From Paenibacillus riograndensis SBR5 (GTDB lineage: Bacteria; Bacillota; Bacilli; Paenibacillales; Paenibacillaceae): a stretch of DNA of 64,000 bases. The notes under the pieces were generated by a model that ran no database searches, had not been told where the DNA came from, and worked only from the letters and a program-made list of their open reading frames with translations. The stretch lies in NCBI RefSeq assembly GCF_000981585.1, contig NZ_LN831776.1, forward strand, positions 6,431,187 through 6,495,186, given 5' to 3'. The translations under genes were made by a program, and so were the position numbers. Each line of letters begins with the position of its first letter. Position 1 is the first letter of the stretch. Below, in pieces: positions 1 through 64,000 of the stretch.

Positions 1-83
1 TCGGCGGATTACCGGGTAGATGCCCGGCAAAATATCGCGTAGATGCTCGGCGGAATACCGGGTAGATACTCGGCGGAATTTAG
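1..83. repeat. 23-bp tandem repeat at window edge
   Basis: About three and a half contiguous copies of a 23-bp unit built around GTAGATGCTCGGCGGAA with small variations. The array is cut by the left window edge, so its full size is unknown. No coding potential is evident. Confidence 0.6.
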
Positions 84-200
84 CACAGCCCCCCCCTTTT
101 TTTACCGGCCTGCAGAAATAGGTTTACGTTTTTCCGTACCCTGGGTTGTGTGAGTAAGAACGTTTGGAATAATAGATTGGAAAGAGGGTGAAACACCAGG

Positions 201-1178
201 ATGACTTATTCGTTTGTAATCAGCCCGGTGTCCGTACAGGATTTTGAGAGCGAAGATGAGCTGATCGAGCGCTGCAAGGAATGGAATCTTTTGTCCAGTA
301 CAGCTACCCGGGTAAAAACTTATCTGTACAAGCGGCAAGGGCTCACGCTGCCTTGTGAAATTGTCGGATACGTGGATCCGCAGACCGTTGTGATTCAGTT
401 TGAGAATAAGCAGCAGCACTGCATTCATCCCGCTTATCTAAAAGAAATGCAGACCGCCGCCTTCGGCTCAAGGGCAGGCGCAGCTTCCGATGCGGTGAAG
501 ACGGAGGACTCCGGGACCTCTCCTGAAGAGGTTATCGCGGAAGACAGGGATGCCGACGCTGCAGATGCAGCACCCGGAGCTGAAGGGGACGAAAACGTCC
601 AGGCCGCAGCCGAAACATCTGCAGGCACTGGGGCAGCTGCAGCAGTAGCTGGGGCAGGGGCGGGTGCTGAGGCAGATGCAGCAACTGTCGCTGGAGCTGG
701 TGCTGCTGTTGCCGGGGCAGGTGCTGCTGTTGCCGGGGCAGGTGCTGCTGTTGCCGGGGCAGGTGCTGCTGTTGCCGGGGCAGGTGCTGCCGAGGTAGAT
801 GCGACAGTTGCTGGGGCAGCACCTGCCGATGAAACGCCGGAGGCTCCGAAGAAGCCTGCTAAATCCAAAAAGAAGCCGGCCCTTGTCCTGCCGGACGAGA
901 AACTCCAGATGACAGCCACTGTCAAAGAGTTCACAACCGTGCCCAATCATTTCTCGGATAACGACGACGAGGTAATTATTTATGACGTGGTGACCGTGGA
1001 GGGACAAGATCTTGCCATCGAGGAGGTCTGGTCCAGCCACAGCGCCACGCTGAAAAAGCTGGAGCTGGCCGTCGGCGATACTCTCTCCTTCGAGGCAAAG
1101 ATCGTCGCCAAAAAGCTTACCCAGCATCCGGTCAAATACAAAATCAACAACCCGTCCAAGATAAAAAAAGTGGACTAG
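201..1178 (+). CDS. hypothetical protein with Ala/Gly repeat linker
   Basis: A 325-residue cytoplasmic-looking protein without signal peptide or membrane segment; I do not recognise the family. Residues 1-90 form a compact domain (start MTYSFVISPVSVQDFE, with CEIVGYVDPQTVVIQF). Residues about 90-225 are an acidic then Ala/Gly-rich linker that includes four near-perfect copies of the heptapeptide VAGAGAA, encoded by an almost identical 21-bp DNA unit at 690-795. After a Lys/Pro-rich stretch (KKPAKSKKKPA) the last 95 residues look like a folded beta-rich domain, possibly OB-fold-like, but this is only an impression. An AGAGGGTGA-like ribosome site precedes the ATG. It stands alone and is followed by a GC-rich hairpin. 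The DNA-level identity of the repeats suggests recent slippage, so linker length probably varies between strains. Confidence 0.75.
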   Translation: MTYSFVISPVSVQDFESEDELIERCKEWNLLSSTATRVKTYLYKRQGLTLPCEIVGYVDPQTVVIQFENKQQHCIHPAYLKEMQTAAFGSRAGAASDAVKTEDSGTSPEEVIAEDRDADAADAAPGAEGDENVQAAAETSAGTGAAAAVAGAGAGAEADAATVAGAGAAVAGAGAAVAGAGAAVAGAGAAVAGAGAAEVDATVAGAAPADETPEAPKKPAKSKKKPALVLPDEKLQMTATVKEFTTVPNHFSDNDDEVIIYDVVTVEGQDLAIEEVWSSHSATLKKLELAVGDTLSFEAKIVAKKLTQHPVKYKINNPSKIKKVD

Positions 1179-1201
1179 CCGTCTATATGCAGTACGAACC
1201 A

Positions 1202-1229
1202 GCCCCGGGCGCTTCAACCAGCCCGGGGT
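1202..1229 (+). terminator. terminator-like hairpin
   Basis: CCCCGGGC pairs with GCCCGGGG across a 10-nt loop, 25 bases after the preceding stop codon. It is followed only by GGTTCTTC, so the U-tract is weak. Confidence 0.5.
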
Positions 1230-1237
1230 TCTTCAAC

Positions 1238-1513
1238 AACGGTATTTTTGCCGTTGTTTCGGAGCAAACCCGTCTCGCGGGCTCCAGCAACGGCACTTTT
1301 GCCGTTATTTCGGGGCGAACCCATCTCGCGGGCTTCAACAACGGCATTTTTGCCGTTGTTTCGGAGCAAACTCGCCTCGCGGGCTCCAGTAACGGCATTT
1401 TTGCCGTTGTTTCGGAGCAAACCCGTCTCGCGGGCTCCAGCAACGGCACTTTTGCCGTTGTTTTGAAGCAAACCCGCCGGCGGCGCTTCAGTAACGGCAC
1501 TTTTGCCGTTGTT
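1238..1513. repeat. 51-bp hairpin array 1 (six copies)
   Basis: Six copies start at 1238, 1289, 1340, 1391, 1442 and 1493, exactly 51 bases apart. Each has a perfect or near-perfect dyad of the form AACGGCAnTTTTGCCGTT, then a linker of about 30 bases containing GAGCAAACCCGTCTCGCG that is similar throughout this array. Because 51 is divisible by three, several frames stay open, which creates spurious ORFs. Confidence 0.9.
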
Positions 1514-1718
1514 GGTATACACCGTTCACCACGGCAGTGCAGCCGTCTTGGATTTCATTCTAGCGTTTGCCTAAAGAACGACTCTCCATGAACCCCACGG
1601 CAACTTTAAGTGGAAAAAGGATAACTAATTTGCTTGCTCACCCTTTTTTTCGGTAGTGTCAAGAAGTTTGTGTAAGAGTAGAGTATCTCTTTGGATTGTA
1701 TCTTTTTAGGGTGTAGGG

Positions 1719-1756
1719 GGGTTGTGGGTGCGGGGGTACCCCCGCACCCACAACCC
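1719..1756. terminator. 38-bp perfect palindrome in the IS end
   Basis: A perfect 38-bp palindrome centred on GTAC (half site reads GGGTTGTGGGTGCGGGGGTA), 10 bases downstream of the transposase stop. It could terminate transposase mRNA or block read-through from flanking genes; no U-run follows. Confidence 0.5.
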
Positions 1757-1766
1757 TGCAAACGCT

Positions 1767-2960
1767 CTACTCTGCGGCCTGTGGTTCGGCCATCGAATAG
1801 CGTTCGTCAAATAACTTGCTGAGTTCCTTTTTCACCGTATCCATCCCAAACCCAGGCACCACTCGGTCCGCAAACCGTTCATTGTAGGCCGTTGCTTCCA
1901 AATATACGATTTTCTCAGCTGCATCCATGTTCGTGAGACTGTTCATGGGCTTGAGTCGCTTCCGAATTTCCTTGTTCATTCGCTCGATCGGGTTCGACGT
2001 GTAGATCGCTTTGTGGATTTCCACAGGGTACTTGTAGAATGTCAGCAGCGTGGACAACTGTTCTTCCCATGAGGCTATTTCCTTCGGGTACAGCTTGCTC
2101 CACTTGGCTTTCACGGTATCGAATGCGGCCCGGGCTACCTCCTCATCCGGCGCGGTGTATACCGTCTTCAGGGCTTCAATGACGTCAGTCTTGTGTTCGA
2201 CCCGGATTTTGGGAAACGTGGCCCGTACCTTGTGCACCACGCAATGCTGCACATCCGCTTTGGGGTACATTTCTTTAAAGGCGGCATCCAGGCCCGGGAG
2301 TCCGTCAAATACACCCAGAAGCACTTCCTGCGCTCCGCGGTTGTACAGATCTTTGAGGACCTCCCGCCAGCCGTTTGAACTCTCTTGACCACCGACGTAG
2401 AACCCAAGGATTTGACGATGTCCCTCTTCGTCGATGCCCATCGCAAAATAGATGACTTCCCCACTGACGGTCCCGCGTCTGAGCTTCACGTACAGCCCGT
2501 CCAGGTAAATCACAGCGTAGCGTTTGGCGAGCGGACGGGACTGCCAGTTCTGAATATCCTCCAGCACCGTAGCCGTAATGTTGCTCACGGTCGCTGCGGA
2601 ATAATGACTGCCGAACATACTTTCAATGAAACGGGCCACGTCCCGTGTACCCATGCCGCTTTTGTACATCTGGATGACCGCCTCTTCCAGCCAGCCGTCT
2701 CTGCGTTGGTAGGGCTCGAACACTTGGGTCTGGTAGTACCCTTTACGGTCTCTAGGCACCTCCAGATCCTCCAAATGACCGTATTTGGTATGCAGATCCC
2801 GCTTGTAATATCCATTGCGGCTGTTACGTACACCCACTTGCTCATTCTCCATGAAGTACTGAATCTCAGCCCTCATGATGGATTCCAGGTGGTCTTTGAC
2901 AAACGTAGTGACAAGATTTTCAAATAGATTATTCAGCATATTTTCGGGTACAATAGTCAT
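1767..2960 (-). CDS. IS256-family transposase (mutator type)
   Basis: A 397-residue DDE transposase of the IS256/mutator family, full length for the group and without frameshift, so possibly active. The catalytic triad appears as Asp154 (YLDGLY), Asp219 (VFDGLPGLD) and Glu326 (NPIERMNKEIRKR). The C/H motif DVQHCVVHKVR, usual between the second Asp and the Glu, lies at about residues 236-246. The N-terminal 130 residues carry the helical DNA-binding part (GTRDVARFIESMFG). An AAAGGAA ribosome site precedes the ATG. It is the only gene of the element and lies between the inverted repeats described for the IS. Confidence 0.95.
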   Translation of the reverse strand: MTIVPENMLNNLFENLVTTFVKDHLESIMRAEIQYFMENEQVGVRNSRNGYYKRDLHTKYGHLEDLEVPRDRKGYYQTQVFEPYQRRDGWLEEAVIQMYKSGMGTRDVARFIESMFGSHYSAATVSNITATVLEDIQNWQSRPLAKRYAVIYLDGLYVKLRRGTVSGEVIYFAMGIDEEGHRQILGFYVGGQESSNGWREVLKDLYNRGAQEVLLGVFDGLPGLDAAFKEMYPKADVQHCVVHKVRATFPKIRVEHKTDVIEALKTVYTAPDEEVARAAFDTVKAKWSKLYPKEIASWEEQLSTLLTFYKYPVEIHKAIYTSNPIERMNKEIRKRLKPMNSLTNMDAAEKIVYLEATAYNERFADRVVPGFGMDTVKKELSKLFDERYSMAEPQAAE

Positions 2961-3072
2961 CGAGTAGGGTTCCTTTCTTGGTGGTTTCGCAATCCCGAGA
3001 ATACCCTACTTTTTTGTTGCCTGCTAGGCTCCAAATCTTGGTACACAACTTACTTTACGCCATCTTTTTTTC

Positions 3073-3250
3073 AGCAGATGAAGTGGAAAAAGGTACACTA
3101 ATTCAGCTCATTTCGCCTTTGGACGAGGAATTTATCCCCATTAAGTTTACTTATTCCATCTAATTCTCAGAATTTTTGAATTCCGGGAAAAATAAGCTCC
3201 CTTTTTTCCAACTAGCGCTTGCAAAACGGCCGGTGAGCAAGCGCTAGTTG
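3073..3250. repeat. dispersed GTGGAAAAAGG repeat, copy near IS
   Basis: This stretch begins CAGATGAAGTGGAAAAAGG and continues through ACTAATTCAGCTCATTTCGCC and a CCGGGAAAAATAAG block. It closely matches 24264-24440. The part left of the IS (1545-1640) matches 24150-24245. Together they look like one composite repeat split by the insertion. Confidence 0.8.
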
Positions 3251-3318
3251 GAATGAGGAGATCTAGACTGATCCCTCAACTTCATAATTTCCAAGATTCG
3301 GGACTTCACCGGTTCAAC

Positions 3319-3435
3319 AACGGCACTTTTGCCGAACAATCTAGTCTGCGGGACTTCATCAACGGCATTTCTGCCGTTGTTTCGGAGCGAATCCGCCTCG
3401 TGGGCTTCATCAACGCACTTTTGCCGTTGTTGATC
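3319..3435. repeat. 51-bp hairpin array 2 (three copies)
   Basis: Three hairpin units of the AACGGCAnTTTTGCCGTT type start at 3319, 3361 and 3412. The last spacing is 51 bases. The first is 42 because the right arm of the first hairpin and part of its linker are deleted. Linkers resemble those of array 1 (TTTCGGAGCGAATCC). Confidence 0.85.
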
Positions 3436-3462
3436 CAAAAAAGCCAGGCTGCGCATACATGG

Positions 3463-3813
3463 TTCCCCCCGTATACGCAGCCTAGCTTCTATTCCCGGGT
3501 TCCCCCGTATACGCAGCCTAGCCTCTATTCCCGGGTTCCCCTGTATACGCAGCCTAGCCTCTATTCTCGGGTTCCCCCCGTATACGCAGCCTAGCTTCTA
3601 TTCCCGGGTTCCCCCGTATACGCGGCCTGGCCTCTATTCCCGGGTTCCCCCGTATACGCAGCCTAGCTTCTATTCCCGGGTTCCCCCGTATACGCGGCCT
3701 GGCCTCTATTCCCGGGTTCCCCCGTATACGCAACCTAGCCTCTATTCTCGGGTTCCCCCGTATACGCAGCCTAGCCTCTATTCCCGGGTTCCCCTGTATA
3801 CCCGGCCTGGCCT
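3463..3813. repeat. 36-bp tandem repeat array (ten copies)
   Basis: Ten contiguous units start at 3471, 3507, 3543, 3580, 3616, 3652, 3688, 3724, 3760 and 3796 (36 bases apart, once 37). Each contains GTATACGCAGCCTAGC and the palindromes GTATAC and CCCGGG. Variation is limited to a few positions (CAGCCTAG or CGGCCTGG). The last unit runs into the stop codon of the minus-strand gene that ends at 3814. Confidence 0.9.
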
Positions 3814-4839
3814 CTATTCATCTGCTGCCGGGCGGGCAGCCTGCGTAACTGCCGCGAACATCGTCACCCCGCCGGGCTCCGGCCCGGTGACTTCCGCCCG
3901 CTCCCGGCGCACCAGCTCGGCCAGATGCGCCAGCGCCTCGCTCATCGCGAACCGCATCTGGTGCGCGCTGGACACGCGGCTGCGGAACAGCGCTTCGCAT
4001 ACCGCGAAGCCGCTGAGCGGGCCGCCCGCGAGCAGAGCGGCTGCCTGCTCCAGCCGCTCTTCGTGATGGCGCAGCAGGCTGTCCGCCCGCTCCGTGAAGC
4101 CCGTGAACGGTTCCCGGTGTCCCGGGAACGCACGGGTCACCCGGAGGCTGCGCAGCTCGCGCAGCCCCTCCAGGAAGGTGCGCAGCGGCTGCGGATCGCT
4201 GCCCGGCTGCAGGCTGACGTTGGGCGAGATCTGCGGCAGCACGGCATCGCCGCAGAGAATCAGCCCGCTGCCGCCGTGATAAAAGGACAAATGCCCCGGC
4301 GCATGTCCGCCGGTTACCAGCGGCTTCCATTTGCGGTTGCCCATGATGAACGGCTCTGCCGCGTTGATATAGGCTACCTCCGGCTGCGGGGTGACCTGGG
4401 GCAGGAAGCTCTCCAGATGCTCCCTGATTCCCTGTACCCAGTCCTCCGGCATGCCGTAGCGGAGGAAGAACAGCGGCAGCGCTTCATTCAGCATCCCTTC
4501 CGCTCCCCAGGTCAGCCGGGCTTCTTCGTGGGCCCGTTCCGACATCCAGACCTTGCCGCCGCTGCGGGCCTGCAGCCAGCCAGCAAGACCGTAGTGGTCC
4601 GGATGATGATGCGTCACCACGATATCCCGGATTGTGCTCCAGGAACAGTCCAGCTCCTGAAGCACAGCTTCCCATGCCGCTTCCGCCTCAGGCGTGTGCG
4701 GCCCGGGGTCAATCACCGTAAGCTGTCCGTTCCGGTCAGGCAGAATATAGCTGTTCACCTGGCGCAGCGGCGGAGCCATCGGAACTGAGAACTGGATAAT
4801 GCCGCCTTCCCATGTGGTCATGTTTGTCTTTGGCATCAT
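3814..4839 (-). CDS. MBL-fold metallo-hydrolase
   Basis: A metallo-beta-lactamase-fold hydrolase of about 341 residues. The metal-binding motif THHHPDHYG is clear, preceded by the fold's IDPGPHT strand and followed by GGHAPGHLSFY and CGDAVLP, which supply the later His and Asp ligands. The C-terminal third resembles the winged-helix-like extension seen in hydroxyacylglutathione-hydrolase-like and LACTB2-like proteins; the substrate cannot be told. An in-frame ATG at 4878 exists, but AGGGGAGG lies 10 bases before ATG 4839, which I prefer. It sits about 40 bases after a methyltransferase gene on the same strand and is probably cotranscribed. Its stop codon is embedded in the edge of the 36-bp repeat array. 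Confidence 0.85.
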   Translation of the reverse strand: MMPKTNMTTWEGGIIQFSVPMAPPLRQVNSYILPDRNGQLTVIDPGPHTPEAEAAWEAVLQELDCSWSTIRDIVVTHHHPDHYGLAGWLQARSGGKVWMSERAHEEARLTWGAEGMLNEALPLFFLRYGMPEDWVQGIREHLESFLPQVTPQPEVAYINAAEPFIMGNRKWKPLVTGGHAPGHLSFYHGGSGLILCGDAVLPQISPNVSLQPGSDPQPLRTFLEGLRELRSLRVTRAFPGHREPFTGFTERADSLLRHHEERLEQAAALLAGGPLSGFAVCEALFRSRVSSAHQMRFAMSEALAHLAELVRRERAEVTGPEPGGVTMFAAVTQAARPAADE

Positions 4840-4879
4840 GCCGTCGCCGCCTCCCCTGAATCTTCTCCCCGATACCATC

Positions 4880-5614
4880 CTAGGGACGCACGCCCGTAAA
4901 GATCATCCGCCGCGAATTCTCCGCCTCATACTCATCTTCCTCATAGCTGCCGTGCACGGCCTCCAGCTGAAGGCCTGCAGCGGCAATCATCTCGCGGAAT
5001 TTCTCCAGCGGGTACAGCTTGACCCGCTCATGATATTTGCGGGGGGCACCCCCTGACTTTGAGGTCAGGATGATGTCCTTCTTGATATAGCCATCCTCAA
5101 TCCGCCGCGACTCATCAATCAGGTTGTCCCCGTCCTCACGGACTGAGTGCGGAACCAGATGGCGGATCACATGGGCCGGATTCAAAAAATCAACAATGAA
5201 TTTGCCGCCCGGCACCAGCATACGGTGAATTTCCCGCAGCACCTTCACCTGCTCCTCATCCTCTTCAAAATATCCAAACGAAGTAAACAAATTCACCACA
5301 GCCGCAAAACCGCCTTCAAGCGGCAGCCTGCGCATATCCGAACGTATCCAGGTGACCGTTTCGGCCCCGGCCTGCGCCCGTGCTTCACGGAGCAGCGCAT
5401 CCGACAAATCCACACCCGTAACCTCATAGCCCGCTTCCGCAAGCGCCAGGGAATGGCGGCCCATGCCGCAGCATAAATCCAGCACTTTGGCGCCTTGCGG
5501 CAGCTTCAGCCAGCCGATCATTTTCTCCACCTCGCGCCGTGCCCCGCCGAAATCCCTGTGCCTGTATACAATTAAATAATCCTCGCCAAAGCTCTCCTCA
5601 TACCACTCGCCCAT
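4880..5614 (-). CDS. class I SAM-dependent methyltransferase
   Basis: A 244-residue Rossmann-fold methyltransferase. The SAM-binding motif I is VLDLCCGMGRHSLALA at about residues 45-60, with the acidic end of strand 2 in VTGVDLS and a post-motif WIRSDMRRLPLEGGFAAVVNLF. The C-terminal part (FIVDFLNPAHVIRHL) resembles small-molecule methyltransferases of the UbiE/bsmA-like group. The target is unknown. The start at 5614 has a strong site GGGAGGAGAGG four bases upstream; an in-frame codon 10 residues earlier is less likely. It is probably the first gene of a two-gene unit with the MBL-fold hydrolase. Confidence 0.85.
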   Translation of the reverse strand: MGEWYEESFGEDYLIVYRHRDFGGARREVEKMIGWLKLPQGAKVLDLCCGMGRHSLALAEAGYEVTGVDLSDALLREARAQAGAETVTWIRSDMRRLPLEGGFAAVVNLFTSFGYFEEDEEQVKVLREIHRMLVPGGKFIVDFLNPAHVIRHLVPHSVREDGDNLIDESRRIEDGYIKKDIILTSKSGGAPRKYHERVKLYPLEKFREMIAAAGLQLEAVHGSYEEDEYEAENSRRMIFTGVRP

Positions 5615-5970
5615 ATTCCTCTCCTCCCGCAGCAGCACCTGCACAAGCTTTTTCTATGTATGCTAATGCGTGTATTCAAACCTTAATTCTCCCAAATCCG
5701 CGGCTATGCTCCTGCTTTTCCTCCTAATATCGGGGCTTGAATACATCGCCTAATGTAACGCAATTGTACCGCCTTTTAGGGGTAAACTCAAAAAAGAGTC
5801 GCCATTTCGCCATACTTCCCGCGTCACGGCAACTCTTTAGCCACTTCTAGTTCAGTTGAACTTTAGATTTTCATACGGGTCTGTGACTGATTATGCTTCC
5901 GGTGCGGGCTTTCCTATGAAAAGCTTTCAGGCATACGCTTCCGCTCTTACAGTTCCGACTTCCCTCCAGT
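5615..5970. other. intergenic stretch holding a terminator
   Basis: No gene is supported here. It carries the terminator at 5789-5837 on the minus strand and the likely promoter region of the methyltransferase gene, in which I could not fix a convincing -35/-10 pair. Confidence 0.5.
5789..5837 (-). terminator. terminator of the GH13 gene
   Basis: On the minus strand AGAGTTGCC pairs with GGCGACTCT (one wobble), followed by six U. It lies about 135 bases beyond the stop of the alpha-glucosidase gene. Confidence 0.65.
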
Positions 5971-7671
5971 TCATCTTACCTGGCTCTGCCGCTGCAAATA
6001 GACTCTCGCTTCATAAGGCCTGAGCTTCAGACTCTGCAGGTCTTCCTCTTTATTCGGCGTGTAATTGGAAATCAGCAGCTCCAGCTTCTCCGGCTGAAAA
6101 TCCTCCGGCAGCTCAAATACCGGCTCCCGCTCAAAAAAATTCAGGATTACCAGCAGCCGCTCCTCCTCCAGCGTGCGGGTATACGCATAAATTTCCGGAT
6201 GCTCTTTCAGCAGCAGGGTATAGTCGCCGTAGACAATGACCTGATGTTTTTTTCGCAGCTCAATCAGCTTCTTGTAGTAATGATAGATCGAATCCGGGTC
6301 CCTCACCGCGCTCGCTGCATTGATCTCCCTGGAATTGGAGTTCACACGGATCCATGGCACGCCTGTTGTAAATCCGCCGTTCTCCCCATCGTCCCACTGC
6401 ATCGGCGTGCGGGCATTGTCCCGGCTTTTTTTGTGGATCGCGGCCATGATGTCGGCTTCGGGAACGCCATTCGTACGTTTTTCTTCATAATAATTCAGCG
6501 TCTCCACATCCCGGTAATCATCAATCGACTCAAAACCCGCATTCGTCATCCCGAGCTCCTCACCCTGATAGATATAAGGCGTTCCCTCCAGCATGTGAAT
6601 GAAGGTAGCCAGCATTTTGGCCGAGGGGATGCGGTAATACAGATCGTTGCCGAACCGTGATACCGAGCGCGGCTGGTCATGGTTGCACAAATAGTTGGCG
6701 TTCCAGCCTTTCCCGTGCAGGACCGTCTGCCAATTGCTGATAATCTTCTTAAGCTCCAGGAGGCTCCAGGGTACCGTATCCCATTTTCCCCCGCCGGGAG
6801 CTGCGCAATCCAGATTCATATGCTCGAATTGAAAGGTCATATTCAGCTCGCGGCGTCCATCCCCGACATAATCCAGGGCCTGCTCCGGGCCCAGACCCGA
6901 GGTTTCGCCGACCGTCATGATATCGTAAAAGTAGAGCACCTGATCGTTCAGGTTGCGCAGCAGCGTGTGCACATGCTCCAGATTGGAGAACATATCATAC
7001 GCCCGCACCGTTGCCGTTCCATGGGGATTCAAGGCGTCGGGATATCCGCCTTTTTTCACAATATGGGCGATTGCATCAAACCGGAAGCCGTCGACCCCTT
7101 TTTTCAGCCACCACTGCACCATTTCATGCAGCTTGTCAATCACGGCGGGGTTTTCCCAGTTCAGATCCGGCTGGAATTTAGAATAGAGATGCAGATAATA
7201 TTCATCCGTCTTGGGATCAAGCTCCCAGACCGAACCGCTGAAATAGGACTCCCAGTTATTCGGCGGACCGCCGTTTTTGCCTTTTCTCCAGATGTAATAA
7301 TCCCGTTTGGGATTATCCTTCGAGCTTCTGGATTCAATAAACCAGGGATGCTGATGGGACGTATGGTTCAGCACCAGATCCATCATCAGCTTCATCCCGC
7401 GCGAGTGCAGCTCCCGCAGCAGCCGGTCAAAATCATCCATCGTCCCGAATTCCTTCATAATGTCGCAATAATCACTGATATCATAGCCGTTGTCATGATT
7501 TGGAGATTTATAAATCGGGCAGATCCAGATCACATCCACGCCCAGATCTTGCAAATAATCCAGCTTGGACATAATCCCGCGCAGATCTCCAATCCCGTCA
7601 CCGTTACTATCCATGAAACTGATCGGATAAATCTGGTATACGACACTTTCCTTCCACCATTTTGGATTCAC
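5971..7671 (-). CDS. GH13 alpha-glucosidase
   Basis: A 566-residue glycoside hydrolase of family 13, oligo-1,6-glucosidase/alpha-glucosidase subfamily, normal length and no signal peptide, so it should act on imported oligosaccharides in the cytoplasm. The catalytic residues are visible: nucleophile Asp199 (GVDGFRFDAI), acid/base Glu256 (TVGETSG) and transition-state Asp332 (NHDQPRS). The N-terminal YQIYPISFMDSNGDGIGDL carries the family's calcium-site motif. The residue after the nucleophile is Ala rather than Val; in this subfamily Ala there is associated with preference for alpha-1,4 over alpha-1,6 links, so maltose-type substrates are a reasonable inference. The start is GTG with GGAGGGA upstream. 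No sugar transporter or regulator is adjacent. Confidence 0.93.
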   Translation of the reverse strand: MNPKWWKESVVYQIYPISFMDSNGDGIGDLRGIMSKLDYLQDLGVDVIWICPIYKSPNHDNGYDISDYCDIMKEFGTMDDFDRLLRELHSRGMKLMMDLVLNHTSHQHPWFIESRSSKDNPKRDYYIWRKGKNGGPPNNWESYFSGSVWELDPKTDEYYLHLYSKFQPDLNWENPAVIDKLHEMVQWWLKKGVDGFRFDAIAHIVKKGGYPDALNPHGTATVRAYDMFSNLEHVHTLLRNLNDQVLYFYDIMTVGETSGLGPEQALDYVGDGRRELNMTFQFEHMNLDCAAPGGGKWDTVPWSLLELKKIISNWQTVLHGKGWNANYLCNHDQPRSVSRFGNDLYYRIPSAKMLATFIHMLEGTPYIYQGEELGMTNAGFESIDDYRDVETLNYYEEKRTNGVPEADIMAAIHKKSRDNARTPMQWDDGENGGFTTGVPWIRVNSNSREINAASAVRDPDSIYHYYKKLIELRKKHQVIVYGDYTLLLKEHPEIYAYTRTLEEERLLVILNFFEREPVFELPEDFQPEKLELLISNYTPNKEEDLQSLKLRPYEARVYLQRQSQVR

Positions 7672-7837
7672 AAGGACTCCCTCCGCTTCTGCATTTCAGA
7701 CATATTAGTATATCTTAACCACACTGGCGGAAGAGAATAACAAATTTTGATAAATCCTTGCTTCACATGCGTTACTCAGCAGCAACAGCGAATCCTCCAA
7801 TTGTTCAAAAGGAATCAGGCCCGCCGTCCAATTTCAT

Positions 7838-8057
7838 CTATATAGAGTGAACTTAAGATATTTACATTAGGGACTTCGTCGGGATTACGGAGAATGTTTG
7901 GACTTCCGGCCGCTGCCCATCTGCAGATTTCTTGATTTGTACCGCTGTTCTCGGTGGAAATCCGCAGACAAAGGCGGACGCATTCGCTCCGTAAGTATCC
8001 AAACTTCCCCTCCATCCCCTTTCCCTTTTGTTAGTTTTTCAAGTTCGCTCTATATAG
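7838..8057. mobile_element. MITE-like element, copy 1 (220 bp)
   Basis: Bounded by CTATATAGAGTGAACTT and its near-perfect inverted copy AAGTTCGCTCTATATAG. The interior has nested complementary blocks (GTTTGGA with TCCAAAC; TCTGCAGATTTC with GGAAATCCGCAGA), so transcripts would fold into one long hairpin. It has no ORF of its own. A second copy with the same orientation and about 90 percent identity lies at 28423-28640. Confidence 0.8.
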
Positions 8058-8127
8058 AACACATTTTCCGGCTCAGACCCACCCTTTTTTCAAAGCCAAT
8101 CCCTGTTCCGCAAATACCGGAGGCCGT

Positions 8128-8285
8128 ATCCGCCCGAAAAGCAGACTTTTTCGCAAAATAAGGGCTTCTGTCCGCTTCTGTCCGCTTCACTCACCTAATA
8201 GGGTCTAACCCTCCCGCACCGTCCATATCATGTCTGAAGCTCCCAGGATATCCGCATGTTTCGGCATTGCATAATCTCCCATGCA
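8128..8285. repeat. dispersed repeat, copy A
   Basis: Shares AAATAAGGG, the repeated GTCCGCTTC blocks, AGTCTAA/GGTCTAACCCTCC and a final ATTGCATAATCTCCCATGCAAC with 24808-24980 (copy B, moderately diverged). No gene is seen in the 7672-8294 interval apart from this and the MITE. Confidence 0.5.
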
Positions 8286-8294
8286 ACAAATCAG

Positions 8295-9000
8295 AACCAC
8301 CCGTCCAACGGGTGGTTTGCTCTTGGGGTATAACCCCTTGTTGCCAAACTGCGCCTAAAGACGCTAGCCTGACAATAAATCGTTCAGGCTCAGTGTTGTT
8401 GTCCCTTTCACTTACCAGTTAAACTGGTTTACTTCTTCTTGCTACTGTTTCTACTGAACGGGTCTTCGTATTCTTTCACACTCAATTTATCAATCGCTTG
8501 GTCATGTGCTTCTTGTTCACGTATATATTTTGCTACTGTGGCTTCATTTAGGCCTACCGTGCTGACGTAGTATCCCTCCGCCCAAAATTTGCGATTGCCA
8601 TACTTATACTTTAAGCTGGCATGCTTCTCAAATATCATCAGGGAGCTCTTCCCCTTCAGATAGCCCATAAACGAGGATACTGAGATTTTGGGTGGGATCA
8701 CTACGAGCATATGTACATGATCTGGCATCATGTGACCTTCGATAATATCAACTCCCTTGTATTTACATAAACGTTTGAAGATTTCGATCAAGTCTTTTCT
8801 CACTTGATTATAGATCTCTTTCCGTCTATACTTCGGGGTGAATACAATGTGGTATTTGCACATCCACTTTGTGTGAGCCAAACTGTAGCTCTTGTTTGCC
8901 ATCTAAGACCATTCCTTTCCAATTGAGCCTGAACATCTCAATTTTATCGGAATGGTCTTGGTGGTCAAACCCTACATCCCTCCACCCGCATAGCGGGTGG
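8295..9000 (-). mobile_element. IS200/IS605-family element (tnpA only)
   Basis: A single tnpA gene lies between two subterminal hairpins: AACCACCCGT/ACGGGTGGTT at 8295-8317 and CCACCCGC/GCGGGTGG at 8982-9000. Such hairpins, not inverted repeats, are what HUH single-strand transposases recognise. There is no tnpB, as in IS200. The true ends, which need a short guide match, lie a few bases outside and were not fixed. It sits just downstream of the nif operon terminator. Confidence 0.8.
8429..8902 (-). CDS. tnpA: IS200/IS605-family transposase TnpA
   Basis: A 157-residue Y1 HUH transposase of normal length. The metal-binding HUH motif is DHVHMLV with His62 and His64, and the catalytic tyrosine is probably Tyr126 in ATVAKYIREQE. 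The N-terminal KYHIVFTPKYRRKEI is typical of the IS200 branch. It cuts and joins single-stranded DNA next to the hairpins that flank it here. An AAAGGAA ribosome site lies upstream of the ATG. The reading frame is intact, so the element may be functional. Confidence 0.95.
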   Translation of the reverse strand: MANKSYSLAHTKWMCKYHIVFTPKYRRKEIYNQVRKDLIEIFKRLCKYKGVDIIEGHMMPDHVHMLVVIPPKISVSSFMGYLKGKSSLMIFEKHASLKYKYGNRKFWAEGYYVSTVGLNEATVAKYIREQEAHDQAIDKLSVKEYEDPFSRNSSKKK

Positions 9001-9046
9001 TTTTTTGTTTCGCGCGTTTCACGCACTCAACTGGCTAAAGCCTAAA

Positions 9047-9085
9047 CAAAAAAACAGCTCCCGCTTAAATAGCCAGGGGCTGTTT
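9047..9085 (-). terminator. nif operon terminator
   Basis: On the minus strand AAACAGC...GCTGTTT closes a GC-rich stem followed by a run of U (plus-strand A-run at 9048-9054). It lies 25 bases after the nifV stop and is the expected end of the nif transcript. Confidence 0.8.
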
Positions 9086-9109
9086 GACACATGATTATGA
9101 ATGTTGTTC

Positions 9110-10252
9110 CTAAACCACATTTTGTGCCCGCTGCTGCTCTTCCATCAGCCACTGCACCAGCATATACTCAGGAACCGTGCCTTTGTGGGACTCGGCATAT
9201 TCGCGGACCCGCACCAGCAGACGCCCTGCGGTGTCAGGTGTGATTGCCAGGCCCAACTGCTCCAGCACATGCGCCACGCCGCCGGTGCCGGAATGCTTGC
9301 CCAGTACAAAACGGTGGCTCCGGCCTACCTCCGAGGGATCAAAGGTCTGATAGGTAGCTCTCTCCTTCATCAGCCCATCCACGTGGATTCCCGACTCATG
9401 GGTAAAAGCCAGCTGGCCCACGATCGGCTTGGCATCGCCCACGCTGCGGCCGGAAGCGGCAATCACCTTGTCCGCCAAACCTTTGAGCAGATCAAATCTT
9501 ACGCTGCTATCCCCGCCGTAAAGGTGGTGCCAGGCCATCACTACTTCCTCCATGGCTGCGTTGCCGGTGCGTTCTCCGATCCCGGCAACCGTGGTGCTGG
9601 CCCAGGCAGCGCCTGCAGCAATGCCGCTCAGCGTATTTGCACATGCCAGGCCAAAATCGTTATGGCAGTGCACCTCCAGCTCGACATCACCGGGAACTTC
9701 ACCGAGCAGCGTGCTTACCCGCTCGGCAATCTGTCCCGGATGATGCGCCGACACAGTATCCGCATACCGGAACCTGCAGATGCCTTCCCGGTGCAGCGAA
9801 TTCACCAGCCGGATCAGAAAACCCATATCGGCCCTTGATGAATCCTCCATGCCCACCGATACCGTCATGCCCAGCGAAAGGGCGTACTCCGCCGCACCCA
9901 GCAGTTTGTTCAGTCCCTCATCCGTTGAGAGCCCCAGCTTGCCTTGCAGCTGAATCTCCGAAACAGGAATGGACACATGGCTCCAGTTGACTCCCGTCGC
10001 CCGCGCCTTGTCGATATCCCCCGGCAGCGAGCGGTTCCAGGTCATCAGCTTCATCGGGAGATTCAATTCGGCAATCGCCGCAATATCCTCCTGCTCCCGC
10101 GTACCCATAGCAGGAATCCCTACCTCTGCTTGCTCCACTCCGCACTCCGACAGCAACTTTGCGATTTCCAGCTTTTCCGTCCTCGTGAATGATACTCCAG
10201 CCGCCTGTTCGCCATCCCGCAGTGTCGTGTCACATAGCTTGAGACTTTTCAC
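9110..10252 (-). CDS. nifV: homocitrate synthase NifV
   Basis: A 380-residue homocitrate synthase that condenses acetyl-CoA and 2-oxoglutarate; the homocitrate becomes the organic ligand of FeMo-cofactor. The DRE-TIM motif is LCDTTLRDGEQ near the N-terminus, with the later metal-binding HCHNDFGLA (VELEVHCHNDFG) and the GERTGNAAMEE signature. The LeuA-type C-terminal regulatory domain is absent, as expected for NifV. I take the GTG at 10252 as start: GGAGG lies six bases upstream and the GTG overlaps the hesA stop as GTGA. The longer ORF start at 10282 has no such support. It is the last gene of the operon. Confidence 0.97.
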   Translation of the reverse strand: MKSLKLCDTTLRDGEQAAGVSFTRTEKLEIAKLLSECGVEQAEVGIPAMGTREQEDIAAIAELNLPMKLMTWNRSLPGDIDKARATGVNWSHVSIPVSEIQLQGKLGLSTDEGLNKLLGAAEYALSLGMTVSVGMEDSSRADMGFLIRLVNSLHREGICRFRYADTVSAHHPGQIAERVSTLLGEVPGDVELEVHCHNDFGLACANTLSGIAAGAAWASTTVAGIGERTGNAAMEEVVMAWHHLYGGDSSVRFDLLKGLADKVIAASGRSVGDAKPIVGQLAFTHESGIHVDGLMKERATYQTFDPSEVGRSHRFVLGKHSGTGGVAHVLEQLGLAITPDTAGRLLVRVREYAESHKGTVPEYMLVQWLMEEQQRAQNVV

Positions 10253-11001
10253 GGTGTACCTCCTTCTCCGCAGCAAGCGCATTTCGGATTACGGGAAATA
10301 TGGACGCTGTAACAGGCGAAGTCGAGTGAGCTGAAGCGATGCATTACGCCCGCATAAGTTGTCCCTACCCCTGTAATCCATTTTACGGCTTCCAGCGCAG
10401 CCAGACAACCCGCAATTCCGGAGGTGGCTCCCAGAACTGGAAACCCAAGCGGCTCCCACAGGGGTGCCACATCCGGGTACAGGCATTCCAGGCAGGGGGT
10501 TACACCGGGAACAACCGTCGTGAGGGAAATCTCAAAACCATACATAGCAGCTTCCACCATAGGCGTTCCGGTATCTACACACAGACGGTTCAGCGCATAT
10601 CGCTCGGGAAAGTCATAACGGGCGTCAATCACAATATCAGCGTCCTGCACCCAGGGCCGGGCAAGAGGAATTTCAATTCTGGCATTGTGGCCCTCAATTT
10701 CGACATGCGGGTTCAGACGCTTCAGCTGGGCAATCGCTGTACTCATGCGTTCCATCCCCAGGTGATCTGTATCCATCAGAATCTGCCGGTTCAGATCAGG
10801 CGGGACAACAATCCCTTCATGGGCCAAAATAAGCCTGCCGACACCCGCCGCAGCCAGATACAACGCAGCCGTTCCTCCCAGCCCGCCAATTCCGGCCACC
10901 ATCACCGTCGCTTCCTTCAGCGCCCTTTGCCCTTCTTCTCCGAGCAGCTTAAGCTGCCGGGCATACCGTTCCAGTTCCAAACCTCCGGCAAGCTGCTCCA
11001 T
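10249..11001 (-). CDS. hesA: HesA/MoeB/ThiF-family protein HesA
   Basis: A 250-residue adenylyltransferase of the E1-like ThiF/MoeB superfamily. The ATP-binding loop is GIGGLGGTAALYLA near residue 38, followed by DLNRQILM, and there are two zinc-type cysteine pairs, CLEC (about residue 172) and CACC at the C-terminus. HesA is a standard member of nif clusters in Paenibacillus, cyanobacteria and Frankia; a role in supplying sulfur or molybdenum for FeMo-cofactor maturation is proposed in the literature but not settled. It overlaps nifV by four bases, which suggests translational coupling. MoeB is the alternative name by similarity, but context decides for HesA. Confidence 0.93.
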   Translation of the reverse strand: MEQLAGGLELERYARQLKLLGEEGQRALKEATVMVAGIGGLGGTAALYLAAAGVGRLILAHEGIVVPPDLNRQILMDTDHLGMERMSTAIAQLKRLNPHVEIEGHNARIEIPLARPWVQDADIVIDARYDFPERYALNRLCVDTGTPMVEAAMYGFEISLTTVVPGVTPCLECLYPDVAPLWEPLGFPVLGATSGIAGCLAALEAVKWITGVGTTYAGVMHRFSSLDFACYSVHISRNPKCACCGEGGTP

Positions 11002-11039
11002 CCCCGTTACCCCCTGTGACTGATCATTAATTTGCGCCT

Positions 11040-11603
11040 TTATCCTTCAAGGCTGAGCAACCCGTGGCATGCGGTCATTTCCTTATATTTCTCCAAAAAA
11101 GCCAGCCCCTCCTCGACGCATTCCACCCCGTAGCGGATGGTCTTCTCCTCTGAAGTGAACGGGAAAGGGGCACCGGCCCGCAGGCTCTTCAGCACCAAAA
11201 TCACGCGCCCGGTATACAGCAGCCCCCGTCCAAAACCCTCCACATTAATCTCAGCGGTGCTTTGCACCATCGCTCCGCTCTTCTCTTCCATGACTCCGGC
11301 GATAGCCTGGAACAAAATCGGAACCTGCTGGCGGACCTTCGGAGATACGGCACAGTTGAAGTCCGATTTATTCTTGTCCTCGGCGGAAGCCAGGAACAGC
11401 TTGGCGATCTTCTCCTGCGGAGACAGCGAAGCATGCCGTCCGAAGAAATCCGCCGTATCGAGCAGATTACACAAACGGCGGACAAAAGCATCCGCCGTAC
11501 CCTGATCCAGCTCCTTTACAACTTTGCGGCGGGGCTTCACCGCCGCCCCCTCCCGGGCAGGCCCGGCTTGAACTGCCATCTTTCCATCAGCCAATGGTTC
11601 CAT
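11040..11603 (-). CDS. NifX-associated protein (DUF269 family)
   Basis: A 187-residue member of the DUF269 / NifX-associated family, the unnamed orf found between nifX and hesA in Paenibacillus clusters and next to nifX in many diazotrophs. Residues 30-187 match the family pattern (LLDTADFFGRHASLSPQEKIAKLFL, VLKSLRAGAPFPFTSEEK, GLAFLEKYKE). The function is not established; association with FeMo-cofactor assembly is inferred from its constant linkage to nifX. The start has AGGGGAGG six bases upstream and overlaps the end of nifX by 17 bases, so the two are probably translationally coupled. Confidence 0.93.
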   Translation of the reverse strand: MEPLADGKMAVQAGPAREGAAVKPRRKVVKELDQGTADAFVRRLCNLLDTADFFGRHASLSPQEKIAKLFLASAEDKNKSDFNCAVSPKVRQQVPILFQAIAGVMEEKSGAMVQSTAEINVEGFGRGLLYTGRVILVLKSLRAGAPFPFTSEEKTIRYGVECVEEGLAFLEKYKEMTACHGLLSLEG

Positions 11604-11997
11604 CCGCTTCCTCCCCTTTCACCGTGTCTTCTTCTTCCGCACGCAGCACTTTGGCCAGCCACATCGGCGGCTTGCCCTGAAGCATCTCAACCAGACGTTT
11701 CACCTGCTCATCAATCGGGCTGCCGAATGGAACCTTAACCGGCATAATCCTGCGGCGTGTCACCCGCGCGGCGGCTGAAGCGCCTATCTGCATGATGAAG
11801 ATCAGCGTGCAATCTTCTACCGCCGTCAGGCGGCAGTCAATTTTACCGGCTTCATCCTGATTCAGAACAGCCGGCAGCTTGCGCAGCTCTACCAGTTCAC
11901 CGCCATTTTTGGTCACATTATATACAGCGAACATTGGGCTTTGCCCGAAATGGGCATTCACACGGCTTCCATCATCTGTGGCGAACGCTACTTTCAC
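11587..11997 (-). CDS. nifX: FeMo-cofactor carrier protein NifX
   Basis: A 136-residue NifX, a small protein that binds and hands over FeMo-cofactor precursors such as NifB-co between NifB and NifEN. The NifX/NafY fold is recognisable from KVAFATDDGSRVNAHFGQSPMFAVY at the N-terminus and DCTLIFIMQIGASAAARVTRRRIMPVKV in the middle. It is homologous to the C-terminal domain of the NifB encoded in this operon. The start is GTG with GAGGGAGG upstream and lies inside the last 26 bases of nifN, in another frame. That overlap implies coupled translation. Confidence 0.95.
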   Translation of the reverse strand: MKVAFATDDGSRVNAHFGQSPMFAVYNVTKNGGELVELRKLPAVLNQDEAGKIDCRLTAVEDCTLIFIMQIGASAAARVTRRRIMPVKVPFGSPIDEQVKRLVEMLQGKPPMWLAKVLRAEEEDTVKGEEADGTIG

Positions 11998-13300
11998 GGT
12001 GCCCAGCCTCCCTCTGCATTAACAAATTCCCTGCCTTGTTGCTCCACTCCATAGCGCCTCTGTATCCTACGGAGACAGACATATATGCGCCCAGCTCATT
12101 CCATACCGGGAACCCGGCCGGCATAAATGCAGCAGCAATCCGCTGCGCTCCGGCGATGCCATGCGAATTGCTGATCCACAGATCAGCCCCCTTGCCCAGC
12201 ACTTCGGCATCATCCAGATCCCCTATCCACACCTCGCGCTCCATCCCTGCAACCAGCGGTGTTTCATAGGAGGCAATCAGCGCCTTCTGCTCCACCCCCA
12301 GCTCCTCAAGCCAACCCGAGACCGAGCAGAGATGATCCGGCTCCAGTGCCGCGATGGCAGACATCCCCGCAAACTGGAAATGCGCGTCAAGCATGCTGTC
12401 GAGCAGATTCTCGCGCTGCCAGCAATAACGCAGCGGTACCGGCTCTCCGCTGATCTGATGCAGAAAATGCAGCAGCTCGTCGGAAGCCTTCAGCCCCATC
12501 GCATGCGTAAATACCTTATAGGGGGTGCCCAGCGCATTATGAAGTCTTCTTGCCGGACGCTCCATGCTACCGCCGATGGCGATCGTAAGCCCGGACTGCA
12601 GGCTCTGCAGCATGGAATCCAGCGGCACACCGCCCCGGGTCAGCGGGGAGAACCCGGTCAGCAAATGTCCTGACAAGGAGGTCGAGATATCCGGCAGCGC
12701 GATCACCTCGAACCCGAAGGAAGAAATCATCTCCTTCAGCTCCATCACATCGGCAGGTGTCAAAAAAGATCCGGGCAGCAGCGTAATCTGCCGGGTATTC
12801 ACACTTCTCGAACCCCGGTGGCCCACCTGCTGGATCATTTCATCGATCATCGACTCCACCGCTGCGCTGAAGCCCGATTCCAGCGAGCCCCGGAAGTCCG
12901 GCAGCACCACGGAAAAGGCAAGCCCCCCGCGCATATTCCGCTCCCGCTTGTAGGACTTGAGCATGCTCTGGTAATCCACCCCGGCGACATCGGTCAGTTC
13001 CGTTCCGATGATCCCGATGATATCGGGGCGGTGCTTGCTAAGCACCAGATTAAGGGCCTCCTCCAGATTGCGGTTGGCATCGAAGATCACGTCCATCTCC
13101 TGCAGGGCGGAGGTCTGTACAGCAATCGGCTCACGGAAATGCCGGGTCAGCAGCGCCTTGGGAAAAGCGGAACAGCCCTGTGAGCCGTGCAGCAGAGGCA
13201 TGGCACGGTAGCAGCCCTGCAGGGCCAGTACGGCGCCGAGCGACTGGCCGGTCTTGATCGGATTGACCGAAGCCGGCTTCCTTCTCCGGTTAACGGTCAT
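11972..13300 (-). CDS. nifN: FeMo-cofactor scaffold protein NifN
   Basis: A 442-residue NifN, the beta-like subunit of the NifEN scaffold on which the NifB product matures to FeMo-cofactor. It is homologous to NifK. The NifK-like block GCYRAMPLLHGSQGCSAF carries Cys43, the NifN ligand expected for the permanent Fe4S4 cluster. The third NifK cysteine is replaced (GIIGTELTDVAG), as is normal for NifN. The ATG has AAGGAGG upstream and overlaps the end of nifE by 11 bases. The ribosome site itself lies in a 12-bp palindrome (GGAGGCGCCTCC), which may modulate initiation. Confidence 0.97.
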   Translation of the reverse strand: MTVNRRRKPASVNPIKTGQSLGAVLALQGCYRAMPLLHGSQGCSAFPKALLTRHFREPIAVQTSALQEMDVIFDANRNLEEALNLVLSKHRPDIIGIIGTELTDVAGVDYQSMLKSYKRERNMRGGLAFSVVLPDFRGSLESGFSAAVESMIDEMIQQVGHRGSRSVNTRQITLLPGSFLTPADVMELKEMISSFGFEVIALPDISTSLSGHLLTGFSPLTRGGVPLDSMLQSLQSGLTIAIGGSMERPARRLHNALGTPYKVFTHAMGLKASDELLHFLHQISGEPVPLRYCWQRENLLDSMLDAHFQFAGMSAIAALEPDHLCSVSGWLEELGVEQKALIASYETPLVAGMEREVWIGDLDDAEVLGKGADLWISNSHGIAGAQRIAAAFMPAGFPVWNELGAYMSVSVGYRGAMEWSNKAGNLLMQREAGHRESSVRHR

Positions 13301-14654
13301 AGGGAGGCGCCTCCTTATCCCACGGAGCCGGGCCGGCAGCCAGCTTCCAAATCGGATTAGCCAGCGAATAGGTCAGTTCCTTGGCGAGCCGCAGAAGTCC
13401 TTCATAGCCCGCATATGCCTTATGCCGCTCCTGGTTGATATCAATGAACGGAATCTGTTCCTTCATCGCAACATACATATTGCGGCCGCCCGCGATCATA
13501 ATATCCGCTTTGCGTTCCCGCACCGTCTTGAGGATGCGGCCGGCACCGCCCTCGGGAATATATTCGGTATCGTCACCTACACGGTCAGCGATCCGCCGGA
13601 CATCATCCTCTGTGCTTTTGTTTGTTCCAACGCCCACCACCTGAACGCCCAGCTCCTTCAATGCTGAAATGACCGACCAGCTTTTGACGCCGCCGGTATA
13701 GAGCACCGCTTTCTTTCCTTTCAGAATTTTGCGGTAAGGACGCAGCTCCTGGCTGAGCCGGGCTTCTTCACGCTCGGTTAGCCGGTCTACCCGGCGCTCC
13801 ATATCCCGGTCATTCATCAGATAGGCCATTTGCCGCAGCGAATACGTCGTCTCCTTGGCCCCGTAAAAAGAGCCTTCGAAATAGGGGATGCCGTATCTGG
13901 ACTCCATTTCCCTGGCGAGTCCAAGCAAGGCCCGGCTGCAGACAACCATGTTCACCTTGGCGCGGTGCGCCCAGGTGACCTCCTTGTAGCGGGCATCTCC
14001 TGTTATCCGTGAGGTTACTGAAATACCGGCACTGTTCATCAGCTTCTCGATATCCCACATCTCGCCGGCAATATTGTATTCGCCGATAAGATTGATCCCC
14101 ATGGGCATATCGGGGGAGGGCTCCCCCGTACCAATGACATACTGGAGCAGCGCATCCCCGGCCAGCCGGTTGCCGAGATTTTTGCTTCCGACAAATCCGG
14201 GGCTGTTCACCGGGATGACCGGAATACCGAGCCGCTCCGCAGCCGTCTTGCAGACGGCATCCATGTCTTCACCGGTCAGGGCAGTCACACAGGTTGAATA
14301 GACAAATATTGCCGGAGGCGCAAAGCGCCCGGCAATATAGTCAATACTGTCCTTCAGTTTCTTTTCTCCGCCAAAAATAATATCAGAATCGGTCAGATCC
14401 GTAGCAAAGCCATATTGGGACAGGGAAGGCCCGCTGGACAGGGTCCCCCTGCTCTCCCAGCTGTTCCCGGCACAGGCAATCGGACCATGGACAAGATGCG
14501 CAGCGTCCATAATCGGCAGCAGTGTAACTTGGGCTCCGTCGAAGGAGCAGCCTCCAGCCGCTTCGCCCGGTTTGGGCCGTGGACAGGGCCGTACTTTCGG
14601 GGCCAGGCTCCCGCAAGCCCCGGAATCAAATTCGTCTTTTCGAACAGGGTCCAT
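13290..14654 (-). CDS. nifE: FeMo-cofactor scaffold protein NifE
   Basis: A 454-residue NifE, the alpha-like subunit of NifEN and homologous to NifD. Cluster-binding cysteines are Cys36 (GGCSFDGAQ), Cys61 (GPIACAGNSW) and Cys122 (YSTCVTALTGED). The C-terminal half has the NifD-like Rossmann domains (KKAVLYTGGVKSWSV, VVGVGTNKSTEDD). A TTG at 14696 would add 14 residues, but AAGGAG lies 11 bases before the ATG at 14654. The start is 67 bases after nifK, a short gap without terminator, so it continues the operon. Confidence 0.97.
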   Translation of the reverse strand: MDPVRKDEFDSGACGSLAPKVRPCPRPKPGEAAGGCSFDGAQVTLLPIMDAAHLVHGPIACAGNSWESRGTLSSGPSLSQYGFATDLTDSDIIFGGEKKLKDSIDYIAGRFAPPAIFVYSTCVTALTGEDMDAVCKTAAERLGIPVIPVNSPGFVGSKNLGNRLAGDALLQYVIGTGEPSPDMPMGINLIGEYNIAGEMWDIEKLMNSAGISVTSRITGDARYKEVTWAHRAKVNMVVCSRALLGLAREMESRYGIPYFEGSFYGAKETTYSLRQMAYLMNDRDMERRVDRLTEREEARLSQELRPYRKILKGKKAVLYTGGVKSWSVISALKELGVQVVGVGTNKSTEDDVRRIADRVGDDTEYIPEGGAGRILKTVRERKADIMIAGGRNMYVAMKEQIPFIDINQERHKAYAGYEGLLRLAKELTYSLANPIWKLAAGPAPWDKEAPPYDR

Positions 14655-14721
14655 CGGCTCTTCATCTCCTTCGCTAAAGTTGCTTGCTTCACGCAAACCT
14701 CGCGCTGCTCAGGCGGCCATA

Positions 14722-16281
14722 TCACCGCACCAAATCATAGTTAAAGCCGGAGTTGTTGCGGTCAAGCTCATCAAGGACCGTATTCACGAGCAAGCTCAAC
14801 AGGTTCAGCGTGCCCTGATAGCCGATGATCGGATAACGGTGCATATGATGACGGTCCAGAATCGGGAAGCCTACGCGAACCAGGGGCACGCCCGCATCTT
14901 TGGCGGCAAATTTCAGATGCGAGCTGCCGATCGCCAGGTCAACCGGATCGTTGATCAGCAGCGAACGCATATGCCACAGGTCATTGCCGATGTACAGAGC
15001 CGCTTCGGAACCGTAAGGACTGGAAGCCAGAAGCGCTTCTGCTTCGTCCTTGAATTTCACTTCATTAAAATCGACATCGCCATTGGAGCAGACGATATGA
15101 ACCGGCTCCATGCCAATCTCCAGGCAGAATCCGATAAGTCCGATCAACAGGTCCGGATCGCCTACGAGCGCAACCCGTTTGCCGTGCAGATAAGGATGGC
15201 TGTCCGTCAGGGCATCCACTACGCGGCCGCGTTCTTCCATAAGAGAAGCCGGAACGGGAAGGCCTGTCAGCTCACTGACGGCATCCAGCAGCTTATCCGT
15301 GCCAGTAATCCCCAGCGGTGTGGACAATGCAGTGAGCTGCTGGTTCCAGGTGCCGCTGATGAAATCCTGTGTTTTCTTCAATGTGTATTTCTGCAGTGAC
15401 AATGTACCGAGAGCATTGGCTGCCAGAGGCACATCAGCGAGCTTCGTGCCGCCGTAGTAATATTCATACTCGCCTGTGGCCGGAGAGTCATAGTTGCCGC
15501 TGTGATCTCCCAGAAGCGTATATTTGGTATCGAAGGCCTCGAGTATTTTGCGGATTTCAGCAAAGTTGCCGGTGTAAGGCTCAAACCCAAGCATCACATT
15601 CAGCTTCTCGCCCGCCTCTTCGCCGCTTCCAGGGTTAGCCTGAACCCCTGAGCGTTCATACAGGTAGCTCAAAATGCCTTTCAGCATGGAATCATAACCT
15701 GTAATATGCGAACCGACAAAGCTTGGCGTGTTGCAGAAGGCTACCGGGAAATCTTCTGTAATGGCTCCCTTGATCCGGGCATTGCCGATAAAAGAAGACA
15801 GGTCATCGCCGATGACTTCAGCCATGCAGGTAGTACAGAGAGCAATCATCTCCGGCTTATACAATGCGATGCTGTTCTCCAGGCCGTCGATCAGATTGTT
15901 CATCCCGCCGAATACCGCCGCGTCCTCGGTCATCGAAGAAGAGACGGCAGGCGTAGGCTCTTTGAAGTGCCGGCTGAGATGACTGCGGAAATAAGAGTTG
16001 CAGCCCTGTGAGCCATGAACGAACGGCAGGGTTTTCTCGAAGCCAAGCGCAGCCATCACTGAACCCAGCGGCTGGCAGGCTTTATGAGGGTTGATGACCA
16101 CAGCTTTGCGGTCAAAGTTTTTTTGCATATATTCTGCGGATTTGGAGTAGGCGAGTGCTTCTGCTGTATCCTGTTCGCTGCAGGGTGCTTCAAACTGCTT
16201 TTTGTTTGCCCGCTGCTGAACGTAGCGTTCTTCGGAGAATAATGAGTTGTAGTCTGGAATTTCCAGTCTGTCCCTGCTCAT
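14722..16281 (-). CDS. nifK: nitrogenase MoFe protein beta subunit NifK
   Basis: A 519-residue NifK, the beta subunit of the alpha2-beta2 dinitrogenase. The P-cluster ligands are present: Cys69 (KACQPLG), Cys94 ([12 protein letters not shown]) and Cys152 ([12 protein letters not shown]). Length and N-terminal start ([12 protein letters not shown]) fit the long-N-terminus type of NifK. The ORF could be read upstream to 16332, but the ATG at 16281 overlaps the nifD TGA as ATGA, has a GA-rich ribosome site and gives the normal protein. Coupled translation would help keep NifD and NifK equimolar. Confidence 0.98.
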
Positions 16282-17735
16282 ACGCCCGCCCCCTCTTTCT
16301 GCGCTTTTTCCTTCTTGCGGATCAGATTCCATACCGGACTGTTTACGGTCATATCCATGTCCTTGGCGAAAATTTTGAACCCGTCAAAGCCGTGATACGG
16401 TCCGCTGTAGTCCCAGGAATGCATCTGGCGGAACGGAACGCCCATCTTGTGGTACACATATTTTTCCTTGACGCCCGAGCCTACCAGATCGACATTCAGC
16501 TTCTGGGCCAGCTCTTCCAGCTCATAAGCGGTAGGGTCATCCATAATGATGGTTCCTTCCTTCATCATCGGGAAGGTTTTTTCATAGTCGTCCTTATGGG
16601 CAAATTCATATCCAGAAGCTACGATATCCATGCCCAGATCCTCATAAGCGCCGATTGTATGGCGGGAACGCAGGCCCCCGATCATCAGCAGAACCTTTTT
16701 ATTCTCCAGACGCGGTTTGTATTTATTAATAATGGCATCCATTGCCGGTTTGTGTTTCGCAATCATTTTCTCACAGTTCTGCTGGATCGTTGCATCGAAC
16801 CGCGCTGCGATGGCGCGCAGGCTCTCATAAGTCTTGGACGGTCCGAAAAAGTTGTATTCCATCCAAGGAATATCGTAAGCCTTCTCCATATGCTCCACCA
16901 TGTAGTTCATGGAGCGGTGGCAGTGAATCAGATTCAGCTTCGCCTTATGGGCAATTTCCAGCTCGTTCAGGGTACCGTCGCCGGACCACTGGGCAATGAC
17001 GCGAAGGCCCATTTCTTCCAGCAGAATACGGGAAGCCCATGCATCGCCGCCGATATTATAGTCGCCGATAATATTGACATCATAAGGGCCGGTTTCAGCC
17101 AGTTCGGCTTTGCCCAGCACGAAATCGCGGATGGCATCATTGGCGATGTGGTGGCCCAGCGACTGGCTGACGCCGCGGAATCCTTCGCAGCGGACCGGCA
17201 CAATCGGCATATCCAGCTCTTTGGCCATTTTTTTAGATACCGCTTCAATATCATCGCCGATCAGACCGACCGGGCATTCGGATTGTACAGAGATCCCTTT
17301 GGCGAGGGGGAACATTTCCGTGATCTCGCGTATAATCACTTCCAGCTTTTTGTCACCGCCGAAAACAATGTCCGTTTCCTGGAAATCACTCGTAATCTGC
17401 ATAGCCGTAAAATTATCGATCCCCAGCGTGCCGTTGGCATAGTTGCGGCGTGTGCCCCAGCTGTACTGTCCGCAGCCGATAGGACCGTGGCTGATATGAA
17501 CCATATCCTTGATCGGGCCCCATACCACACCTTTGGAGCCCGCAAAGGAGCAGCCGCGCGGCGTCATTACGCCGGGACGGGACTTAATATTAGACTTCAG
17601 GGCACAGGTGCCGCAGGATTGGGCTTCTTCGGTATTGATCTGGAAATGCTTCTCGCGGTCCTTCTTCGCTTTTTTGGGGTAGGCTTCCAGAACCTCTTCT
17701 ACTATTTTCTTATTCTCTTCGATATTCAGTCCCAT
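16278..17735 (-). CDS. nifD: nitrogenase MoFe protein alpha subunit NifD
   Basis: A 485-residue NifD, which holds FeMo-cofactor, the site of N2 reduction. P-cluster cysteines are Cys62 (GCSFAGSKG), Cys88 ([10 protein letters not shown]) and Cys154 ([11 protein letters not shown]). FeMo-cofactor ligands are Cys272 (HCHRSMNY) and His439 ([14 protein letters not shown]). Gln191 and His195/196 ([10 protein letters not shown]), important for homocitrate contact and catalysis, are also present. These mark a molybdenum-type NifD, not VnfD or AnfD. The gene follows nifH after a 134-base gap containing a large hairpin and overlaps nifK by four bases. Confidence 0.98.
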
Positions 17736-17801
17736 TCGTTGCCCCTCCTTTTCATGGTGCAGGATGCTTAAGCCGCCTGCGTGGCCTTAAGACCACTGAA
17801 A

Positions 17802-17848
17802 GGTCATCCGGTGAAGGCCGTCTCTCCACTCCCGTTCACCGGATGACC
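17802..17848 (-). promoter_or_regulatory. nifH-nifD intergenic hairpin
   Basis: A perfect 14-bp stem, GGTCATCCGGTGAA with TTCACCGGATGACC, encloses a 19-base GC-rich loop. No U-run follows on the minus strand, so it is less likely a full terminator than a partial attenuator or an RNA-stability/processing structure at the 3' end of nifBH mRNA. Confidence 0.7.
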
Positions 17849-17869
17849 GGGTAATCACGGCTTGCCGTC

Positions 17870-18739
<870 letters not shown>

Positions 18740-18742
18740 TCA

Positions 18743-20113
18743 TCATCCCTTCGAAATGTTTATATTTTCAAAATAAGAGCTGTACTTCACACTTTCGAGA
18801 ATCGCTTCCTGTATTCCGCCTTTGCGGACGAGCGGCAGGACCCCGGCTTTGTTCAGGCTGGCACGGGGGCTGTCACCGATACCGGAGCAGAGAAGAATGC
18901 GGCAATCACTTACAATAGAGATAATTTCTTGGAGCGTGGCGGCTTTGTCGCCGTTGCAGTCTGCTGTGCCGTGGCAGTACGCCTGTATTTTGCGGACACC
19001 GAGCAGCTGAACCTCCGCACCATCGGTATCGTAAACCAGGAATTCCGTGGCATGCCCGAAATGCTGATTGACCTTGTCGCCGCCTCTGGTAGCCACCGCG
19101 ACCCTGATCTTCGGTGCATTCTCCCGCAACAATCTCGCCTCCTTCGCTTGGACCCGTTCGCGGATCTTCACATCCAGCTCTCCTTGAAACAATGCTCTGG
19201 CTTCTGCGTTGATCACCGGATCAGCCTCCATCGCTTCCAGCGGGAAGTCCCGGTTGCGGTCCTGGCCCAGCAGCCCGATGGCGTCAGCCCGGCATTGCCG
19301 GCAGTGGCGCATCACCTTCATGCCGCCCTGTCCAAGAAGCTCCTGCAGATTGTGCAGTTCCTTCGGACGGGGCGCTTTGCGCCCGTCCTTCTCATACTGG
19401 CTGCCCGGAGCGATAATCAGCGGTGTTACGTTGTGCAGTGTGGCCCCGAGTTCTTTTACTCTTTTGGACACTGCGGGTAAATGATGATCGTTGACCCCAG
19501 GAATCATAATCGAATTCACTTTGACGAGAATCCCCAGCTTCGCCAGCAGTTCAAGCCCCCTCAGTTGGCGGCTGATCAGCAGTTCGGCGGCAGCTTTTCC
19601 TTCATAACGCACACCCTCGTCGAACACCCAGGGATAAATCGCTTGACCGACATCAGCATCGATAGCGTTGATCGTAATGGTGACATGGCGGATGCCAAGC
19701 TCCACAATCTCATCGATATGCCGGTACAGCGTTAACCCGTTGGTGCTAAGGCAAAGGGAGACATCGGGCACATTCTTTTTCACCCGGGCGAAGGTGTCGA
19801 ACGTCTGCTCCGGATTCGCCAGCGGATCGCCGGGGCCGGCAATGCCCACTACCGACAGCTGCATCAGCTGGGCGGCTACCCCTTTCACTTTGCGTTCTGC
19901 CTGCTCCGGGGTTAGCACCTCACTGACCACACCAGGCCTGCTCTCATTCACGCAGTCAAACTTGCGGTTGCAGTAATGGCACTGGATGTTGCAGGCGGGA
20001 GCTACCGGGATGTGCATCCTGGCATAAAACCGATGGGCTTCCTCGCTGTAGCAAGGGTGGCGGCTGATCTCCTCCTCTGCTTCACTTGATATACACGGCG
20101 ACGGCAGCATCAT
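18743..20113 (-). CDS. nifB: FeMo-cofactor biosynthesis radical SAM protein NifB
   Basis: A 456-residue NifB that fuses two Fe4S4 clusters and inserts the central carbide to make NifB-co. The radical SAM motif is CNIQCHYC with Cys41, Cys45 and Cys48, followed by NRKFDCVNESRPGVVS. The glycine-rich SAM contact GIAGPGDPLANPE is at about residue 90. Residues from about 340 (PKIRVAVATRGGDKVNQHFGH) form a C-terminal NifX-like domain, so this is the two-domain NifB. Being first in the operon is characteristic of Paenibacillus. An AGGAGGTGGGAA site precedes tandem ATGs. The control region with two GlnR-like sites lies upstream. Confidence 0.98.
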   Translation of the reverse strand: MMLPSPCISSEAEEEISRHPCYSEEAHRFYARMHIPVAPACNIQCHYCNRKFDCVNESRPGVVSEVLTPEQAERKVKGVAAQLMQLSVVGIAGPGDPLANPEQTFDTFARVKKNVPDVSLCLSTNGLTLYRHIDEIVELGIRHVTITINAIDADVGQAIYPWVFDEGVRYEGKAAAELLISRQLRGLELLAKLGILVKVNSIMIPGVNDHHLPAVSKRVKELGATLHNVTPLIIAPGSQYEKDGRKAPRPKELHNLQELLGQGGMKVMRHCRQCRADAIGLLGQDRNRDFPLEAMEADPVINAEARALFQGELDVKIRERVQAKEARLLRENAPKIRVAVATRGGDKVNQHFGHATEFLVYDTDGAEVQLLGVRKIQAYCHGTADCNGDKAATLQEIISIVSDCRILLCSGIGDSPRASLNKAGVLPLVRKGGIQEAILESVKYSSYFENINISKG

Positions 20114-20174
20114 TTCCCACCTCCTAAAAGTGACCTGATTAATAGAGTTTCTTTGTGCGGAACAATTAAACGAA

Positions 20175-20191
20175 TGTTATGTTTCATAACA
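20175..20191. promoter_or_regulatory. GlnR site II of the nif promoter
   Basis: TGTTATGTTTCATAACA matches the GlnR/TnrA consensus TGTNA-N7-TNACA perfectly and is a full palindrome. It lies about 30 bases downstream of the -10 box of the nifB promoter, where GlnR binding is known to repress nif in Paenibacillus under nitrogen excess. Confidence 0.85.
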
Positions 20192-20221
20192 AAAATTCGC
20201 TTGGCCGCTTTAATTAGTCTC

Positions 20222-20250
20222 ATCATATTTTCATTCCTGTACATCGTCAA
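20222..20250 (-). promoter_or_regulatory. nifB sigma-A promoter
   Basis: On the minus strand TTGACG (20250-20245), 17 bases and TATGAT (20227-20222) form a near-consensus sigma-A promoter about 110 bases before the nifB start. No sigma-54 -24/-12 element is visible, consistent with sigma-A-driven nif transcription in Paenibacillus. Confidence 0.85.
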
Positions 20251-20309
20251 TTGTATTCAGACTTAAAAAGCCCTGAATTTCCTTATGTTTGCAGTTTCGT
20301 CATATCATA

Positions 20310-20326
20310 TGTAAAGTTTTCTTACC
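20310..20326. promoter_or_regulatory. GlnR site I of the nif promoter
   Basis: TGTAAAGTTTTCTTACC fits TGTNA-N7-TNACA except for the last base. It lies 60 bases upstream of the -35 box, the position of the activating GlnR site in the two-site Paenibacillus mechanism. Confidence 0.65.
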
Positions 20327-20389
20327 TATACGTATCATGTTTCCGTTTCCATTGCAGCCATTTTCTATTGATATTTGTTCTCACAGGCA

Positions 20390-20418
20390 TTGACAACGGC
20401 TCTTAAGTCGTATATGAT
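20390..20418 (+). promoter_or_regulatory. sigma-A promoter of the riboswitch-terC unit
   Basis: TTGACA, 17 bases and TATGAT: consensus spacing and hexamers, about 40 bases before the riboswitch aptamer. It diverges from the nifB promoter. Confidence 0.85.
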
Positions 20419-20461
20419 ACTTTTAAGTCAACCATGTAACCAATAAAATTTAATATATCCC

Positions 20462-20559
20462 GTGAAGGGGAGTAGCTGTTAGATAAAATCGTCAATACGA
20501 GAACGTGAGGATGTTCTCCGGTTTTATCGGCAATGAACAATTGTTAGCGAGACCTTTAC
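20462..20559 (+). ncRNA. yybP-ykoY manganese riboswitch aptamer
   Basis: Class-defining blocks are present in order: GGGGAGTAGC after the left P1 strand GTGAAGG, two helical arms, then GCGAGACC and the right P1 strand CCTTTAC. P1 pairs GTGAAGG with CCTTTAC with one wobble. This class binds Mn2+ and usually turns on genes for Mn efflux or TerC proteins. The gene downstream is a TerC-family protein, which supports the call. Confidence 0.9.
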
Positions 20560-20614
20560 CAATCAGGTTAGACCTTTATTCCAAAGGGTGATCTGTTTGG
20601 TAAAGGTCTTTTTT
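20551..20614 (+). terminator. riboswitch expression-platform terminator
   Basis: GACCTTTACCAA at 20551-20562 pairs with TTGGTAAAGGTC at 20597-20608, followed by six T. The left arm is the same CCTTTAC that closes aptamer P1, so ligand-stabilised P1 and terminator are mutually exclusive: Mn2+ binding should allow read-through. Confidence 0.88.
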
Positions 20615-20689
20615 ATATATATTTGGTAAAAATATTGGTATATCAGGAATTTTGTACCGTATTTACATTCAATTGAGGAGGAAGCAGCA

Positions 20690-21517
20690 ATGGATTGGGG
20701 ATTATTATTAGAATACGGATGGGTATTACTCGTTCTCGTAGCACTGGAAGGGTTGCTCGCCGCAGATAACGCACTGGTACTGGCAATCATGGTGAAACAT
20801 CTTCCTGATGAGGAACGTAAAAAAGCTTTGTTCTATGGTTTGGCCGGGGCGTTTGTGTTCCGCTTCGGTTCGCTTTTCGTCATCTCATATCTGGTGGACA
20901 TCTGGCAGGTACAAGCCATTGGCGCCATCTATCTCCTGTTCATCGCGGGGAATCACATCTTCCGGAAAGTGCTGTTTAAGAAGCCTGTTACTGAAGAGGC
21001 TGCGGAAAGCGGCACTGAGGAAGCCGTACAAAAAAAGAAATCCAGCTTCTGGTTTACAGTACTTAAGGTTGAAGTAGCGGATATTGCGTTTGCCGTTGAC
21101 TCTATCCTCGCGGCCGTTGCGCTTGCCGTAGCGCTTCCGCCAAGCGGAATGGGCAAGATCGGCGGCCTTGACGGCGGCCAGTTCCTCGTTATTTTTGCCG
21201 GCGGCTTCATTGGACTGGTCATTATGCGGTTTGCGGCCTCATTTTTCGTCAAGCTGCTCCACTCCCGTCCAGGTCTTGAAGTTGCTGCATTCTTCATCGT
21301 TGGCTGGGTCGGCGTTAAGCTGGCTGTCATCACCCTGGCTCATCCGTCACTGGGTGTCCTGTCCGAGGACTTCGCCCACAGCACCTGGTGGAAAGCTACC
21401 TTCTATGTCGTGCTTGTCATTATTGCAGCCACCGGCTGGTTCATGAGCAGCCATAAAACGGAAGAGAATGTCGGTGAAAACCCTGTCCGTGAAGTGGATA
21501 AGCAGCTGGGCAAATAA
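20690..21517 (+). CDS. TerC-family membrane protein (YkoY/YceF-like)
   Basis: A 275-residue integral membrane protein of the TerC family with about seven hydrophobic segments. The two characteristic acidic motifs are in membrane segments: LEGLLAADNALVLAIMV near the N-terminus and VADIAFAVDSILAAVALA around residue 135. A charged loop (TEEAAESGTEEAVQKKKSS) separates the halves. Bacillus relatives, also under yybP-ykoY riboswitches, export manganese or metallate enzymes during secretion, so Mn handling is the likely role. An excellent GAGGAGGAAGCAGCA site precedes the ATG. It is monocistronic between the riboswitch and a strong terminator. Confidence 0.92.
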   Translation: MDWGLLLEYGWVLLVLVALEGLLAADNALVLAIMVKHLPDEERKKALFYGLAGAFVFRFGSLFVISYLVDIWQVQAIGAIYLLFIAGNHIFRKVLFKKPVTEEAAESGTEEAVQKKKSSFWFTVLKVEVADIAFAVDSILAAVALAVALPPSGMGKIGGLDGGQFLVIFAGGFIGLVIMRFAASFFVKLLHSRPGLEVAAFFIVGWVGVKLAVITLAHPSLGVLSEDFAHSTWWKATFYVVLVIIAATGWFMSSHKTEENVGENPVREVDKQLGK

Positions 21518-21546
21518 ATAGCAGCTGTTCATAGCCAGCCACATAA

Positions 21547-21584
21547 AAAGCCTGCTCCCCGCCTAATGGCGGGAGGCAGGCTTT
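21547..21584. terminator. bidirectional terminator after terC
   Basis: AAAGCCTGC...GCAGGCTTT with an internal CCCCGCC/GGCGGG stem and four-base loop. It is A/T-flanked on both sides and separates the convergent terC and SLH-protein genes. Confidence 0.85.
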
Positions 21585-21647
21585 GCTATTGCTCATAGTG
21601 TGGAGAATGCACTATGCATATGCTTTTTGAGAACGTACGCCTCCAGG

Positions 21648-24017
21648 CTACATACGCTGCCGCTGGCCAATGTTCTGGTCAACTTTGCCCTGCAGCTCCA
21701 CCAGCTTCATCAGAACGGTGGCAACGCCAGCTTTAGTTACATTTTGCTGCGGATTGAATTTGCCGTTGTCTCCCTGCATAAGCCCCAACTTCACAGCCAG
21801 CGCTACCGCACCTTTGTTTTTAATAGAGGCACTGTCACTAAAGCTGCTCACCGCCGTGTCATTTTCCAGGAAAACAGAGATTTTGCTGTATTGCAAAAAG
21901 GAGGCCAGCTGCACAGCGAGCTGTTCACGGCTAAGCTTATTGTCCGGCTGCAGCACAGTATCCTTGCTGATCCATTCGTGATTTGCGGCGAAGCTGACAG
22001 CCTTATAATATTCACTGTCCGGATTAACCCCGGCTACGGGCTTCTGTTCTGTTCCATTCGTGTACCCTTGGTAGCTGGATGTGGATGCTGCGGCAATATA
22101 GGTAAACCAATCCCCCACAGTGATTTCCTGATCCGGATTGATTTTGCCGTCAGCATCAGGGACAAGCACACCATACTTCACCAGCTCAGTTAATGCCTGC
22201 TCGGCTGGATGGCCTTTTAGGTCCACTGCCGCAGGAGTGCCCGCATTCTGACCGGAATAGGCGTTCACTTTCACCCATTTCCCCGTAGCGGCATCCAGTA
22301 CTTCGTACTGGTTCTGTTCGTTGACCGGCAGCGGACTGTAGACCAGCTTCACTTGCGGTTCTACATACCCAATATTGTTATATCCGCCTATGCGGTTGTA
22401 TTGCAGCTTCATGGCATAGCGGTCCTTGTAGCTCTGCATTGCCTCGCTTTGGGATATTGCCGGGGTTGGCTGCCCTTGTATCGTTGTGAAATCCGGATTC
22501 GCTGCAGAATAGCTTTCCAGCCTGCCGTAAATATCCATTGCCAGCGTTACACCTGTATCACTTACCGGGATACCGTTATAATAGCGCACAAATTGAAAAC
22601 GGAAGCCCTTGCCGTCCGGAAGCACACTCCATGTTCCACCATGCTCAGCCAGCTTAAGAACACTGCTGGCCTGATCATACAAACGGTTGACAAGTAATAT
22701 GGCTTGCTGCTTGGCTTCGGCCTGGGTCAGCTTCTTTCCTCCGGCAGGAGCTGGCTGTGGCTTCACATCCTTGCTGCCGGTAAATTGCTCCAGCTGATAC
22801 TGGTAGATTTGGCCGGTTGCCGCATCCACCTCTGCGTAAGAGCTGGCTGGAAACGCGGCCATGCGTGTGTTGCTGTTATCCCTCCAGGACAGCCTCCAGA
22901 CTTTTTGCTTCGTATTCGGGTAGCCAGTGCCCAACGATTGATTGTCCGGCTTGCGTTCTGCCGGAATGGCTACAACCTGCTGCACAAGCTTGGCAGCTTC
23001 TGCAGCGGTAATCTCTTTGCCGGTACCGGCCGCTTGAAACCGTTCCTTGGCCTGGGGCACAGCTTCATATGTTATCGGTAAGGCGGAGGCTTCAGCCCCT
23101 TCGTTGTCTATACTTTTACCGGTCTGGGCATTTATTGAATACAGCGATTGTTCCTGTGGACGCCAGCCCAGCACCCACTTCTCTATGGTGTTGTCCTTAT
23201 ACACCGGAATATAGTACAGGCCTACGGCAAAACCGTCCGTAAACTTCTTCTGCGCCGATTCCAAAGAAATAGCAGGTTTGGCGGATGGATACTCCGGCCC
23301 GGGGGCCGTCTTGCTGAATTGGAGAACATCGCCGTTGCCGTTTACAGTGACCGAGAGTACATCCGAAGCTGAAGGCAGGCCGTTCTTCAGGAGCTTGAAG
23401 TAGAAATTGTATTGTACCGTCCCGAAAAGGCTCCCTCCTACCGGATTCATGGCCTCATTATCCGACAGCTGAATATCATCAGGCCCCAGGGAAGGCGCCG
23501 CTTTGGCAATAAACTTCCGGGCCTGCTCCAGCGCATCGGCACGCGTCAATTTGGGAGGATAATAGGCATCCTGCTGCAAAAATGGATACGTGATATAAGT
23601 ATTGATTAAATCCCCGGTAAGCGCGTCAACCTGGGTCGAAAACCCATAGCTTGTGCCGCCAATCTCATAACTCCACGAAATATTCCAGATCATCTGATTG
23701 CTGCTGGGCGGCCAGGAATTGTCCTCTCCCAGACGGACACCGGATACCGTTGCATCCTTCAGAACCGGGAACAGCTCTCTGGTCTTGGCAACGGCTTGAT
23801 CCTCTGTGATTTTAGCTTTGGAAGGATCGGGGGTGACTGCGGCTTGTCCGCCAGCATCCATAACTGAAGGCACAGCAACCGCAGAGGCAGAGCTTGACTC
23901 GGCCGCTGCCAGTCCGCCAGGCAGCAGCAGGGTGAGAGCTACTGTAGAGATCAGCGCGGCTTTGACCGTGTGATGAACGAATGGGGAACTGTTTTTCGTA
24001 TGTTCATGTCTATCCAA
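21648..24017 (-). CDS. secreted YcdB/YcdC-repeat protein with SLH domains
   Basis: A protein of about 789 residues for the cell surface. A signal peptide (VKAALISTVALTLLLPGGLAAA, cleavage near residue 40) is followed by repeated YcdB/YcdC domains of PepSY-like character, each with a pattern such as ITEDQAVAKTRELFP...TGDLINTYI or LTQAEAKQQAILLVNRLYD. The last 200 residues hold about three S-layer-homology repeats (EQALTELVKYGVLVPDADGKINPDQEITVGDWF; AVALAVKLGLMQGDNGKFNPQQNVTKAGVATVLMKL), which normally anchor proteins to pyruvylated wall polymer. The molecular job is unknown. AGGAGG lies nine bases before the TTG at 24017; the ATG at 24026 abuts that site directly and is a less likely start. 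It is a single-gene unit. Confidence 0.82.
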   Translation of the reverse strand: MDRHEHTKNSSPFVHHTVKAALISTVALTLLLPGGLAAAESSSASAVAVPSVMDAGGQAAVTPDPSKAKITEDQAVAKTRELFPVLKDATVSGVRLGEDNSWPPSSNQMIWNISWSYEIGGTSYGFSTQVDALTGDLINTYITYPFLQQDAYYPPKLTRADALEQARKFIAKAAPSLGPDDIQLSDNEAMNPVGGSLFGTVQYNFYFKLLKNGLPSASDVLSVTVNGNGDVLQFSKTAPGPEYPSAKPAISLESAQKKFTDGFAVGLYYIPVYKDNTIEKWVLGWRPQEQSLYSINAQTGKSIDNEGAEASALPITYEAVPQAKERFQAAGTGKEITAAEAAKLVQQVVAIPAERKPDNQSLGTGYPNTKQKVWRLSWRDNSNTRMAAFPASSYAEVDAATGQIYQYQLEQFTGSKDVKPQPAPAGGKKLTQAEAKQQAILLVNRLYDQASSVLKLAEHGGTWSVLPDGKGFRFQFVRYYNGIPVSDTGVTLAMDIYGRLESYSAANPDFTTIQGQPTPAISQSEAMQSYKDRYAMKLQYNRIGGYNNIGYVEPQVKLVYSPLPVNEQNQYEVLDAATGKWVKVNAYSGQNAGTPAAVDLKGHPAEQALTELVKYGVLVPDADGKINPDQEITVGDWFTYIAAASTSSYQGYTNGTEQKPVAGVNPDSEYYKAVSFAANHEWISKDTVLQPDNKLSREQLAVQLASFLQYSKISVFLENDTAVSSFSDSASIKNKGAVALAVKLGLMQGDNGKFNPQQNVTKAGVATVLMKLVELQGKVDQNIGQRQRM

Positions 24018-24146
24018 AAAATTCATCCTCCTCAATATGATTCCATTAATCTTCTAAGTATAAAGATTCAAGCTTATTTTTTCCATATTTTATTTACGAC
24101 AGGAAACTACAGATGCACGGAACAAAAACGGCTGTGCCGTCCTCCA

Positions 24147-24450
24147 CGGGACAGCGCAGCCGTCTTGGTTCTAGCGTTACCTGGAGAACGACTCCCCATG
24201 AATCCTACGGCAACTCTTTAAGTGGAAAAAGGTTAACTAATTTGCCGAAGTACCCTACCCTCGGGCAGATGAAGTGGAAAAAGGTACACTAATTCAGCTC
24301 ATTTCGCCATTGGACCGGAAATGTAGCCCAATTAGGTTCCATTTTTCCACTTAACTCTCAGGATTTCTTAATTTCCGGAAAAATAAGTTCCCTTTTTCCA
24401 ACTAGCACCTGCGAAGAAGCCGGTAAGTAAGCGTTAGTTGAAATTAGGAT
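24147..24450. repeat. dispersed GTGGAAAAAGG repeat, uninterrupted copy
   Basis: This carries in order CGCAGCCGTCTTGG, GAACGACTCCCCATGAATCC, AGTGGAAAAAGGTTAACTAA, a second AGTGGAAAAAGGTACACTAA and an AAAAATAAGTTCCC block. The same order is found at 1545-1640 plus 3073-3250 on either side of the IS256 element. Confidence 0.8.
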
Positions 24451-24492
24451 ATTTAGACCGGCTCCCCCTTACTCGGCCTTCGCCGCCCCAGC

Positions 24493-24564
24493 AACGGTAT
24501 TTCTGCTGTTATTTCTGGGCTAACCGGCCTTCGGCACTCCAACAACGGTATTTCTGCCGTTGTT
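24493..24564. repeat. 51-bp hairpin array 3 (two copies)
   Basis: Two hairpins, AACGGTATTTCTGCTGTT and AACGGTATTTCTGCCGTT, begin at 24493 and 24544, again 51 bases apart. The linker (CTGGGCTAACCGGCCTTCGG) differs from those of the other arrays. Confidence 0.8.
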
Positions 24565-25041
24565 TCTGGGCAAGCTGGCCTTCGGCTTACGGCCGCAGGG
24601 ATCCCCACCGCTCCAAAATCAACGGGGGCGTTCTGAACACGAATCGCCCTATTCCTTCACGCTCTATCCGCAGCCGTTGCGGACAGGAGAGCCGCTATTG
24701 ATAGAAGATTCGTTTATTCCGCAGGACGGACTGAGAGGCCTTTATTTGTCCCTTTCCCCTTTATTTCAGGCTACATCGAACAATATAACGGCTCCTGAGT
24801 CCGTAACTGCTGAAAAAGTAAGATTTTTGGAAAAATAAGGGTTCCTCAGTCCGCTTCCGTCCGCGAATGGAGTCTAATCCTCCTGTAGAGCCCCATCCTC
24901 CTGCATCGCTTATATCCTCGGAGGCTTCCACGGTATCTACACTTTTTTACATTGAATAATTTCCTATACAACAAAAAAAGACCTCATCCGTCGATTCCGA
25001 CAGAGAGGCCAGTTGCGGGAGCAGCGCCCCAGTTCGCTTGA
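24565..25041. other. gene-free stretch with dispersed repeat copy B
   Basis: No gene is supported. At 24808-24980 it holds a diverged copy of the repeat at 8128-8285 (AAAAATAAGGG, GTCCGCTTCCGTCCGC, AGTCTAATCCTCC, final ATTGAATAATTTCCTATACAAC). Confidence 0.5.
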
Positions 25042-25794
25042 TTAACGCCGCCATTTCATAAATTTGTAATCCATAACATCCACCAGCAGGAACAGTACAA
25101 AACCGACCAGGCTGAACAGCATAATGCCTGCATACATCTCCGGATAGTCCAGCCGCAGCCAGGCATCCATGATGAAAAAGCCCATCCCGTGCTCCGTGCC
25201 GTAAATTTCGGTGAAAAACAAAACAGATATCGCGGTTCCGAGCGAGATACGGATCGTGCTGAGTATGACTGACAATGCCCCAGGCAGGGTCACATTCCAG
25301 AATTTCTGTCCTGTGCTTGCGCCGATACTGGTCAGGACATCATACGTGCTCTCGGGGATCGCCTTAACCCCGTCGCGCACGGAAATGATGACCTGGAACA
25401 GCAGAATCAGCATAATCATCAGCACTTTGGAGGTTTCCCCCAGACCGAAGAAGAGCATAACCACCGGCAGCAGCGCAATCTTCGGAATCGGATAGGTGAG
25501 GTATACTACCGGGTCCAACAGCCGGTTCCACAGCGGAGAACGGCCCATCAAGAGACCAATCAGCAGACCGATCAGCAAGGCCAGAAGCACGCCTTCGAAG
25601 ATCCGCAGCAGGCTGTATCCGACATTCAGGGCCACATCCTTGGCCCCCAGCTGGAACATGGCCTCATAGACTGCTCCGGGGCTGGGCAGAATCGGATGAT
25701 GCATCAGCAGATAGGCAATGTACCAGACCAGGTTCATGCCCAAAAAGACAAACAACAGCCGCAGCAAGTGTGGAAAACGCCGTTTTTTCACCAT
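25042..25794 (-). CDS. ABC transporter permease (SsuC/TauC-like)
   Basis: A 250-residue inner-membrane permease with about six hydrophobic segments and the EAA-type cytoplasmic loop (DVLTSIGASTGQKFWNVTLPGALSVILSTIRISLG), typical of the nitrate/sulfonate/taurine importer family. With the ATPase and binding protein encoded immediately upstream it forms a complete importer. The start ATG overlaps the ATPase stop by seven bases. The substrate is not evident; sulfonates, taurine or a pyrimidine/thiamine precursor are all family possibilities. It is the last gene of the operon. Confidence 0.9.
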   Translation of the reverse strand: MVKKRRFPHLLRLLFVFLGMNLVWYIAYLLMHHPILPSPGAVYEAMFQLGAKDVALNVGYSLLRIFEGVLLALLIGLLIGLLMGRSPLWNRLLDPVVYLTYPIPKIALLPVVMLFFGLGETSKVLMIMLILLFQVIISVRDGVKAIPESTYDVLTSIGASTGQKFWNVTLPGALSVILSTIRISLGTAISVLFFTEIYGTEHGMGFFIMDAWLRLDYPEMYAGIMLFSLVGFVLFLLVDVMDYKFMKWRR

Positions 25795-26564
25795 TTCGCA
25801 AGCATTACCTTTCTGATCCGTTTGCTCTGCTCAAAAAACTCATCACTGTCCCGCTTCTCCGCATGTTTCATGGCAAAGACAGATGCGTTGTCGAGGACTT
25901 CAGGGGTATCCTCTTTGGCTGATGGCATCACAACGATTTTTTGCCCCAGCAGAATCGCCTCTTCCACATCATGGGTGACAAACAGCGCAGCAGCCGGATG
26001 TGTCAGCCAATTATCCAGGAAAATCTGCTGGAGCGCTTCGCGGGTAATGGCATCCAGCGCGGAGAACGGCTCATCCAGCAGCAGGATCGCCGGCTGAATG
26101 GCAAAAGCCCGGGCGATCGCCACCCGCTGCTGCTGCCCTCCGCTCAGGGAGAGCGGGTAGCGGCCGGCGAGCTCAGCAATCCCCATTGACTGCAGCCAAT
26201 GGGTAATTTCCGCTTCCATGGCTTCCCTGTTCCCTCCAGCCGGGCGGGTAATCTTCATAGCCACCCGGATGTTATCGCGGACTGTTTTCCAGGGCAGCAA
26301 TCCGTAATTCTGCGGAACCAGCCCGATCAGCGTTCCCTGGTCATGCACGGATTTCCCGTTGAACAGCAGTTCACCCCCATAATCCGGCAGAAGACCTGCC
26401 ACCGCGCGCAGCAGCGTGGATTTCCCGCTGCCGGAGGGCCCGATAATCGTGTATATGCCATGCTCGGGCAAGGTTAAATCGACCTGCCCGAGAGCCTTTT
26501 GTCCGCTTTTATATTCCACTTGAAGTGCTTTGATGCTCAGTCCGCTATTTCTTAAACTGGACAT
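25788..26564 (-). CDS. ABC transporter ATP-binding protein (SsuB/TauB-like)
   Basis: A 258-residue ATPase subunit. Walker A is GPSGSGKST, the Q-loop is GLVPQNYGLLPW, the signature is LSGGQQQRVAIARA and Walker B is AILLLDEPFSALD, followed by the H-loop VTHDVEEA. The family is the nitrate/sulfonate/taurine group. The start lies inside the last 20 bases of the binding-protein gene in another frame, and the end overlaps the permease, so the three are translationally coupled. The 30-residue C-terminus after VVMPSAKEDTPE is typical of the group. Confidence 0.92.
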   Translation of the reverse strand: MSSLRNSGLSIKALQVEYKSGQKALGQVDLTLPEHGIYTIIGPSGSGKSTLLRAVAGLLPDYGGELLFNGKSVHDQGTLIGLVPQNYGLLPWKTVRDNIRVAMKITRPAGGNREAMEAEITHWLQSMGIAELAGRYPLSLSGGQQQRVAIARAFAIQPAILLLDEPFSALDAITREALQQIFLDNWLTHPAAALFVTHDVEEAILLGQKIVVMPSAKEDTPEVLDNASVFAMKHAEKRDSDEFFEQSKRIRKVMLAKW

Positions 26565-27558
26565 CGGAGATCACTTCTTCGGCCGGTATATTTTTGGTCA
26601 GTAGGCCTTTTTCCCGGGCCCAGGCAAATGCCGCTTCCACTTCTTTCACGTCCACCTGATTCGCCGGCAGATACTCCGGCACTGTAATCTGATCCTTCAG
26701 GGTATCCGGGTAGCCGACCTCCTTGATAATCAGATCGATATATTCGGATTGGTCGTGTGATTTCATATAAGCTACCGCTTCATCATAGGCGGCATACATA
26801 TCCTGAATAGCCTGCCCTTTGGCGTCTATTACGCTTTGCGGAAAGGCCAGCACAAACGGATTTATTCCGGCAGTCTTGGTAGAGCTGAGCACGCGCAGGC
26901 CTGCAGCTTTGCCCATAGTGACATAAGGCTCAGGCAATACAGCCGCATCCGCTTTTTGGTTTTTCAGCAGTTCCAGACGGGTTGGAATTTGCGGCACCTC
27001 GGTCACCTTTATGTCCTCTTCGGTCAGACCTGCCTGCTTCAGCATCATTGCCACCGTATATTGGGTTGAAGTGTTTTTGGACAGAATCACCGTCTTGCCC
27101 TTAAGGTCCTTCACCTCTTGGACTCCGTCATTTCCGGTCAGCAGATCGAACTCGCCAGTGGTAGTACTGGTGATCTTGACATCCAGCCCCGCTTCATTGT
27201 AAATCGAAATTGCGACCAAATCCGCGCTGATTCCATCCACCTTGCCGGCCTGGAAGGCCACATCACGGTCTTTGGCGCTTTTGAACGTCTGAATCTCCAG
27301 ATTCACGTTATGCTCTTTGTCGAAGCCCTGCTCGTGGGCAATAATGAATGGAATCGCATCAATCGAAGGTAAAAGTCCCAGTGTCAGTGCCGCCGCTTCA
27401 GCGGGTGCATCACTTGCAGCCGGTGCGTCTCCAGCAGCATTTCCTGTAGCAGGCGCGCCTGCATTATTCGTATTTGAGCCGCAGCCCACCGCCACCATAC
27501 TAATCGCAGCGACCAGCATAAACAGCATCATTAGGTGTTTCCAGTTTCTTCTCTCCAT
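26545..27558 (-). CDS. ABC transporter substrate-binding lipoprotein
   Basis: A 337-residue binding protein of the SsuA/NMT1/THI5-like family. The N-terminus is a lipoprotein signal (MLFMLVAAISMVAVGCGSN) with a Gly/Ala-rich spacer, so it is tethered outside the membrane. The mature part begins LTLGLLPSIDAIPFIIAHEQGF and shows family features (FQAGKVDGISADLVA, LKGKTVILSKNTSTQYTVAMML, KADAAVLPEPYV). The ORF can be read upstream to 27630, but the ATG at 27558 starts the signal peptide and follows GGAGG. It is the first gene of the importer operon. No desulfonation enzyme is linked, so the ligand stays open. Confidence 0.9.
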   Translation of the reverse strand: MERRNWKHLMMLFMLVAAISMVAVGCGSNTNNAGAPATGNAAGDAPAASDAPAEAAALTLGLLPSIDAIPFIIAHEQGFDKEHNVNLEIQTFKSAKDRDVAFQAGKVDGISADLVAISIYNEAGLDVKITSTTTGEFDLLTGNDGVQEVKDLKGKTVILSKNTSTQYTVAMMLKQAGLTEEDIKVTEVPQIPTRLELLKNQKADAAVLPEPYVTMGKAAGLRVLSSTKTAGINPFVLAFPQSVIDAKGQAIQDMYAAYDEAVAYMKSHDQSEYIDLIIKEVGYPDTLKDQITVPEYLPANQVDVKEVEAAFAWAREKGLLTKNIPAEEVISDVQFKK

Positions 27559-27849
27559 GGTTCTCGAGTAGCCTCCATCTTCTTGTTGATTGGGTTCTGA
27601 GCTTTTTTCCTCCTGGGGGTCCGCCTGCAATATACATCCGCATATGCGAATTTATTCACATAAGGACATGCAAGAAGGGACGCCGTCCTCAGAAACAGAG
27701 GCCCCGCTTCCGGCCTTCCTGACAAATCTGTTTTTGCGGGACTTATGTACGCTGCCTGTCCCCCGAAAAGCTCAAGTAATGCAATTCTACACCCATTGCT
27801 CTATTTTGTATATTTATAAATTGAAATAATTTGCCGGATTTCTCCACGG
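27559..27849. other. leader of the importer operon
   Basis: An AT-rich stretch upstream of the binding-protein gene. I saw no S-box, T-box or other riboswitch signature and no confident promoter hexamers. Confidence 0.4.
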
Positions 27850-27887
27850 CAAAAAGCTTTCCCCTGCCTGTCCAGGCCGGGAAAAGC
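27850..27887 (-). terminator. terminator of the nitroreductase operon
   Basis: On the minus strand AGCTTTTCCC pairs with GGGGAAAGCT, followed by TTTT, 28 bases after the first nitroreductase stop codon. Confidence 0.75.
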
Positions 27888-27914
27888 TGCAGATTCTCAA
27901 GGCTGTTCCTTTAT

Positions 27915-28400
27915 TTAGAGCAGATCGAACTTCACCTCAGCCATTTTTGCCGGAGGCATTGCTCCGGGATCTCCATCCCAAAAACCTATTTCAAGAACAG
28001 CAGCTATGCGTTCCTTGTCCTGCACGCCAAAAGCGTTCATTTGCTTCCGGTCATATATCCAGTCATTCATCGTCCGCCTTACCCCCAGCCTGCGCTCGCA
28101 GGCAAGCAATTGGAAGTTCTGCAGCAGGCAGCAGACCGCAGCGAAATCCTCATCCCGCTTGTACGGGTCACTCTCTTCCTTCATGACCACAATAAGGTAT
28201 GCCGGAGCAGGTTCCTGCAGGCCGGACAGCCTGCCGCTGCCGCCATTGTCGGCATAGATGAATCTCCAAGGCTCTCTCAGCCCGTCATTCGGCGCCCATA
28301 CCGCATCATTCAGCAGCTCCAGCACCAGCTGCCGGGGTACAGGCTGTCCGGAAAAGAAGCCGGAGCCGCGCAGCTCCGGGCGGAAATCGAATAATGTCAT
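27915..28400 (-). CDS. nitroreductase-family protein
   Basis: A short 161-residue member of the FMN-dependent nitroreductase fold. It has the N-terminal RQLVLELLNDAVWAPNDGLREPWRFIYAD block and the AAVCCLLQNFQLLACERRLGVRR helix that lines the FMN site in this family. It is shorter than usual (about 185-200), mainly in the middle. The substrate is unknown; relatives reduce nitroaromatics, quinones or flavins with NAD(P)H. AGGAGGGATCAT precedes the ATG. It was probably the distal gene of the marR operon, from which a MITE insertion now separates it by 220 bases. The neighbouring nitroreductase is a paralog. Confidence 0.85.
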   Translation of the reverse strand: MTLFDFRPELRGSGFFSGQPVPRQLVLELLNDAVWAPNDGLREPWRFIYADNGGSGRLSGLQEPAPAYLIVVMKEESDPYKRDEDFAAVCCLLQNFQLLACERRLGVRRTMNDWIYDRKQMNAFGVQDKERIAAVLEIGFWDGDPGAMPPAKMAEVKFDLL

Positions 28401-28422
28401 ATGATCCCTCCTATTTCAGGCT

Positions 28423-28640
28423 CTATATAGAGTGAACTTAAGATATTTACATTAGGGACTTCGTCGGGACTCCGGTGAATGTTTGGACTTCCGGCCGCTG
28501 TTGTCTGCAGATTTCTTGATTGGTACCGCTGTTCGCGGTGGAAATCCGCAGACAAAGGCGGACGCATTCGCTCCTACAGTTCCAAACTTCCCCTCCATCC
28601 CTTTATCCTTTTGTTAGTTTTTCAAGTTCAATCTATATAG
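28423..28640. mobile_element. MITE-like element, copy 2 (218 bp)
   Basis: Same ends (CTATATAGAGTGAACTT and inverted AAGTTCAATCTATATAG) and same interior as the element at 7838-8057, in the same orientation. It lies between the two nitroreductase genes. Its right end supplies the last codons and stop of the gene ending at 28628. Confidence 0.82.
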
Positions 28641-29206
28641 CTCCCGGCATACACGGTCCATTTCTTCTCGGCCGGTGTCCTTGACCGGCCCCGCGGGGTC
28701 TTATTGTAATACCCCAGATGAAGAATGCCTACAAACCGCTCATTCTCACGGATGCCGAGACGTTCATAAAAGCCCTCGCTCTGCATCATCGGCTCCGTAT
28801 CCCATAGCATGCCCACCTGGCGCTCCCAGCCCAGCAGCTGGAAATTCTGCAGGATGCTGCAGACTGCCGCATAATTCCGGTCGCTTGCCTGCCGGTCAGG
28901 ACCTGTGCCTGCAATAACGACCACATGGCCGGGAATATCGGCAAATCTTTTTTTGAACAGCTCGATCATCTTGCCCGGCATCCATTTGCCCAGCCTGCTT
29001 CCGGCCATATGCTCCATCATGTAGTCAGCCAGCCGCCCACGCGACTCGGGGGTGCCGGCATAAATACAGCGCCAGACGGCATCTTCGGCATTAGGATACA
29101 AGCCTGCTGCCTGCTGCAGCAGTTCGGCCACCAGCTCCCGCGCGACAGGCGTCTGATTAAAGCTGCGGATCGTCCGCCGTCCTCTGATCAATTCAGCCAG
29201 ACTCAT
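28628..29206 (-). CDS. nitroreductase-family protein, 3' end in MITE
   Basis: A 192-residue nitroreductase-fold protein. RGRRTIRSFNQTPVARELVAELLQQA carries the Arg residues that usually bind the FMN phosphate. NYAAVCSILQNFQLLGWERQVGMLWDTE and FVGILHLGYYNKTPRGRSRTP are the central helix and C-terminal phosphate-binding part. The last residues, YID, and the stop codon are encoded by the end of the MITE, so the native C-terminus has probably been replaced, with little loss judging by length. GGGAG lies ten bases before ATG 29206; a GTG three codons earlier is less likely. It follows the marR gene by 19 bases. Confidence 0.87.
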   Translation of the reverse strand: MSLAELIRGRRTIRSFNQTPVARELVAELLQQAAGLYPNAEDAVWRCIYAGTPESRGRLADYMMEHMAGSRLGKWMPGKMIELFKKRFADIPGHVVVIAGTGPDRQASDRNYAAVCSILQNFQLLGWERQVGMLWDTEPMMQSEGFYERLGIRENERFVGILHLGYYNKTPRGRSRTPAEKKWTVYAGSYID

Positions 29207-29225
29207 GATTCCCACGCTCCCAGGT

Positions 29226-29732
29226 TCATCTTTTGGCGGTTCCCTCGGATATTCTCACTTCCATCTCCGCGCTGTAATCCTTAAGGAAACTGCCAATAAT
29301 CTTCAATTCTCCGGCTGAGTATTTGCTCAAAAAACGGTTAAGCCGCTCTGCTTCATTCGCATGAATCCGTTCATGGAGATCAAATATCTTCTTCCCTTGC
29401 GGGGTCAGCCGGAAATAACTTTCTTTTTTGTTATCATTCAATTGCATTCGCTCCACGAGTCCATCCGCGAGCAGTTTGCCGCCGATCTTGGTGATGCTGG
29501 CTTTGGACAGCTCCATCTTCCCGGCAATAGCTGTGCTGTTGATGGGCTCATGGCGCCCGATACAATCGATCACATGCACAGCAGTAATATTGTGCGGAAA
29601 GTTCCCGATCCGCTCCCTTTCGGCGATGCTGAGAAAATGATCAATTTCTGTATCCGAAAAAGATTCATAGACGTGCAGAAATCGGATGAACTGTTCATAC
29701 ACCTGCTGTTTGACCGCATCTGCAGATTCCAT
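29226..29732 (-). CDS. MarR-family transcriptional regulator
   Basis: A 168-residue winged-helix regulator. The recognition part is NSTAIAGKMELSKASITKIGGKLLADGLVERMQL, followed by the wing NDNKKESYFRLTPQGKKIF, and flanking helices make the dimer. It heads the unit with two nitroreductase genes and probably controls them in response to an electrophile, quinone or phenolic ligand, as is common for MarR-nitroreductase pairs; this is inference. The upstream region also carries a Fur-like box, so iron may be a second signal. A GGAG site lies 11 bases before the ATG. Confidence 0.9.
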   Translation of the reverse strand: MESADAVKQQVYEQFIRFLHVYESFSDTEIDHFLSIAERERIGNFPHNITAVHVIDCIGRHEPINSTAIAGKMELSKASITKIGGKLLADGLVERMQLNDNKKESYFRLTPQGKKIFDLHERIHANEAERLNRFLSKYSAGELKIIGSFLKDYSAEMEVRISEGTAKR

Positions 29733-29802
29733 AGGTTATGGCGCTCCATTCACTAATCAGTTTTTTGTTAACCAGTAAACTATATTGGTATCTTATCATC
29801 AT

Positions 29803-29817
29803 TGATAATGGTTATCA
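29803..29817. promoter_or_regulatory. Fur-like box upstream of marR
   Basis: TGATAATGGTTATCA is a 7-1-7 dyad inside the perfect palindrome TTGATAA-TGG-TTATCAA. Read on the other strand it is TGATAACCATTATCA, which differs from the efe Fur box in this window only at the central base. It lies about 70 bases upstream of the marR start and 90 bases before the padR promoter. Confidence 0.7.
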
Positions 29818-29905
29818 ACCATAATGTTTCTTTTCGAAGAAGGGTCCTGTTTCTTAACTGCCTGGCTGTGCAATCCAACAAAGTATTGTATTTAAAATAT
29901 TACCT

Positions 29906-29934
29906 TGACAGTCATAGTAATATGTCGTATTATA
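29906..29934 (+). promoter_or_regulatory. padR operon promoter
   Basis: TTGACA, 17 bases, TATTAT: strong sigma-A promoter. An ATGT-N8-ACAG sequence (29922-29937) resembling the PadR operator ATGT-N8-ACAT overlaps the -10 box, which suggests autorepression. Confidence 0.75.
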
Positions 29935-29957
29935 CAGATGCGGGGGGGGTGATTAAT

Positions 29958-30287
29958 ATGAGCGAAAACAAAATTACATCCGACCTGCTGCGCGGACATA
30001 CCGATACGATGATTTTACGGCTCTTATCCGAAGCTGACCGCTACGGGTACGAGATTGTCAAGCTGATTGCCGAGCGTTCGGACGGTGAGTACGAATTAAA
30101 GGAAGCCACGATGTACTCCAGCGTCCGGCGGCTTGAGGCGGACGGAGATATCGAATGGTATTGGGGCGATGAATCTCAGGGTGGACGGCGTAAATATTTT
30201 AGGATTACCGAAAAGGGCAAGGCGGCTTATGCCCGCAACAAAAGCAACTGGGAATACGCAAAGCGTGTGCTCGAAAACTTATTATAG
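29958..30287 (+). CDS. PadR-family transcriptional regulator
   Basis: A 109-residue PadR-type winged helix: LLRGHTDTMILRLLSEADRYGYEIVKLIAERS, then the wing ELKEATMYSSVRRLEADGDIEWYWGDESQGGRRKYFRITEKGKAAY. The frame is open upstream to 29802, but the ATG at 29958 is preceded by a G-rich ribosome site and begins the conserved domain. It is first in a four-gene plus-strand operon with a pentapeptide protein and a DrrAB-like exporter, and most likely represses that operon until a drug or envelope signal is sensed. Confidence 0.92.
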   Translation: MSENKITSDLLRGHTDTMILRLLSEADRYGYEIVKLIAERSDGEYELKEATMYSSVRRLEADGDIEWYWGDESQGGRRKYFRITEKGKAAYARNKSNWEYAKRVLENLL

Positions 30288-30301
30288 GGAGAGTTGATAT
30301 T

Positions 30302-31165
30302 ATGTACGAGAAATTGACCAGCTATTTGAATGGTGTTTTTGCACCCTACGACGGGGTGAAAAGCGCCACCGAACTAAAGGCCGATCTGCTCTCCGATTTG
30401 CAGGAGCGCTTTCGTGAACTCAAAGCCGAGGGCAAGGACGATGAAACAGCGTTTGAGATGACCATCAGCAGCATCGGAGATATCGAGCAGACGGTACAGG
30501 AGGTCGCCAATCTCTCCCGTTCGCTGGAACGGCAGGTGGTGACAAACTTCAGCTCAAGTAACCTGTCAAAGAGCGACTTCGCCGGCGTTACCGCCCACAA
30601 GGGAAAATTTGAAGGGAGCGCGTTGCTTGGCTCTGACTTTTCGGGTGCGGACCTGACGGGCAGCTCGTTCAAGGCCAGCGATGTGCGTGAAGCCCATTTT
30701 GACGGCGCAAATCTGACAGACTGCAACTTCTTTGCTCTTGATCTGGCGGGTGCAAGCTTCCGTCAATCCATCCTTGTGCGTACCAATTTCAGCAAGTCGT
30801 GGCTGGCCGGGGCTAATTTCATTGATGCAAAGCTGACCGACGTCAACCTAACCATGTGCGACCTGAGCAAAACGATCTTTGAGAACTGTATTTTCGACGG
30901 CGTGGACTTTAAGTCTTCCAACCTGACGGGTCTGTGCCTGGACGGAATGACCTTTCTCGGCGTTAAGTTTGACAAGGCGGCGCTGAACGAGGTTTCGTTT
31001 AAAGGTGCAACGCTGAAAAATGTGTCTTTCCCGACGTCTAACCTGTCCAAGAAGTATTACCGCGCCATCAAAACCGTCTGCTTCGACGGCGCGATGATGG
31101 ATAAACTGACCTACGCCGCACTCAAGGGCATGGAAGCAGACTTGTCAAAAGTTACAGTTATTTAA
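30302..31165 (+). CDS. pentapeptide-repeat protein with helical prefix domain
   Basis: A 287-residue cytoplasmic protein. Residues 1-75 (LTSYLNGVFAPYDGVKSATELKADLLSDLQERFRELKAEGKDDETAFEMTIS, given in part) resemble the helical prefix domain found on PadR-linked membrane proteins. From about residue 85 to 250 the sequence is a run of pentapeptide repeats with the A(D/N)Lxx / F pattern (GSDFSGADLTGSSF, GANLTDCNFFALDLAGASF), which fold as a right-handed quadrilateral beta helix. Some such proteins protect DNA gyrase. The position between PadR and an exporter suggests a resistance or sensing role, but no substrate can be named. It lies 14 bases after padR. Confidence 0.85.
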   Translation: MYEKLTSYLNGVFAPYDGVKSATELKADLLSDLQERFRELKAEGKDDETAFEMTISSIGDIEQTVQEVANLSRSLERQVVTNFSSSNLSKSDFAGVTAHKGKFEGSALLGSDFSGADLTGSSFKASDVREAHFDGANLTDCNFFALDLAGASFRQSILVRTNFSKSWLAGANFIDAKLTDVNLTMCDLSKTIFENCIFDGVDFKSSNLTGLCLDGMTFLGVKFDKAALNEVSFKGATLKNVSFPTSNLSKKYYRAIKTVCFDGAMMDKLTYAALKGMEADLSKVTVI

Positions 31166-31180
31166 GGGAGGGAAAAGAAA

Positions 31181-31942
31181 ATGCAAACCAAATCAATTCA
31201 AGTAAAAGGATTGCAAAAGTCCTACAGGCAGCTACAGGTCCTGAAGGGTGTAGACTTTGAGGTGGAAAAGGGCAGTATTTTCGCCCTGCTCGGCTCCAAC
31301 GGCGCGGGCAAGACAACGGTCGTCAAAATCCTCTCTACGCTGCTCAAACCAGACAGCGGAACCGTCAGCGTAAACGGATTCGACGTTGCAGCGAAACCCG
31401 GCGATGTGCGGCAGTCGATCAGTCTGACCGGGCAGTTTGCCGCCGTGGATGAGATTTTGACCGGGCGGGAAAACCTGATCATGATTGCCAGGCTGCGGCA
31501 TCTTGATCATCCGCGTCAAGTTGCGGACGATTTGCTGAGACGCTTTGGCTTAACGGACGCTGCCGACCGCAAGGCATCTGTTTATTCGGGCGGTATGCGC
31601 CGCAGGCTTGATATCGCCATGAGCCTTGTAGGAAAACCGCAGCTTATTTTCCTCGATGAGCCAACCACCGGGCTTGACCCCGAGGCACGCATTGAGGCTT
31701 GGAAGATTGTAAAGGAGCTTGCGGACGGCGGCACTACGGTATTCCTGACCACGCAGTATTTAGAGGAAGCCGAGCAGCTTGCCGACCGGATTGCCATTCT
31801 GCACGAGGGCAGGATTATCGCCAGCGGCACGCTCGCAGAACTGAAAAAGCTGTTTCCATCTGCAAAGGTGGAGTATGTTGAAAAACAACCGACACTGGAA
31901 GAAATTTTCCTCGCAATCATCGGCAAAAAGGAGGCCGTTTAA
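31181..31942 (+). CDS. ABC exporter ATP-binding protein (DrrA-like)
   Basis: A 253-residue ATPase of the daunorubicin-resistance-type exporter family. Walker A is GSNGAGKTT, the signature is YSGGMRRRLDIAMSL, Walker B is LIFLDEPTTGLDPEAR and the H-loop region is FLTTQYLEEAEQLADRI. The C-terminal VEKQPTLEEIFLAIIGK is the DrrA-type tail. AGGGAGGGAAAAGAA precedes the ATG, and the stop codon directly abuts the permease start, so the two subunits are made together. The likely role is ATP-driven export of a hydrophobic compound. Confidence 0.93.
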   Translation: MQTKSIQVKGLQKSYRQLQVLKGVDFEVEKGSIFALLGSNGAGKTTVVKILSTLLKPDSGTVSVNGFDVAAKPGDVRQSISLTGQFAAVDEILTGRENLIMIARLRHLDHPRQVADDLLRRFGLTDAADRKASVYSGGMRRRLDIAMSLVGKPQLIFLDEPTTGLDPEARIEAWKIVKELADGGTTVFLTTQYLEEAEQLADRIAILHEGRIIASGTLAELKKLFPSAKVEYVEKQPTLEEIFLAIIGKKEAV

Positions 31943-32710
31943 ATGGAAACAACAAAAAGCCATTTTTTCAGCGACATGAGTGTGATGCTAGGACGTTCCA
32001 TGCGCCATATTTTGCGAAGCATGGACACCATCGTCACGGTCTGCATCACACCGATTGCGTTGATGCTGCTGTTCGTCTATGTGCTCGGCGGAGCCATCCA
32101 AACCGATACGGATAACTATGTGAACTACCTGTTGCCCGGGATCCTGCTGATTGCCATTGCAAGCGGTATATCCTATACGGCTTACCGCCTGTTTTTGGAT
32201 AAGCAACGGGGCATCATTGAGCGGTTCCACTCCATGCCGATTGCACGTTCCACCGTGCTGTGGGGGCATGTGCTGACCTCGGTGGTATCCAACGTCATTT
32301 CTGTTGTCGTCATCATTCTCGTAGCGCTCATTATGGGCTTTCGCTCGTCGGCGGGGGTACTCTCCTGGCTTGCCGTAGCCGGTATACTCGTGCTGTTCAC
32401 GCTGGCTTTGACTTGGGTCGCGGCGATTGCCGGACTATCCGCAAAATCGGTGGAAGGTGCAAGCGCGTTTTCCTATCCGCTTATCTTCCTGCCGTTTATC
32501 AGCTCGGCATTTGTGCCGACCGAGTCGATGCCGTCTGCCGTCCGTATTTTTGCCGAAAACCAGCCGGTGACCTCAATCGTGGAAGCTATTCGTGCGCTGC
32601 TGTCAGGGCAGCCGGTGGGCAATGATATATGGGCCGCTCTCGCCTGGTGCATCGGGATTTCACTCGTAGCCTATTGCTTTGCTATGAGAGTGTATAAAAA
32701 GCGGGTGTGA
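31943..32710 (+). CDS. ABC exporter permease (DrrB/ABC-2 type)
   Basis: A 255-residue ABC-2-type permease with six hydrophobic segments (for example ITPIALMLLFVYVLGGAI, NVISVVVIILVALIMGF, LAVAGILVLFTLALTWVAAIAG). The conserved RLFLDKQRGIIERFHSMPIARS loop after the second segment and the FVPTESMPSAVRIFAENQP motif are characteristic of DrrB-like proteins. It starts immediately after the ATPase stop with GGAGG inside that gene. Together with it, it should form a half-size multidrug or antibiotic exporter. It ends the operon; no clear terminator follows in the 100 bases before the convergent ger gene. Confidence 0.92.
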   Translation: METTKSHFFSDMSVMLGRSMRHILRSMDTIVTVCITPIALMLLFVYVLGGAIQTDTDNYVNYLLPGILLIAIASGISYTAYRLFLDKQRGIIERFHSMPIARSTVLWGHVLTSVVSNVISVVVIILVALIMGFRSSAGVLSWLAVAGILVLFTLALTWVAAIAGLSAKSVEGASAFSYPLIFLPFISSAFVPTESMPSAVRIFAENQPVTSIVEAIRALLSGQPVGNDIWAALAWCIGISLVAYCFAMRVYKKRV

Positions 32711-32812
32711 TCAACTGACATGTACATCATAGGTTGGATGGATGCGTCGCAGTGTCGCCGCGTGATGCATCCAGTCTTGCCCCTCTTCTCCAAGCAAAGG
32801 CTAATTAACCGG

Positions 32813-33913
32813 CTACATGTATTTACCGTAGTCCTTAATTGTCACTTTTACTCGGCACTCCACTTCAACCCCGGGATATACTTTTCGCCAATTGAGACTT
32901 TTCCATGCCTTATAGCTAAGGCTGTTTCTTACATATTGTCCGATGCCAATGCTGTCCACATTGTTCTGCTGCAGCTGCCTTACCACTTCCTGGGCCTTGT
33001 CGCTGATATATTCAGCGATATCCGCTTCCAATTTATGGCGGTCTTTACTCTGTGAAAGATCCTCATGTCCGGTATATTCAAGCACCGAGCCATGGATGGA
33101 ATTAGCAATAATAAACTTGAAGCGGTTGTCTCCGAGATGCTGCACACTCACCTTGCGCTTATTCAGCATAGAGCTGAGCATGACCATCTCTTTTCTGCCA
33201 TTTCTTTCACCTAAATTCACCGACAATTCTCCTTGGTTGATATTCCCCCGGAGCAGGGCAAAGATAATTCCATCTTTGGCCGGAATTTTCGTCACAAAGC
33301 GGTCATCCTGAAATAAAGCAATCCCGGAAATGCCAGCCCTGTCCCCCCCATCCTTTACGATAGGAGCAATCGGATCGATTCCATCATCGTAATATTCCCT
33401 GGTGAACTCATACAGTGTAGTTGGTGGAATGATGTTGGAAGAGCTCTCTTTTTTCAGTAAATGATTAACATAGGTGCCTGTATCCTTATTGGGTTTAAAC
33501 GTTTTGGACAGCAATTTACCAGCATCTCCATCCACTACGGTAACTTGAACCCCAAGAGCAATGGAAGGGTCGCGTATAAGCGTATCGACATGATCCGCAA
33601 GCCCTTCCTTGGCCAGACTTAATCCGAACAGAACACTTCTTAACTGACCGCTGACCAGGAGGAGATCAATTTGGTTGGATAACTGCACCCTCGCTTCTTT
33701 GAGGCTGTCGGTTACTGCCGTCAGCAGATGCCTGTGTTCCGACGATTCTGGATCAATTACCGGAACGGAGAGGGTCGCTTTCAGTTGGTCATTCTCCGCC
33801 AGGTCGTAACTGGCGGTTTGCATCATTCCCAGCTTTTCAAGGATTCTCTGATCGCTGTTACAGCCGGTCAGCAGCAGCATCATCAGGAGAACAGCAGACA
33901 ACCGCTTATACAC
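32813..33913 (-). CDS. Ger(x)C-family germination lipoprotein
   Basis: A 366-residue C-subunit of a GerA-type nutrient receptor. The N-terminus is a lipoprotein signal (VLLMMLLLTGCNSD). The C-terminal half contains the GerAC domain (KRKVSVQHLGDNRFKFIIANSIHG and VRQLQQNNVDSIGIGQYVRN). Such proteins sit on the outer face of the spore inner membrane and are needed for germinant response. I prefer the GTG at 33913: GAAGGAGGG is just upstream and the start overlaps the end of the permease gene. A longer reading from 33949 lacks support. Operon order here is A-B-C, as usual. Confidence 0.93.
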   Translation of the reverse strand: MYKRLSAVLLMMLLLTGCNSDQRILEKLGMMQTASYDLAENDQLKATLSVPVIDPESSEHRHLLTAVTDSLKEARVQLSNQIDLLLVSGQLRSVLFGLSLAKEGLADHVDTLIRDPSIALGVQVTVVDGDAGKLLSKTFKPNKDTGTYVNHLLKKESSSNIIPPTTLYEFTREYYDDGIDPIAPIVKDGGDRAGISGIALFQDDRFVTKIPAKDGIIFALLRGNINQGELSVNLGERNGRKEMVMLSSMLNKRKVSVQHLGDNRFKFIIANSIHGSVLEYTGHEDLSQSKDRHKLEADIAEYISDKAQEVVRQLQQNNVDSIGIGQYVRNSLSYKAWKSLNWRKVYPGVEVECRVKVTIKDYGKYM

Positions 33914-34985
33914 GGGATACCCTCCTTCCCTGAAGGAGCAGCAGCGCAATTATTAGTACAGGCAGACCAAAAGCAATCCCGATGGCAGCGTATCCCAGAT
34001 GGAGAATCCAGTTATTCACCTGATCCAAGGTCTTCGGGATATAGGAGATGCAGTAGGCGATGGCCGTCAACAAAAACACCATGACCGGAATTTTTAACTT
34101 GGGAATTATTCTTCTCATTGCCTCCATAGCCCCCCACCAATACATTGCCGCTGTGATCAGAATCAAAAAGAGGAAAAACCCGTAGAGCATATTTTCCAGA
34201 CGCTCGACAAATGGAAACTGGATATAACCCAGCAGGTCCAATAGTGGAAACAGCAGCTTTTTTAACTGTCCAAAGCTAAAAAAACCGAAACAGACTATGG
34301 ATAAACTAATGTAAATCACAGATAAATAAGCATTTCCTGCATAAATGGCAGCCAGCGATTTTTTGCTTTTATCCATATAAGGAAACAGAAGGATCGATAA
34401 CTCGTAGCCCAAGTAAACAGTATATAGATCGAAGGCTCCTTTGATCTGGTCATGGCCTCCCTGCAAAATAAAGGGTGTCAGGCGTACCCATCTGAAGGAT
34501 GGGAGAAACCATAATAAGAGAAAATACATCCAGAAAGTCAGCCAAAAGAAGATGGTTGCCGCTTTGGATATCGTAAAGATCCCTTTAATGAGCAGCAGAA
34601 AAAGCAGGACATCCACAGCGAGCTTGAATAACATCGGATTGGTCGTAGGAAAAGCAATCATTTGAAATAAAAGCACATATTTTTTACCGATCATGCAGCC
34701 GAAGATCAGCCAGACAGCACACAATCCAAGATAGACAGGATACAGTATAACCTTAGGAATGGACCGTTCCATAATTTCAAAAACCGGCTTCCCGTCTCCC
34801 AGCCGGTACACCAGCGTGATCAAATAAATATTGAAAGACGTCAGCAGCAGACCCGGCAGGAGAACCAGCCATCCGTTTGTCCCGAAATAGTCAGCCAGCT
34901 GGCGCGGCAGAGAGAAGACAACGATACCGATTTGAGTCATATACACCAGGATCGCAACATGAAAGGGGCTTAGTTTCTCCATCAT
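33906..34985 (-). CDS. GerB-family spore germination permease
   Basis: A 359-residue integral membrane protein of the GerAB/APC-like superfamily with ten hydrophobic segments, beginning LSPFHVAILVYMTQIGIVVFSLPRQLADYFGTNGW. It is the B-subunit that binds the germinant in GerA-type receptors. The family's typical hallmarks (early VFSLPR, mid-protein GGYELSIL-like YLGYELSILLFPYM) are present. The ribosome site is weak (TAGGCG), so it may rely on coupling to the A gene ending 14 bases upstream. It overlaps the C gene by eight bases. Confidence 0.93.
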   Translation of the reverse strand: MMEKLSPFHVAILVYMTQIGIVVFSLPRQLADYFGTNGWLVLLPGLLLTSFNIYLITLVYRLGDGKPVFEIMERSIPKVILYPVYLGLCAVWLIFGCMIGKKYVLLFQMIAFPTTNPMLFKLAVDVLLFLLLIKGIFTISKAATIFFWLTFWMYFLLLWFLPSFRWVRLTPFILQGGHDQIKGAFDLYTVYLGYELSILLFPYMDKSKKSLAAIYAGNAYLSVIYISLSIVCFGFFSFGQLKKLLFPLLDLLGYIQFPFVERLENMLYGFFLFLILITAAMYWWGAMEAMRRIIPKLKIPVMVFLLTAIAYCISYIPKTLDQVNNWILHLGYAAIGIAFGLPVLIIALLLLQGRRVSRV

Positions 34986-34999
34986 AAAATTTCTGACGC

Positions 35000-36421
35000 C
35001 TACTTTCTTTTGTTCTGCCTGATTGGATTAGGCGATTGGGTCTGAGAGGGCCGCTTGGTTAAAAAGGTGAACGGTGCACGGATAAAATTATCCTTCCAAT
35101 CCCCTAGCGCCATTGGCGCAACCGGGATTAAATAAGAGGAACCCAGGCTTGTCAGGCTGGAAATATGCGTTACAATCAGGGCAACTCCCATGGATATCCC
35201 CATATTTCCCCAGATACCAGCCAGCATAATAATGCCAAAGCGAACCAGCCGGATTGAGGCGCTCATCATATAGCTGGGAATGACAAAAGAGGCGATCGCA
35301 GAAGAGGCTACAGCAATAATCAGGACATTACTGGTCAACCCCGCCTGAACAGCCGCTTGTCCAATGACAATCCCGCCTACAATCCCGATGGTTTGTCCAA
35401 TTTTGGTCGGAAGACGCGCACCTGCTTCCCGCAGCAGCTCAATCATAGTTTCCATAAGCAGCGCCTCGTAAACCGGTGGGAAAGGCACTCTGTTCCGCGA
35501 TTCAGCCAGTGTCCGGAGCAGCGCTTCGGGGATCATTTCATAATGAAAGGTAGTCACGGATACATAAAATGCTGTGAACGAAATCGTAATCAGCAAAGCG
35601 AGGTATCTTAACAGCCGGAGTGCCGTTCCCAAAGCCCAGCGCTGATAGTAATCATCCGGTGAGGAGAAAAATTCAAAAAAAGCGGAAGGTGCGGCAAATG
35701 CGGTCGGACTGTTGTCAATCAGTGTGATAATCCGGCCGGCTGTCAGCTTAGATACAGCCACATCGGGCCTTTCTGTAGTCAGAAATTGTGGGAAAACCGA
35801 ATTAGGACGGTCCTCCAGAAACTGGGTCAGCATCCCTCCATCATTAACAGCATCTATCTCGATCCGTTTAATCCGTTTCTCCAGTTCCCCGACATATTTC
35901 ATATTGGCGATATCTTTAATATAAAGGACATACACGCTGGTCTTGGTGATTTCTCCAACTGAATACTCCTTAATTTTCAGATGCGAGCTTTTGATTCTTT
36001 GGCGTATCAGCGAAATATTTGTCATGGCGGATTCCACAAAAGCGTCATGGGGACCGGCAATAATGGTTTCAGTTTCGGATTGCTGTACAGTCCGCGTTTT
36101 CGGGCCATAGATATCGAGCAAATAAATATTTTTATCGTGAAAAATGGCGACGCTGCCCGCCAGGATTCCCTCAATCACTGTTTTAGAATCTGTTACCCGT
36201 GTAAATTGTGACTGTTGGAATAACTGCTCAACCTCATCAAGCTGAACCTGGGCAAAGGGTGCCAGAATCTCATCTGTAAACATTTTTTGATCCACAATGC
36301 TGGGGAAGTAGACAATGTCAGTCCGTATTTCCGGAAAGGACCGGAAGATCAAATCCGCGCATTGGTCAAATTCTTCAAGAACATGCCGCAGCATAGAAGC
36401 ACTTTGTGGGTTGGCATCCAT
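35000..36421 (-). CDS. GerA-family spore germination protein
   Basis: A 473-residue A-subunit of a GerA-type receptor. The soluble N-terminal domain (residues 1-240) is followed by the conserved block SPTAFAAPSAFFEFFSSPDDYY and then about five membrane segments (ALLITISFTAFYVSVTTFHYEMIP; IGIVGGIVIGQAAVQAGL). PPVYEALLMETMIELLREAGARLPTKIGQTIG is a signature of the family. It should form a ligand-gated ion channel with the permease and lipoprotein encoded next. An AAAGGCGGG site precedes the ATG. It is the first gene of the three-gene operon; sporulation sigma-G control is expected but I could not fix a promoter. Confidence 0.94.
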   Translation of the reverse strand: MDANPQSASMLRHVLEEFDQCADLIFRSFPEIRTDIVYFPSIVDQKMFTDEILAPFAQVQLDEVEQLFQQSQFTRVTDSKTVIEGILAGSVAIFHDKNIYLLDIYGPKTRTVQQSETETIIAGPHDAFVESAMTNISLIRQRIKSSHLKIKEYSVGEITKTSVYVLYIKDIANMKYVGELEKRIKRIEIDAVNDGGMLTQFLEDRPNSVFPQFLTTERPDVAVSKLTAGRIITLIDNSPTAFAAPSAFFEFFSSPDDYYQRWALGTALRLLRYLALLITISFTAFYVSVTTFHYEMIPEALLRTLAESRNRVPFPPVYEALLMETMIELLREAGARLPTKIGQTIGIVGGIVIGQAAVQAGLTSNVLIIAVASSAIASFVIPSYMMSASIRLVRFGIIMLAGIWGNMGISMGVALIVTHISSLTSLGSSYLIPVAPMALGDWKDNFIRAPFTFLTKRPSQTQSPNPIRQNKRK

Positions 36422-36679
36422 AAGATTAACCCGCCTTTACCATAAGTTTTTGGTAGTATTCCCAGATTCCCCTTGGTTATTAGTCAGTATCTGCCTGTCA
36501 GTCATCTGTCTCGAATTTGGCATACCCTGCCACTTCCAGCAGGCTGCGAATTCATCATTTTAACAATTCTTGTCCACCTTGATCTGTGCTATAATAAATC
36601 AAAATTACACCGATGAAGTCCCCCTCTCCCGCATCCATCATCCATCGATAATTTATTTAATAGCTGAGGAGCTGTGACG

Positions 36680-37057
36680 ATGAGTGACCCCGTTCTTCAA
36701 CAGATACTGACTGCTTTAACTGGCGTACAGACGGATTTAAACGAGATGAGAACTGAGTTCAGTGAGATGAAATCAGAGATTAGCGGCATGAAATCAGAGA
36801 TCAGTGGCATGAAATCAGAGATCAGTGAGATAAGAACTGAGATCAACGAGATGAAAACCGAAATTGCCAGCATCAAGGAGGATACCCGGCTGATTCCGTT
36901 GATTCAGCAAGCTGTATCGGAAGTGAACGCTGAGGTTATTGCTACCCGTGACACCATCGGGCGCATTGAGGAAACGCTGCGCGGACATGACGTAACACTT
37001 GATTTGCTGTCCAGACGATCCATCGATCAGGAAGCTGCTTTGAAGCGGATTAAATAA
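36680..37057 (+). CDS. small coiled-coil protein with heptad repeat
   Basis: A 125-residue soluble protein that is nearly all predicted coiled coil. Residues 10-65 consist of seven-residue units such as (M/I)KSEISG and I-RTEINE, three of them almost identical at the DNA level. The rest (DTIGRIEETLRGHDVTLDLLSRRS) is also helical. It resembles the many short, unnamed coiled-coil proteins of Bacilli; no function can be assigned. GAGGAG lies eight bases before the ATG at 36680. An in-frame GTG six bases earlier lacks correct spacing. It is monocistronic with a weak hairpin after it. Confidence 0.75.
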   Translation: MSDPVLQQILTALTGVQTDLNEMRTEFSEMKSEISGMKSEISGMKSEISEIRTEINEMKTEIASIKEDTRLIPLIQQAVSEVNAEVIATRDTIGRIEETLRGHDVTLDLLSRRSIDQEAALKRIK

Positions 37058-37363
37058 TCTTTCTGCATATCCTATCCATGAGGCTGCCTTCGTAGCCAGC
37101 CGCTTTTTTTGGGGACAAGCCGGTTTGGTCCACCTTCCCGGCGCTACTCTTGAACGGCACTGCGGAGATCCAAACAGCGTCCTCCCCCAGGAGACATATA
37201 TCTTCCGCCCAGAAACAAACTCCTTTATCTACGCAAATAGTTCACATATTTCTGTCTTTTTCAGGCGGACACACCTTTTAAAATCATTTTATTGTGTTAT
37301 AATGAAAGCGTAACCAAAGGAGCTGTGAACAATAGATTTCATCGCCCAAGGAGGATGGAAGAA
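37058..37363. other. intergenic stretch
   Basis: Holds a weak hairpin with T-run (GGCT...AGCC then TTTTTTT at 37105-37111) after the coiled-coil gene, and a TATAAT at 37298-37303 without a good -35 box before the next small gene. Nothing else was recognised. Confidence 0.4.
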
Positions 37364-37549
37364 ATGCTGGCAGGACTGAAGGAACTTAAGAATTGGGTAG
37401 CGGGAATGTGGCAGCCGTGGATGACCTCAGAGGAAGAGGACTACTGGAAAATCGAATATTCGGCAGAGCGCCATCTGCACACTCCGCCAACACCTAGCCC
37501 GCTCACCTATCAGGAAGAAGCACGCATCAAATCAGTGAAATACCACTAA
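37364..37549 (+). CDS. small hypothetical protein (61 aa)
   Basis: A 61-residue protein beginning MLAGLKELKNWVAGMWQPW and ending in a hydrophilic, Pro/Thr-containing tail. It is supported by AAGGAGG nine bases before the ATG, an upstream TATAAT and a strong terminator directly after it. An ATG nine bases earlier abuts the ribosome site. The family was not recognised; the Trp-rich amphipathic N-terminus could associate with a membrane surface, but that is a guess. Confidence 0.65.
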   Translation: MLAGLKELKNWVAGMWQPWMTSEEEDYWKIEYSAERHLHTPPTPSPLTYQEEARIKSVKYH

Positions 37550-37597
37550 CCAACTACTAACGAGATCAATTACTCTTATAATATCTTGAGCATAAAG

Positions 37598-37637
37598 CCG
37601 CGTAAGCCGGAGAAATTCCGGTCTACGCGGTTTTTTT
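37598..37637 (+). terminator. terminator after the 61-aa gene
   Basis: CCGCGTA-AGCCGG pairs with CCGGTC-TACGCGG around a seven-base loop, followed by seven T. Confidence 0.85.
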
Positions 37638-37754
37638 AACTACTATGTAGACCTGAATTAGGAACAGCCCCCGGGTGAACTCCCCCAACAAAAAACCTCC
37701 CTTCATCCCAAAGGATAAAAGAAGGCATAAACGCGTCGCTTCAGAAGCAAGGAG

Positions 37755-37976
37755 CTAGATTTTTAGCTCCCCAAGCTTAATCAGCTCGACAACCGCTTGC
37801 GAACGGCCTTTGACGTTTAGTTTTTGCATGACGTTGGAGATGTGGTTGCGGACGGTTTTCTCGCTGATGAATAACAATCCGGCAATATCCCGTGTTGTTT
37901 TGTCCTGCACAAGAAGCTCGAATACTTCGCGCTCACGGTGCGTCAAGAGAAATTTACTGTGATGTTCGTTCCCTTT
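37755..37976 (-). CDS. gerE: spore-coat transcription factor GerE
   Basis: A 73-residue LuxR-type DNA-binding protein corresponding along its whole length to GerE, the last mother-cell regulator of sporulation, which with sigma-K controls late coat genes. FLLTHREREVFELLVQDKTTRDIA and FISEKTVRNHISNVMQKLNVKGRSQAVVELIKLGEL are nearly identical to the Bacillus subtilis protein. The start is best placed at the TTG (37976), ten bases after AAGGAGG, giving almost exactly the B. subtilis length. A longer reading from 38021 would place the ribosome site inside the gene. Confidence 0.95.
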   Translation of the reverse strand, partial: KGNEHHSKFLLTHREREVFELLVQDKTTRDIAGLLFISEKTVRNHISNVMQKLNVKGRSQAVVELIKLGELKI

Positions 37977-38381
37977 CAATGGTGTCACCCCTCCTTGCCC
38001 TGGGTTTGTTTGGTATAACAAGGTAAAGGGATACAGTCAAAACCATATTATGTTTCAGGGAGATCAATGGTGCGATCACAGCTTTAAAATGGGCGGTGCA
38101 CTTTTCTAACATAAAACAACCCTAGATGCCTAAGCGCTCCAGACAGTAAACAAGCAGAAACGGCTGCGCTTCCCTTCGCATCAGGAAGCCCACCCGTTAT
38201 AGGTTACATATACCGGTCCGTCACGCCCTTGCGGTCACGCCGGTTTGGTCCGGTAATGCTGTTGCAGCTTTAGTGTAGTTTATGAAATGGATTCCATAGC
38301 AAGTTTTTTATTCGGAGGGCCGCCGGCGTGCAATGTGCTAAAATAAAAGCACTATATCTCTGATCCCAGGAGGCAGCGCCA
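37977..38381. other. gerE-lacI divergent intergenic region
   Basis: Minus strand TTGACT (38040-38035), 17 bases, TATACC (38017-38012) looks like a sigma-A promoter for gerE, although the B. subtilis gene is sigma-K-driven. No other structure was recognised. Confidence 0.4.
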
Positions 38382-39365
38382 ATGGCCAACATCAAAGAAA
38401 TTGCCCGCATTGCCGGGGTTTCCGTAACGACTGTATCACGTGTGCTGAACAATCATCCTTATGTAAGCAAGGACAAAAGAACTGCTGTGCTGCAAACCAT
38501 AGAGCAGCTGAATTATACACGCAATATGAACGCTGTCCATCTGATCACTGGCCGTACCGGGGCGGTGGCGGTGATTTTGCCGTACATCAGTTCTTTTTAT
38601 TTCTCGGTGGTGATGGACGGGCTGGCTCAGGCAGCGCTGGCCGCGCAGTACCGGCTGATTCTGTGCCAGACCAACTATGTCCCTGAAGAAGAGCTAAAGG
38701 TACTGGACATGCTGCGCAACAAGGAGATTGACGGGGTAATCATTGTTTCCACCGCTCTGAAGCCGGAAGTCATCGAATCCTATACAATTTACGGACCGGT
38801 TGTAACCTGCCAGAATAGCGGAGAGCGCCAATTCTCTTCTGTATATATTGAGCATTATGCCGCTTTCCGCCATGGCCTGGAGTATCTGTACGGCAAGGGA
38901 CACCGCAGAATCGGTTATTGCGAAGGCCGTCAGAACGGCAGCAGTGCCTCCATCCGCCAGAACGCTTTCCAGGACTTCCTTGCTGAAAAAGAGCTGCTCT
39001 TTGATCCGGAATGGATGATTTTTGACTGTATGCGTGAAGAGGATGGTGCGGAAGTGGCCCGGCGGCTGCTGGATAACCCGGATAGGTCAGGCCGGCCTGA
39101 GGCCATGATGATCTCAGGGGATCATATCGCCGCAGGCCTGATAATCGAAGCCCGCAAACACGGCCTAAAAATCCCGGAGGACCTCGCGGTGATGGGATTT
39201 GACAACCAGCCGATCGGACGGCTGCTCGGGATCACGACGATCGACAATCAGCTCTATCAGATGGGCGAAGCCGCCTTCGGGATCATACATGAGCAGATTA
39301 ACGGCAGCAGCCTTCCGGTTACGCGCAAGCTGGATTACCGGATTATCGAGCGGTCCACGGTATAA
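38382..39365 (+). CDS. LacI-family transcriptional regulator
   Basis: A 327-residue LacI/GalR repressor. The helix-turn-helix is NIKEIARIAGVSVTTVSRVLNNHPYVS, followed by the hinge helix and a periplasmic-binding-protein-like sensor domain (GAVAVILPYISSFYFSVVMDGL, MISGDHIAAGLIIEARKHGLKIPEDLAVMGFDNQP). The effector should be a sugar or sugar phosphate, but no transport or catabolic gene is adjacent to show which. It could act on distant targets. AGGAGGCAGCGCC precedes the ATG. It is monocistronic. Confidence 0.93.
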   Translation: MANIKEIARIAGVSVTTVSRVLNNHPYVSKDKRTAVLQTIEQLNYTRNMNAVHLITGRTGAVAVILPYISSFYFSVVMDGLAQAALAAQYRLILCQTNYVPEEELKVLDMLRNKEIDGVIIVSTALKPEVIESYTIYGPVVTCQNSGERQFSSVYIEHYAAFRHGLEYLYGKGHRRIGYCEGRQNGSSASIRQNAFQDFLAEKELLFDPEWMIFDCMREEDGAEVARRLLDNPDRSGRPEAMMISGDHIAAGLIIEARKHGLKIPEDLAVMGFDNQPIGRLLGITTIDNQLYQMGEAAFGIIHEQINGSSLPVTRKLDYRIIERSTV

Positions 39366-40354
39366 GGGCGGAAGTTCGCAGTCTTGGAGCATCGCTGGCG
39401 GGTAATTAACCGCATCGTTTACATATGCGGACTACTGTAACCGAGAAATCGGCCACGGGGACAAAAAATGCGGTCAGCTGTGCTTCCTCCCAGAATGCGA
39501 TGCTCTGAGTGGGATGCTCTGACTTTGAGCGATTTTGGTTACTTTAGTGATTCATTTACTTGAGTAACTTGAGTGACTTGGGTGACTACGTGCGACTTCG
39601 ATTGCATTTTCTGCAACAGATCTGCTCACAAACGGGGGTTAATTTCGATTCTGCTGCACTATGTGCAATAGATCTCGCCAAAAAGAGTGATTTAAGACTG
39701 TTTCTCTGAAATCTGCTGTACAAACTGCAATAGAAGCTTTTGGAAGCGCCGAAATAAGTTATTCTATTGCATAAACTGCAATGAGCTCTCAGGCATAGCT
39801 GTCTTTGAACACTTCATTAACTACTCCTGTCTGCCGCGGCCCCATGGTCTTCAACGCCTCCTCCTCCTCCTCTTCCCTCTTCTCATAAATTCAGTTTAGC
39901 TATTTCGTACTCCGTTCCACTTACACTTGAACTTACAAATGTAAACAACAGACTGTCTCCACCTTCGATTCGTGAATTCGCTATGAGATAATTCTCCACC
40001 GAAGCCAAACCAGGGAGGAGTTTTCTATGGCGAGAGAAGAGACTCAAATGAATGGGAGTCGCGCGCCGCACTTCCAAGCAAGTGGAGAAAAAAGCGAGTT
40101 ACTCAGCTGTCCTCACATTAGGATCGACGACGCCGTTTGCTGATTCTTCAACAATATGCTTATTCCCTACAAGCCTTAGGTCTGGGAAAAAGACTAGACT
40201 TGAGCTGGTTCTGATCTGGATGGAGCAATTGCTATACTTCAAAATGAATGTATTAAAACCCCACCTGCGGTTATATTCGTGGGACTTTTACCCATGCAAC
40301 GGTTGTTGGCACAATAGAATACAAAGCATAAATCAAATTTCGGAGGCAGTTAAA
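39366..40354. other. gene-free stretch with periodic TGCA dyads
   Basis: No convincing gene. Four short dyads of the type GCA-(6-8 nt)-TGCAAtAGA start near 39604, 39656, 39718 and 39769. The part from 40026 to 40345 has several short open frames and may be the remains of a gene, which I could not identify. Confidence 0.45.
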
Positions 40355-41077
40355 ATGAATGACGAGTTACAACGCACGTTAAGTGAGATCATTGAATCAG
40401 GCTCACAATCTAACCCCGCCGTGAATGCACTTATTAGTGATTACGCTAAATTTCATGCTGTACTCGCTATGGTGGGCGGATGCTTGGTACTCATATTCGC
40501 ATGGCTTAGTATAATTTTTTGGACAAAATTTAAAAGGTCGCCTAAAGTCAGCAGTTTAAAATGGGGCTTTGAAAGAAAAGCCTGCTTTGTTTTCGGATTT
40601 TTGAGTAGTAGCGTTGCATTATTTATGGTTTTGATTGTTGTAGCCAATCTGACAAACACGTTGAATCCTTTGCATGGATTTTCATTGCTTGATTTTTCGT
40701 TTAAAATCTCCTCTGGAGAACCATATAAGGACGAATTACGTTATGCGTTTACTGAATGGATACAATCAGGTAATGAAAATATCCCGTCTATTATTCAGGA
40801 AAGGTTTAATAAGCGCATTGAGTTTCATACTACAAAAGCCATTGTTAGTGGAATATTGTTGATACTATTTGCGGGACTTAGTGTGTATATTTGGAACGCA
40901 TTGGTAAGAAGGGCTAAATCAAATGATTCAAAATGGAGATTTAAAGAAAAAACCTGCTTTGTTTTTGGTAGTGCCACGGTTGTTCTTGCTTTGTTAATGA
41001 TGGTAATCGTAATGGCAAATACACAAGCAGCATTTGCACCTAAAACATTGTCTATGATCAATTTGTTTAACAGCTGA
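40355..41077 (+). CDS. internally duplicated membrane protein
   Basis: A 240-residue protein with four predicted membrane segments, of unknown family. It is a tandem duplication of one unit: residues 1-105 and 125-235 align along their length. DELQRTLSEIIESG pairs with DELRYAFTEWIQSG, the first segments VLIFAWLSIIFWTKF and ILFAGLSVYIWNAL pair, as do KWGFERKACFVFGF and KWRFKEKTCFVFGS, and MVLIVVANLTNTLNP and MVIVMANTQAAFAP. GGAGGCAGTTAAA precedes the ATG at 40355; the open frame upstream to 40052 lacks support. The gene is AT-rich compared with its neighbours and stands alone before its own terminator, which suggests acquisition. Confidence 0.78.
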   Translation: MNDELQRTLSEIIESGSQSNPAVNALISDYAKFHAVLAMVGGCLVLIFAWLSIIFWTKFKRSPKVSSLKWGFERKACFVFGFLSSSVALFMVLIVVANLTNTLNPLHGFSLLDFSFKISSGEPYKDELRYAFTEWIQSGNENIPSIIQERFNKRIEFHTTKAIVSGILLILFAGLSVYIWNALVRRAKSNDSKWRFKEKTCFVFGSATVVLALLMMVIVMANTQAAFAPKTLSMINLFNS

Positions 41078-41126
41078 ATGCTCTGGTCTCAAGGCGAGCC
41101 TCCGCTCTGTTAATGCGCGAAACAAT

Positions 41127-41173
41127 AAGATACGCTCTGTGACTTCGGAACAGCCAAAGGGCGTATCTTTTTA
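41127..41173 (+). terminator. terminator of the duplicated membrane-protein gene
   Basis: AAGATACGC pairs with GCGTATCTT around a 25-base loop and is followed by TTTTT. Confidence 0.75.
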
Positions 41174-41523
41174 TATTGTTTTAACAACACCCGCAACACT
41201 TTCTTTTCACTCACTACAGTCTACTTCCCTCTTCATTTAACACTTAACGTTGCACACTCATACCCACATCACGCACTTACACTTACATATTCACTTTCAC
41301 TTACGCATGCGCACTGCCTACGTTTATGTTCACACTTCCATTTCTCTTCACCCTCTGCTTCATATCCCTCTTCTCTTCTCTTCTCTGCTTCCTCCGTTGC
41401 TACTTTTCTTCCCTCCTTCACCTTCCTCCGGTCACATATCCCTCTTTCTGCTTCAAGTCTAAGATTCCCTCCGCTTGTTTCGTTTGGCCCTCTTTGTGTA
41501 ATGCTTTGGCCCAGTGATATGTC
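41174..41523. other. pyrimidine-rich gene-free stretch
   Basis: The plus strand is strongly C/T-rich from about 41205 to 41465, with short CACTTACA and CTTCCCTC type runs. No gene is supported. Confidence 0.5.
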
Positions 41524-41539
41524 AGTGATGTAAATCACA
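41524..41539. promoter_or_regulatory. CRP/FNR-type dyad upstream of efe
   Basis: AGTGATGTAAATCACA fits TGTGA-N6-TCACA with one mismatch. It ends eight bases before the -35 box of the efe promoter. Confidence 0.55.
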
Positions 41540-41547
41540 TTTTTATA

Positions 41548-41576
41548 TTGACAGTCTACGGGCAGGCAATTATGAT
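41548..41576 (+). promoter_or_regulatory. efe operon promoter
   Basis: TTGACA, 17 bases, TATGAT. The Fur box starts 14 bases after the -10 element, so it would cover the transcription start. Confidence 0.85.
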
Positions 41577-41590
41577 AAATCCAGCAATAG

Positions 41591-41605
41591 TGATAACGAT
41601 TATCA
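41591..41605. promoter_or_regulatory. Fur box of the efe operon
   Basis: TGATAACGATTATCA is a 7-1-7 Fur dyad with one mismatch between arms. Its placement over the start point predicts repression by iron-loaded Fur. Confidence 0.85.
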
Positions 41606-41633
41606 TTTGCATATATAAAAAGGGGTGTTCTTG

Positions 41634-42530
41634 GTGAAGTTTAGTTATACGTTTCCTGCGGGCCTGCTTGCGGCCTCCATTCTGTTCGCCGGCTGCGGCA
41701 ATGACAATAACAGCAATAATATTGGAAATAATTCAGGAAATGAAGCAGCCGCCACTGCAGGCGCTGTAACTAATACCGCGGCTCCTGATGCTTCTGCTCC
41801 GGCGGCCGACTTCACCGCTGCCATTGAGCAATATCGCGCTTATGTTATTGAACAATGCGACGAGTTTGTGAAGCAGACAGAAGCTTTTACCACTGCCGTC
41901 AAGACCGGCAAGCTCGAAGATGCCAAAGCTCTATACGCTCCAGCCCGCATGTATTACGAACGGATCGAACCGATCGCTGAGGCGCTTGGAGATCTGGACC
42001 CGAATATCGATGCCCGTGAAAATGATGTGGACCCGGCTGAATGGCGCGGCTTCCATAAAATTGAGCAAGCCCTCTGGCAGAAAAACTCTACAGACGGGGT
42101 GACCGGGACAGCCGATCAGCTGCTTAAGGATGCGCAGTTGCTTCGCGCCAAGGTCGAAACCGTGGACATCGACGAAAGCCTGCTTGTTACCGGGGCCGTT
42201 GAGCTGCTGAACGAGGTTTCTTCTTCTAAGGTAACGGGCGAGGAAGAGCGTTACTCCCATACGGACCTGTATGATTTTGTGGCCAATGTGGAAGGGGCGC
42301 AGAAGATTTACGAGCTGCTGAAGCCTGAGCTGACCAAAAAAGATCCTTCGCTTGCGCAAACGATCGGCGAACGGTTCGATGCGCTGCTGGCCGAGCTGGC
42401 GCCTTTTAAATCCGGGGACGGCTACGTTTCCTACGAAACGCTGAAGGAAGATGAAGTGCGTAAACTAAGCCAGAATCTGGATGCTTTGGCGGAGCCCCTG
42501 TCCAATATGGGTACTATTCTAGGAGTGTGA
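41634..42530 (+). CDS. efeO: EfeO/EfeM-like iron-uptake lipoprotein
   Basis: A 298-residue lipoprotein (LAASILFAGCGND) carrying an imelysin-like M75 domain, the soluble iron-binding component of the EfeUOB ferrous iron system. The metal-site motif HxxE is seen in RGFHKIEQALW. The N-terminal cupredoxin domain of the E. coli EfeO is absent, so strictly it is the EfeM form. The start is GTG with AAGGGG eight bases upstream; another GTG at 41625 is less well placed. It is the first gene of a Fur-regulated operon and is followed after four bases by efeB. Confidence 0.93.
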   Translation: MKFSYTFPAGLLAASILFAGCGNDNNSNNIGNNSGNEAAATAGAVTNTAAPDASAPAADFTAAIEQYRAYVIEQCDEFVKQTEAFTTAVKTGKLEDAKALYAPARMYYERIEPIAEALGDLDPNIDARENDVDPAEWRGFHKIEQALWQKNSTDGVTGTADQLLKDAQLLRAKVETVDIDESLLVTGAVELLNEVSSSKVTGEEERYSHTDLYDFVANVEGAQKIYELLKPELTKKDPSLAQTIGERFDALLAELAPFKSGDGYVSYETLKEDEVRKLSQNLDALAEPLSNMGTILGV

Positions 42531-42534
42531 CCGC

Positions 42535-43830
42535 ATGAAACCTACAGATAACAAAGATGTCAAAGGGGCACCCATCTTCAATAAAAAACTAAGCCGCCGC
42601 GAGATGCTGCGGCTTACCGGCGCCTCCGGGCTCGGACTGCTGCTGGGCGGCGGCGGCGTTGGCGGCATCTTGGCAGCACGTGAAGCCACCGGCCGGGCAG
42701 CATCCGCTCCGCAAGTCTCCAGTGCGGATGTCATCCCGTTCTACGGGAGCCATCAGGCCGGAATTCTGACTCCTGCGCAGAACTTCCTGTGCTTTGCTGC
42801 GTTTGATTTGACGACCACTAAGCTGGCTGATGTCCAAAAGCTGCTCCAGTCATGGACTGCTGCAGCTGCTGCCCTCACCTCCGGGAGCCTGATCGGCAGC
42901 GCCAATGACAATCCCAATCTGCCTCCTACCGATACCGGAGAGGCCGACGGGCTTACACCTTCCAAATGTACGCTTACTTTTGGCGCGGGGCCTGCTATGT
43001 TCGACGGGCGTTTCGGACTCGCTGCCAAACGCCCGTCCACTCTTGCTGAGCTCCCGCCATTTGCGGGGGACAGTCTGGAGCCGCAGTGGTGCGGCGGTGA
43101 TTTGTGCGTCCAGGCGTGCGCGGACGATATGCAGGTGGCATTCCACGCCATACGGAATCTCGCCCGCATCGCCAGAGGGACAGCGGTATTGCGCTGGACA
43201 CAGGAAGGCTTCCAGCGCACAGGCAATGCCGATCCCAAAGGCGGCACTCCGCGCAATCTGCTTGGCTTCAAGGATGGTACAGGCAACCCTGATGTGACTG
43301 ACGATGCCGAAATGCGCGAGGTGGTCTGGTGCGGCAGCGAAAGCCCTGCCTGGATGCAGGGCGGCACCTACATGGCTGTACGCCGTGTGCGGCTGCGTAT
43401 TGAAGTGTGGGACCGCTCCACGTTAAGCGACCAGGAGGCCACCTTCGGCCGCCACCGCCAAAGCGGCGCACCCATTGGAGCCACAGACGAATTCGCCAAG
43501 CTCAACCTCGATGCGGCGGACGCGGAAGGCAAACCCGTCATCCCGCCGGATTCCCACTCGGCACTTGCCCATGGAGACGGCACGGTCAAAATGCTGCGCC
43601 GCTCCTACTCCTTTTCCAGCGGAATGGATCTTACCACCGGGCAGTTAGATGCGGGTCTGCTGTTCATCAGCTTCCAGAAGGATCTGGTGAAGCAGTTCGT
43701 GAGCATCCAGAAGCGCCTCTCCAAAAGCGACCGGCTGAATGAATATATGGTGCATACCGGGAGTGCGGTTTTTGCCTGCTTCCCGGGCGTGCGCGAAGGC
43801 GGCTATATCGGGGAAACTCTGCTCGGCTGA
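42535..43830 (+). CDS. efeB: Dyp-type haem peroxidase EfeB
   Basis: A 431-residue DyP-type peroxidase. The N-terminus is a twin-arginine signal (LSRREMLRLTGASGLGLLLGGGG), so it is exported folded with haem. The family motif GFKDGTGNPD is at about residue 242, with the Asp acting in peroxide cleavage. The C-terminal block LLFISFQKDLVKQFVSIQKRL is typical of EfeB. In Efe systems it is thought to oxidise Fe2+ at the surface, feeding the permease. It starts four bases after efeO and ends 35 bases before efeU. Confidence 0.95.
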   Translation: MKPTDNKDVKGAPIFNKKLSRREMLRLTGASGLGLLLGGGGVGGILAAREATGRAASAPQVSSADVIPFYGSHQAGILTPAQNFLCFAAFDLTTTKLADVQKLLQSWTAAAAALTSGSLIGSANDNPNLPPTDTGEADGLTPSKCTLTFGAGPAMFDGRFGLAAKRPSTLAELPPFAGDSLEPQWCGGDLCVQACADDMQVAFHAIRNLARIARGTAVLRWTQEGFQRTGNADPKGGTPRNLLGFKDGTGNPDVTDDAEMREVVWCGSESPAWMQGGTYMAVRRVRLRIEVWDRSTLSDQEATFGRHRQSGAPIGATDEFAKLNLDAADAEGKPVIPPDSHSALAHGDGTVKMLRRSYSFSSGMDLTTGQLDAGLLFISFQKDLVKQFVSIQKRLSKSDRLNEYMVHTGSAVFACFPGVREGGYIGETLLG

Positions 43831-43865
43831 GCGTAACAAAAACAGATAAACGGAGGTTCGCAGCA

Positions 43866-45872
43866 GTGAAGGAACGGGTACACACATCTACAGAAGCACA
43901 CAAGTCCTATTCCCGGCCTGCCCGGCTCCCATGGAAAGGGATGATCCCGATGCTGGCAGCTATACAGAATAAGGAAACAGCCGTCCGGGAAGTCCAGCGG
44001 CGGGACAACCGTCCAGGTCTGACTGTGACGGAAACCCGCAGGTTGGATACACAAGTGAGACGGCGCACGGATAAGCCGGGGACGCCTAGGTTAATACAGG
44101 CAGCCGTATTGCTTGGCTGCCTGTTCCTGCTGCTGCTCGGCAGGCCGGCAGCGGCAGCCCCGGCGGCGGAACCGCCGCTGGACGAGCTGCTGCCGCCGGT
44201 CGGCAGCGCGCTCGTCGAAGCCGGCCAAAGCCGCTGGGACGCGGCCGCCGCCGATCTTGACGCGTTCGCCGCGCTGTGGCGCAGCGCGAACGCAGGAACG
44301 CCGGACCCGGCACTCGCCGGTCCGGCTGCCGCCGTAGACGCCGCGCTTCTGGAAGCGGCGGACGCCCTTGAGGCGGGCGGCGGCACGCCCGCCAAAACTG
44401 CACTGTCCACGCTAGCCAGAAGCGTGGACGCCTATGTGAGCGCCGCCTCCGGCACGGGCGGCGCGGACGCTGGCGCCGCCGGCCGCGAGGCGGCGGCGAA
44501 GCTGCTGCCCGCTGCCGAACGCGTGCGGGAGGCGGCGCGCAGCGGGGACTTTGCGGCGGCCGCGGAAGCGTACCGCGCAGTCGTCAACGGCTGGACGCCG
44601 GCGGAGCGCGGCATCCGGGCCGATAATCCAGCAGTCTACGGCCTGCTGGAGACGAAGATGAGCCTGCTGCGCATCTCGCTGCAGGCAGAGCCGGTGCGCG
44701 AAGAAGCAGCGCTCACGGAGGCGGAAGCGCTGTACACCCTTCTGGCCGGCTATAGTGAAGGCAAAGCCGTCGACACCGGCGGAGCCTCCGCTGAACCGGC
44801 ATCCATTGAAGGGCTGATCGGTTACCTGAAGCAGGCTTCTGCTGCAGCAACTGCCGGCGACAGTGCCGGAGCAGCGGGGATTATGGAGCAGTTCATCGCC
44901 GCTTGGCCTTCAGCTGAAGGCAAGGTGCAGATCGCTTCGCCCAAAGTGTATGCCAATATTGAAAACGAGAGCGCAGCGGTCACCGGAGATCTTCTCTCCA
45001 ATCCGCCCAAGCTGGAGCAGGCGCTGGCGGCCATGGACAACATGCTGTCGGAGCTGGCACCACTGGCGGGAGAAACTAGCTACACCGCCTGGGATGCCGC
45101 ATTGATTCTGCTCCGTGAAGGTCTGGAGGCCATTCTTGTGCTCGCCGCCCTTCTTTCTTATCTTAAGCGGGACGGTACGCCCAAAACGCAGCGCTGGATC
45201 TGGTCCGGTGCCGCAGCCGGACTCCTGGTAAGCATCCTGCTGGCGGTTATCTTAAGTCTAACCATCTCCAAAGCGGCTTCCGGCAGCGCACGGGAGCTGA
45301 TCGAAGGCATTACCGGGCTCGTTGCCGTGGTAATGATGCTCACAATCGGACGCTGGCTGCATGGCAAATCCAATACCGCTGCCTGGAACAATTATGTAGG
45401 AGTACAGGTTGACGGGGCATTGGCCAAAGGCAATCTATGGTCCCTGTTCCTGGTAGCAGCCCTGGCTATTTTGCGTGAAGGTGCGGAAACGACCATTTTC
45501 TATGTGGGGATGGCCCCTTCCATTGCCGTCACGCAGCTGCTGCTTGGCATTGGGGGCGCTCTGGTGGTACTGGTCATTCTCGGGTATGCCATTATCGCCT
45601 TGAGTGCAAAGTTGCCGATCGCCGTTTTCTTCCGCATAGCCACCGTGCTGATCTACTATCTGGTGTTCCGCTTCCTCGGCGAGAGCATCCACTCCCTCCA
45701 GGTAGCGGGCAGAGTTCCGGCACATGCGGAGAACGGCCTGCCTTCCATCGGTTGGCTCGGTTTATACCCAACCTGGGAAACGCTGGTGCCCCAGCTCATC
45801 ATACTGGCCTTCATTTGCTGGGAGCTTCTGCGCAGCAGAACAGCGGCCGGCAAGTCACGGACAGTGGAATAG
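43866..45872 (+). CDS. efeU: FTR1-family iron permease EfeU with long extension
   Basis: A 668-residue iron permease of the FTR1/EfeU family. The permease core (residues about 400-660) has seven membrane segments and both iron-binding REGLE-type motifs, LLREGLEAILVL and ILREGAETTIFY. Before it lies an unusually long part: a 70-residue basic cytoplasmic leader, a signal-like segment (AAVLLGCLFLLLLGRPAAAAP) and about 280 extracytoplasmic residues that are very Ala-rich and helical. GGAGG lies nine bases before the GTG start. Extracytoplasmic domains are common in Gram-positive EfeU; the charged leader ahead of the signal is not. The initiation site could also be further downstream, for example the Met at residue 26 or 29. 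Confidence 0.92.
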   Translation: MKERVHTSTEAHKSYSRPARLPWKGMIPMLAAIQNKETAVREVQRRDNRPGLTVTETRRLDTQVRRRTDKPGTPRLIQAAVLLGCLFLLLLGRPAAAAPAAEPPLDELLPPVGSALVEAGQSRWDAAAADLDAFAALWRSANAGTPDPALAGPAAAVDAALLEAADALEAGGGTPAKTALSTLARSVDAYVSAASGTGGADAGAAGREAAAKLLPAAERVREAARSGDFAAAAEAYRAVVNGWTPAERGIRADNPAVYGLLETKMSLLRISLQAEPVREEAALTEAEALYTLLAGYSEGKAVDTGGASAEPASIEGLIGYLKQASAAATAGDSAGAAGIMEQFIAAWPSAEGKVQIASPKVYANIENESAAVTGDLLSNPPKLEQALAAMDNMLSELAPLAGETSYTAWDAALILLREGLEAILVLAALLSYLKRDGTPKTQRWIWSGAAAGLLVSILLAVILSLTISKAASGSARELIEGITGLVAVVMMLTIGRWLHGKSNTAAWNNYVGVQVDGALAKGNLWSLFLVAALAILREGAETTIFYVGMAPSIAVTQLLLGIGGALVVLVILGYAIIALSAKLPIAVFFRIATVLIYYLVFRFLGESIHSLQVAGRVPAHAENGLPSIGWLGLYPTWETLVPQLIILAFICWELLRSRTAAGKSRTVE

Positions 45873-46376
45873 CGGCTGTATTACTGAAAATGGCACCCCT
45901 TCCTAGCATAATTGTATTTGATACAACTAAAACGCCCAATTTTCATGCCGAAACCAACTTAATTGCACTTGGTACAGTTAGATTAGCAGCGATTCTGTAA
46001 ACGAGGGGCTTTAGCTATTTTTAGCTGCACAGAATACATTTAACGCAAGAATTATCGGTTCTGCAGGTCCCTTTAACTGCAGTAAATACAGCTAACCCGG
46101 GAACGGGTTGAACTTTTCAGAATCCTCTTCCCATATCCCCCCTCCATGGAGCCAGCAGCTTGCGGACAACAAATCCTCTCCCTGCGGTCCAGGGAGGTTT
46201 TTTGCTGTTCTGGCGGACACCAGCGCTGTATTCCGGTTAAAAACATGTTCAAAAGACCATTTTACTAAGCAGATAAGGACAGCCCGAGTGCTTGAATATC
46301 TATACCCTAAATGGATGGCTAAATAGCAAGGCAAAATCCCTCTTGCAACCTCAGGGGTTTTGCCTTATTCTATTCA
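45873..46376. other. gene-free stretch with periodic dyads and two terminators
   Basis: Four dyads of the type TGTATTTGATACA / TGCAGTAAATACAGCTAA begin near 45909, 45963, 46024 and 46078 (54-61 bases apart). Terminator-like hairpins follow at 46175-46204 (CTCCCTG/CAGGGAG with TTTTTT) and 46328-46366 (AAGGCAAAA/TTTTGCCTT). No gene is supported. Confidence 0.55.
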
Positions 46377-46424
46377 TGAAAATAATTTTCTTGTATGCTA
46401 GTATAATAATAAAAATAATTTCAT
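46377..46424 (+). promoter_or_regulatory. putative RpiR-type operators and promoter
   Basis: TGAAAATAATTTTCTT at 46377-46392 and AAAAATAATTTCAT at 46411-46424 flank a TATAAT at 46402-46407. TGAAA-N5-TTTCA-type dyads are usual operators of MurR/RpiR regulators, so autoregulation by the gene that follows is likely. Confidence 0.5.
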
Positions 46425-46450
46425 TACACTGAAGAAAAGAAGGTGGAGCG

Positions 46451-47329
46451 ATGTCTCCTATTCTGTATGCTTTGGAGCATGAGAAATCCAAGCTGTCACA
46501 GATGGAGCGCAAGCTGGCGGAGCGGATTCTGGCCTCTCCCGGAGAAATAGTCCATATGGGCATCACGGAGCTGGCAGAACAGTGCGGCATCAGCCCTGCT
46601 ACGATTACAAGGTTCTGCAAGGTTCTGCATTTCAAAGGATTCCCGGATTTCAAGGTCAAGCTGGCGGCGGAGATTGCCCACAGTGACGGCTCTCCTGAGG
46701 GCAGCGGGTCCTCTTATCAGGATATTGTCGCAGGCAATCCGCTTTCGGTAATTGTGGAAGCGATGCAGGCCAATCATCTCGCTTCCATCCGTGATACCAC
46801 TTCCCTCCTCGACCTTGAACGGCTGCAGAGCGCTATTGATGTATTATGCCGGGCCCGGCGGGTGGATATGTACGGGATGGCCACCTCTTCGATCGTGGCC
46901 CAGGATTTTTATCAGAAGCTGATCCGCATTGGCGTGAACTGCACCGCTTTTGCTGATTCCCATATGCAGATTACGTCCGCTTCTTCGCTCCAGGAGGGTG
47001 ACGTGGCGTTCGCGGTCTCTTATTCCGGCGAAACCCCGGAAACAATTGACGCCTTAAGCTGTGCCGCCGCGAGCGGGGCGGCTACCATCTCGCTCACCTC
47101 TTACGGCAGCAGTTCACTGGCTACTCTGGCCGACATCCCGTTGTTCTCTTCCTCTCTTGAGCAGGGGATGCGGCGGGGAGACATGGCTTCACGGATCGCC
47201 CAACTGCATATCATCGATATTTTGTTCACCGGAATGGTCAGCACACGGTTTGGAGATTTCATTCCCAAGCTGGAGCAGTCTTATTTGAATGTCCAACATT
47301 ACCGTCACAAACGGGGAGGTCAATCGTAA
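46451..47329 (+). CDS. MurR/RpiR-family transcriptional regulator
   Basis: A 292-residue regulator with an N-terminal RpiR helix-turn-helix domain (GITELAEQCGISPATITRFCKVLHFKGFPDFKVKLA) and a C-terminal SIS domain (VDMYGMATSSIVAQDFYQKLIRIG, DVAFAVSYSGETPETIDAL) that binds phosphosugars. It is followed with one-base overlap (TAATG) by nagB and then nagA, so its effector is probably an amino-sugar phosphate such as GlcNAc-6-P or GlcN-6-P. AAGGTGGAGCG precedes the ATG. Confidence 0.93.
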   Translation: MSPILYALEHEKSKLSQMERKLAERILASPGEIVHMGITELAEQCGISPATITRFCKVLHFKGFPDFKVKLAAEIAHSDGSPEGSGSSYQDIVAGNPLSVIVEAMQANHLASIRDTTSLLDLERLQSAIDVLCRARRVDMYGMATSSIVAQDFYQKLIRIGVNCTAFADSHMQITSASSLQEGDVAFAVSYSGETPETIDALSCAAASGAATISLTSYGSSSLATLADIPLFSSSLEQGMRRGDMASRIAQLHIIDILFTGMVSTRFGDFIPKLEQSYLNVQHYRHKRGGQS

Positions 47330-48057
47330 TGAATATTTTGAAGTTTACAAGCGATGAAGATTTCGCGCAAACCGGTGCCAATCTGATTGTAAGCCTGCTG
47401 CAGAGCAATCCCAAAGCTGTGCTGGGCCTTGCTACAGGAAGCTCGCCGGTTGGCGTCTATGCCAAGCTGGTGGAAATGCATGCCAAAGGCATCGTCAGCT
47501 TCGCCAAGGCATCGTCCTACAATCTTGATGAATACGTCGGATTGCCTGTGGATCACCCGCAGAGCTACCGCAGCTTCATGAATGAACACCTGTTCAATCA
47601 CATTGATATCGATCTGGCCAAAACCCATGTGCCGAACGGCAACGCGGCTGATCTTGAAGCGGAATGCCTTGCCTATGATAAGCTGCTGGAGGAAGGCGGT
47701 CCGGTGGATCTGCAAATTCTGGGGATCGGCAGCAATGGTCATATCGGCTTCAATGAGCCGGATGCCAGCCTCACCAGCGGCACGCATGTCGTTGACCTGC
47801 TGCCGGAGACACTGGAAGCCAATGCACGCTTCTTCGACAGCCGGGAAGATGTTCCCCGGCAGGCGGTGACCATGGGGATTGGCGGTATTCTCAAGGCGCG
47901 GCAAATTGTTTTGCTGGTGCGCGGCGAAGAGAAAGCGGAGGCAGTAAAAAATGCGCTTGAAGGGCCGATCACGACTCAGTGTCCGGCTTCCCTGCTACAG
48001 AGCCATCCCAATGTCGTTGTATTGCTCGATGAAGGAGCGGCAAAATGGCTAAAATAA
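47329..48057 (+). CDS. nagB: glucosamine-6-phosphate deaminase NagB
   Basis: A 242-residue deaminase/isomerase that converts glucosamine-6-phosphate to fructose-6-phosphate and ammonia. The family signatures are LGLATGSSPVGVYAKLVEMHAKG, the catalytic ASSYNLDEYVGLPVDHPQSYRSFM with the LDEY aspartate, and GIGSNGHIGFNEPD. Length is normal for the short Gram-positive NagB without the allosteric extension. Its start overlaps the rpiR stop and its end overlaps nagA by 13 bases, so the three genes are coupled. It serves use of GlcNAc from chitin or peptidoglycan. Confidence 0.97.
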   Translation: MNILKFTSDEDFAQTGANLIVSLLQSNPKAVLGLATGSSPVGVYAKLVEMHAKGIVSFAKASSYNLDEYVGLPVDHPQSYRSFMNEHLFNHIDIDLAKTHVPNGNAADLEAECLAYDKLLEEGGPVDLQILGIGSNGHIGFNEPDASLTSGTHVVDLLPETLEANARFFDSREDVPRQAVTMGIGGILKARQIVLLVRGEEKAEAVKNALEGPITTQCPASLLQSHPNVVVLLDEGAAKWLK

Positions 48058-49241
48058 CGACAGGCCGGCTGTTGTTCGGGAATGTGCTGACACCGGCAGG
48101 AATTATCCGGGAGGGCGTAATTGCTGTATCGGAAGAGGCCATTCATTATGCCGGGGAAGCCGCTTGGCTGCCGGAAGCTTACACCCAGTGGCCCGCAGGC
48201 AATGAGAAAACCGGCGGCGGCCTGCTTATTCCGGGATTTGTTGATGTGCATGTGCATGGCGGAGACGGCTTCGATTTCATGTATGCGGATGCGGAGGCGC
48301 TAACGGCGATTACCCGGTATCATGCTTCGCAGGGTACAACCACTATGCTGGCCACCACCATGACAGCGGGCAAAAAGGATATTGACCGGGTGCTCTCAGA
48401 AGTTCACGCCTTCCGTTCTGCCCCCATGCCTTATGCCCAGCTGGCGGGCGTACATTTGGAAGGCCCGTTCATCAGTCCCAAATGGTCAGGAGCGCAAAAC
48501 CCCGAGCATATTGTTCCTGCCAATATGGAATGGCTGGAGCAGTGGGAAACCTTGTATCCGGGATTAATCCGGCAGGTAACCATCGCTCCGGAAGGAGAAG
48601 GGGCGCTTAGGGCCGTCACCTGGCTCCGGAAGCACGGAGTCACTGCAGCGCTTGGACATACGAACGCTTCCTTTGAAGAGGTTATCGCCGCAGCCGATGC
48701 CGGACTGAATCAGGCTGTGCATATGTTCAATGCCATGACCCCGCTCCATCACCGCAAGCCCGGAGCCGCGGGCGCCATCCTGTTCGATGAGCGCATCCGT
48801 GCGGAGATTATTGCCGACGGGATTCATGTGCATCCGGCAGCCATCTCTGTGCTCGCCCGCCTCAAAAAGGAAGGCAATCTGCTGTTGATTACAGATGCCA
48901 TGTCGGCGACCGGTCTCAGTGACGGCGAATATACCATCGGGGATCTTCCCGTTCTGGTCCGTGACGGTGTCGCCCGGCTGAAGGAGAATCCGGAAGCTCT
49001 CGCGGGCAGCACGCTGACCATGATCCGCGGGTTCCGCTATCTGGTTCAGGAGGTCGGCCTGACTCTGGAGGAAGCCTCCAGAGCCGCAAGCCTGACACCG
49101 GCTCAAGCTCTTGGCCTTGAGCGGACCATCGGGACCTTGGAAGCCGGTAAACGCGGCGATATCCTGCTGCTGGATAACGAGCTGAACCTGCAAGAAGTCT
49201 GGATCAACGGACGTAAAACCGCTGATCCCCAAATGTCCTGA
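48045..49241 (+). CDS. nagA: N-acetylglucosamine-6-phosphate deacetylase NagA
   Basis: A 398-residue amidohydrolase that removes acetate from GlcNAc-6-P, producing the NagB substrate. The metal site is seen in PGFVDVHVHGGDGFDFMYAD, with GVHLEGPFISPKWSGAQNPEHI supplying the Glu ligand, ALGHTNASFEE and AVHMFNAMTPLHHRKPG the His residues and LITDAMSATGLSDGEY the catalytic Asp. AAGGAGCGGCAAA precedes the ATG inside nagB. It closes the rpiR-nagBA operon before a strong terminator. Confidence 0.97.
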   Translation: MAKITTGRLLFGNVLTPAGIIREGVIAVSEEAIHYAGEAAWLPEAYTQWPAGNEKTGGGLLIPGFVDVHVHGGDGFDFMYADAEALTAITRYHASQGTTTMLATTMTAGKKDIDRVLSEVHAFRSAPMPYAQLAGVHLEGPFISPKWSGAQNPEHIVPANMEWLEQWETLYPGLIRQVTIAPEGEGALRAVTWLRKHGVTAALGHTNASFEEVIAAADAGLNQAVHMFNAMTPLHHRKPGAAGAILFDERIRAEIIADGIHVHPAAISVLARLKKEGNLLLITDAMSATGLSDGEYTIGDLPVLVRDGVARLKENPEALAGSTLTMIRGFRYLVQEVGLTLEEASRAASLTPAQALGLERTIGTLEAGKRGDILLLDNELNLQEVWINGRKTADPQMS

Positions 49242-49250
49242 TTTACCAAG

Positions 49251-49295
49251 ACAGCCCCGCACCCGGTATAAGATGCCGGGAGGGGGCTGTTTTTT
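49251..49295 (+). terminator. rpiR-nagBA terminator
   Basis: ACAGCCCC pairs with GGGGCTGT with an inner CCGG/CCGG stem and is followed by TTTTTT. Confidence 0.85.
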
Positions 49296-49401
49296 AGTAC
49301 TAATTGATTGGAATAATCTTTCCCTTAGATAAGAATACTTAACAGAAGTTCAGGAATTGTTTTTATTGCTGCGCTGTCTGAGACAATCCTTTGGATGAAG
49401 A

Positions 49402-50424
49402 TCAATATCCGCTGCGGGTCGGGAAGATACGCTGCACCATTGTGCCGAATTCTCTCGCAAAACCTCTTAACGGATGGCCTGCACGGAATTCCTGGGCGTA
49501 AAAGTTAGCCCGGTCCACGAAATCCGGATTGGCGGATACATAGACATTATCGATGTTTTTATCGTACTTTTTGACCTCGGCAGCAATTTTGTCCTTCATG
49601 TCCCGGGTGACGGTATCATTGGCAAGCGTGTTTACACCATTCGCATTCGTTCCGTTTACCGCCCCAGTACCCACACCGTTAGTTCCATGCGTGCCAGTTG
49701 TTCCATGTGTGCCAGTTGTTCCATGTGTGCTGTATGGGGTGATCGAGCGTGTGCCTGCCGCCGTTCCCATACCTCTATCGATATCCCGCTTCAGGACCCG
49801 GCCGTCGGTCATGTTGCTTCGGGACATGATTCCGTTGCCGCCATTACCTGTAAAAGCCCCCGGATTGGCCAATCCGGTTCCACCCACAGTCCCTCTTCCG
49901 GTGGACAGGCTTCCTGGAATGCCAGTCATCGAACCGCCTACCCCCGTCATTCCAGGCACGCCGTTTCTGGAACCCCGCGTACCGTCCCTGCCTGTGATTC
50001 CTGTCGCTGTGCGTCCCAAAGTTCTTCCATCGCCGGCCACTATTCCAGATGGCCCTCCCGTGCCGTTGTATCTGTTAATTCTCGTGGTATTTCCGTTGCT
50101 TTTGGCATGGACTCCGCCTGAGGCCTCATCCAAAACTACGGCAACATATGCACTCCTGCCTGCCACTACCACATTCGCCGAGCGAACCTCCGGCATGGCT
50201 GCAATCCGGTCAGCCAGCTCCTGGCTCATTTCCATTTTATCGAAGGTATTGGTTCTAGCTCCCTGTACGGAGTTAACACCCAGCCTTCCGTCATGGGTTC
50301 CCCGCACGTTTTGGGTTTGAACCTTATTATCGCTTGCCGTGTTATTGGTTCCGCAGCCTGTGATGCTTACCACACCCAGAAGCAGCGCAGCGGAAACCGA
50401 CATGCTGATCTTCGATCGCAACAT
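49402..50424 (-). CDS. YhcN/YlaJ-family sporulation lipoprotein
   Basis: A 340-residue lipoprotein (signal ALLLGVVSITGCGTNN). The YhcN/YlaJ domain is split: VQGARTNTFDKMEMSQELADRIAAMPEVRSANVVVAGRSAYVAVVLD (given in part) before, and LANDTVTRDMKDKIAAEVKKYDKNIDNVYVSANPDFVDR after, an inserted low-complexity region of about 150 residues rich in Gly, Thr and Asn with short repeats such as GTTGTHGTTGTHG. The domain is typical of spore-associated lipoproteins of unknown role in germination or the cortex. GGAGG lies eight bases before ATG 50424; the frame upstream to 50520 is not needed. It is monocistronic. Confidence 0.87.
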   Translation of the reverse strand: MLRSKISMSVSAALLLGVVSITGCGTNNTASDNKVQTQNVRGTHDGRLGVNSVQGARTNTFDKMEMSQELADRIAAMPEVRSANVVVAGRSAYVAVVLDEASGGVHAKSNGNTTRINRYNGTGGPSGIVAGDGRTLGRTATGITGRDGTRGSRNGVPGMTGVGGSMTGIPGSLSTGRGTVGGTGLANPGAFTGNGGNGIMSRSNMTDGRVLKRDIDRGMGTAAGTRSITPYSTHGTTGTHGTTGTHGTNGVGTGAVNGTNANGVNTLANDTVTRDMKDKIAAEVKKYDKNIDNVYVSANPDFVDRANFYAQEFRAGHPLRGFAREFGTMVQRIFPTRSGY

Positions 50425-50635
50425 GAACTCATCCTCCATCCTCAAAATTGTTAGTTGTGCCGCGTAACAATGATTAGGATGGCCCCCATCTTGCCGGGCT
50501 ATCCTGAAAGGATTTGGCATGCCGCCCTTTCATCGTCACGTGTAAGGGCAGTCCTGCGTATCTTATAAACAGCAGGCCCTGCTTCTGCAAAAGGCGCCAA
50601 TGTTTCTCCGCAAGGTAAAGTCAGGAGGGATGACC

Positions 50636-51706
50636 TTGAAGGTTTTATTTACATTTTATGTGCCCAGCGGCGGAGTCGAGACATTGAACAAGCTGCGGTG
50701 TGAAAGTCTGCTGCGCAGCGGCATCGAGTGTCATGTGCTGTATTTGATGTCAGGGTCAATCAGCCAGAGCCCGGCAAGCTTCCCTGTATTTATCGCCCCC
50801 ACAGATGCCGATATCAAAGCGGTGCTGGACACCCATAACTATGATGCCATTATTGTAACCTCGGATTATTTGCTGCTGGAGCGTCTGCGCCGTCTGGGGT
50901 ACAGCCGAATCCTGATCTACGAATCCCAAGGCCTGGGAACACGCACGCACGCGAAGCTTCTGATCACGGAGGCAGTGCCTTTTTTACGTTCATACTGTAA
51001 TGCTGTATTGATACCGCCCACAGATCACCTGCTGGAGCTGTTCATTTCAATTTGCCCGTGGCTCCAGCGGTATGTTATTCCTAATATTGTGGATGTCCAG
51101 TCCTTCCGGTACATTCCCGGTGCAGCACCATGTGATCCGGTGATCGCCTGGGTGGGGCGCCTGGAGACGAATAAGAATTGGAGCGAATATCTGAAAGTTG
51201 CCCATTTAATCCGCCGCAGCAAGCCGGATCTGCATCTCTGGATGTTTCATGATCCAAACCTTGCAACCAGCGAGCAAAAGCAGTTGTTTCATGAAGAGCT
51301 CCATGCACTCGAACTGCACGACCGGCTGAATGTTTTCACCAATATTCCCAATCATGTCATGCCGGTGTATTACTCCTCCATAGCCGCTTCAGGGGGATTC
51401 CTCCTGTCTTCCTCAATCACCGAGGGCTTTGGGTATGCGGTTGCTGAGGCCGTCTGCTGTACCTGCCCGGTGCTGAGCACGGATTCCGACGGGGTGCGGT
51501 CTTTCATCATCCATAATGTGACCGGAAAATTCTATCCGCTGGGCAATGTAGAAGCCGCCGTCAATGAAGGGCTTGAGCTTATGGATAATCTGCCGCTCCG
51601 GGACTCTATCCGCGAGCAGGGCCGCCTCCATATGGTCTCCAGTTTCGGTTCCGAGAAATATGCCCAATCCTTCCGGGAAATGTTGAACTCTTTCGCCATT
51701 TTCTAA
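50636..51706 (+). CDS. glycosyltransferase family 4-like protein
   Basis: A protein of about 356 residues with the GT-B fold. The N-terminal KVLFTFYVPSGGVETLNKLRCESLLRSGI is the acceptor-side glycine loop, and the C-terminal part has IAWVGRLETNKNW, a family EX7E-like site in SSSITEGFGYAVAEAVCCTCPVLSTDSDG and VTGKFYPLGNVEAA. It transfers a sugar from a nucleotide donor; the acceptor is unknown. The TTG at 50636 is seven bases after AGGAGG and begins the conserved domain; the ATG at 50630 abuts that site. It is the only plus-strand gene of the glycan region. Confidence 0.87.
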   Translation: MKVLFTFYVPSGGVETLNKLRCESLLRSGIECHVLYLMSGSISQSPASFPVFIAPTDADIKAVLDTHNYDAIIVTSDYLLLERLRRLGYSRILIYESQGLGTRTHAKLLITEAVPFLRSYCNAVLIPPTDHLLELFISICPWLQRYVIPNIVDVQSFRYIPGAAPCDPVIAWVGRLETNKNWSEYLKVAHLIRRSKPDLHLWMFHDPNLATSEQKQLFHEELHALELHDRLNVFTNIPNHVMPVYYSSIAASGGFLLSSSITEGFGYAVAEAVCCTCPVLSTDSDGVRSFIIHNVTGKFYPLGNVEAAVNEGLELMDNLPLRDSIREQGRLHMVSSFGSEKYAQSFREMLNSFAIF

Positions 51707-51711
51707 ATACA

Positions 51712-51757
51712 AAAGAACCCTCAATCCCACACGGTCACGTGGATTTGAAGGTTCTTT
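51712..51757. terminator. bidirectional terminator
   Basis: AAAGAACC..TCAA pairs with TTGA.GGTTCTTT with an inner CCAC/GTGG stem, between the convergent glycosyltransferase genes ending at 51706 and 51778. Confidence 0.85.
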
Positions 51758-51777
51758 GGGCTGGATGGAGCGCTGTT

Positions 51778-52815
51778 TCAACCCCGCTTGGATACAATAT
51801 CATACAGCTCTGCCTGGAAAATATTATAGCTCTTCTCCCAGGTAAACCGCAGGGAGTCGGCTGCTCCATTAATGGACAGACGTTCGCGCTGCTCCATATT
51901 CCGGATGAGCGTTACCACATCTTCAGCCAGCCGGTTTTCATAACGGTACGACATCAGGCAGTTGACGCCATGGACACAGTATTCGAGATTGCCCCCGGAA
52001 TAGACAGTGACGAGTGCCGCCCCGCAGCGCATCGCCTCAAGACCTGGGAGCGAACCACTGTCATAGGTGCTGGAGCTGACAAAAATATCACTTTCATTAT
52101 AGTGGTAACAAAGCTCTTCATCACTTGAAGGGGTACGCAGACGGTAATGCCCGTCTTCAAAAAGAGACTGCAGCCATGAGGATTCCGCATATTCACGCGG
52201 TGGAGTGATCAGACAGATTTCGGCCTCCGGCTGCTGCCCTTTAATCAGATCCAGCTGCTGCAGCAGATACTCCTGTTCCCGGTGCCCCGAAAAACCGCCC
52301 TCCGGCTTGCGGACAATGGCAGACACTATAAGCTTTTTGTTCGCTTCGCGGATATGCATATTATAAAAGTCAGAGCTGAGGCCAACCGGCACAATTCTGC
52401 CTTTGATTCCATGATTAATGCGGACAATGCTCTGCTGCCAGCGGGAAAGCACCAGCAAATTCGGTGTTAGATGATAGGAAGCAAACGACTGGTTGTTGTC
52501 CGGCAGGAACGTGGGCTCATAGCAGAGTGCGAGCCGGATGTGTATCCCCTTGCCTTGTTCGCTGGCCCGCTGCGATACAGGAACAGTCGTGAAGTAGTTG
52601 GAGACAATGACATCGCCCGCCGGAAAATCATCCTCCGAAATCACGGTATCGCCAGCAAAAATAACCGGACATCGCATGGGGTATTCGACAATGCCGTGGG
52701 AGGGCATCAGAACGGTCACTTCATGCCCTCCATCCGCGAGACGATTAGCCAGCTCGGCCAGCATCCTCTGCGCGCCCCCTCTGGTCAGCGTCAGAACGGG
52801 CAAGGTTATTCTCAT
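51778..52815 (-). CDS. glycosyltransferase family 4 protein
   Basis: A 345-residue GT-B glycosyltransferase. RITLPVLTLTRGGAQRMLAELANRLADGGHEVTVLMP is the N-terminal Rossmann half, and NESDIFVSSSTYDSGSLPGLEAMRCGAALVTVYSGG is the donor-binding half with the EX7E-type region altered (the expected first Glu appears as Asp/Ser). It is the last gene of the eight-gene operon and overlaps the preceding GT2 gene as ATGA. AGGAG precedes the ATG. It probably adds a late sugar to the glycan built by this cluster. Confidence 0.9.
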   Translation of the reverse strand: MRITLPVLTLTRGGAQRMLAELANRLADGGHEVTVLMPSHGIVEYPMRCPVIFAGDTVISEDDFPAGDVIVSNYFTTVPVSQRASEQGKGIHIRLALCYEPTFLPDNNQSFASYHLTPNLLVLSRWQQSIVRINHGIKGRIVPVGLSSDFYNMHIREANKKLIVSAIVRKPEGGFSGHREQEYLLQQLDLIKGQQPEAEICLITPPREYAESSWLQSLFEDGHYRLRTPSSDEELCYHYNESDIFVSSSTYDSGSLPGLEAMRCGAALVTVYSGGNLEYCVHGVNCLMSYRYENRLAEDVVTLIRNMEQRERLSINGAADSLRFTWEKSYNIFQAELYDIVSKRG

Positions 52816-53534
52816 TTTCTTCTCTCCTTTCGGAGCAGCCGTACAAGCGACTTGTGATGCAGTTCCTGTACTTGCTTAATCTCCCGCTTCTGCGCCTCAC
52901 TATGGATAATGGAGCCCATCTCCTGATGCACCCGGTAATCCAGCAGCGGATCTTCAATGTAGGACCATTCATAATAAGCCAGGATGCGCAGCCATAAATC
53001 ATAGTCCTGGGTATACAGCAATTTCTCATTAAACAATCCGACCTTCTTGAAAACGTTCATATCCACCATCACAGTGCTTCCATTCACCGGACAGCCCGTC
53101 ATCAGGGTTTCGATCAGCTCCGCTTTGCTGTGAAACGGCACACTGATCCTTCCGGAAGAACGCTCTCCCAGCTCATTGATATAGTAATAAGCCGTATGAT
53201 TAAAGGAGGTCTGTGTAGCAAGCATAACTGCGATTTGCCGGCCGATTTTATCGGGATGGAAACAGTCATCGGCGCTTAACCAGGCAAAATATGCCCCGCT
53301 GGCCGAGGTTATTCCCAGGTTAAGAGCTGAAGCAGTACCGCCGTTTGCTTTGCGGAGCACTTTGATCCGCCCGCTGTAAGGCAACAGCTTTTCCGTGTGA
53401 AGGGTCGATCCGTCGTCCACAACGATAATTTCTATATCCGGGTAGCTCTGCGCAAGTACGCTTTCGATGGCAAGATGCACGTATGAACAATTGTAAAAAG
53501 GGATAATCACCGAAACCCTGGTTCCATAGTTCAT
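52812..53534 (-). CDS. glycosyltransferase family 2 protein
   Basis: A 240-residue GT-A fold glycosyltransferase. VSVIIPFYNCSYVHLAIESVLAQSYPDIEIIVVDDGS is the nucleotide-binding start and FAWLSADDCFHPDKIG contains the metal-binding DxD-type motif (ADD). The catalytic region is around TQDYDLWLRI. There is no membrane segment. It is a clear paralog of the GT2 encoded at 54173-54889, with long identical stretches (KANGGTASALN), so the pair likely arose by duplication and adds related sugars in succession. GAAGGAGGTGAGCGC precedes the ATG. Confidence 0.92.
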   Translation of the reverse strand: MNYGTRVSVIIPFYNCSYVHLAIESVLAQSYPDIEIIVVDDGSTLHTEKLLPYSGRIKVLRKANGGTASALNLGITSASGAYFAWLSADDCFHPDKIGRQIAVMLATQTSFNHTAYYYINELGERSSGRISVPFHSKAELIETLMTGCPVNGSTVMVDMNVFKKVGLFNEKLLYTQDYDLWLRILAYYEWSYIEDPLLDYRVHQEMGSIIHSEAQKREIKQVQELHHKSLVRLLRKERRK

Positions 53535-53562
53535 GCGCTCACCTCCTTCCCGGATGGATTAG

Positions 53563-54138
53563 TTATACGGTTTTGCAGGCCAGCAAGGCGTCCAGTGGCG
53601 CATGATTCGGTCCGAACGCTTCCCGGAAGGAAGGGTTCTCCGCGTGATGAAAGTCTTTCAGCACAGTTACCGCATAGCCCAGCCCCAAAAAATCTTCCGG
53701 TTCCCAGCCGCTCCGGTGTTTTTGATAGTACTCTCCTTGCAGATGGTAATGATCCGTTCCTTCTTGGGGAAAAAAACCGCGTGGGGTAAAAACAACCACG
53801 CGGCCCGCAGCGATGACCTCCGCTTTCCGCAAAAGCTCCTTGCCTTCGCTCATGGTGAAATGCTCCAAAGAGTCAATCAGTGTCACTGCCGAGAAGGTGC
53901 CCGGCAGAAACAGCTTATCGATATGTCTCGCATCAGCATGCACCGGAATGATATGGGACGCTGTATACTTGCGGTGCAGGAGATAGGGTCTGTGAATATC
54001 CAGGCCAATCACAACCGATGCCTCATAGCGTTCAAGCAACGTACCGGTTCCGCTGCCCACATCGAGTATCGTTTCTGCGAATTTCAGATGCTCCAGCAGA
54101 ACCGGAAGGAAGTCCTTTACTTTAATTTCCCGGTACAT
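53563..54138 (-). CDS. class I SAM-dependent methyltransferase
   Basis: A 191-residue methyltransferase. Motif I is TILDVGSGTGTLLERY, the acidic residue follows in VIGLDIHRPYL, then PVHADARHIDKLFLPGTFSAVTLIDSLEHF. Its place between two glycosyltransferase genes suggests that it methylates a sugar of the glycan, for example as a terminal O-methyl cap; this is inference. The start is ATG 54138 with GGGAGG nine bases upstream; a longer frame runs to 54192 inside the preceding gene. It is spaced by 34 and 28 bases from its neighbours. Confidence 0.88.
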   Translation of the reverse strand: MYREIKVKDFLPVLLEHLKFAETILDVGSGTGTLLERYEASVVIGLDIHRPYLLHRKYTASHIIPVHADARHIDKLFLPGTFSAVTLIDSLEHFTMSEGKELLRKAEVIAAGRVVVFTPRGFFPQEGTDHYHLQGEYYQKHRSGWEPEDFLGLGYAVTVLKDFHHAENPSFREAFGPNHAPLDALLACKTV

Positions 54139-54172
54139 AGATTCTAGCCTCCCACATCTACCAGATTGCTGC

Positions 54173-54889
54173 TCAGCCGCCCATGGAAGCAATTAAACTG
54201 CGGAGCATGGGGGTGTAACGGGCGTTGGTCGCCGCAGCTTCAGCCATAATGGCATCATAATGCTTGAGTGTACCCATTCCGTCATGCCGCCGGTAGGCAG
54301 TCAGGGACTGATTGAGCATCACAGGCGGATATCCGTTCAGAATCGCCCGGAACCACAGGTCATAATCATGGGTATAGGGCAGCGACTCATCGAAAAGCCC
54401 AATGGCGGCGAACAGCTCCCGCTTGAACATGACGGTGCAGCCATTAATCGGATTGCCCTGCAGAAAACAGCGCAAATAGTCAAGATGGCTTGGAAATACC
54501 GCCGCCGCATTAAGCTCGGTCAGTTGTGTGCTTTCATTTATATAGTTGAAGTTGGTGTAGGTGATCAGCAGGCGGTTCTGATCCATGAACAGCACTTGAT
54601 TGTTTATTTTGTCGCGGTAGAACATATCATCCGAGCTGAGCCAGACCACATAATCACCTGTGGCATGACGGATTCCGTGATTCAGTGCGGACGCGGTTCC
54701 TCCATTAGCCTTCCCCAGATAGTGAATGTGCGGGAGGTATGGCGTAATCCGGTCTGTGTGCATAGTGGAGCCATCGTCGACAACGATGATCTCATATGGC
54801 TGCCAGGATTGGTTCAAGGCGCTTTGCAGCGCCTGCTCGATATAAGGGCAATTGTAAAAAGGAATCACCACGGATACTCTCGGTCTCAT
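54173..54889 (-). CDS. glycosyltransferase family 2 protein
   Basis: A 238-residue GT-A glycosyltransferase: VSVVIPFYNCPYIEQALQSALNQSWQPYEIIVVDDGS, then YVVWLSSDDMFYRDKI with the acidic metal site, and THDYDLWFRAILNGYPP near the end. It is paralogous to the GT2 encoded two genes downstream. GGAGG lies upstream and its ATG overlaps the epimerase stop as ATGA. The sugar it transfers may be the UDP-deoxy-amino sugar made by the first genes of the operon, but the sequence does not show this. Confidence 0.92.
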   Translation of the reverse strand: MRPRVSVVIPFYNCPYIEQALQSALNQSWQPYEIIVVDDGSTMHTDRITPYLPHIHYLGKANGGTASALNHGIRHATGDYVVWLSSDDMFYRDKINNQVLFMDQNRLLITYTNFNYINESTQLTELNAAAVFPSHLDYLRCFLQGNPINGCTVMFKRELFAAIGLFDESLPYTHDYDLWFRAILNGYPPVMLNQSLTAYRRHDGMGTLKHYDAIMAEAAATNARYTPMLRSLIASMGG

Positions 54890-55887
54890 AAAGCACCTCC
54901 TTCTCTGCTTGCCCGGTAATAGTCCATAATATCCGCAAGTGAACGGGACAGCTCAATCAGCGGGCTCCAGCCGAGACAGGCGGCATTGTCCTCGGGGGAT
55001 GCGGATAATTCCTCCTGATTAACTAATGCGCCGGACAACGCTGCCGGAACGGCAGCTGCGGATGCAGCGGCTTCCTGCTCCGCAGCCGTGTCCACCGGCC
55101 CCCAATCCATCGCCACCGGGGCAGCCGCATGGGCCAGCAATTGCCCGGCAACTGCGCCAAGCCCCCGCAGGGTGCCGGAATCAATACGGTAGACCTTCCC
55201 CGGCTCTCCACTGCGCAGAATACAGTCATAGGCTCTGACCGCATCCCGCACATCAAGGAAGTCCCTGAGGGCAAACCGTGAGGAAAGCCTAAACGGCGGA
55301 AGGGTTTCAGAAGTGCCTGCAGCGGCCTCACTGCGTACAATATGCTGTGCCAGCAGGGAACAGAAGCCTGTAGACGGCCCGGGCCCGATCAGATTGCAGG
55401 GTTCCGCAAGCAGCACCGGCTGCTTGAACAATGTGCACCAGGCCAGAGATACCAGTTCCTCCAGGGTTTTGCTCAGACTGTACGGATGAGGCGGTCCTTC
55501 CGCCAGGCCCGGCTTGAACTTAAGCCGGGAGCCGGCCACCAGAATACGGCGGGCCGGCCGGGTACGCAATCCCTCCAGCAAGTAGAGCGTAGACATGACG
55601 TTCGTTTCCATGTAGAGCAGCGGGTCCTGCCAGGATTCCGGGACTGAGTTTTTGCCGGCGAGATGCAGCACTTCTTCCGGCTCTACCTCCTCAATCATCG
55701 ACTGTACCGCCCGGCGGTCGCTCAAATCACAGACCTGCTGCTTCACACCTGCGGGAAAAATGCCGGAAGCTGCTGCAGCACTCCGCACCACGGCGGTCAC
55801 TTCCGCACCTGCTGCATGAAAGTAAGCTACGGCATGCCTTCCGGTAAATCCGGAAGCCCCGGTAATCAGAATTCTCCGCGTCTTCAT
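54886..55887 (-). CDS. NAD-dependent epimerase/dehydratase
   Basis: A 333-residue extended short-chain dehydrogenase. The dinucleotide loop is ITGASGFTGRHAVAYF, and the catalytic part is HLAGKNSVPESWQ and HPYSLSKTLEELV, where YxxxK (YSLSK) is present. It resembles GDP-mannose 4,6-dehydratase and UDP-glucose 4-epimerase-like enzymes that modify nucleotide sugars. The C-terminal third (SAAAVPAALSGALVNQEE) is Ala-rich. It overlaps both neighbours by four bases, so it belongs to the operon. The exact reaction is not evident. Confidence 0.88.
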   Translation of the reverse strand: MKTRRILITGASGFTGRHAVAYFHAAGAEVTAVVRSAAAASGIFPAGVKQQVCDLSDRRAVQSMIEEVEPEEVLHLAGKNSVPESWQDPLLYMETNVMSTLYLLEGLRTRPARRILVAGSRLKFKPGLAEGPPHPYSLSKTLEELVSLAWCTLFKQPVLLAEPCNLIGPGPSTGFCSLLAQHIVRSEAAAGTSETLPPFRLSSRFALRDFLDVRDAVRAYDCILRSGEPGKVYRIDSGTLRGLGAVAGQLLAHAAAPVAMDWGPVDTAAEQEAAASAAAVPAALSGALVNQEELSASPEDNAACLGWSPLIELSRSLADIMDYYRASREGGAL

Positions 55888-56723
55888 ATCGACATCGCCG
55901 GCTGCTTCATCCAGGCCGCCAGTTCTGCCAGCATCACGGGGTACGGAGGCAGCTGCACCTGAACATCCGCTCTCGTGCTGACCAGTGTGCGGTCCTGAAT
56001 ATGCGCAGACTCGGGAATGATTTCTACATCCTCTTTGTTGAAGGCTGCCTGCATGTGCCGGAGCAGCTCATATTTGCTGACCGGCTGCGGATGGGCCAGA
56101 TGGATCAGCCCGGAGATTTCCGGTTCCAGCAGACCGTCTATAGCTTTGGCCAGCTCCAGTGTGGTTACCCCGTTCCACATCACCCGCCGGTATCCGGATA
56201 CCGGCCCCCGCTGGGCCAGGAACCATTCCATCAGCCCGATGCCCGAAGGGCGGATTTCCGGGCCAATGATAGAGGTTCGGATCGTCAGGTGCCCGGGCTC
56301 CCGCACTTCTCCAAGACTTTTGGTGATCGCATACACAGATGTGCCGTCAGGCGTATCGTCTTCCGTATAACCGCCGCGTGTTCCTTCGAACACGCAGTCG
56401 GTACTGATATGGATGAGCCGGGCATGCACACCGTCCGCCGCGCGGCGGAGCCGGTGGGGCAGGAATCCGTTCACATGGTAGGCGCCGATCCGGTCACGCT
56501 CGGCAAATTGATTCAGCACACCCAGCGCATTGATGATGCAATGGGGAGAGACAATTTCGACCAGCTTTTCAACTCCGGCAATATCATCAGCATCTATATA
56601 CAGCCCGCCAAGATCACTCTTATCCCGGGTTGTATGGAAGACGTGATGCTTGCCTTGACGGCGGAAATAATCCGCCAGCATATGACCCGCCATACCGTTT
56701 CCGCCGAGGATAAGCAGCTTCAT
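55884..56723 (-). CDS. RmlD-like nucleotide-sugar reductase
   Basis: A 279-residue SDR of the dTDP-4-dehydrorhamnose reductase family. The NADPH loop is ILGGNGMAGHMLADYF, the catalytic motifs are HISTDCVFEG and TSVYAITKSLGE (YxxxK). Together with the adjacent CapE-like dehydratase and the 2-epimerase it fits the three-enzyme route from UDP-GlcNAc to a UDP-2-acetamido-2,6-dideoxy-L-hexose (UDP-L-FucNAc or UDP-L-QuiNAc), where it would reduce C4. It lacks the C-terminal cupin domain of Staphylococcus CapF. GGAGG precedes the ATG, which overlaps the dehydratase stop. Confidence 0.9.
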   Translation of the reverse strand: MKLLILGGNGMAGHMLADYFRRQGKHHVFHTTRDKSDLGGLYIDADDIAGVEKLVEIVSPHCIINALGVLNQFAERDRIGAYHVNGFLPHRLRRAADGVHARLIHISTDCVFEGTRGGYTEDDTPDGTSVYAITKSLGEVREPGHLTIRTSIIGPEIRPSGIGLMEWFLAQRGPVSGYRRVMWNGVTTLELAKAIDGLLEPEISGLIHLAHPQPVSKYELLRHMQAAFNKEDVEIIPESAHIQDRTLVSTRADVQVQLPPYPVMLAELAAWMKQPAMSI

Positions 56724-57706
56724 TGGAGGAACCCTCCCCGGATCAGGATGTCCTTGATCTCCCTCTGGTCCATCAGGTTATTCTCGGAGCTGAAGCTGTT
56801 GAAGGAAACATGCGGATATTTGCTGTAACGGGCTTTGAGTTCAGGCATATCCAGCGTAGGCAGAATGACCAGATACTGCTCATCGTAGACAACCGTCGTC
56901 TGGCTTTCGAAATCACTCATCAGAATTTCATGGATTTTTTCGCCAGGGCGGATACCTGCTTCAATAATGCTCACATCCCGTCTGCCTGAAGCCTCAATCA
57001 GCACTTCGGCGAGATCCACGATCCGGCAGGTTGGCATGGTCATTACAAAGATTTCACCACCGAGGCTGACCTCAGAGGCCTTGAACAGCAAGGTGATGGC
57101 ATCGCGCAGGGTGAAGAAGAAGCGGGTCATTTTCATATCTGTAATCCGCACCTGTCCCTTGTCCTTGATCTGCTTCATGAACAGATGGACCACACTGCCG
57201 TTCGTTCCCAGCACATTCCCGCCGCGCACCGTGACGAACCGGGTGTTGGAGCCCAGCAGGTTGGCGTAGACGAACAGCTTTTCCCCGATCGCTTTGGTCA
57301 TCCCGTAGAAATTGGAGGGATTGGCCGCTTTGTCGGTGGAGATGTAAATCGCTTTTTCCACATTGCAGGCAATGGCTGCTTCAATGACGTTCTGGGTGCC
57401 GACCACGTTGGTCTTGAGCGCTTCATACGGCTGGTCTTCGCAGACCGGAACATGCTTGAGGGCCGCCAGATGAAAGACATAATCGATGCCCCGGCATGCC
57501 GCCACCAAAGCGTCCTTGTCACGGATATCGCCAATGATGAAGCTGAGGCGGGAATCCTCATATTCGCGGCTCATGGCCACTTGAGCAGACTCGCTGCGGG
57601 AGAATATGACAATCTCTTTCGGGTTCTGCGGCAAAAGCTGCCGGATGAGTTCATGCCCCCAGGAACCGGTTCCGCCTGTAACCAAAATCCTTTTATTATT
57701 GAACAT
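56720..57706 (-). CDS. UDP-GlcNAc 4,6-dehydratase (CapE/CapD-like)
   Basis: A 328-residue extended SDR of the polysaccharide biosynthesis CapD/CapE/FlaA1 family. The loop is VTGGTGSWGHELIRQLLPQNPKEIVIFSRSE, followed by GDIRDKDAL, and YISTDKAANPSNFYGMTKAIGEK carries the SDR Tyr-Lys pair in YGMTK with the Thr/Asp typical of dehydratases. The single-domain soluble form fits the 5-inverting enzyme that starts UDP-L-FucNAc or related pathways. The ATG at 57706 follows GGAGG and overlaps the epimerase gene end by 11 bases. A TTG five codons earlier is less likely. Confidence 0.92.
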   Translation of the reverse strand: MFNNKRILVTGGTGSWGHELIRQLLPQNPKEIVIFSRSESAQVAMSREYEDSRLSFIIGDIRDKDALVAACRGIDYVFHLAALKHVPVCEDQPYEALKTNVVGTQNVIEAAIACNVEKAIYISTDKAANPSNFYGMTKAIGEKLFVYANLLGSNTRFVTVRGGNVLGTNGSVVHLFMKQIKDKGQVRITDMKMTRFFFTLRDAITLLFKASEVSLGGEIFVMTMPTCRIVDLAEVLIEASGRRDVSIIEAGIRPGEKIHEILMSDFESQTTVVYDEQYLVILPTLDMPELKARYSKYPHVSFNSFSSENNLMDQREIKDILIRGGFLQ

Positions 57707-58790
57707 GCAGGTTCCCTCCAAGCAAAAATTTGACTACCTTAACAGAGACATCCGGGGTCAAATAGCCTTCCGGCGCCTCCCATTCGGGACTCAGTGACGT
57801 CATCAGCCGGGTACAGCGCAATATGCTCTCCTGCTCCACTCCTGAAACTACATTGCTTCCGCAGTCCACCGTTTCCGGACGTTCTGTGGTCCGGCGGATG
57901 GTTACTGTCGGCACTCCCATCAGGCAGCATTCCTCCTGAACGGTTCCGCTGTCGGTGATTGCGCACAGGGCATACTGCTCCAAATGGACAAAATCAAAAA
58001 ATCCAAAAGGCTCATGAAACTCCACCAGCGGGTTCATCTCCAGCTTGAATTGCTCCGCCAGCTTGGAACGCGTACGGGGATGGATGCTGCAGATCAGGCG
58101 TAGGCCAAAATGCTCTGCCACCAGGTTCAACCCGGACATAATCTGCCGGAGCGATTCGGGATCATCCACATTTTCAGCCCGGTGGGCAGTAACCAGAAAG
58201 TACTGTCCTGCCATAAGGTTCAGCCGGTCCAGAATATCGCTGGCTCCGATCTGCCGGTTATAATGCTTAATCACTTCATGAATCGGATTCCCGGTTAAAA
58301 CAATGCGCTGGCTAGGAAATCCTTCGCTGAGCAGATGCCGCTTGCTCTGCTGGGTATAGGGCATATTTATGGTGGAAACAGCGTCTATGACACGGCGGTT
58401 TTTCTCCTCCGGCACTTTCAAATCGTAGCAGCGGTTTCCCGCTTCCATGTGCACCACAGGAATGCCCATCCGCTCGGCAAGGATAGCGCACAGCGCACTG
58501 TTCGTATCCCCCAGCAGCAGAATCCGGTCGGGCTGCTCCTGGAGCAGAATGCTCTCCAGGCTCCCGAACATGGCAGCAAGCTGCCCGCCAAGCCCGGCCT
58601 GCTTATCCTGAAGCACATAATCCGGTGCCCTCAGCCCCAGCTCAGCGAAGAAAATCCCGCTGAGGCTGGCGGTGAAGTTCTGTCCCGTATGCACCAGCAC
58701 ATGCTGCTCCGCATGCTCATCGAGCAGCGGAATAATGACACTTAAGCGGATGATCTCGGGCCGTGTGCCCAAAATCGTCATGATCTTCAT
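57696..58790 (-). CDS. wecB: UDP-N-acetylglucosamine 2-epimerase
   Basis: A 364-residue non-hydrolysing 2-epimerase (WecB/MnaA/CapG fold). Signatures: LGTRPEIIRLSVIIPLLDE, GDTNSALCAILAERMGIPVVHMEAGNR, EEKNRRVIDAVSTINMPYTQQSK, VTAHRAENVD and DSGTVQEECCLMGVPTVTIRRTTERPE. In the CapE-F-G scheme the equivalent enzyme epimerises C2 in the last step; it could otherwise make UDP-ManNAc. AAGGGGAG lies seven bases before ATG 58790. The frame stays open for 180 further codons through the 51-bp hairpin array, but those codons lie outside the gene. It is the first gene of the eight-gene operon. Confidence 0.93.
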   Translation of the reverse strand: MKIMTILGTRPEIIRLSVIIPLLDEHAEQHVLVHTGQNFTASLSGIFFAELGLRAPDYVLQDKQAGLGGQLAAMFGSLESILLQEQPDRILLLGDTNSALCAILAERMGIPVVHMEAGNRCYDLKVPEEKNRRVIDAVSTINMPYTQQSKRHLLSEGFPSQRIVLTGNPIHEVIKHYNRQIGASDILDRLNLMAGQYFLVTAHRAENVDDPESLRQIMSGLNLVAEHFGLRLICSIHPRTRSKLAEQFKLEMNPLVEFHEPFGFFDFVHLEQYALCAITDSGTVQEECCLMGVPTVTIRRTTERPETVDCGSNVVSGVEQESILRCTRLMTSLSPEWEAPEGYLTPDVSVKVVKFLLGGNLHVQ

Positions 58791-58910
58791 GGGTTCACTC
58801 CCCTTTGGGTGTTGGCCTGCCGCAGGATTGTGCGGCGGGCTGGTGTTAAGCCACGGCGCGCCAGAGTTGGCCGGTCGCCGGGTACGTCTGGCGTGCGGGT
58901 GGCCCGATAA

Positions 58911-59345
58911 AACGGCATTTCTGCCGTTGTTAGAGGTTACTTTTACGTGAGTGGCAGATTTAACGGCAGTTTTGCCGTTGTTGAGTACGACTGGTGCGGG
59001 AGCGACGGATTTAACGGCAGTTCTGCCGTTGTTGAGTGCGACTGGTGCGGGAGCGGCGGATTTAACGGCAGTTTTGCCGTTGTTAGGGTACGACTGGTGC
59101 GGGAGCGGCGGATTTAACAGCATTTTTGCCGTTGTTGGGTGCGACTGGTGCGGGAGCGACGGATTTAACGGCAGTTTTGCCGTTGTTGAGTACGACTGGT
59201 GCGGACGTGGCGGATTTAACGGCATTTTTGCCGTTGTTGAGTACGACTGGTGCGGACGTGGCGGATTTAACGGCATTTTTGCTGTTGTTGGGTGCGACTG
59301 GTGCGGACGTGGCGGATTTAACGGCATTTTTGCCGTTGTTTCGGA
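58911..59345. repeat. 51-bp hairpin array 4 (nine copies)
   Basis: Hairpins of the AACGGCAnTTTTGCCGTT type begin at 58911, 58962, 59013, 59064, 59116, 59167, 59218, 59269 and 59320; the period is 51 bases, once 52. The linker is conserved within this array (GAGTACGACTGGTGCGG...GGATTT) and unlike those of arrays 1-3. It ends about 120 bases upstream of the epimerase start and would lie in or before its leader. Confidence 0.92.
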
Positions 59346-59399
59346 TGCGAGTGGGAAAAAGTATAGTTATTTCTCCCGAAAATAAACAATATTGAGATT

Positions 59400-60010
59400 T
59401 AGGTGGAAAAAGTAAACTTAATTAGGCAATTTTTGTCCGTTAGATGCAAAATGGGCTGAAATAGTGATACTTTTTCCACTTAGTTTGGGTAACGCAGGGC
59501 TATCGAGCAAATTAGTGATACTTTTTCCACTTCACCCAACCAAGGCGCATCGTGAGGATGCATCATTCCTTATACAAACTTCTTAACAATCTGAGCCTGG
59601 CGCGCCGGTGGCGGAGCTAATGAAACTTCGGCCGGATTAGTGATACTTTTTCCACTTCACCCAACCAAGGCGCATCGAAAGGATACGTCGTTCCTTATAC
59701 AAACTTCTTAACAACCTGAGCCCGGCGCGCCGATGGCGGAATTAATGAAACTTCGGCCGGATTAGTGATACTTTTTCCACTTCACCCAACCATGGCGCAT
59801 CGTGAGGATGCGTACGTTCCTTATACAAACTTCTTAACAACCTAAGCCTGGCGCGCCGATGGCGGAGCTAATGAAACTTCGGCCGGATTAGTGGTACTTT
59901 TTCCACTTCACCCAACCAAGGCGTATCGAGAGGATGCGTACGTTGCTTATACAAACTTCTTAACAACCTAAGCCTGGCGCGCCGATGGCGGAGCTAATGA
60001 AACTTAGGCC
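59400..60010. repeat. 125-bp tandem repeat, about four copies
   Basis: Units that begin ATTAGTGATACTTTTTCCAC start at 59511, 59636, 59761 and 59887 (125, 125, 126 apart). Each continues through CACCCAACCAAGGCG, CTTATACAAACTTCTTAACAA and GGCGCGCC. The opening motif is the reverse complement of the AAGTGGAAAAAGG...ACTAAT motif beside arrays 1-3. The stretch 60011-60345 has degenerate GGCGCGC/GTGGCGGA remnants and one AACGGC/GCCGTT hairpin (60247-60262). No gene is seen in 58791-60345. Confidence 0.85.
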
Positions 60011-60322
60011 TATGTTGCCTGCATGCTGGCGCGCTGGTGGCGGAGTTAACATTACTTTGGTGGTGTTGGTCATTTGGCGCGTTGATGGCGGAATTAATTG
60101 TACTCCAGACGGTATTGCGTGCATCTAGGCACCTGTCGCCGAAATAGCGAACTTCAAACGGTGCTGCCTGCATGCTGTATCGCGCCGGTGGCGGAACTAA
60201 CGAACTTCAGACGGTGTTGCGTGCATCTGCGCCCGGTGGCGGAGATAACGGCTTTGGCCGTTATTGAGCGGCACGGCGCGGCTTCGGGCGGCTGCGCACT
60301 TGCACCGCGCAGCTGCTTGAAG

Positions 60323-60346
60323 GGCACGCCTCCCCGGCGGCGTGCC
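60323..60346 (-). terminator. GC-rich hairpin at the end of the basic-tail GT gene
   Basis: GGCACGCC pairs with GGCGTGCC around eight bases; the stem abuts the stop codon. There is no U-run, so termination is uncertain. Confidence 0.45.
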
Positions 60347-61878
60347 TAGGCCGCTTTGCGCCGCCGCTTCGCTTTGCGGCGGGCATGGCCCGCGCGGCGG
60401 TGCTTGCCGCCGCTGCTCCTCCGGCGCGCGCTGCCTGCGGCGCGCCGCTTGCGGCCGGGGCGCGGACGGCTGCGCGCCCGGGATGCGGCGCGGCGGAGCT
60501 TGCCGCGCCGAAGCTTGCCGCGCCGAAGCCGTGCTGCGCGGCTTGCGTGTTTTCGCCGCTGCGGCTCCGGCTCCGGCGGCGGGACGGCCTCCGGCTGCGG
60601 CTCCAGCTGCAGCGGCGGGGCGGGCTCGCTGCTGTCCGAAGCTTCGGCAGCAGCGGGGGGCTCCGGTGCGCTGACAGGTTCCGGCAGCGCGGGGCAGTAG
60701 CGGAGATGCCACTTCTCCGCAAGGCCGAGCAGGCGCGCGCGGTAGGCCGCCGGCCCATAGACGGCGTCGACGCGCTCCCGCGCCTGGCTGCCGACGACGG
60801 CTGCCAGCCCCGGCTCCGCCAGCAGGCCGTTCACCCGCTGTGCCAGCTGGTCGATGTCTCCCACCGGAGCAAGCAGCTCACCGCAGCCGGCGGCATGGAG
60901 AATTTCGTACAAGCCGCCGGATGCATAAGCCACTACCGGTTTACCGAAGGCCAGGCCTTCCAGCGCAGTCATACCGAAGCCCTCGCGGATCAGGCTGGGA
61001 ACCACCAGCATATCCATGGCGCAATAGACCTCCGGAAGACTTTCTTCATAGCCTACAAATTTGAAATGTGAGGTCAGGCCTTCCAGCTTCACCTTGCGGA
61101 CGCAGCGGTCATAGTAGCTTTTATCTCCGGGTGTGCCGACGACCATGAACTTTGCTTCGGGATGCTCCTTTGATACAAGCACAGCCATTTTTACGAAATG
61201 CTCCAGTCCCTTTTCTTTATTAATAAATGAAGAAATATAACCGATAAGCGGCTCTTTGGGGGCAACCCGCAAATCACGGCGGCGTTCGCTCCGCAGCTTG
61301 CTCCAGGCTTCGAACATCATCTCCGAATCATTCCACGACGGGGGAAGCAGGGTTACCTTCTCCGCGCGGATATCCTCGGGAAAGCAAGACGCCGCCGTAT
61401 GGGAGATGGCCAGAATCTCATCGCTGTTCTTGTGGATCAGCTCCGTGCTGATTGATGTGAAATCGTTGTCCGTGATGGTCTCCGAGATCTTCCACACCAC
61501 GGGGATGCCCAGTGATTTCGCCGCCATCGCCGGCAAAGCATGAACACAGGTGCTGGAGATAATAAACGCCGGGCGCAGGGCAGCAAGCCACTCTACCAGC
61601 TCGCAATACTCAAGTTTCTCCTGAAATTTGCGGATATCCGGCTCCAGCCCGGCATAGGGTGTGTACATCCCGTAGACCAGAGGAATGGTCAGCAGCTGTA
61701 CATTCAGTCCATTATTACGCGCCTGCCGGGTCAGCTTGCCTTCCTGGGGTGCCACGAGAACGCAGTTGAAGTAGGGTGACAGCTCCCGGCTGAAGAACAG
61801 CAGCAGCTTCTCCGCCCCTGTAATGCTGCGTGTATTGGATACATGGGAAAAGAGCACGATTGTCGCTTTGTCGGCCAT
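60346..61878 (-). CDS. GT4 glycosyltransferase with basic C-terminal tail
   Basis: A 510-residue protein. Residues 1-390 are a normal GT-B glycosyltransferase of family 4 (SITGAEKLLLFFSRELSP; GYISSFINKEKGLEHFVKMA; PSLIREGFGMTALEGLAFGKPVVAYASGG with the EX7E motif). From about 395 it continues as a Pro/Glu/Ala linker (PEPVSAPEPPAAAEASDSSEP) and from about 440 as a 70-residue tail made almost only of Arg, Lys, Ala, Gly and Ser (LRRGKLRRGKLRRAAS; RRKAKRRRKAA). The tail lies in the most GC-rich DNA of the window. Such a tail might bind RNA, DNA or anionic wall polymers. AAGGAGCGCC precedes the ATG. Confidence 0.88.
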   Translation of the reverse strand: MADKATIVLFSHVSNTRSITGAEKLLLFFSRELSPYFNCVLVAPQEGKLTRQARNNGLNVQLLTIPLVYGMYTPYAGLEPDIRKFQEKLEYCELVEWLAALRPAFIISSTCVHALPAMAAKSLGIPVVWKISETITDNDFTSISTELIHKNSDEILAISHTAASCFPEDIRAEKVTLLPPSWNDSEMMFEAWSKLRSERRRDLRVAPKEPLIGYISSFINKEKGLEHFVKMAVLVSKEHPEAKFMVVGTPGDKSYYDRCVRKVKLEGLTSHFKFVGYEESLPEVYCAMDMLVVPSLIREGFGMTALEGLAFGKPVVAYASGGLYEILHAAGCGELLAPVGDIDQLAQRVNGLLAEPGLAAVVGSQARERVDAVYGPAAYRARLLGLAEKWHLRYCPALPEPVSAPEPPAAAEASDSSEPAPPLQLEPQPEAVPPPEPEPQRRKHASRAARLRRGKLRRGKLRRAASRARSRPRPGRKRRAAGSARRRSSGGKHRRAGHARRKAKRRRKAA

Positions 61879-62204
61879 GGTGTGTCGGCGCTCCTTGGCG
61901 GGGCTGTGGAGCAGCCATTCACCTCCCTAAAAGTTTTACGGAGCATTGCTGCTTGAAATAACTTCGCAGTAAAACTTGCTTCGGAAGCAGCTGCTTTATT
62001 TTACCGGGCAAATTTTACCGTTCATGTCCTGCTGTAAACCCGCATTGCTTAAGCTGAAATTTTGGGCATCACGGCGGTTATAGCGTGGGATTCTGCTGGC
62101 GAACGCCAATGCCCGGTACTCCAGTAGTATATTGAGAGGGAACAGATGCCGGCACGACACCTGTCCCCCGGATATACGCACATTTCCCATGCGCTCCGTA
62201 CTGC
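61879..62204. other. intergenic stretch between GT4 and CgeB-like genes
   Basis: Contains an inverted repeat AAGTTTTAC (61929-61937) with GTAAAACTT (61970-61978), but no U-run terminator. A 64-codon open frame (61996-62190, minus) lacks a ribosome site and family resemblance and is not called. Confidence 0.4.
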
Positions 62205-63338
62205 TTAGCCATAAATTATGGTCAACAGCTTATGCAGGCGTCTGGTATACGTGTGATCCTTAAGCGTCCGTTCAAAAGCGCGCAAAGCCATCGCGCGGCG
62301 TTCCTCTTCATGAGTGAGGTAATAGCGGATTTTATCCATCATTTCGCGCGGGGTGGTGAATGTATCGATCTCTTCACCTACGGTATAAAAAGTACCCATA
62401 TCATCTCTTGCGTCACACAGCTGCAGGGTTCCGCTGGCCGCAATTTCAAAGGTGCGCGGGTTCGGCGAAACCGCAGGAATCAATAAAGTGTTGTTATTCG
62501 CTGCTTCGTCGATGTGGGATCGATGGAGATTAATGACGATTTTGGAGCCGCTGTAGGTAACTGCTGTCTCCTGCGGCGTCATCCATTTGCCGATCTCAAT
62601 ACGTTCCCCATAGAGCGGCGCCTCCGGCAGCCGATCCCACCAGATACCGTTGATGATTGTGTTATAGCTCATCAGCTCCGGCATAATCTCACGGAAGAAG
62701 TGAACTCTGTTCCAATAGGCCGAACCAATAAAGCTGATATCCCGGCTGACCGGCGAACGTCCGGTTGTCGGGCGGTAATGCTCCCTGTGGGCAGCAAAGG
62801 GCAGATAATGCACCTCCGGGCATCCCAAGCCCCGGTAGAATTCCACACAATTCTGTTCCAGCGTGAACACATAATCGTAGTGGGCTACGATTTTTACCGT
62901 GAAGTCCGTATAGTAAGGATCGTCCGTAAGCCAAATGGCTGTCTTGATGCCCTTACTGCGCAGGACGGCCACTTGGTCAAGCGGCAGATCCATTCCATCC
63001 AAAACCAGCACTAGATCAGGGCGCTGCGCACCCACAAGCTCCACCAGATTCTGCCGCACATCGGTAATCGTGACCTGAGTGGTCAATTTTTGCAGCGCAT
63101 AGAGGACCGCATCATCGAGCGGCGAGTACGGATAACCTTTACCCGATGCCACATACATTACATGGATATTGCGAACCGGAAGCGGCTCCTCCGGCCGGCC
63201 ATCCAGAATGGCGAGTCTTCCCCGCAGGTAGCCTTCATCGTACCCTACCTTGAAGCCGGACAGGCGGCCTCGGAGCTTCTCTTCTTCCGCCGGTGTCCGT
63301 GGCAGCGGCGGTGCAGGTATTACAAAATTATTATTCAT
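62205..63338 (-). CDS. CgeB-family glycosyltransferase-like protein
   Basis: A 377-residue protein of the CgeB/DUF3880 plus glycosyltransferase type, related to the Bacillus spore-surface protein CgeB. The N-terminal half has VMYVASGKGYPYSPLDDAVLYALQKL and PDLVLVLDGMDLPLDQVAVLR, then KTAIWLTDDPYYTDF. The C-terminal domain shows EHYRPT, DISFIGSAYWNRVHFF and SPNPRTFEIAASGTLQLCDARDDM, the usual signature. CgeB-like enzymes are linked to glycosylation of the spore crust. AAAGGAGCGAATAACC precedes the ATG. It follows a paralogous gene by 32 bases. Confidence 0.88.
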   Translation of the reverse strand: MNNNFVIPAPPLPRTPAEEEKLRGRLSGFKVGYDEGYLRGRLAILDGRPEEPLPVRNIHVMYVASGKGYPYSPLDDAVLYALQKLTTQVTITDVRQNLVELVGAQRPDLVLVLDGMDLPLDQVAVLRSKGIKTAIWLTDDPYYTDFTVKIVAHYDYVFTLEQNCVEFYRGLGCPEVHYLPFAAHREHYRPTTGRSPVSRDISFIGSAYWNRVHFFREIMPELMSYNTIINGIWWDRLPEAPLYGERIEIGKWMTPQETAVTYSGSKIVINLHRSHIDEAANNNTLLIPAVSPNPRTFEIAASGTLQLCDARDDMGTFYTVGEEIDTFTTPREMMDKIRYYLTHEEERRAMALRAFERTLKDHTYTRRLHKLLTIIYG

Positions 63339-63370
63339 TGGTTATTCGCTCCTTTAATCCGTATTGAATA

Positions 63371-64000
63371 TCATACTTGTGCTGTCAGAACATTCAGCAA
63401 GTGAGGCAGCCGGGAAATGAAAGTATGATGGCGGAGGGTCGTCCGCAGTCCCTGAAGTGCGATCTGCCGGCGGTCCTTCTCATGATTCAGATAGTAGTCA
63501 ATTTTGAACTTCAGCTCGTCGGAGTTTTCAAAGGTATCCAAATCCTTGCCCGGGCGGTAATAATTGCCCAGATCCTCGCGGACATCCGTCAGCTGCATGG
63601 TCCCGCAGGCACTGATTTCATAGGTTCGCGGATTAATAGAGCGGGAGGGAAGCTGAAAAGAGTTCCGGTTGTCCTGCCCGCCCTCCCATGGACGGTGAAT
63701 ATTAATGACCAGTTTGGCACCGCTGTAATAATTTGCGGTCTCCTCCGGAGGAATAAAGCCGTCTTTGATAAAAGGTGACAGCTCCTCATAGGTGGACAGC
63801 CGTTCCCAGAACCCTCCGGCGATCAGCACCTTCTTGCCTTGGAGAAACGGAGCCAGCCCGTCAAACAATTCTGTCCGGTTGCGGAAGGCATTGCCGATAA
63901 AAACAACATCAAATTGATACTGCGGACCAGTGCGGCGCGGGTAGAACATCTGCGGATTCACACAGAGCGGAAGGTAATGTACAGAGTTCACTCCCAGGTC
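63371..64000 (-). CDS. CgeB-family protein, 5' end outside window
   Basis: The C-terminal 209 residues of a CgeB-like protein. The reading frame continues to the last base of the window (DLGVNSVHYLPLCVNPQMFYPRR), so the start lies beyond 64000; the in-frame GTG at 63991 is internal. The visible part has FDVVFIGNAFRNRTELFDGL, ETANYYSGAKLVINIHRPW and SINPRTYEISACGTMQLTDVREDLGNYYRPGKDL, parallel to the neighbouring gene's C-terminal domain. The two are tandem duplicates and probably cotranscribed. Confidence 0.88.
   Translation of the reverse strand, partial: DLGVNSVHYLPLCVNPQMFYPRRTGPQYQFDVVFIGNAFRNRTELFDGLAPFLQGKKVLIAGGFWERLSTYEELSPFIKDGFIPPEETANYYSGAKLVINIHRPWEGGQDNRNSFQLPSRSINPRTYEISACGTMQLTDVREDLGNYYRPGKDLDTFENSDELKFKIDYYLNHEKDRRQIALQGLRTTLRHHTFISRLPHLLNVLTAQV

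Follow-up and report, generated by a model that had tools for sequence, protein, structure and literature searches.

Arrays of a 51-bp palindromic unit in Paenibacillus riograndensis SBR5 and its relatives follow replication in their orientation. Five genomes were sampled for their main stem family, and all 111 loci (111/111) had the T-rich centre of the palindrome on the lagging-sense strand; orthologous arrays are of common ancestry and the species are not independent. We see about an even chance that the arrays arose by local amplification of an intergenic DNA element that is polar with respect to replication and would be read as a series of dyads by a putative protein sensing the direction of the centre.

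The window, the whole 64,000-nucleotide stretch of DNA that was analysed, contains four intergenic arrays of a dyad of the form AACAACGGCA-NTTY-TGCCGTTGTT:

1238..1510, + strand: array 1, six dyads at 1238, 1289, 1340, 1391, 1442 and 1493, period 51 bp throughout; intergenic, with gene 201-1178 (+) on one side and the convergent gene 1767-2960 (-) on the other; the T-rich centre is on +, which is the lagging-sense strand
1256..1288, + strand: example of a linker, 33 bp, completing the 51-bp unit of array 1
3319..3428, + strand: array 2, three dyads at 3319, 3361 and about 3412; intergenic, T-rich centre on +
24493..24561, + strand: array 3, two dyads at 24493 and 24544, spacing 51 bp; intergenic, T-rich centre on +
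58911..59337, + strand: array 4, nine dyads at intervals of 51, 51, 51, 52, 51, 51, 51 and 51 bp

The arrays described by the sequence-only reading are thus real, and their 6, 3, 2 and 9 copies were found again. The word AACGGCANTTTTGCCGTT matched at 20 places in the window with up to 3 mismatches (33 matches when both strands are counted, 0.23 expected). Each unit consists of an 18-bp dyad core and a 33-bp linker. The 51-base period, earlier ascribed to all four arrays, holds in arrays 1 and 3, but array 2 is irregular, with intervals of 42 and then about 51 bp and one base missing in the third dyad, and array 4 has one interval of 52 bp. Array 3 contains the stem variants GGTA and GCTG. Array 4 is intergenic, flanked by two - strand (leading-strand) genes, and has its T-rich centre on +. 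The dyad is asymmetric, NTTY at the centre of one strand being RAAN on its complement; all 20 copies in the window have NTTY on +. By inspection of the consensus of 116 arrays, it is mainly preceded by (C/T)(C/T)CAAC and followed by (G/A)TTTC.

The linkers had been described as homogeneous within an array and different between arrays. They are alike within arrays (mean pairwise divergence 0.10-0.15), but between arrays they are not unrelated: in-register identity averaged 0.51 over a set of 116 arrays from several species, compared with 0.28 for shuffled linkers, and arrays 1 and 2 of the window have, by eye, much linker sequence in common. The sequence-only reading overlooked the replication polarity and the existence of further stem families. 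Two other tandem repeats lie close by: a 36-bp repeat array of about 10 copies (3461-3819) directly adjoins array 2, and four copies of a 126-bp repeat containing the ATTAGTGATACTTTTTCCACTT motif (59511-60010) are located near array 4.

The genome of SBR5 (G000; one contig of 7,919,576 bp) contained 123 forward and 113 reverse matches to the dyad at up to 2 mismatches, 236 in total, of which a few near-symmetric copies may count on both strands; the reversed pattern, used as a control at the same threshold, gave 5+3 = 8. Spacings were mostly 51 bp rather than random. Among intervals shorter than 80 bp between neighbouring copies of this stem family (family A), exactly 51 bp was found in 59/66 cases in the fetched stretches of SBR5, in 122/133 in the relative G030 and in 486/512 in the GTDB loci, which upholds the fixed spacing constraint proposed earlier. 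Tandem arrays in these genomes that do not have this period have many other ones. The dyad was present in relatives well beyond the four arrays of the window, with 97+126 copies in G015. On the other hand, with up to 1 mismatch allowed family A was absent from 39 of 100 relatives, which we count against the landmark reading set out below.

For the polarity analysis, the origin of SBR5 was placed by a dnaA match beginning at base 328, and the GC skew changes sign at 4.10-4.20 Mb. All 100 matches listed, of the 236, were polar: up to 4.03 Mb they fall on the - strand, from 4.34 Mb onwards on the + strand. This places NTTY on the lagging-sense strand and RAAN on the leading strand. Of 126 copies (up to 2 mismatches) in the window and 60 fetched stretches, 125 were polar, and the lone non-agreeing copy is a tie, as its mutated loop fits both strands equally. 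Copies at exactly 3 mismatches divided into 10 that agreed and 6 that disagreed, as expected if many of them are chance matches. Perfect hairpins with A-closed NTTY loops were found 97 times in the lagging sense and never (0) in the other, among the loop types listed.

By loci, polarity was complete in SBR5 (50/50, including all 21 single-copy loci). The main stem families of the relatives behaved similarly: 14/14 loci and 182/182 copies in G001, 26/26 loci and 150/150 copies in G022, 12/12 loci and 150/150 copies in G030, all of these on one (right) arm, and 9/9 loci and 48/49 copies in G033, where the odd copy lies inside an otherwise uniform array. Stretches were picked from the match lists without regard to orientation. 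A search for dif with a consensus sequence found nothing, and termini were therefore taken from the GC skew or, for HW567 and G033, as the place opposite dnaA. Local skew fitted the assumed arms in G033 (8/8 stretches) and also in G001 and G022. Orientation served as a predictor in G033, where the strand of the matches (50 listed of 131) switched from + to - in the interval 1.62-2.19 Mb; the origin was predicted to lie there before the result of the dnaA search was seen, and dnaA was found at 1,870,658. Abundance did not rise towards the terminus, the terminus-proximal half having 17/44 and 8/17 loci and, among the matches listed, 7/14 and 10/20 loci (the latter on one arm). Reverse-reading single copies inside uniform arrays were seen in L068 (at about 2602) and at G033:C1:654381; the linkers of L068 are not inverted, as if the hairpin alone had flipped.

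Gene context, determined with our own simple gene finder, separated replication from transcription. All 50 loci of SBR5 (50/50) lie outside predicted genes; the neighbouring genes are both leading-strand in 23 cases, convergent in 24, both lagging-strand in 3 and divergent in none (0). In the 27 convergent or lagging-lagging loci transcription would leave the orientation free or would reverse it, and all 27 (27/27) follow replication; we conclude that array orientation follows replication, not transcription. The same holds when relatives are included, since every locus that was not in the leading-leading context was polar nevertheless (27 in SBR5, 6 in G001, 14 in G022 and 5 in G033; 52/52). 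G030 was left out of this count as 3 of its 12 loci overlap open frames running through the arrays. Among the relatives 58/61 loci were intergenic, and the other 3 overlap open frames of this kind. Array orientation thus tracks replication where transcription would not impose a direction, and the polarity is independent of the flanking genes.

The 51-bp period is common to five stem families, and polarity is clear in four of the five. Arrays with other stems were found in the relatives by Tandem Repeats Finder, and their intervals (below 80 bp) were exactly 51 bp in 43/48 (family B), 9/11 (D), 26/27 (E) and 15/15 cases (F). Family B, GAGGTANTTYTACCTC, was polar in 40/40 exact copies of G030 and in 51/62 copies of SBR5, corresponding to 14/15 loci. 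The exception, an 11-copy array at 6,590,607-6,591,132 where the GC skew is normal, counts against the landmark reading. This array (L272, G000:C1:6590607-6591132) consists of 11 near-identical family B units and adjoins a normally oriented family A pair. Family D (G022) and family E (G001) were polar in 100/100 copies each among the matches listed, of 189 and 213, respectively. Family F, from G069, which belongs to another family of the order, has the 51-bp period, and 5 of its 8 short stretches agree with the local skew; the skews of the other three were 0.028, 0.049 and -0.008.

Within arrays of at least 4 units the stem changed about five times more slowly than the linker (69/7009 = 1.0% and 590/11899 = 5.0%, respectively, anchoring on copies with up to 1 mismatch, which lowers stem divergence somewhat). 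Laxer anchoring (up to 3 mismatches, both orientations mixed) gave a similar contrast, 0.7-1.3% for the stem and 7.0% for the linker. At the centre, the TT changed in 5/993 cases (0.5%), N in 29/446 (6.5%) and Y in 3.2%. Covariation was assessed in 495 distinct units, for which the only requirements were the core GGNANTTNTNCC and a neighbour at a distance of 50-52 bp; in many of them pairs outside the core varied jointly. Pair 2 was C-G in 293 and T-A in 67 units, pair 5 C-G in 355 and A-T in 79, and pair 6 A-T in 347 and G-C in 39. Pairing is imperfect: pairs 2, 6 and 8 were Watson-Crick in 74%, 78% and 51% of the units, and a G-A mismatch occurred in 60.

The intergenic location, the phased dyads, the directional centre, the change of stems with pairing mostly kept and the lack of a terminus gradient fit the picture of a DNA signpost. 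The unit is a palindrome with arms of 7-12 bp around an asymmetric centre, A-NTT(Y/A)-T, together with a linker of about 33 bp; the arms differ in sequence from family to family, while most of the pairing is preserved. Most probably the unit functions as DNA, presenting a row of equally phased dyads to a putative protein, which would also sense the direction of the centre, so that an array might signal the direction of the fork or of the terminus. A candidate reader would be a structure- or dyad-reading protein that travels with the fork, loads behind it or is guided by it. We infer that a protein reads the arrays, that they have a role in fork management, compaction or segregation, and that the wrong orientation is selected against. 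The earlier proposal of equally spaced DNA dyads for a protein remains the best reading and the spacing held, but no protein was found in a search limited to Y1 transposases. More tentatively, and with probability clearly below even, the arrays may be landmarks of shape and phase, in which a lineage-specific stem, a constant 51-bp step, an A-NTT-T centre and a single direction relative to the fork would be recognized by a putative fork- or segregation-associated reader.

The main rival is polar insertion of a non-autonomous mobile palindrome without a host role, inserting as single-stranded DNA hairpins into the lagging-strand template as IS200/IS605 and perhaps REPs do; we regard it as possible though rather unlikely. 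Lagging-strand targeting, which is described for IS608 and ISDra2 (PMC6006769), would give perfect replichore polarity; the families are dispersed, intergenic and lineage-specific, and single copies are as polar as arrays. Y1 matches (PF01797) number 12 and 11 in the array-rich genomes SBR5 and G033, but in the 60 relatives searched their counts do not follow those of family A. G015, with its 97+126 copies, has one Y1 match, which is broken by stops; G030 has one and G027 four, whereas G029 has 8 Y1 matches and 0 copies of family A, the stem searched for there. A RAYT/Y1 transposase was therefore rejected as the driver, there being no clear correlation with the number of family A copies although SBR5 and G033 are rich in Y1. 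One of the 12 Y1 matches of SBR5, an IS200-type transposase gene, lies in the window (8429-8902, -).

Stem constraint inside arrays and retention at orthologous sites also require more than insertion. Comparing SBR5 with relatives, dyads were present on both sides in 49 of 56 directed comparisons and absent from the partner in 7. Orientation relative to the flanks was the same in 47/49, the other two being the L152/L053 pair seen both ways. Copy numbers at orthologous sites vary freely (1 and 13, 2 and 17, 9 and 4); the site of array 4, with 9 copies here, has 4, 6, 8 and 14 in relatives. These differences bear out the local amplification inferred earlier from the window.

Reverse-oriented arrays of up to 20 copies exist, which speaks against polar insertion. 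By local GC skew 15 of 76 GTDB arrays (at least 2 copies, |skew| > 0.04) were discordant: 10/27 in S150, 5/25 in HW567, 0/23 in P. jilunlii and 0/1 in P. helianthi. The figure for unfiltered GTDB loci was 26/120. We count these arrays against the landmark reading. When the array pieces of HW567 were placed on its scaffold, where dnaA is at 6.197 Mb and the terminus was assumed to lie opposite, 24/29 agreed, and L053, L079, L085, L111 and L137 were discordant. L053 and L079 have both flanks in common and, by eye, inverted ends; L111 has the upstream flank in common; and L053, L079 and L085 have one linker type in common, which is also found in one concordant member. L137 has no common flank or other such feature that we could see, which again counts against the landmark reading. 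In S150 all ten discordant arrays (10/10) have a flank of at least 60 bp in common with another locus, and for several of them long flanks are common to loci of both orientations. Common flanks occur also at concordant arrays (69/150 flank sides, compared with 26/44 for discordant ones), a further point against.

L053 and L079 in HW567 and L056, L088, L091, L101, L147 and L148 in S150 are apparently larger dispersed elements that have 51-bp arrays inside them and are found in both orientations. Since the carried arrays point both ways, the orientation of the others is suggested to be kept by selection; the pattern, seen in few elements, fits selection better than polar insertion. Discordant arrays are perhaps younger, the difference being weak: nearest-locus linker identity was 0.84 compared with 0.77 for concordant arrays (p=0.017), and within-array divergence 0.103 compared with 0.145 (p=0.09). 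Loop inversion alone was rejected, by eye, as the source of discordant arrays, as the linkers run in the same sense as the centres; isolated hairpin-only inversions do occur.

It is unlikely that the arrays are transcribed 3′ hairpins of the upstream leading-strand gene, acting as terminators, RNA stabilisers or insulators against head-on transcription. The positions are suggestive, 47/50 loci of SBR5 following the end of a leading-strand gene and none being divergent, and in the sense of the T-rich centre the stem is followed by a T-rich RTTTC tail. But orientation picks the leading-strand gene in 24/24 convergent loci, the 3 lagging-lagging loci oppose transcription, and 3/14 loci of G001 are divergent. 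No strand-specific wobble excess was seen: C>T and G>A changes numbered 15 and 12 in stems and 104 and 69 in linkers (p=0.68). As the proportions in stems equal those in linkers, neither strand looks like folded RNA. The terminator scan of window positions 1000-3600 called no unit of arrays 1 and 2, and Rfam gave no match at the gathering score in the window. With no wobble asymmetry, no terminator call in arrays 1 and 2 and an orientation that follows replication, the earlier suggestion of a transcribed string of stem-loops found no support.

Replication slippage, by which a hairpin would expand on one template strand only and thus survive as arrays in one orientation, seems quite improbable. 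Copy number does change at conserved sites, and for two hairpins, tested as single-stranded DNA, the folding energies were -10.5 to -11.7 kcal/mol; but the difference in folding energy between the strands is only 0.6 kcal/mol, the single-copy loci are polar too (21/21), and discordant arrays are no shorter than the others (15 arrays with a mean of 8.9 copies, compared with 5.9 in 61).

It is very improbable that the arrays encode a 17-residue repeat or belong to a CRISPR system: 51 bp equal 17 codons and many frames are open, but change shows no codon periodicity (0.046, 0.050, 0.053), 1-base length changes break the frame, frame openness stems mostly from column composition, and the linkers recur within arrays and are not unique spacers. 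The excess of open frames over a linker-shuffle null was mostly gone under a column-shuffle null (113 vs 103.6, sd 3.0; 109 vs 104.0, sd 2.6; 98 vs 89.4, sd 3.3; 103 vs 91.4, sd 3.2; opposite direction 28 vs 36.0, sd 3.3), and we put the residual deviations down to related arrays. The coding repeat was rejected on this result and on the lack of codon periodicity.

An internal contrast to the arrays comes from AAGTGGAAAAAG, also an abundant repeat word, which is distributed 50:30 between the strands and occurs in 25/50 array-bearing intergenic regions of SBR5, at no fixed place. Flank words were common to 12/50 loci downstream and 11/50 upstream. With AAGTGGAAAAAG at no fixed place and flank words in these 12 and 11 loci only, a whole-element explanation was rejected, although some loci, a minority, may be parts of a single larger module. 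AAGTGGAAAAAGG marks a second family of intergenic repeats, often close to arrays, at 24200-24400 of the window and in 25 of the 50 array-bearing intergenic regions; it is only weakly polar (50:30). Other abundant words were strand-biased in the fetched stretches of SBR5 (AAGTTCCCTTTT 18:2, CAGTTCCAAACT 16:1), and further polar repeat families may exist in this genome.

BOX elements of pneumococcus are intergenic repeats with a tandem, variable-number middle module. They resemble those array loci that have common flank words (12/50 downstream, 11/50 upstream), but most array loci lack such words and the sequences are not known to be related. Intrinsic terminators have a GC-rich stem with a run of T after it, and in the scan of window positions 1000-3600 no unit of arrays 1 and 2 was called as one. 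STAR elements of Staphylococcus aureus are similar in combining a short motif with spacers, in intergenic location, in variable copy number and in having no known function. They form tandem repeats of about 50 nt with 40-44 bp spacers that are alike within a locus and distinct between loci (PMC3532100). The array linkers are also alike within arrays, but an 18-bp core is combined with a 33-bp linker rather than with 40-44 bp, and by inspection the 14-bp STAR motif T(G/A/T)TGTTG(G/T)GGCCC(C/A) is absent from the consensus of the array unit. The word orientation does not occur in the main text of PMC3532100, so replichore polarity is not described there.

REP/BIME elements are, according to PMC3733652, short intergenic palindromes in many copies, mostly downstream of coding regions and sometimes clustered. 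The arrays share the intergenic location (50/50 loci), but their consensus (116 arrays, by inspection) contains no GTAG or CGTC tag, they show no link to Y1 transposases, and their units follow one another head-to-tail, all in one direction and at a constant 51-bp step, whereas in REP families head-tail dimers are described there as absent or under-represented. A replichore strand bias is shared with KOPS and AIMS (PMC5993296), and KOPS are read as DNA by FtsK (PMC2680272). The arrays differ from these in being long palindromes in intergenic arrays, not scattered octamers, and in showing no rise towards the terminus. No title or abstract listed in a search of mainly non-subscription literature described such an element.

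Bacteria commonly carry interspersed palindromic repeats and tandem repeats between their genes, many of them without known function. The arrays stand out in that the replichores can be told apart by array orientation alone, which also predicted where the origin of a relative lies, and in that stem families differing in sequence keep to one period and one direction. This makes an unexplained class of repeats testable. If a reader exists, the arrays may represent a new polar DNA-reading system in Firmicutes; if it is insertion that is polar, they would be a strong record, left by nature, of an element directed to the lagging strand.
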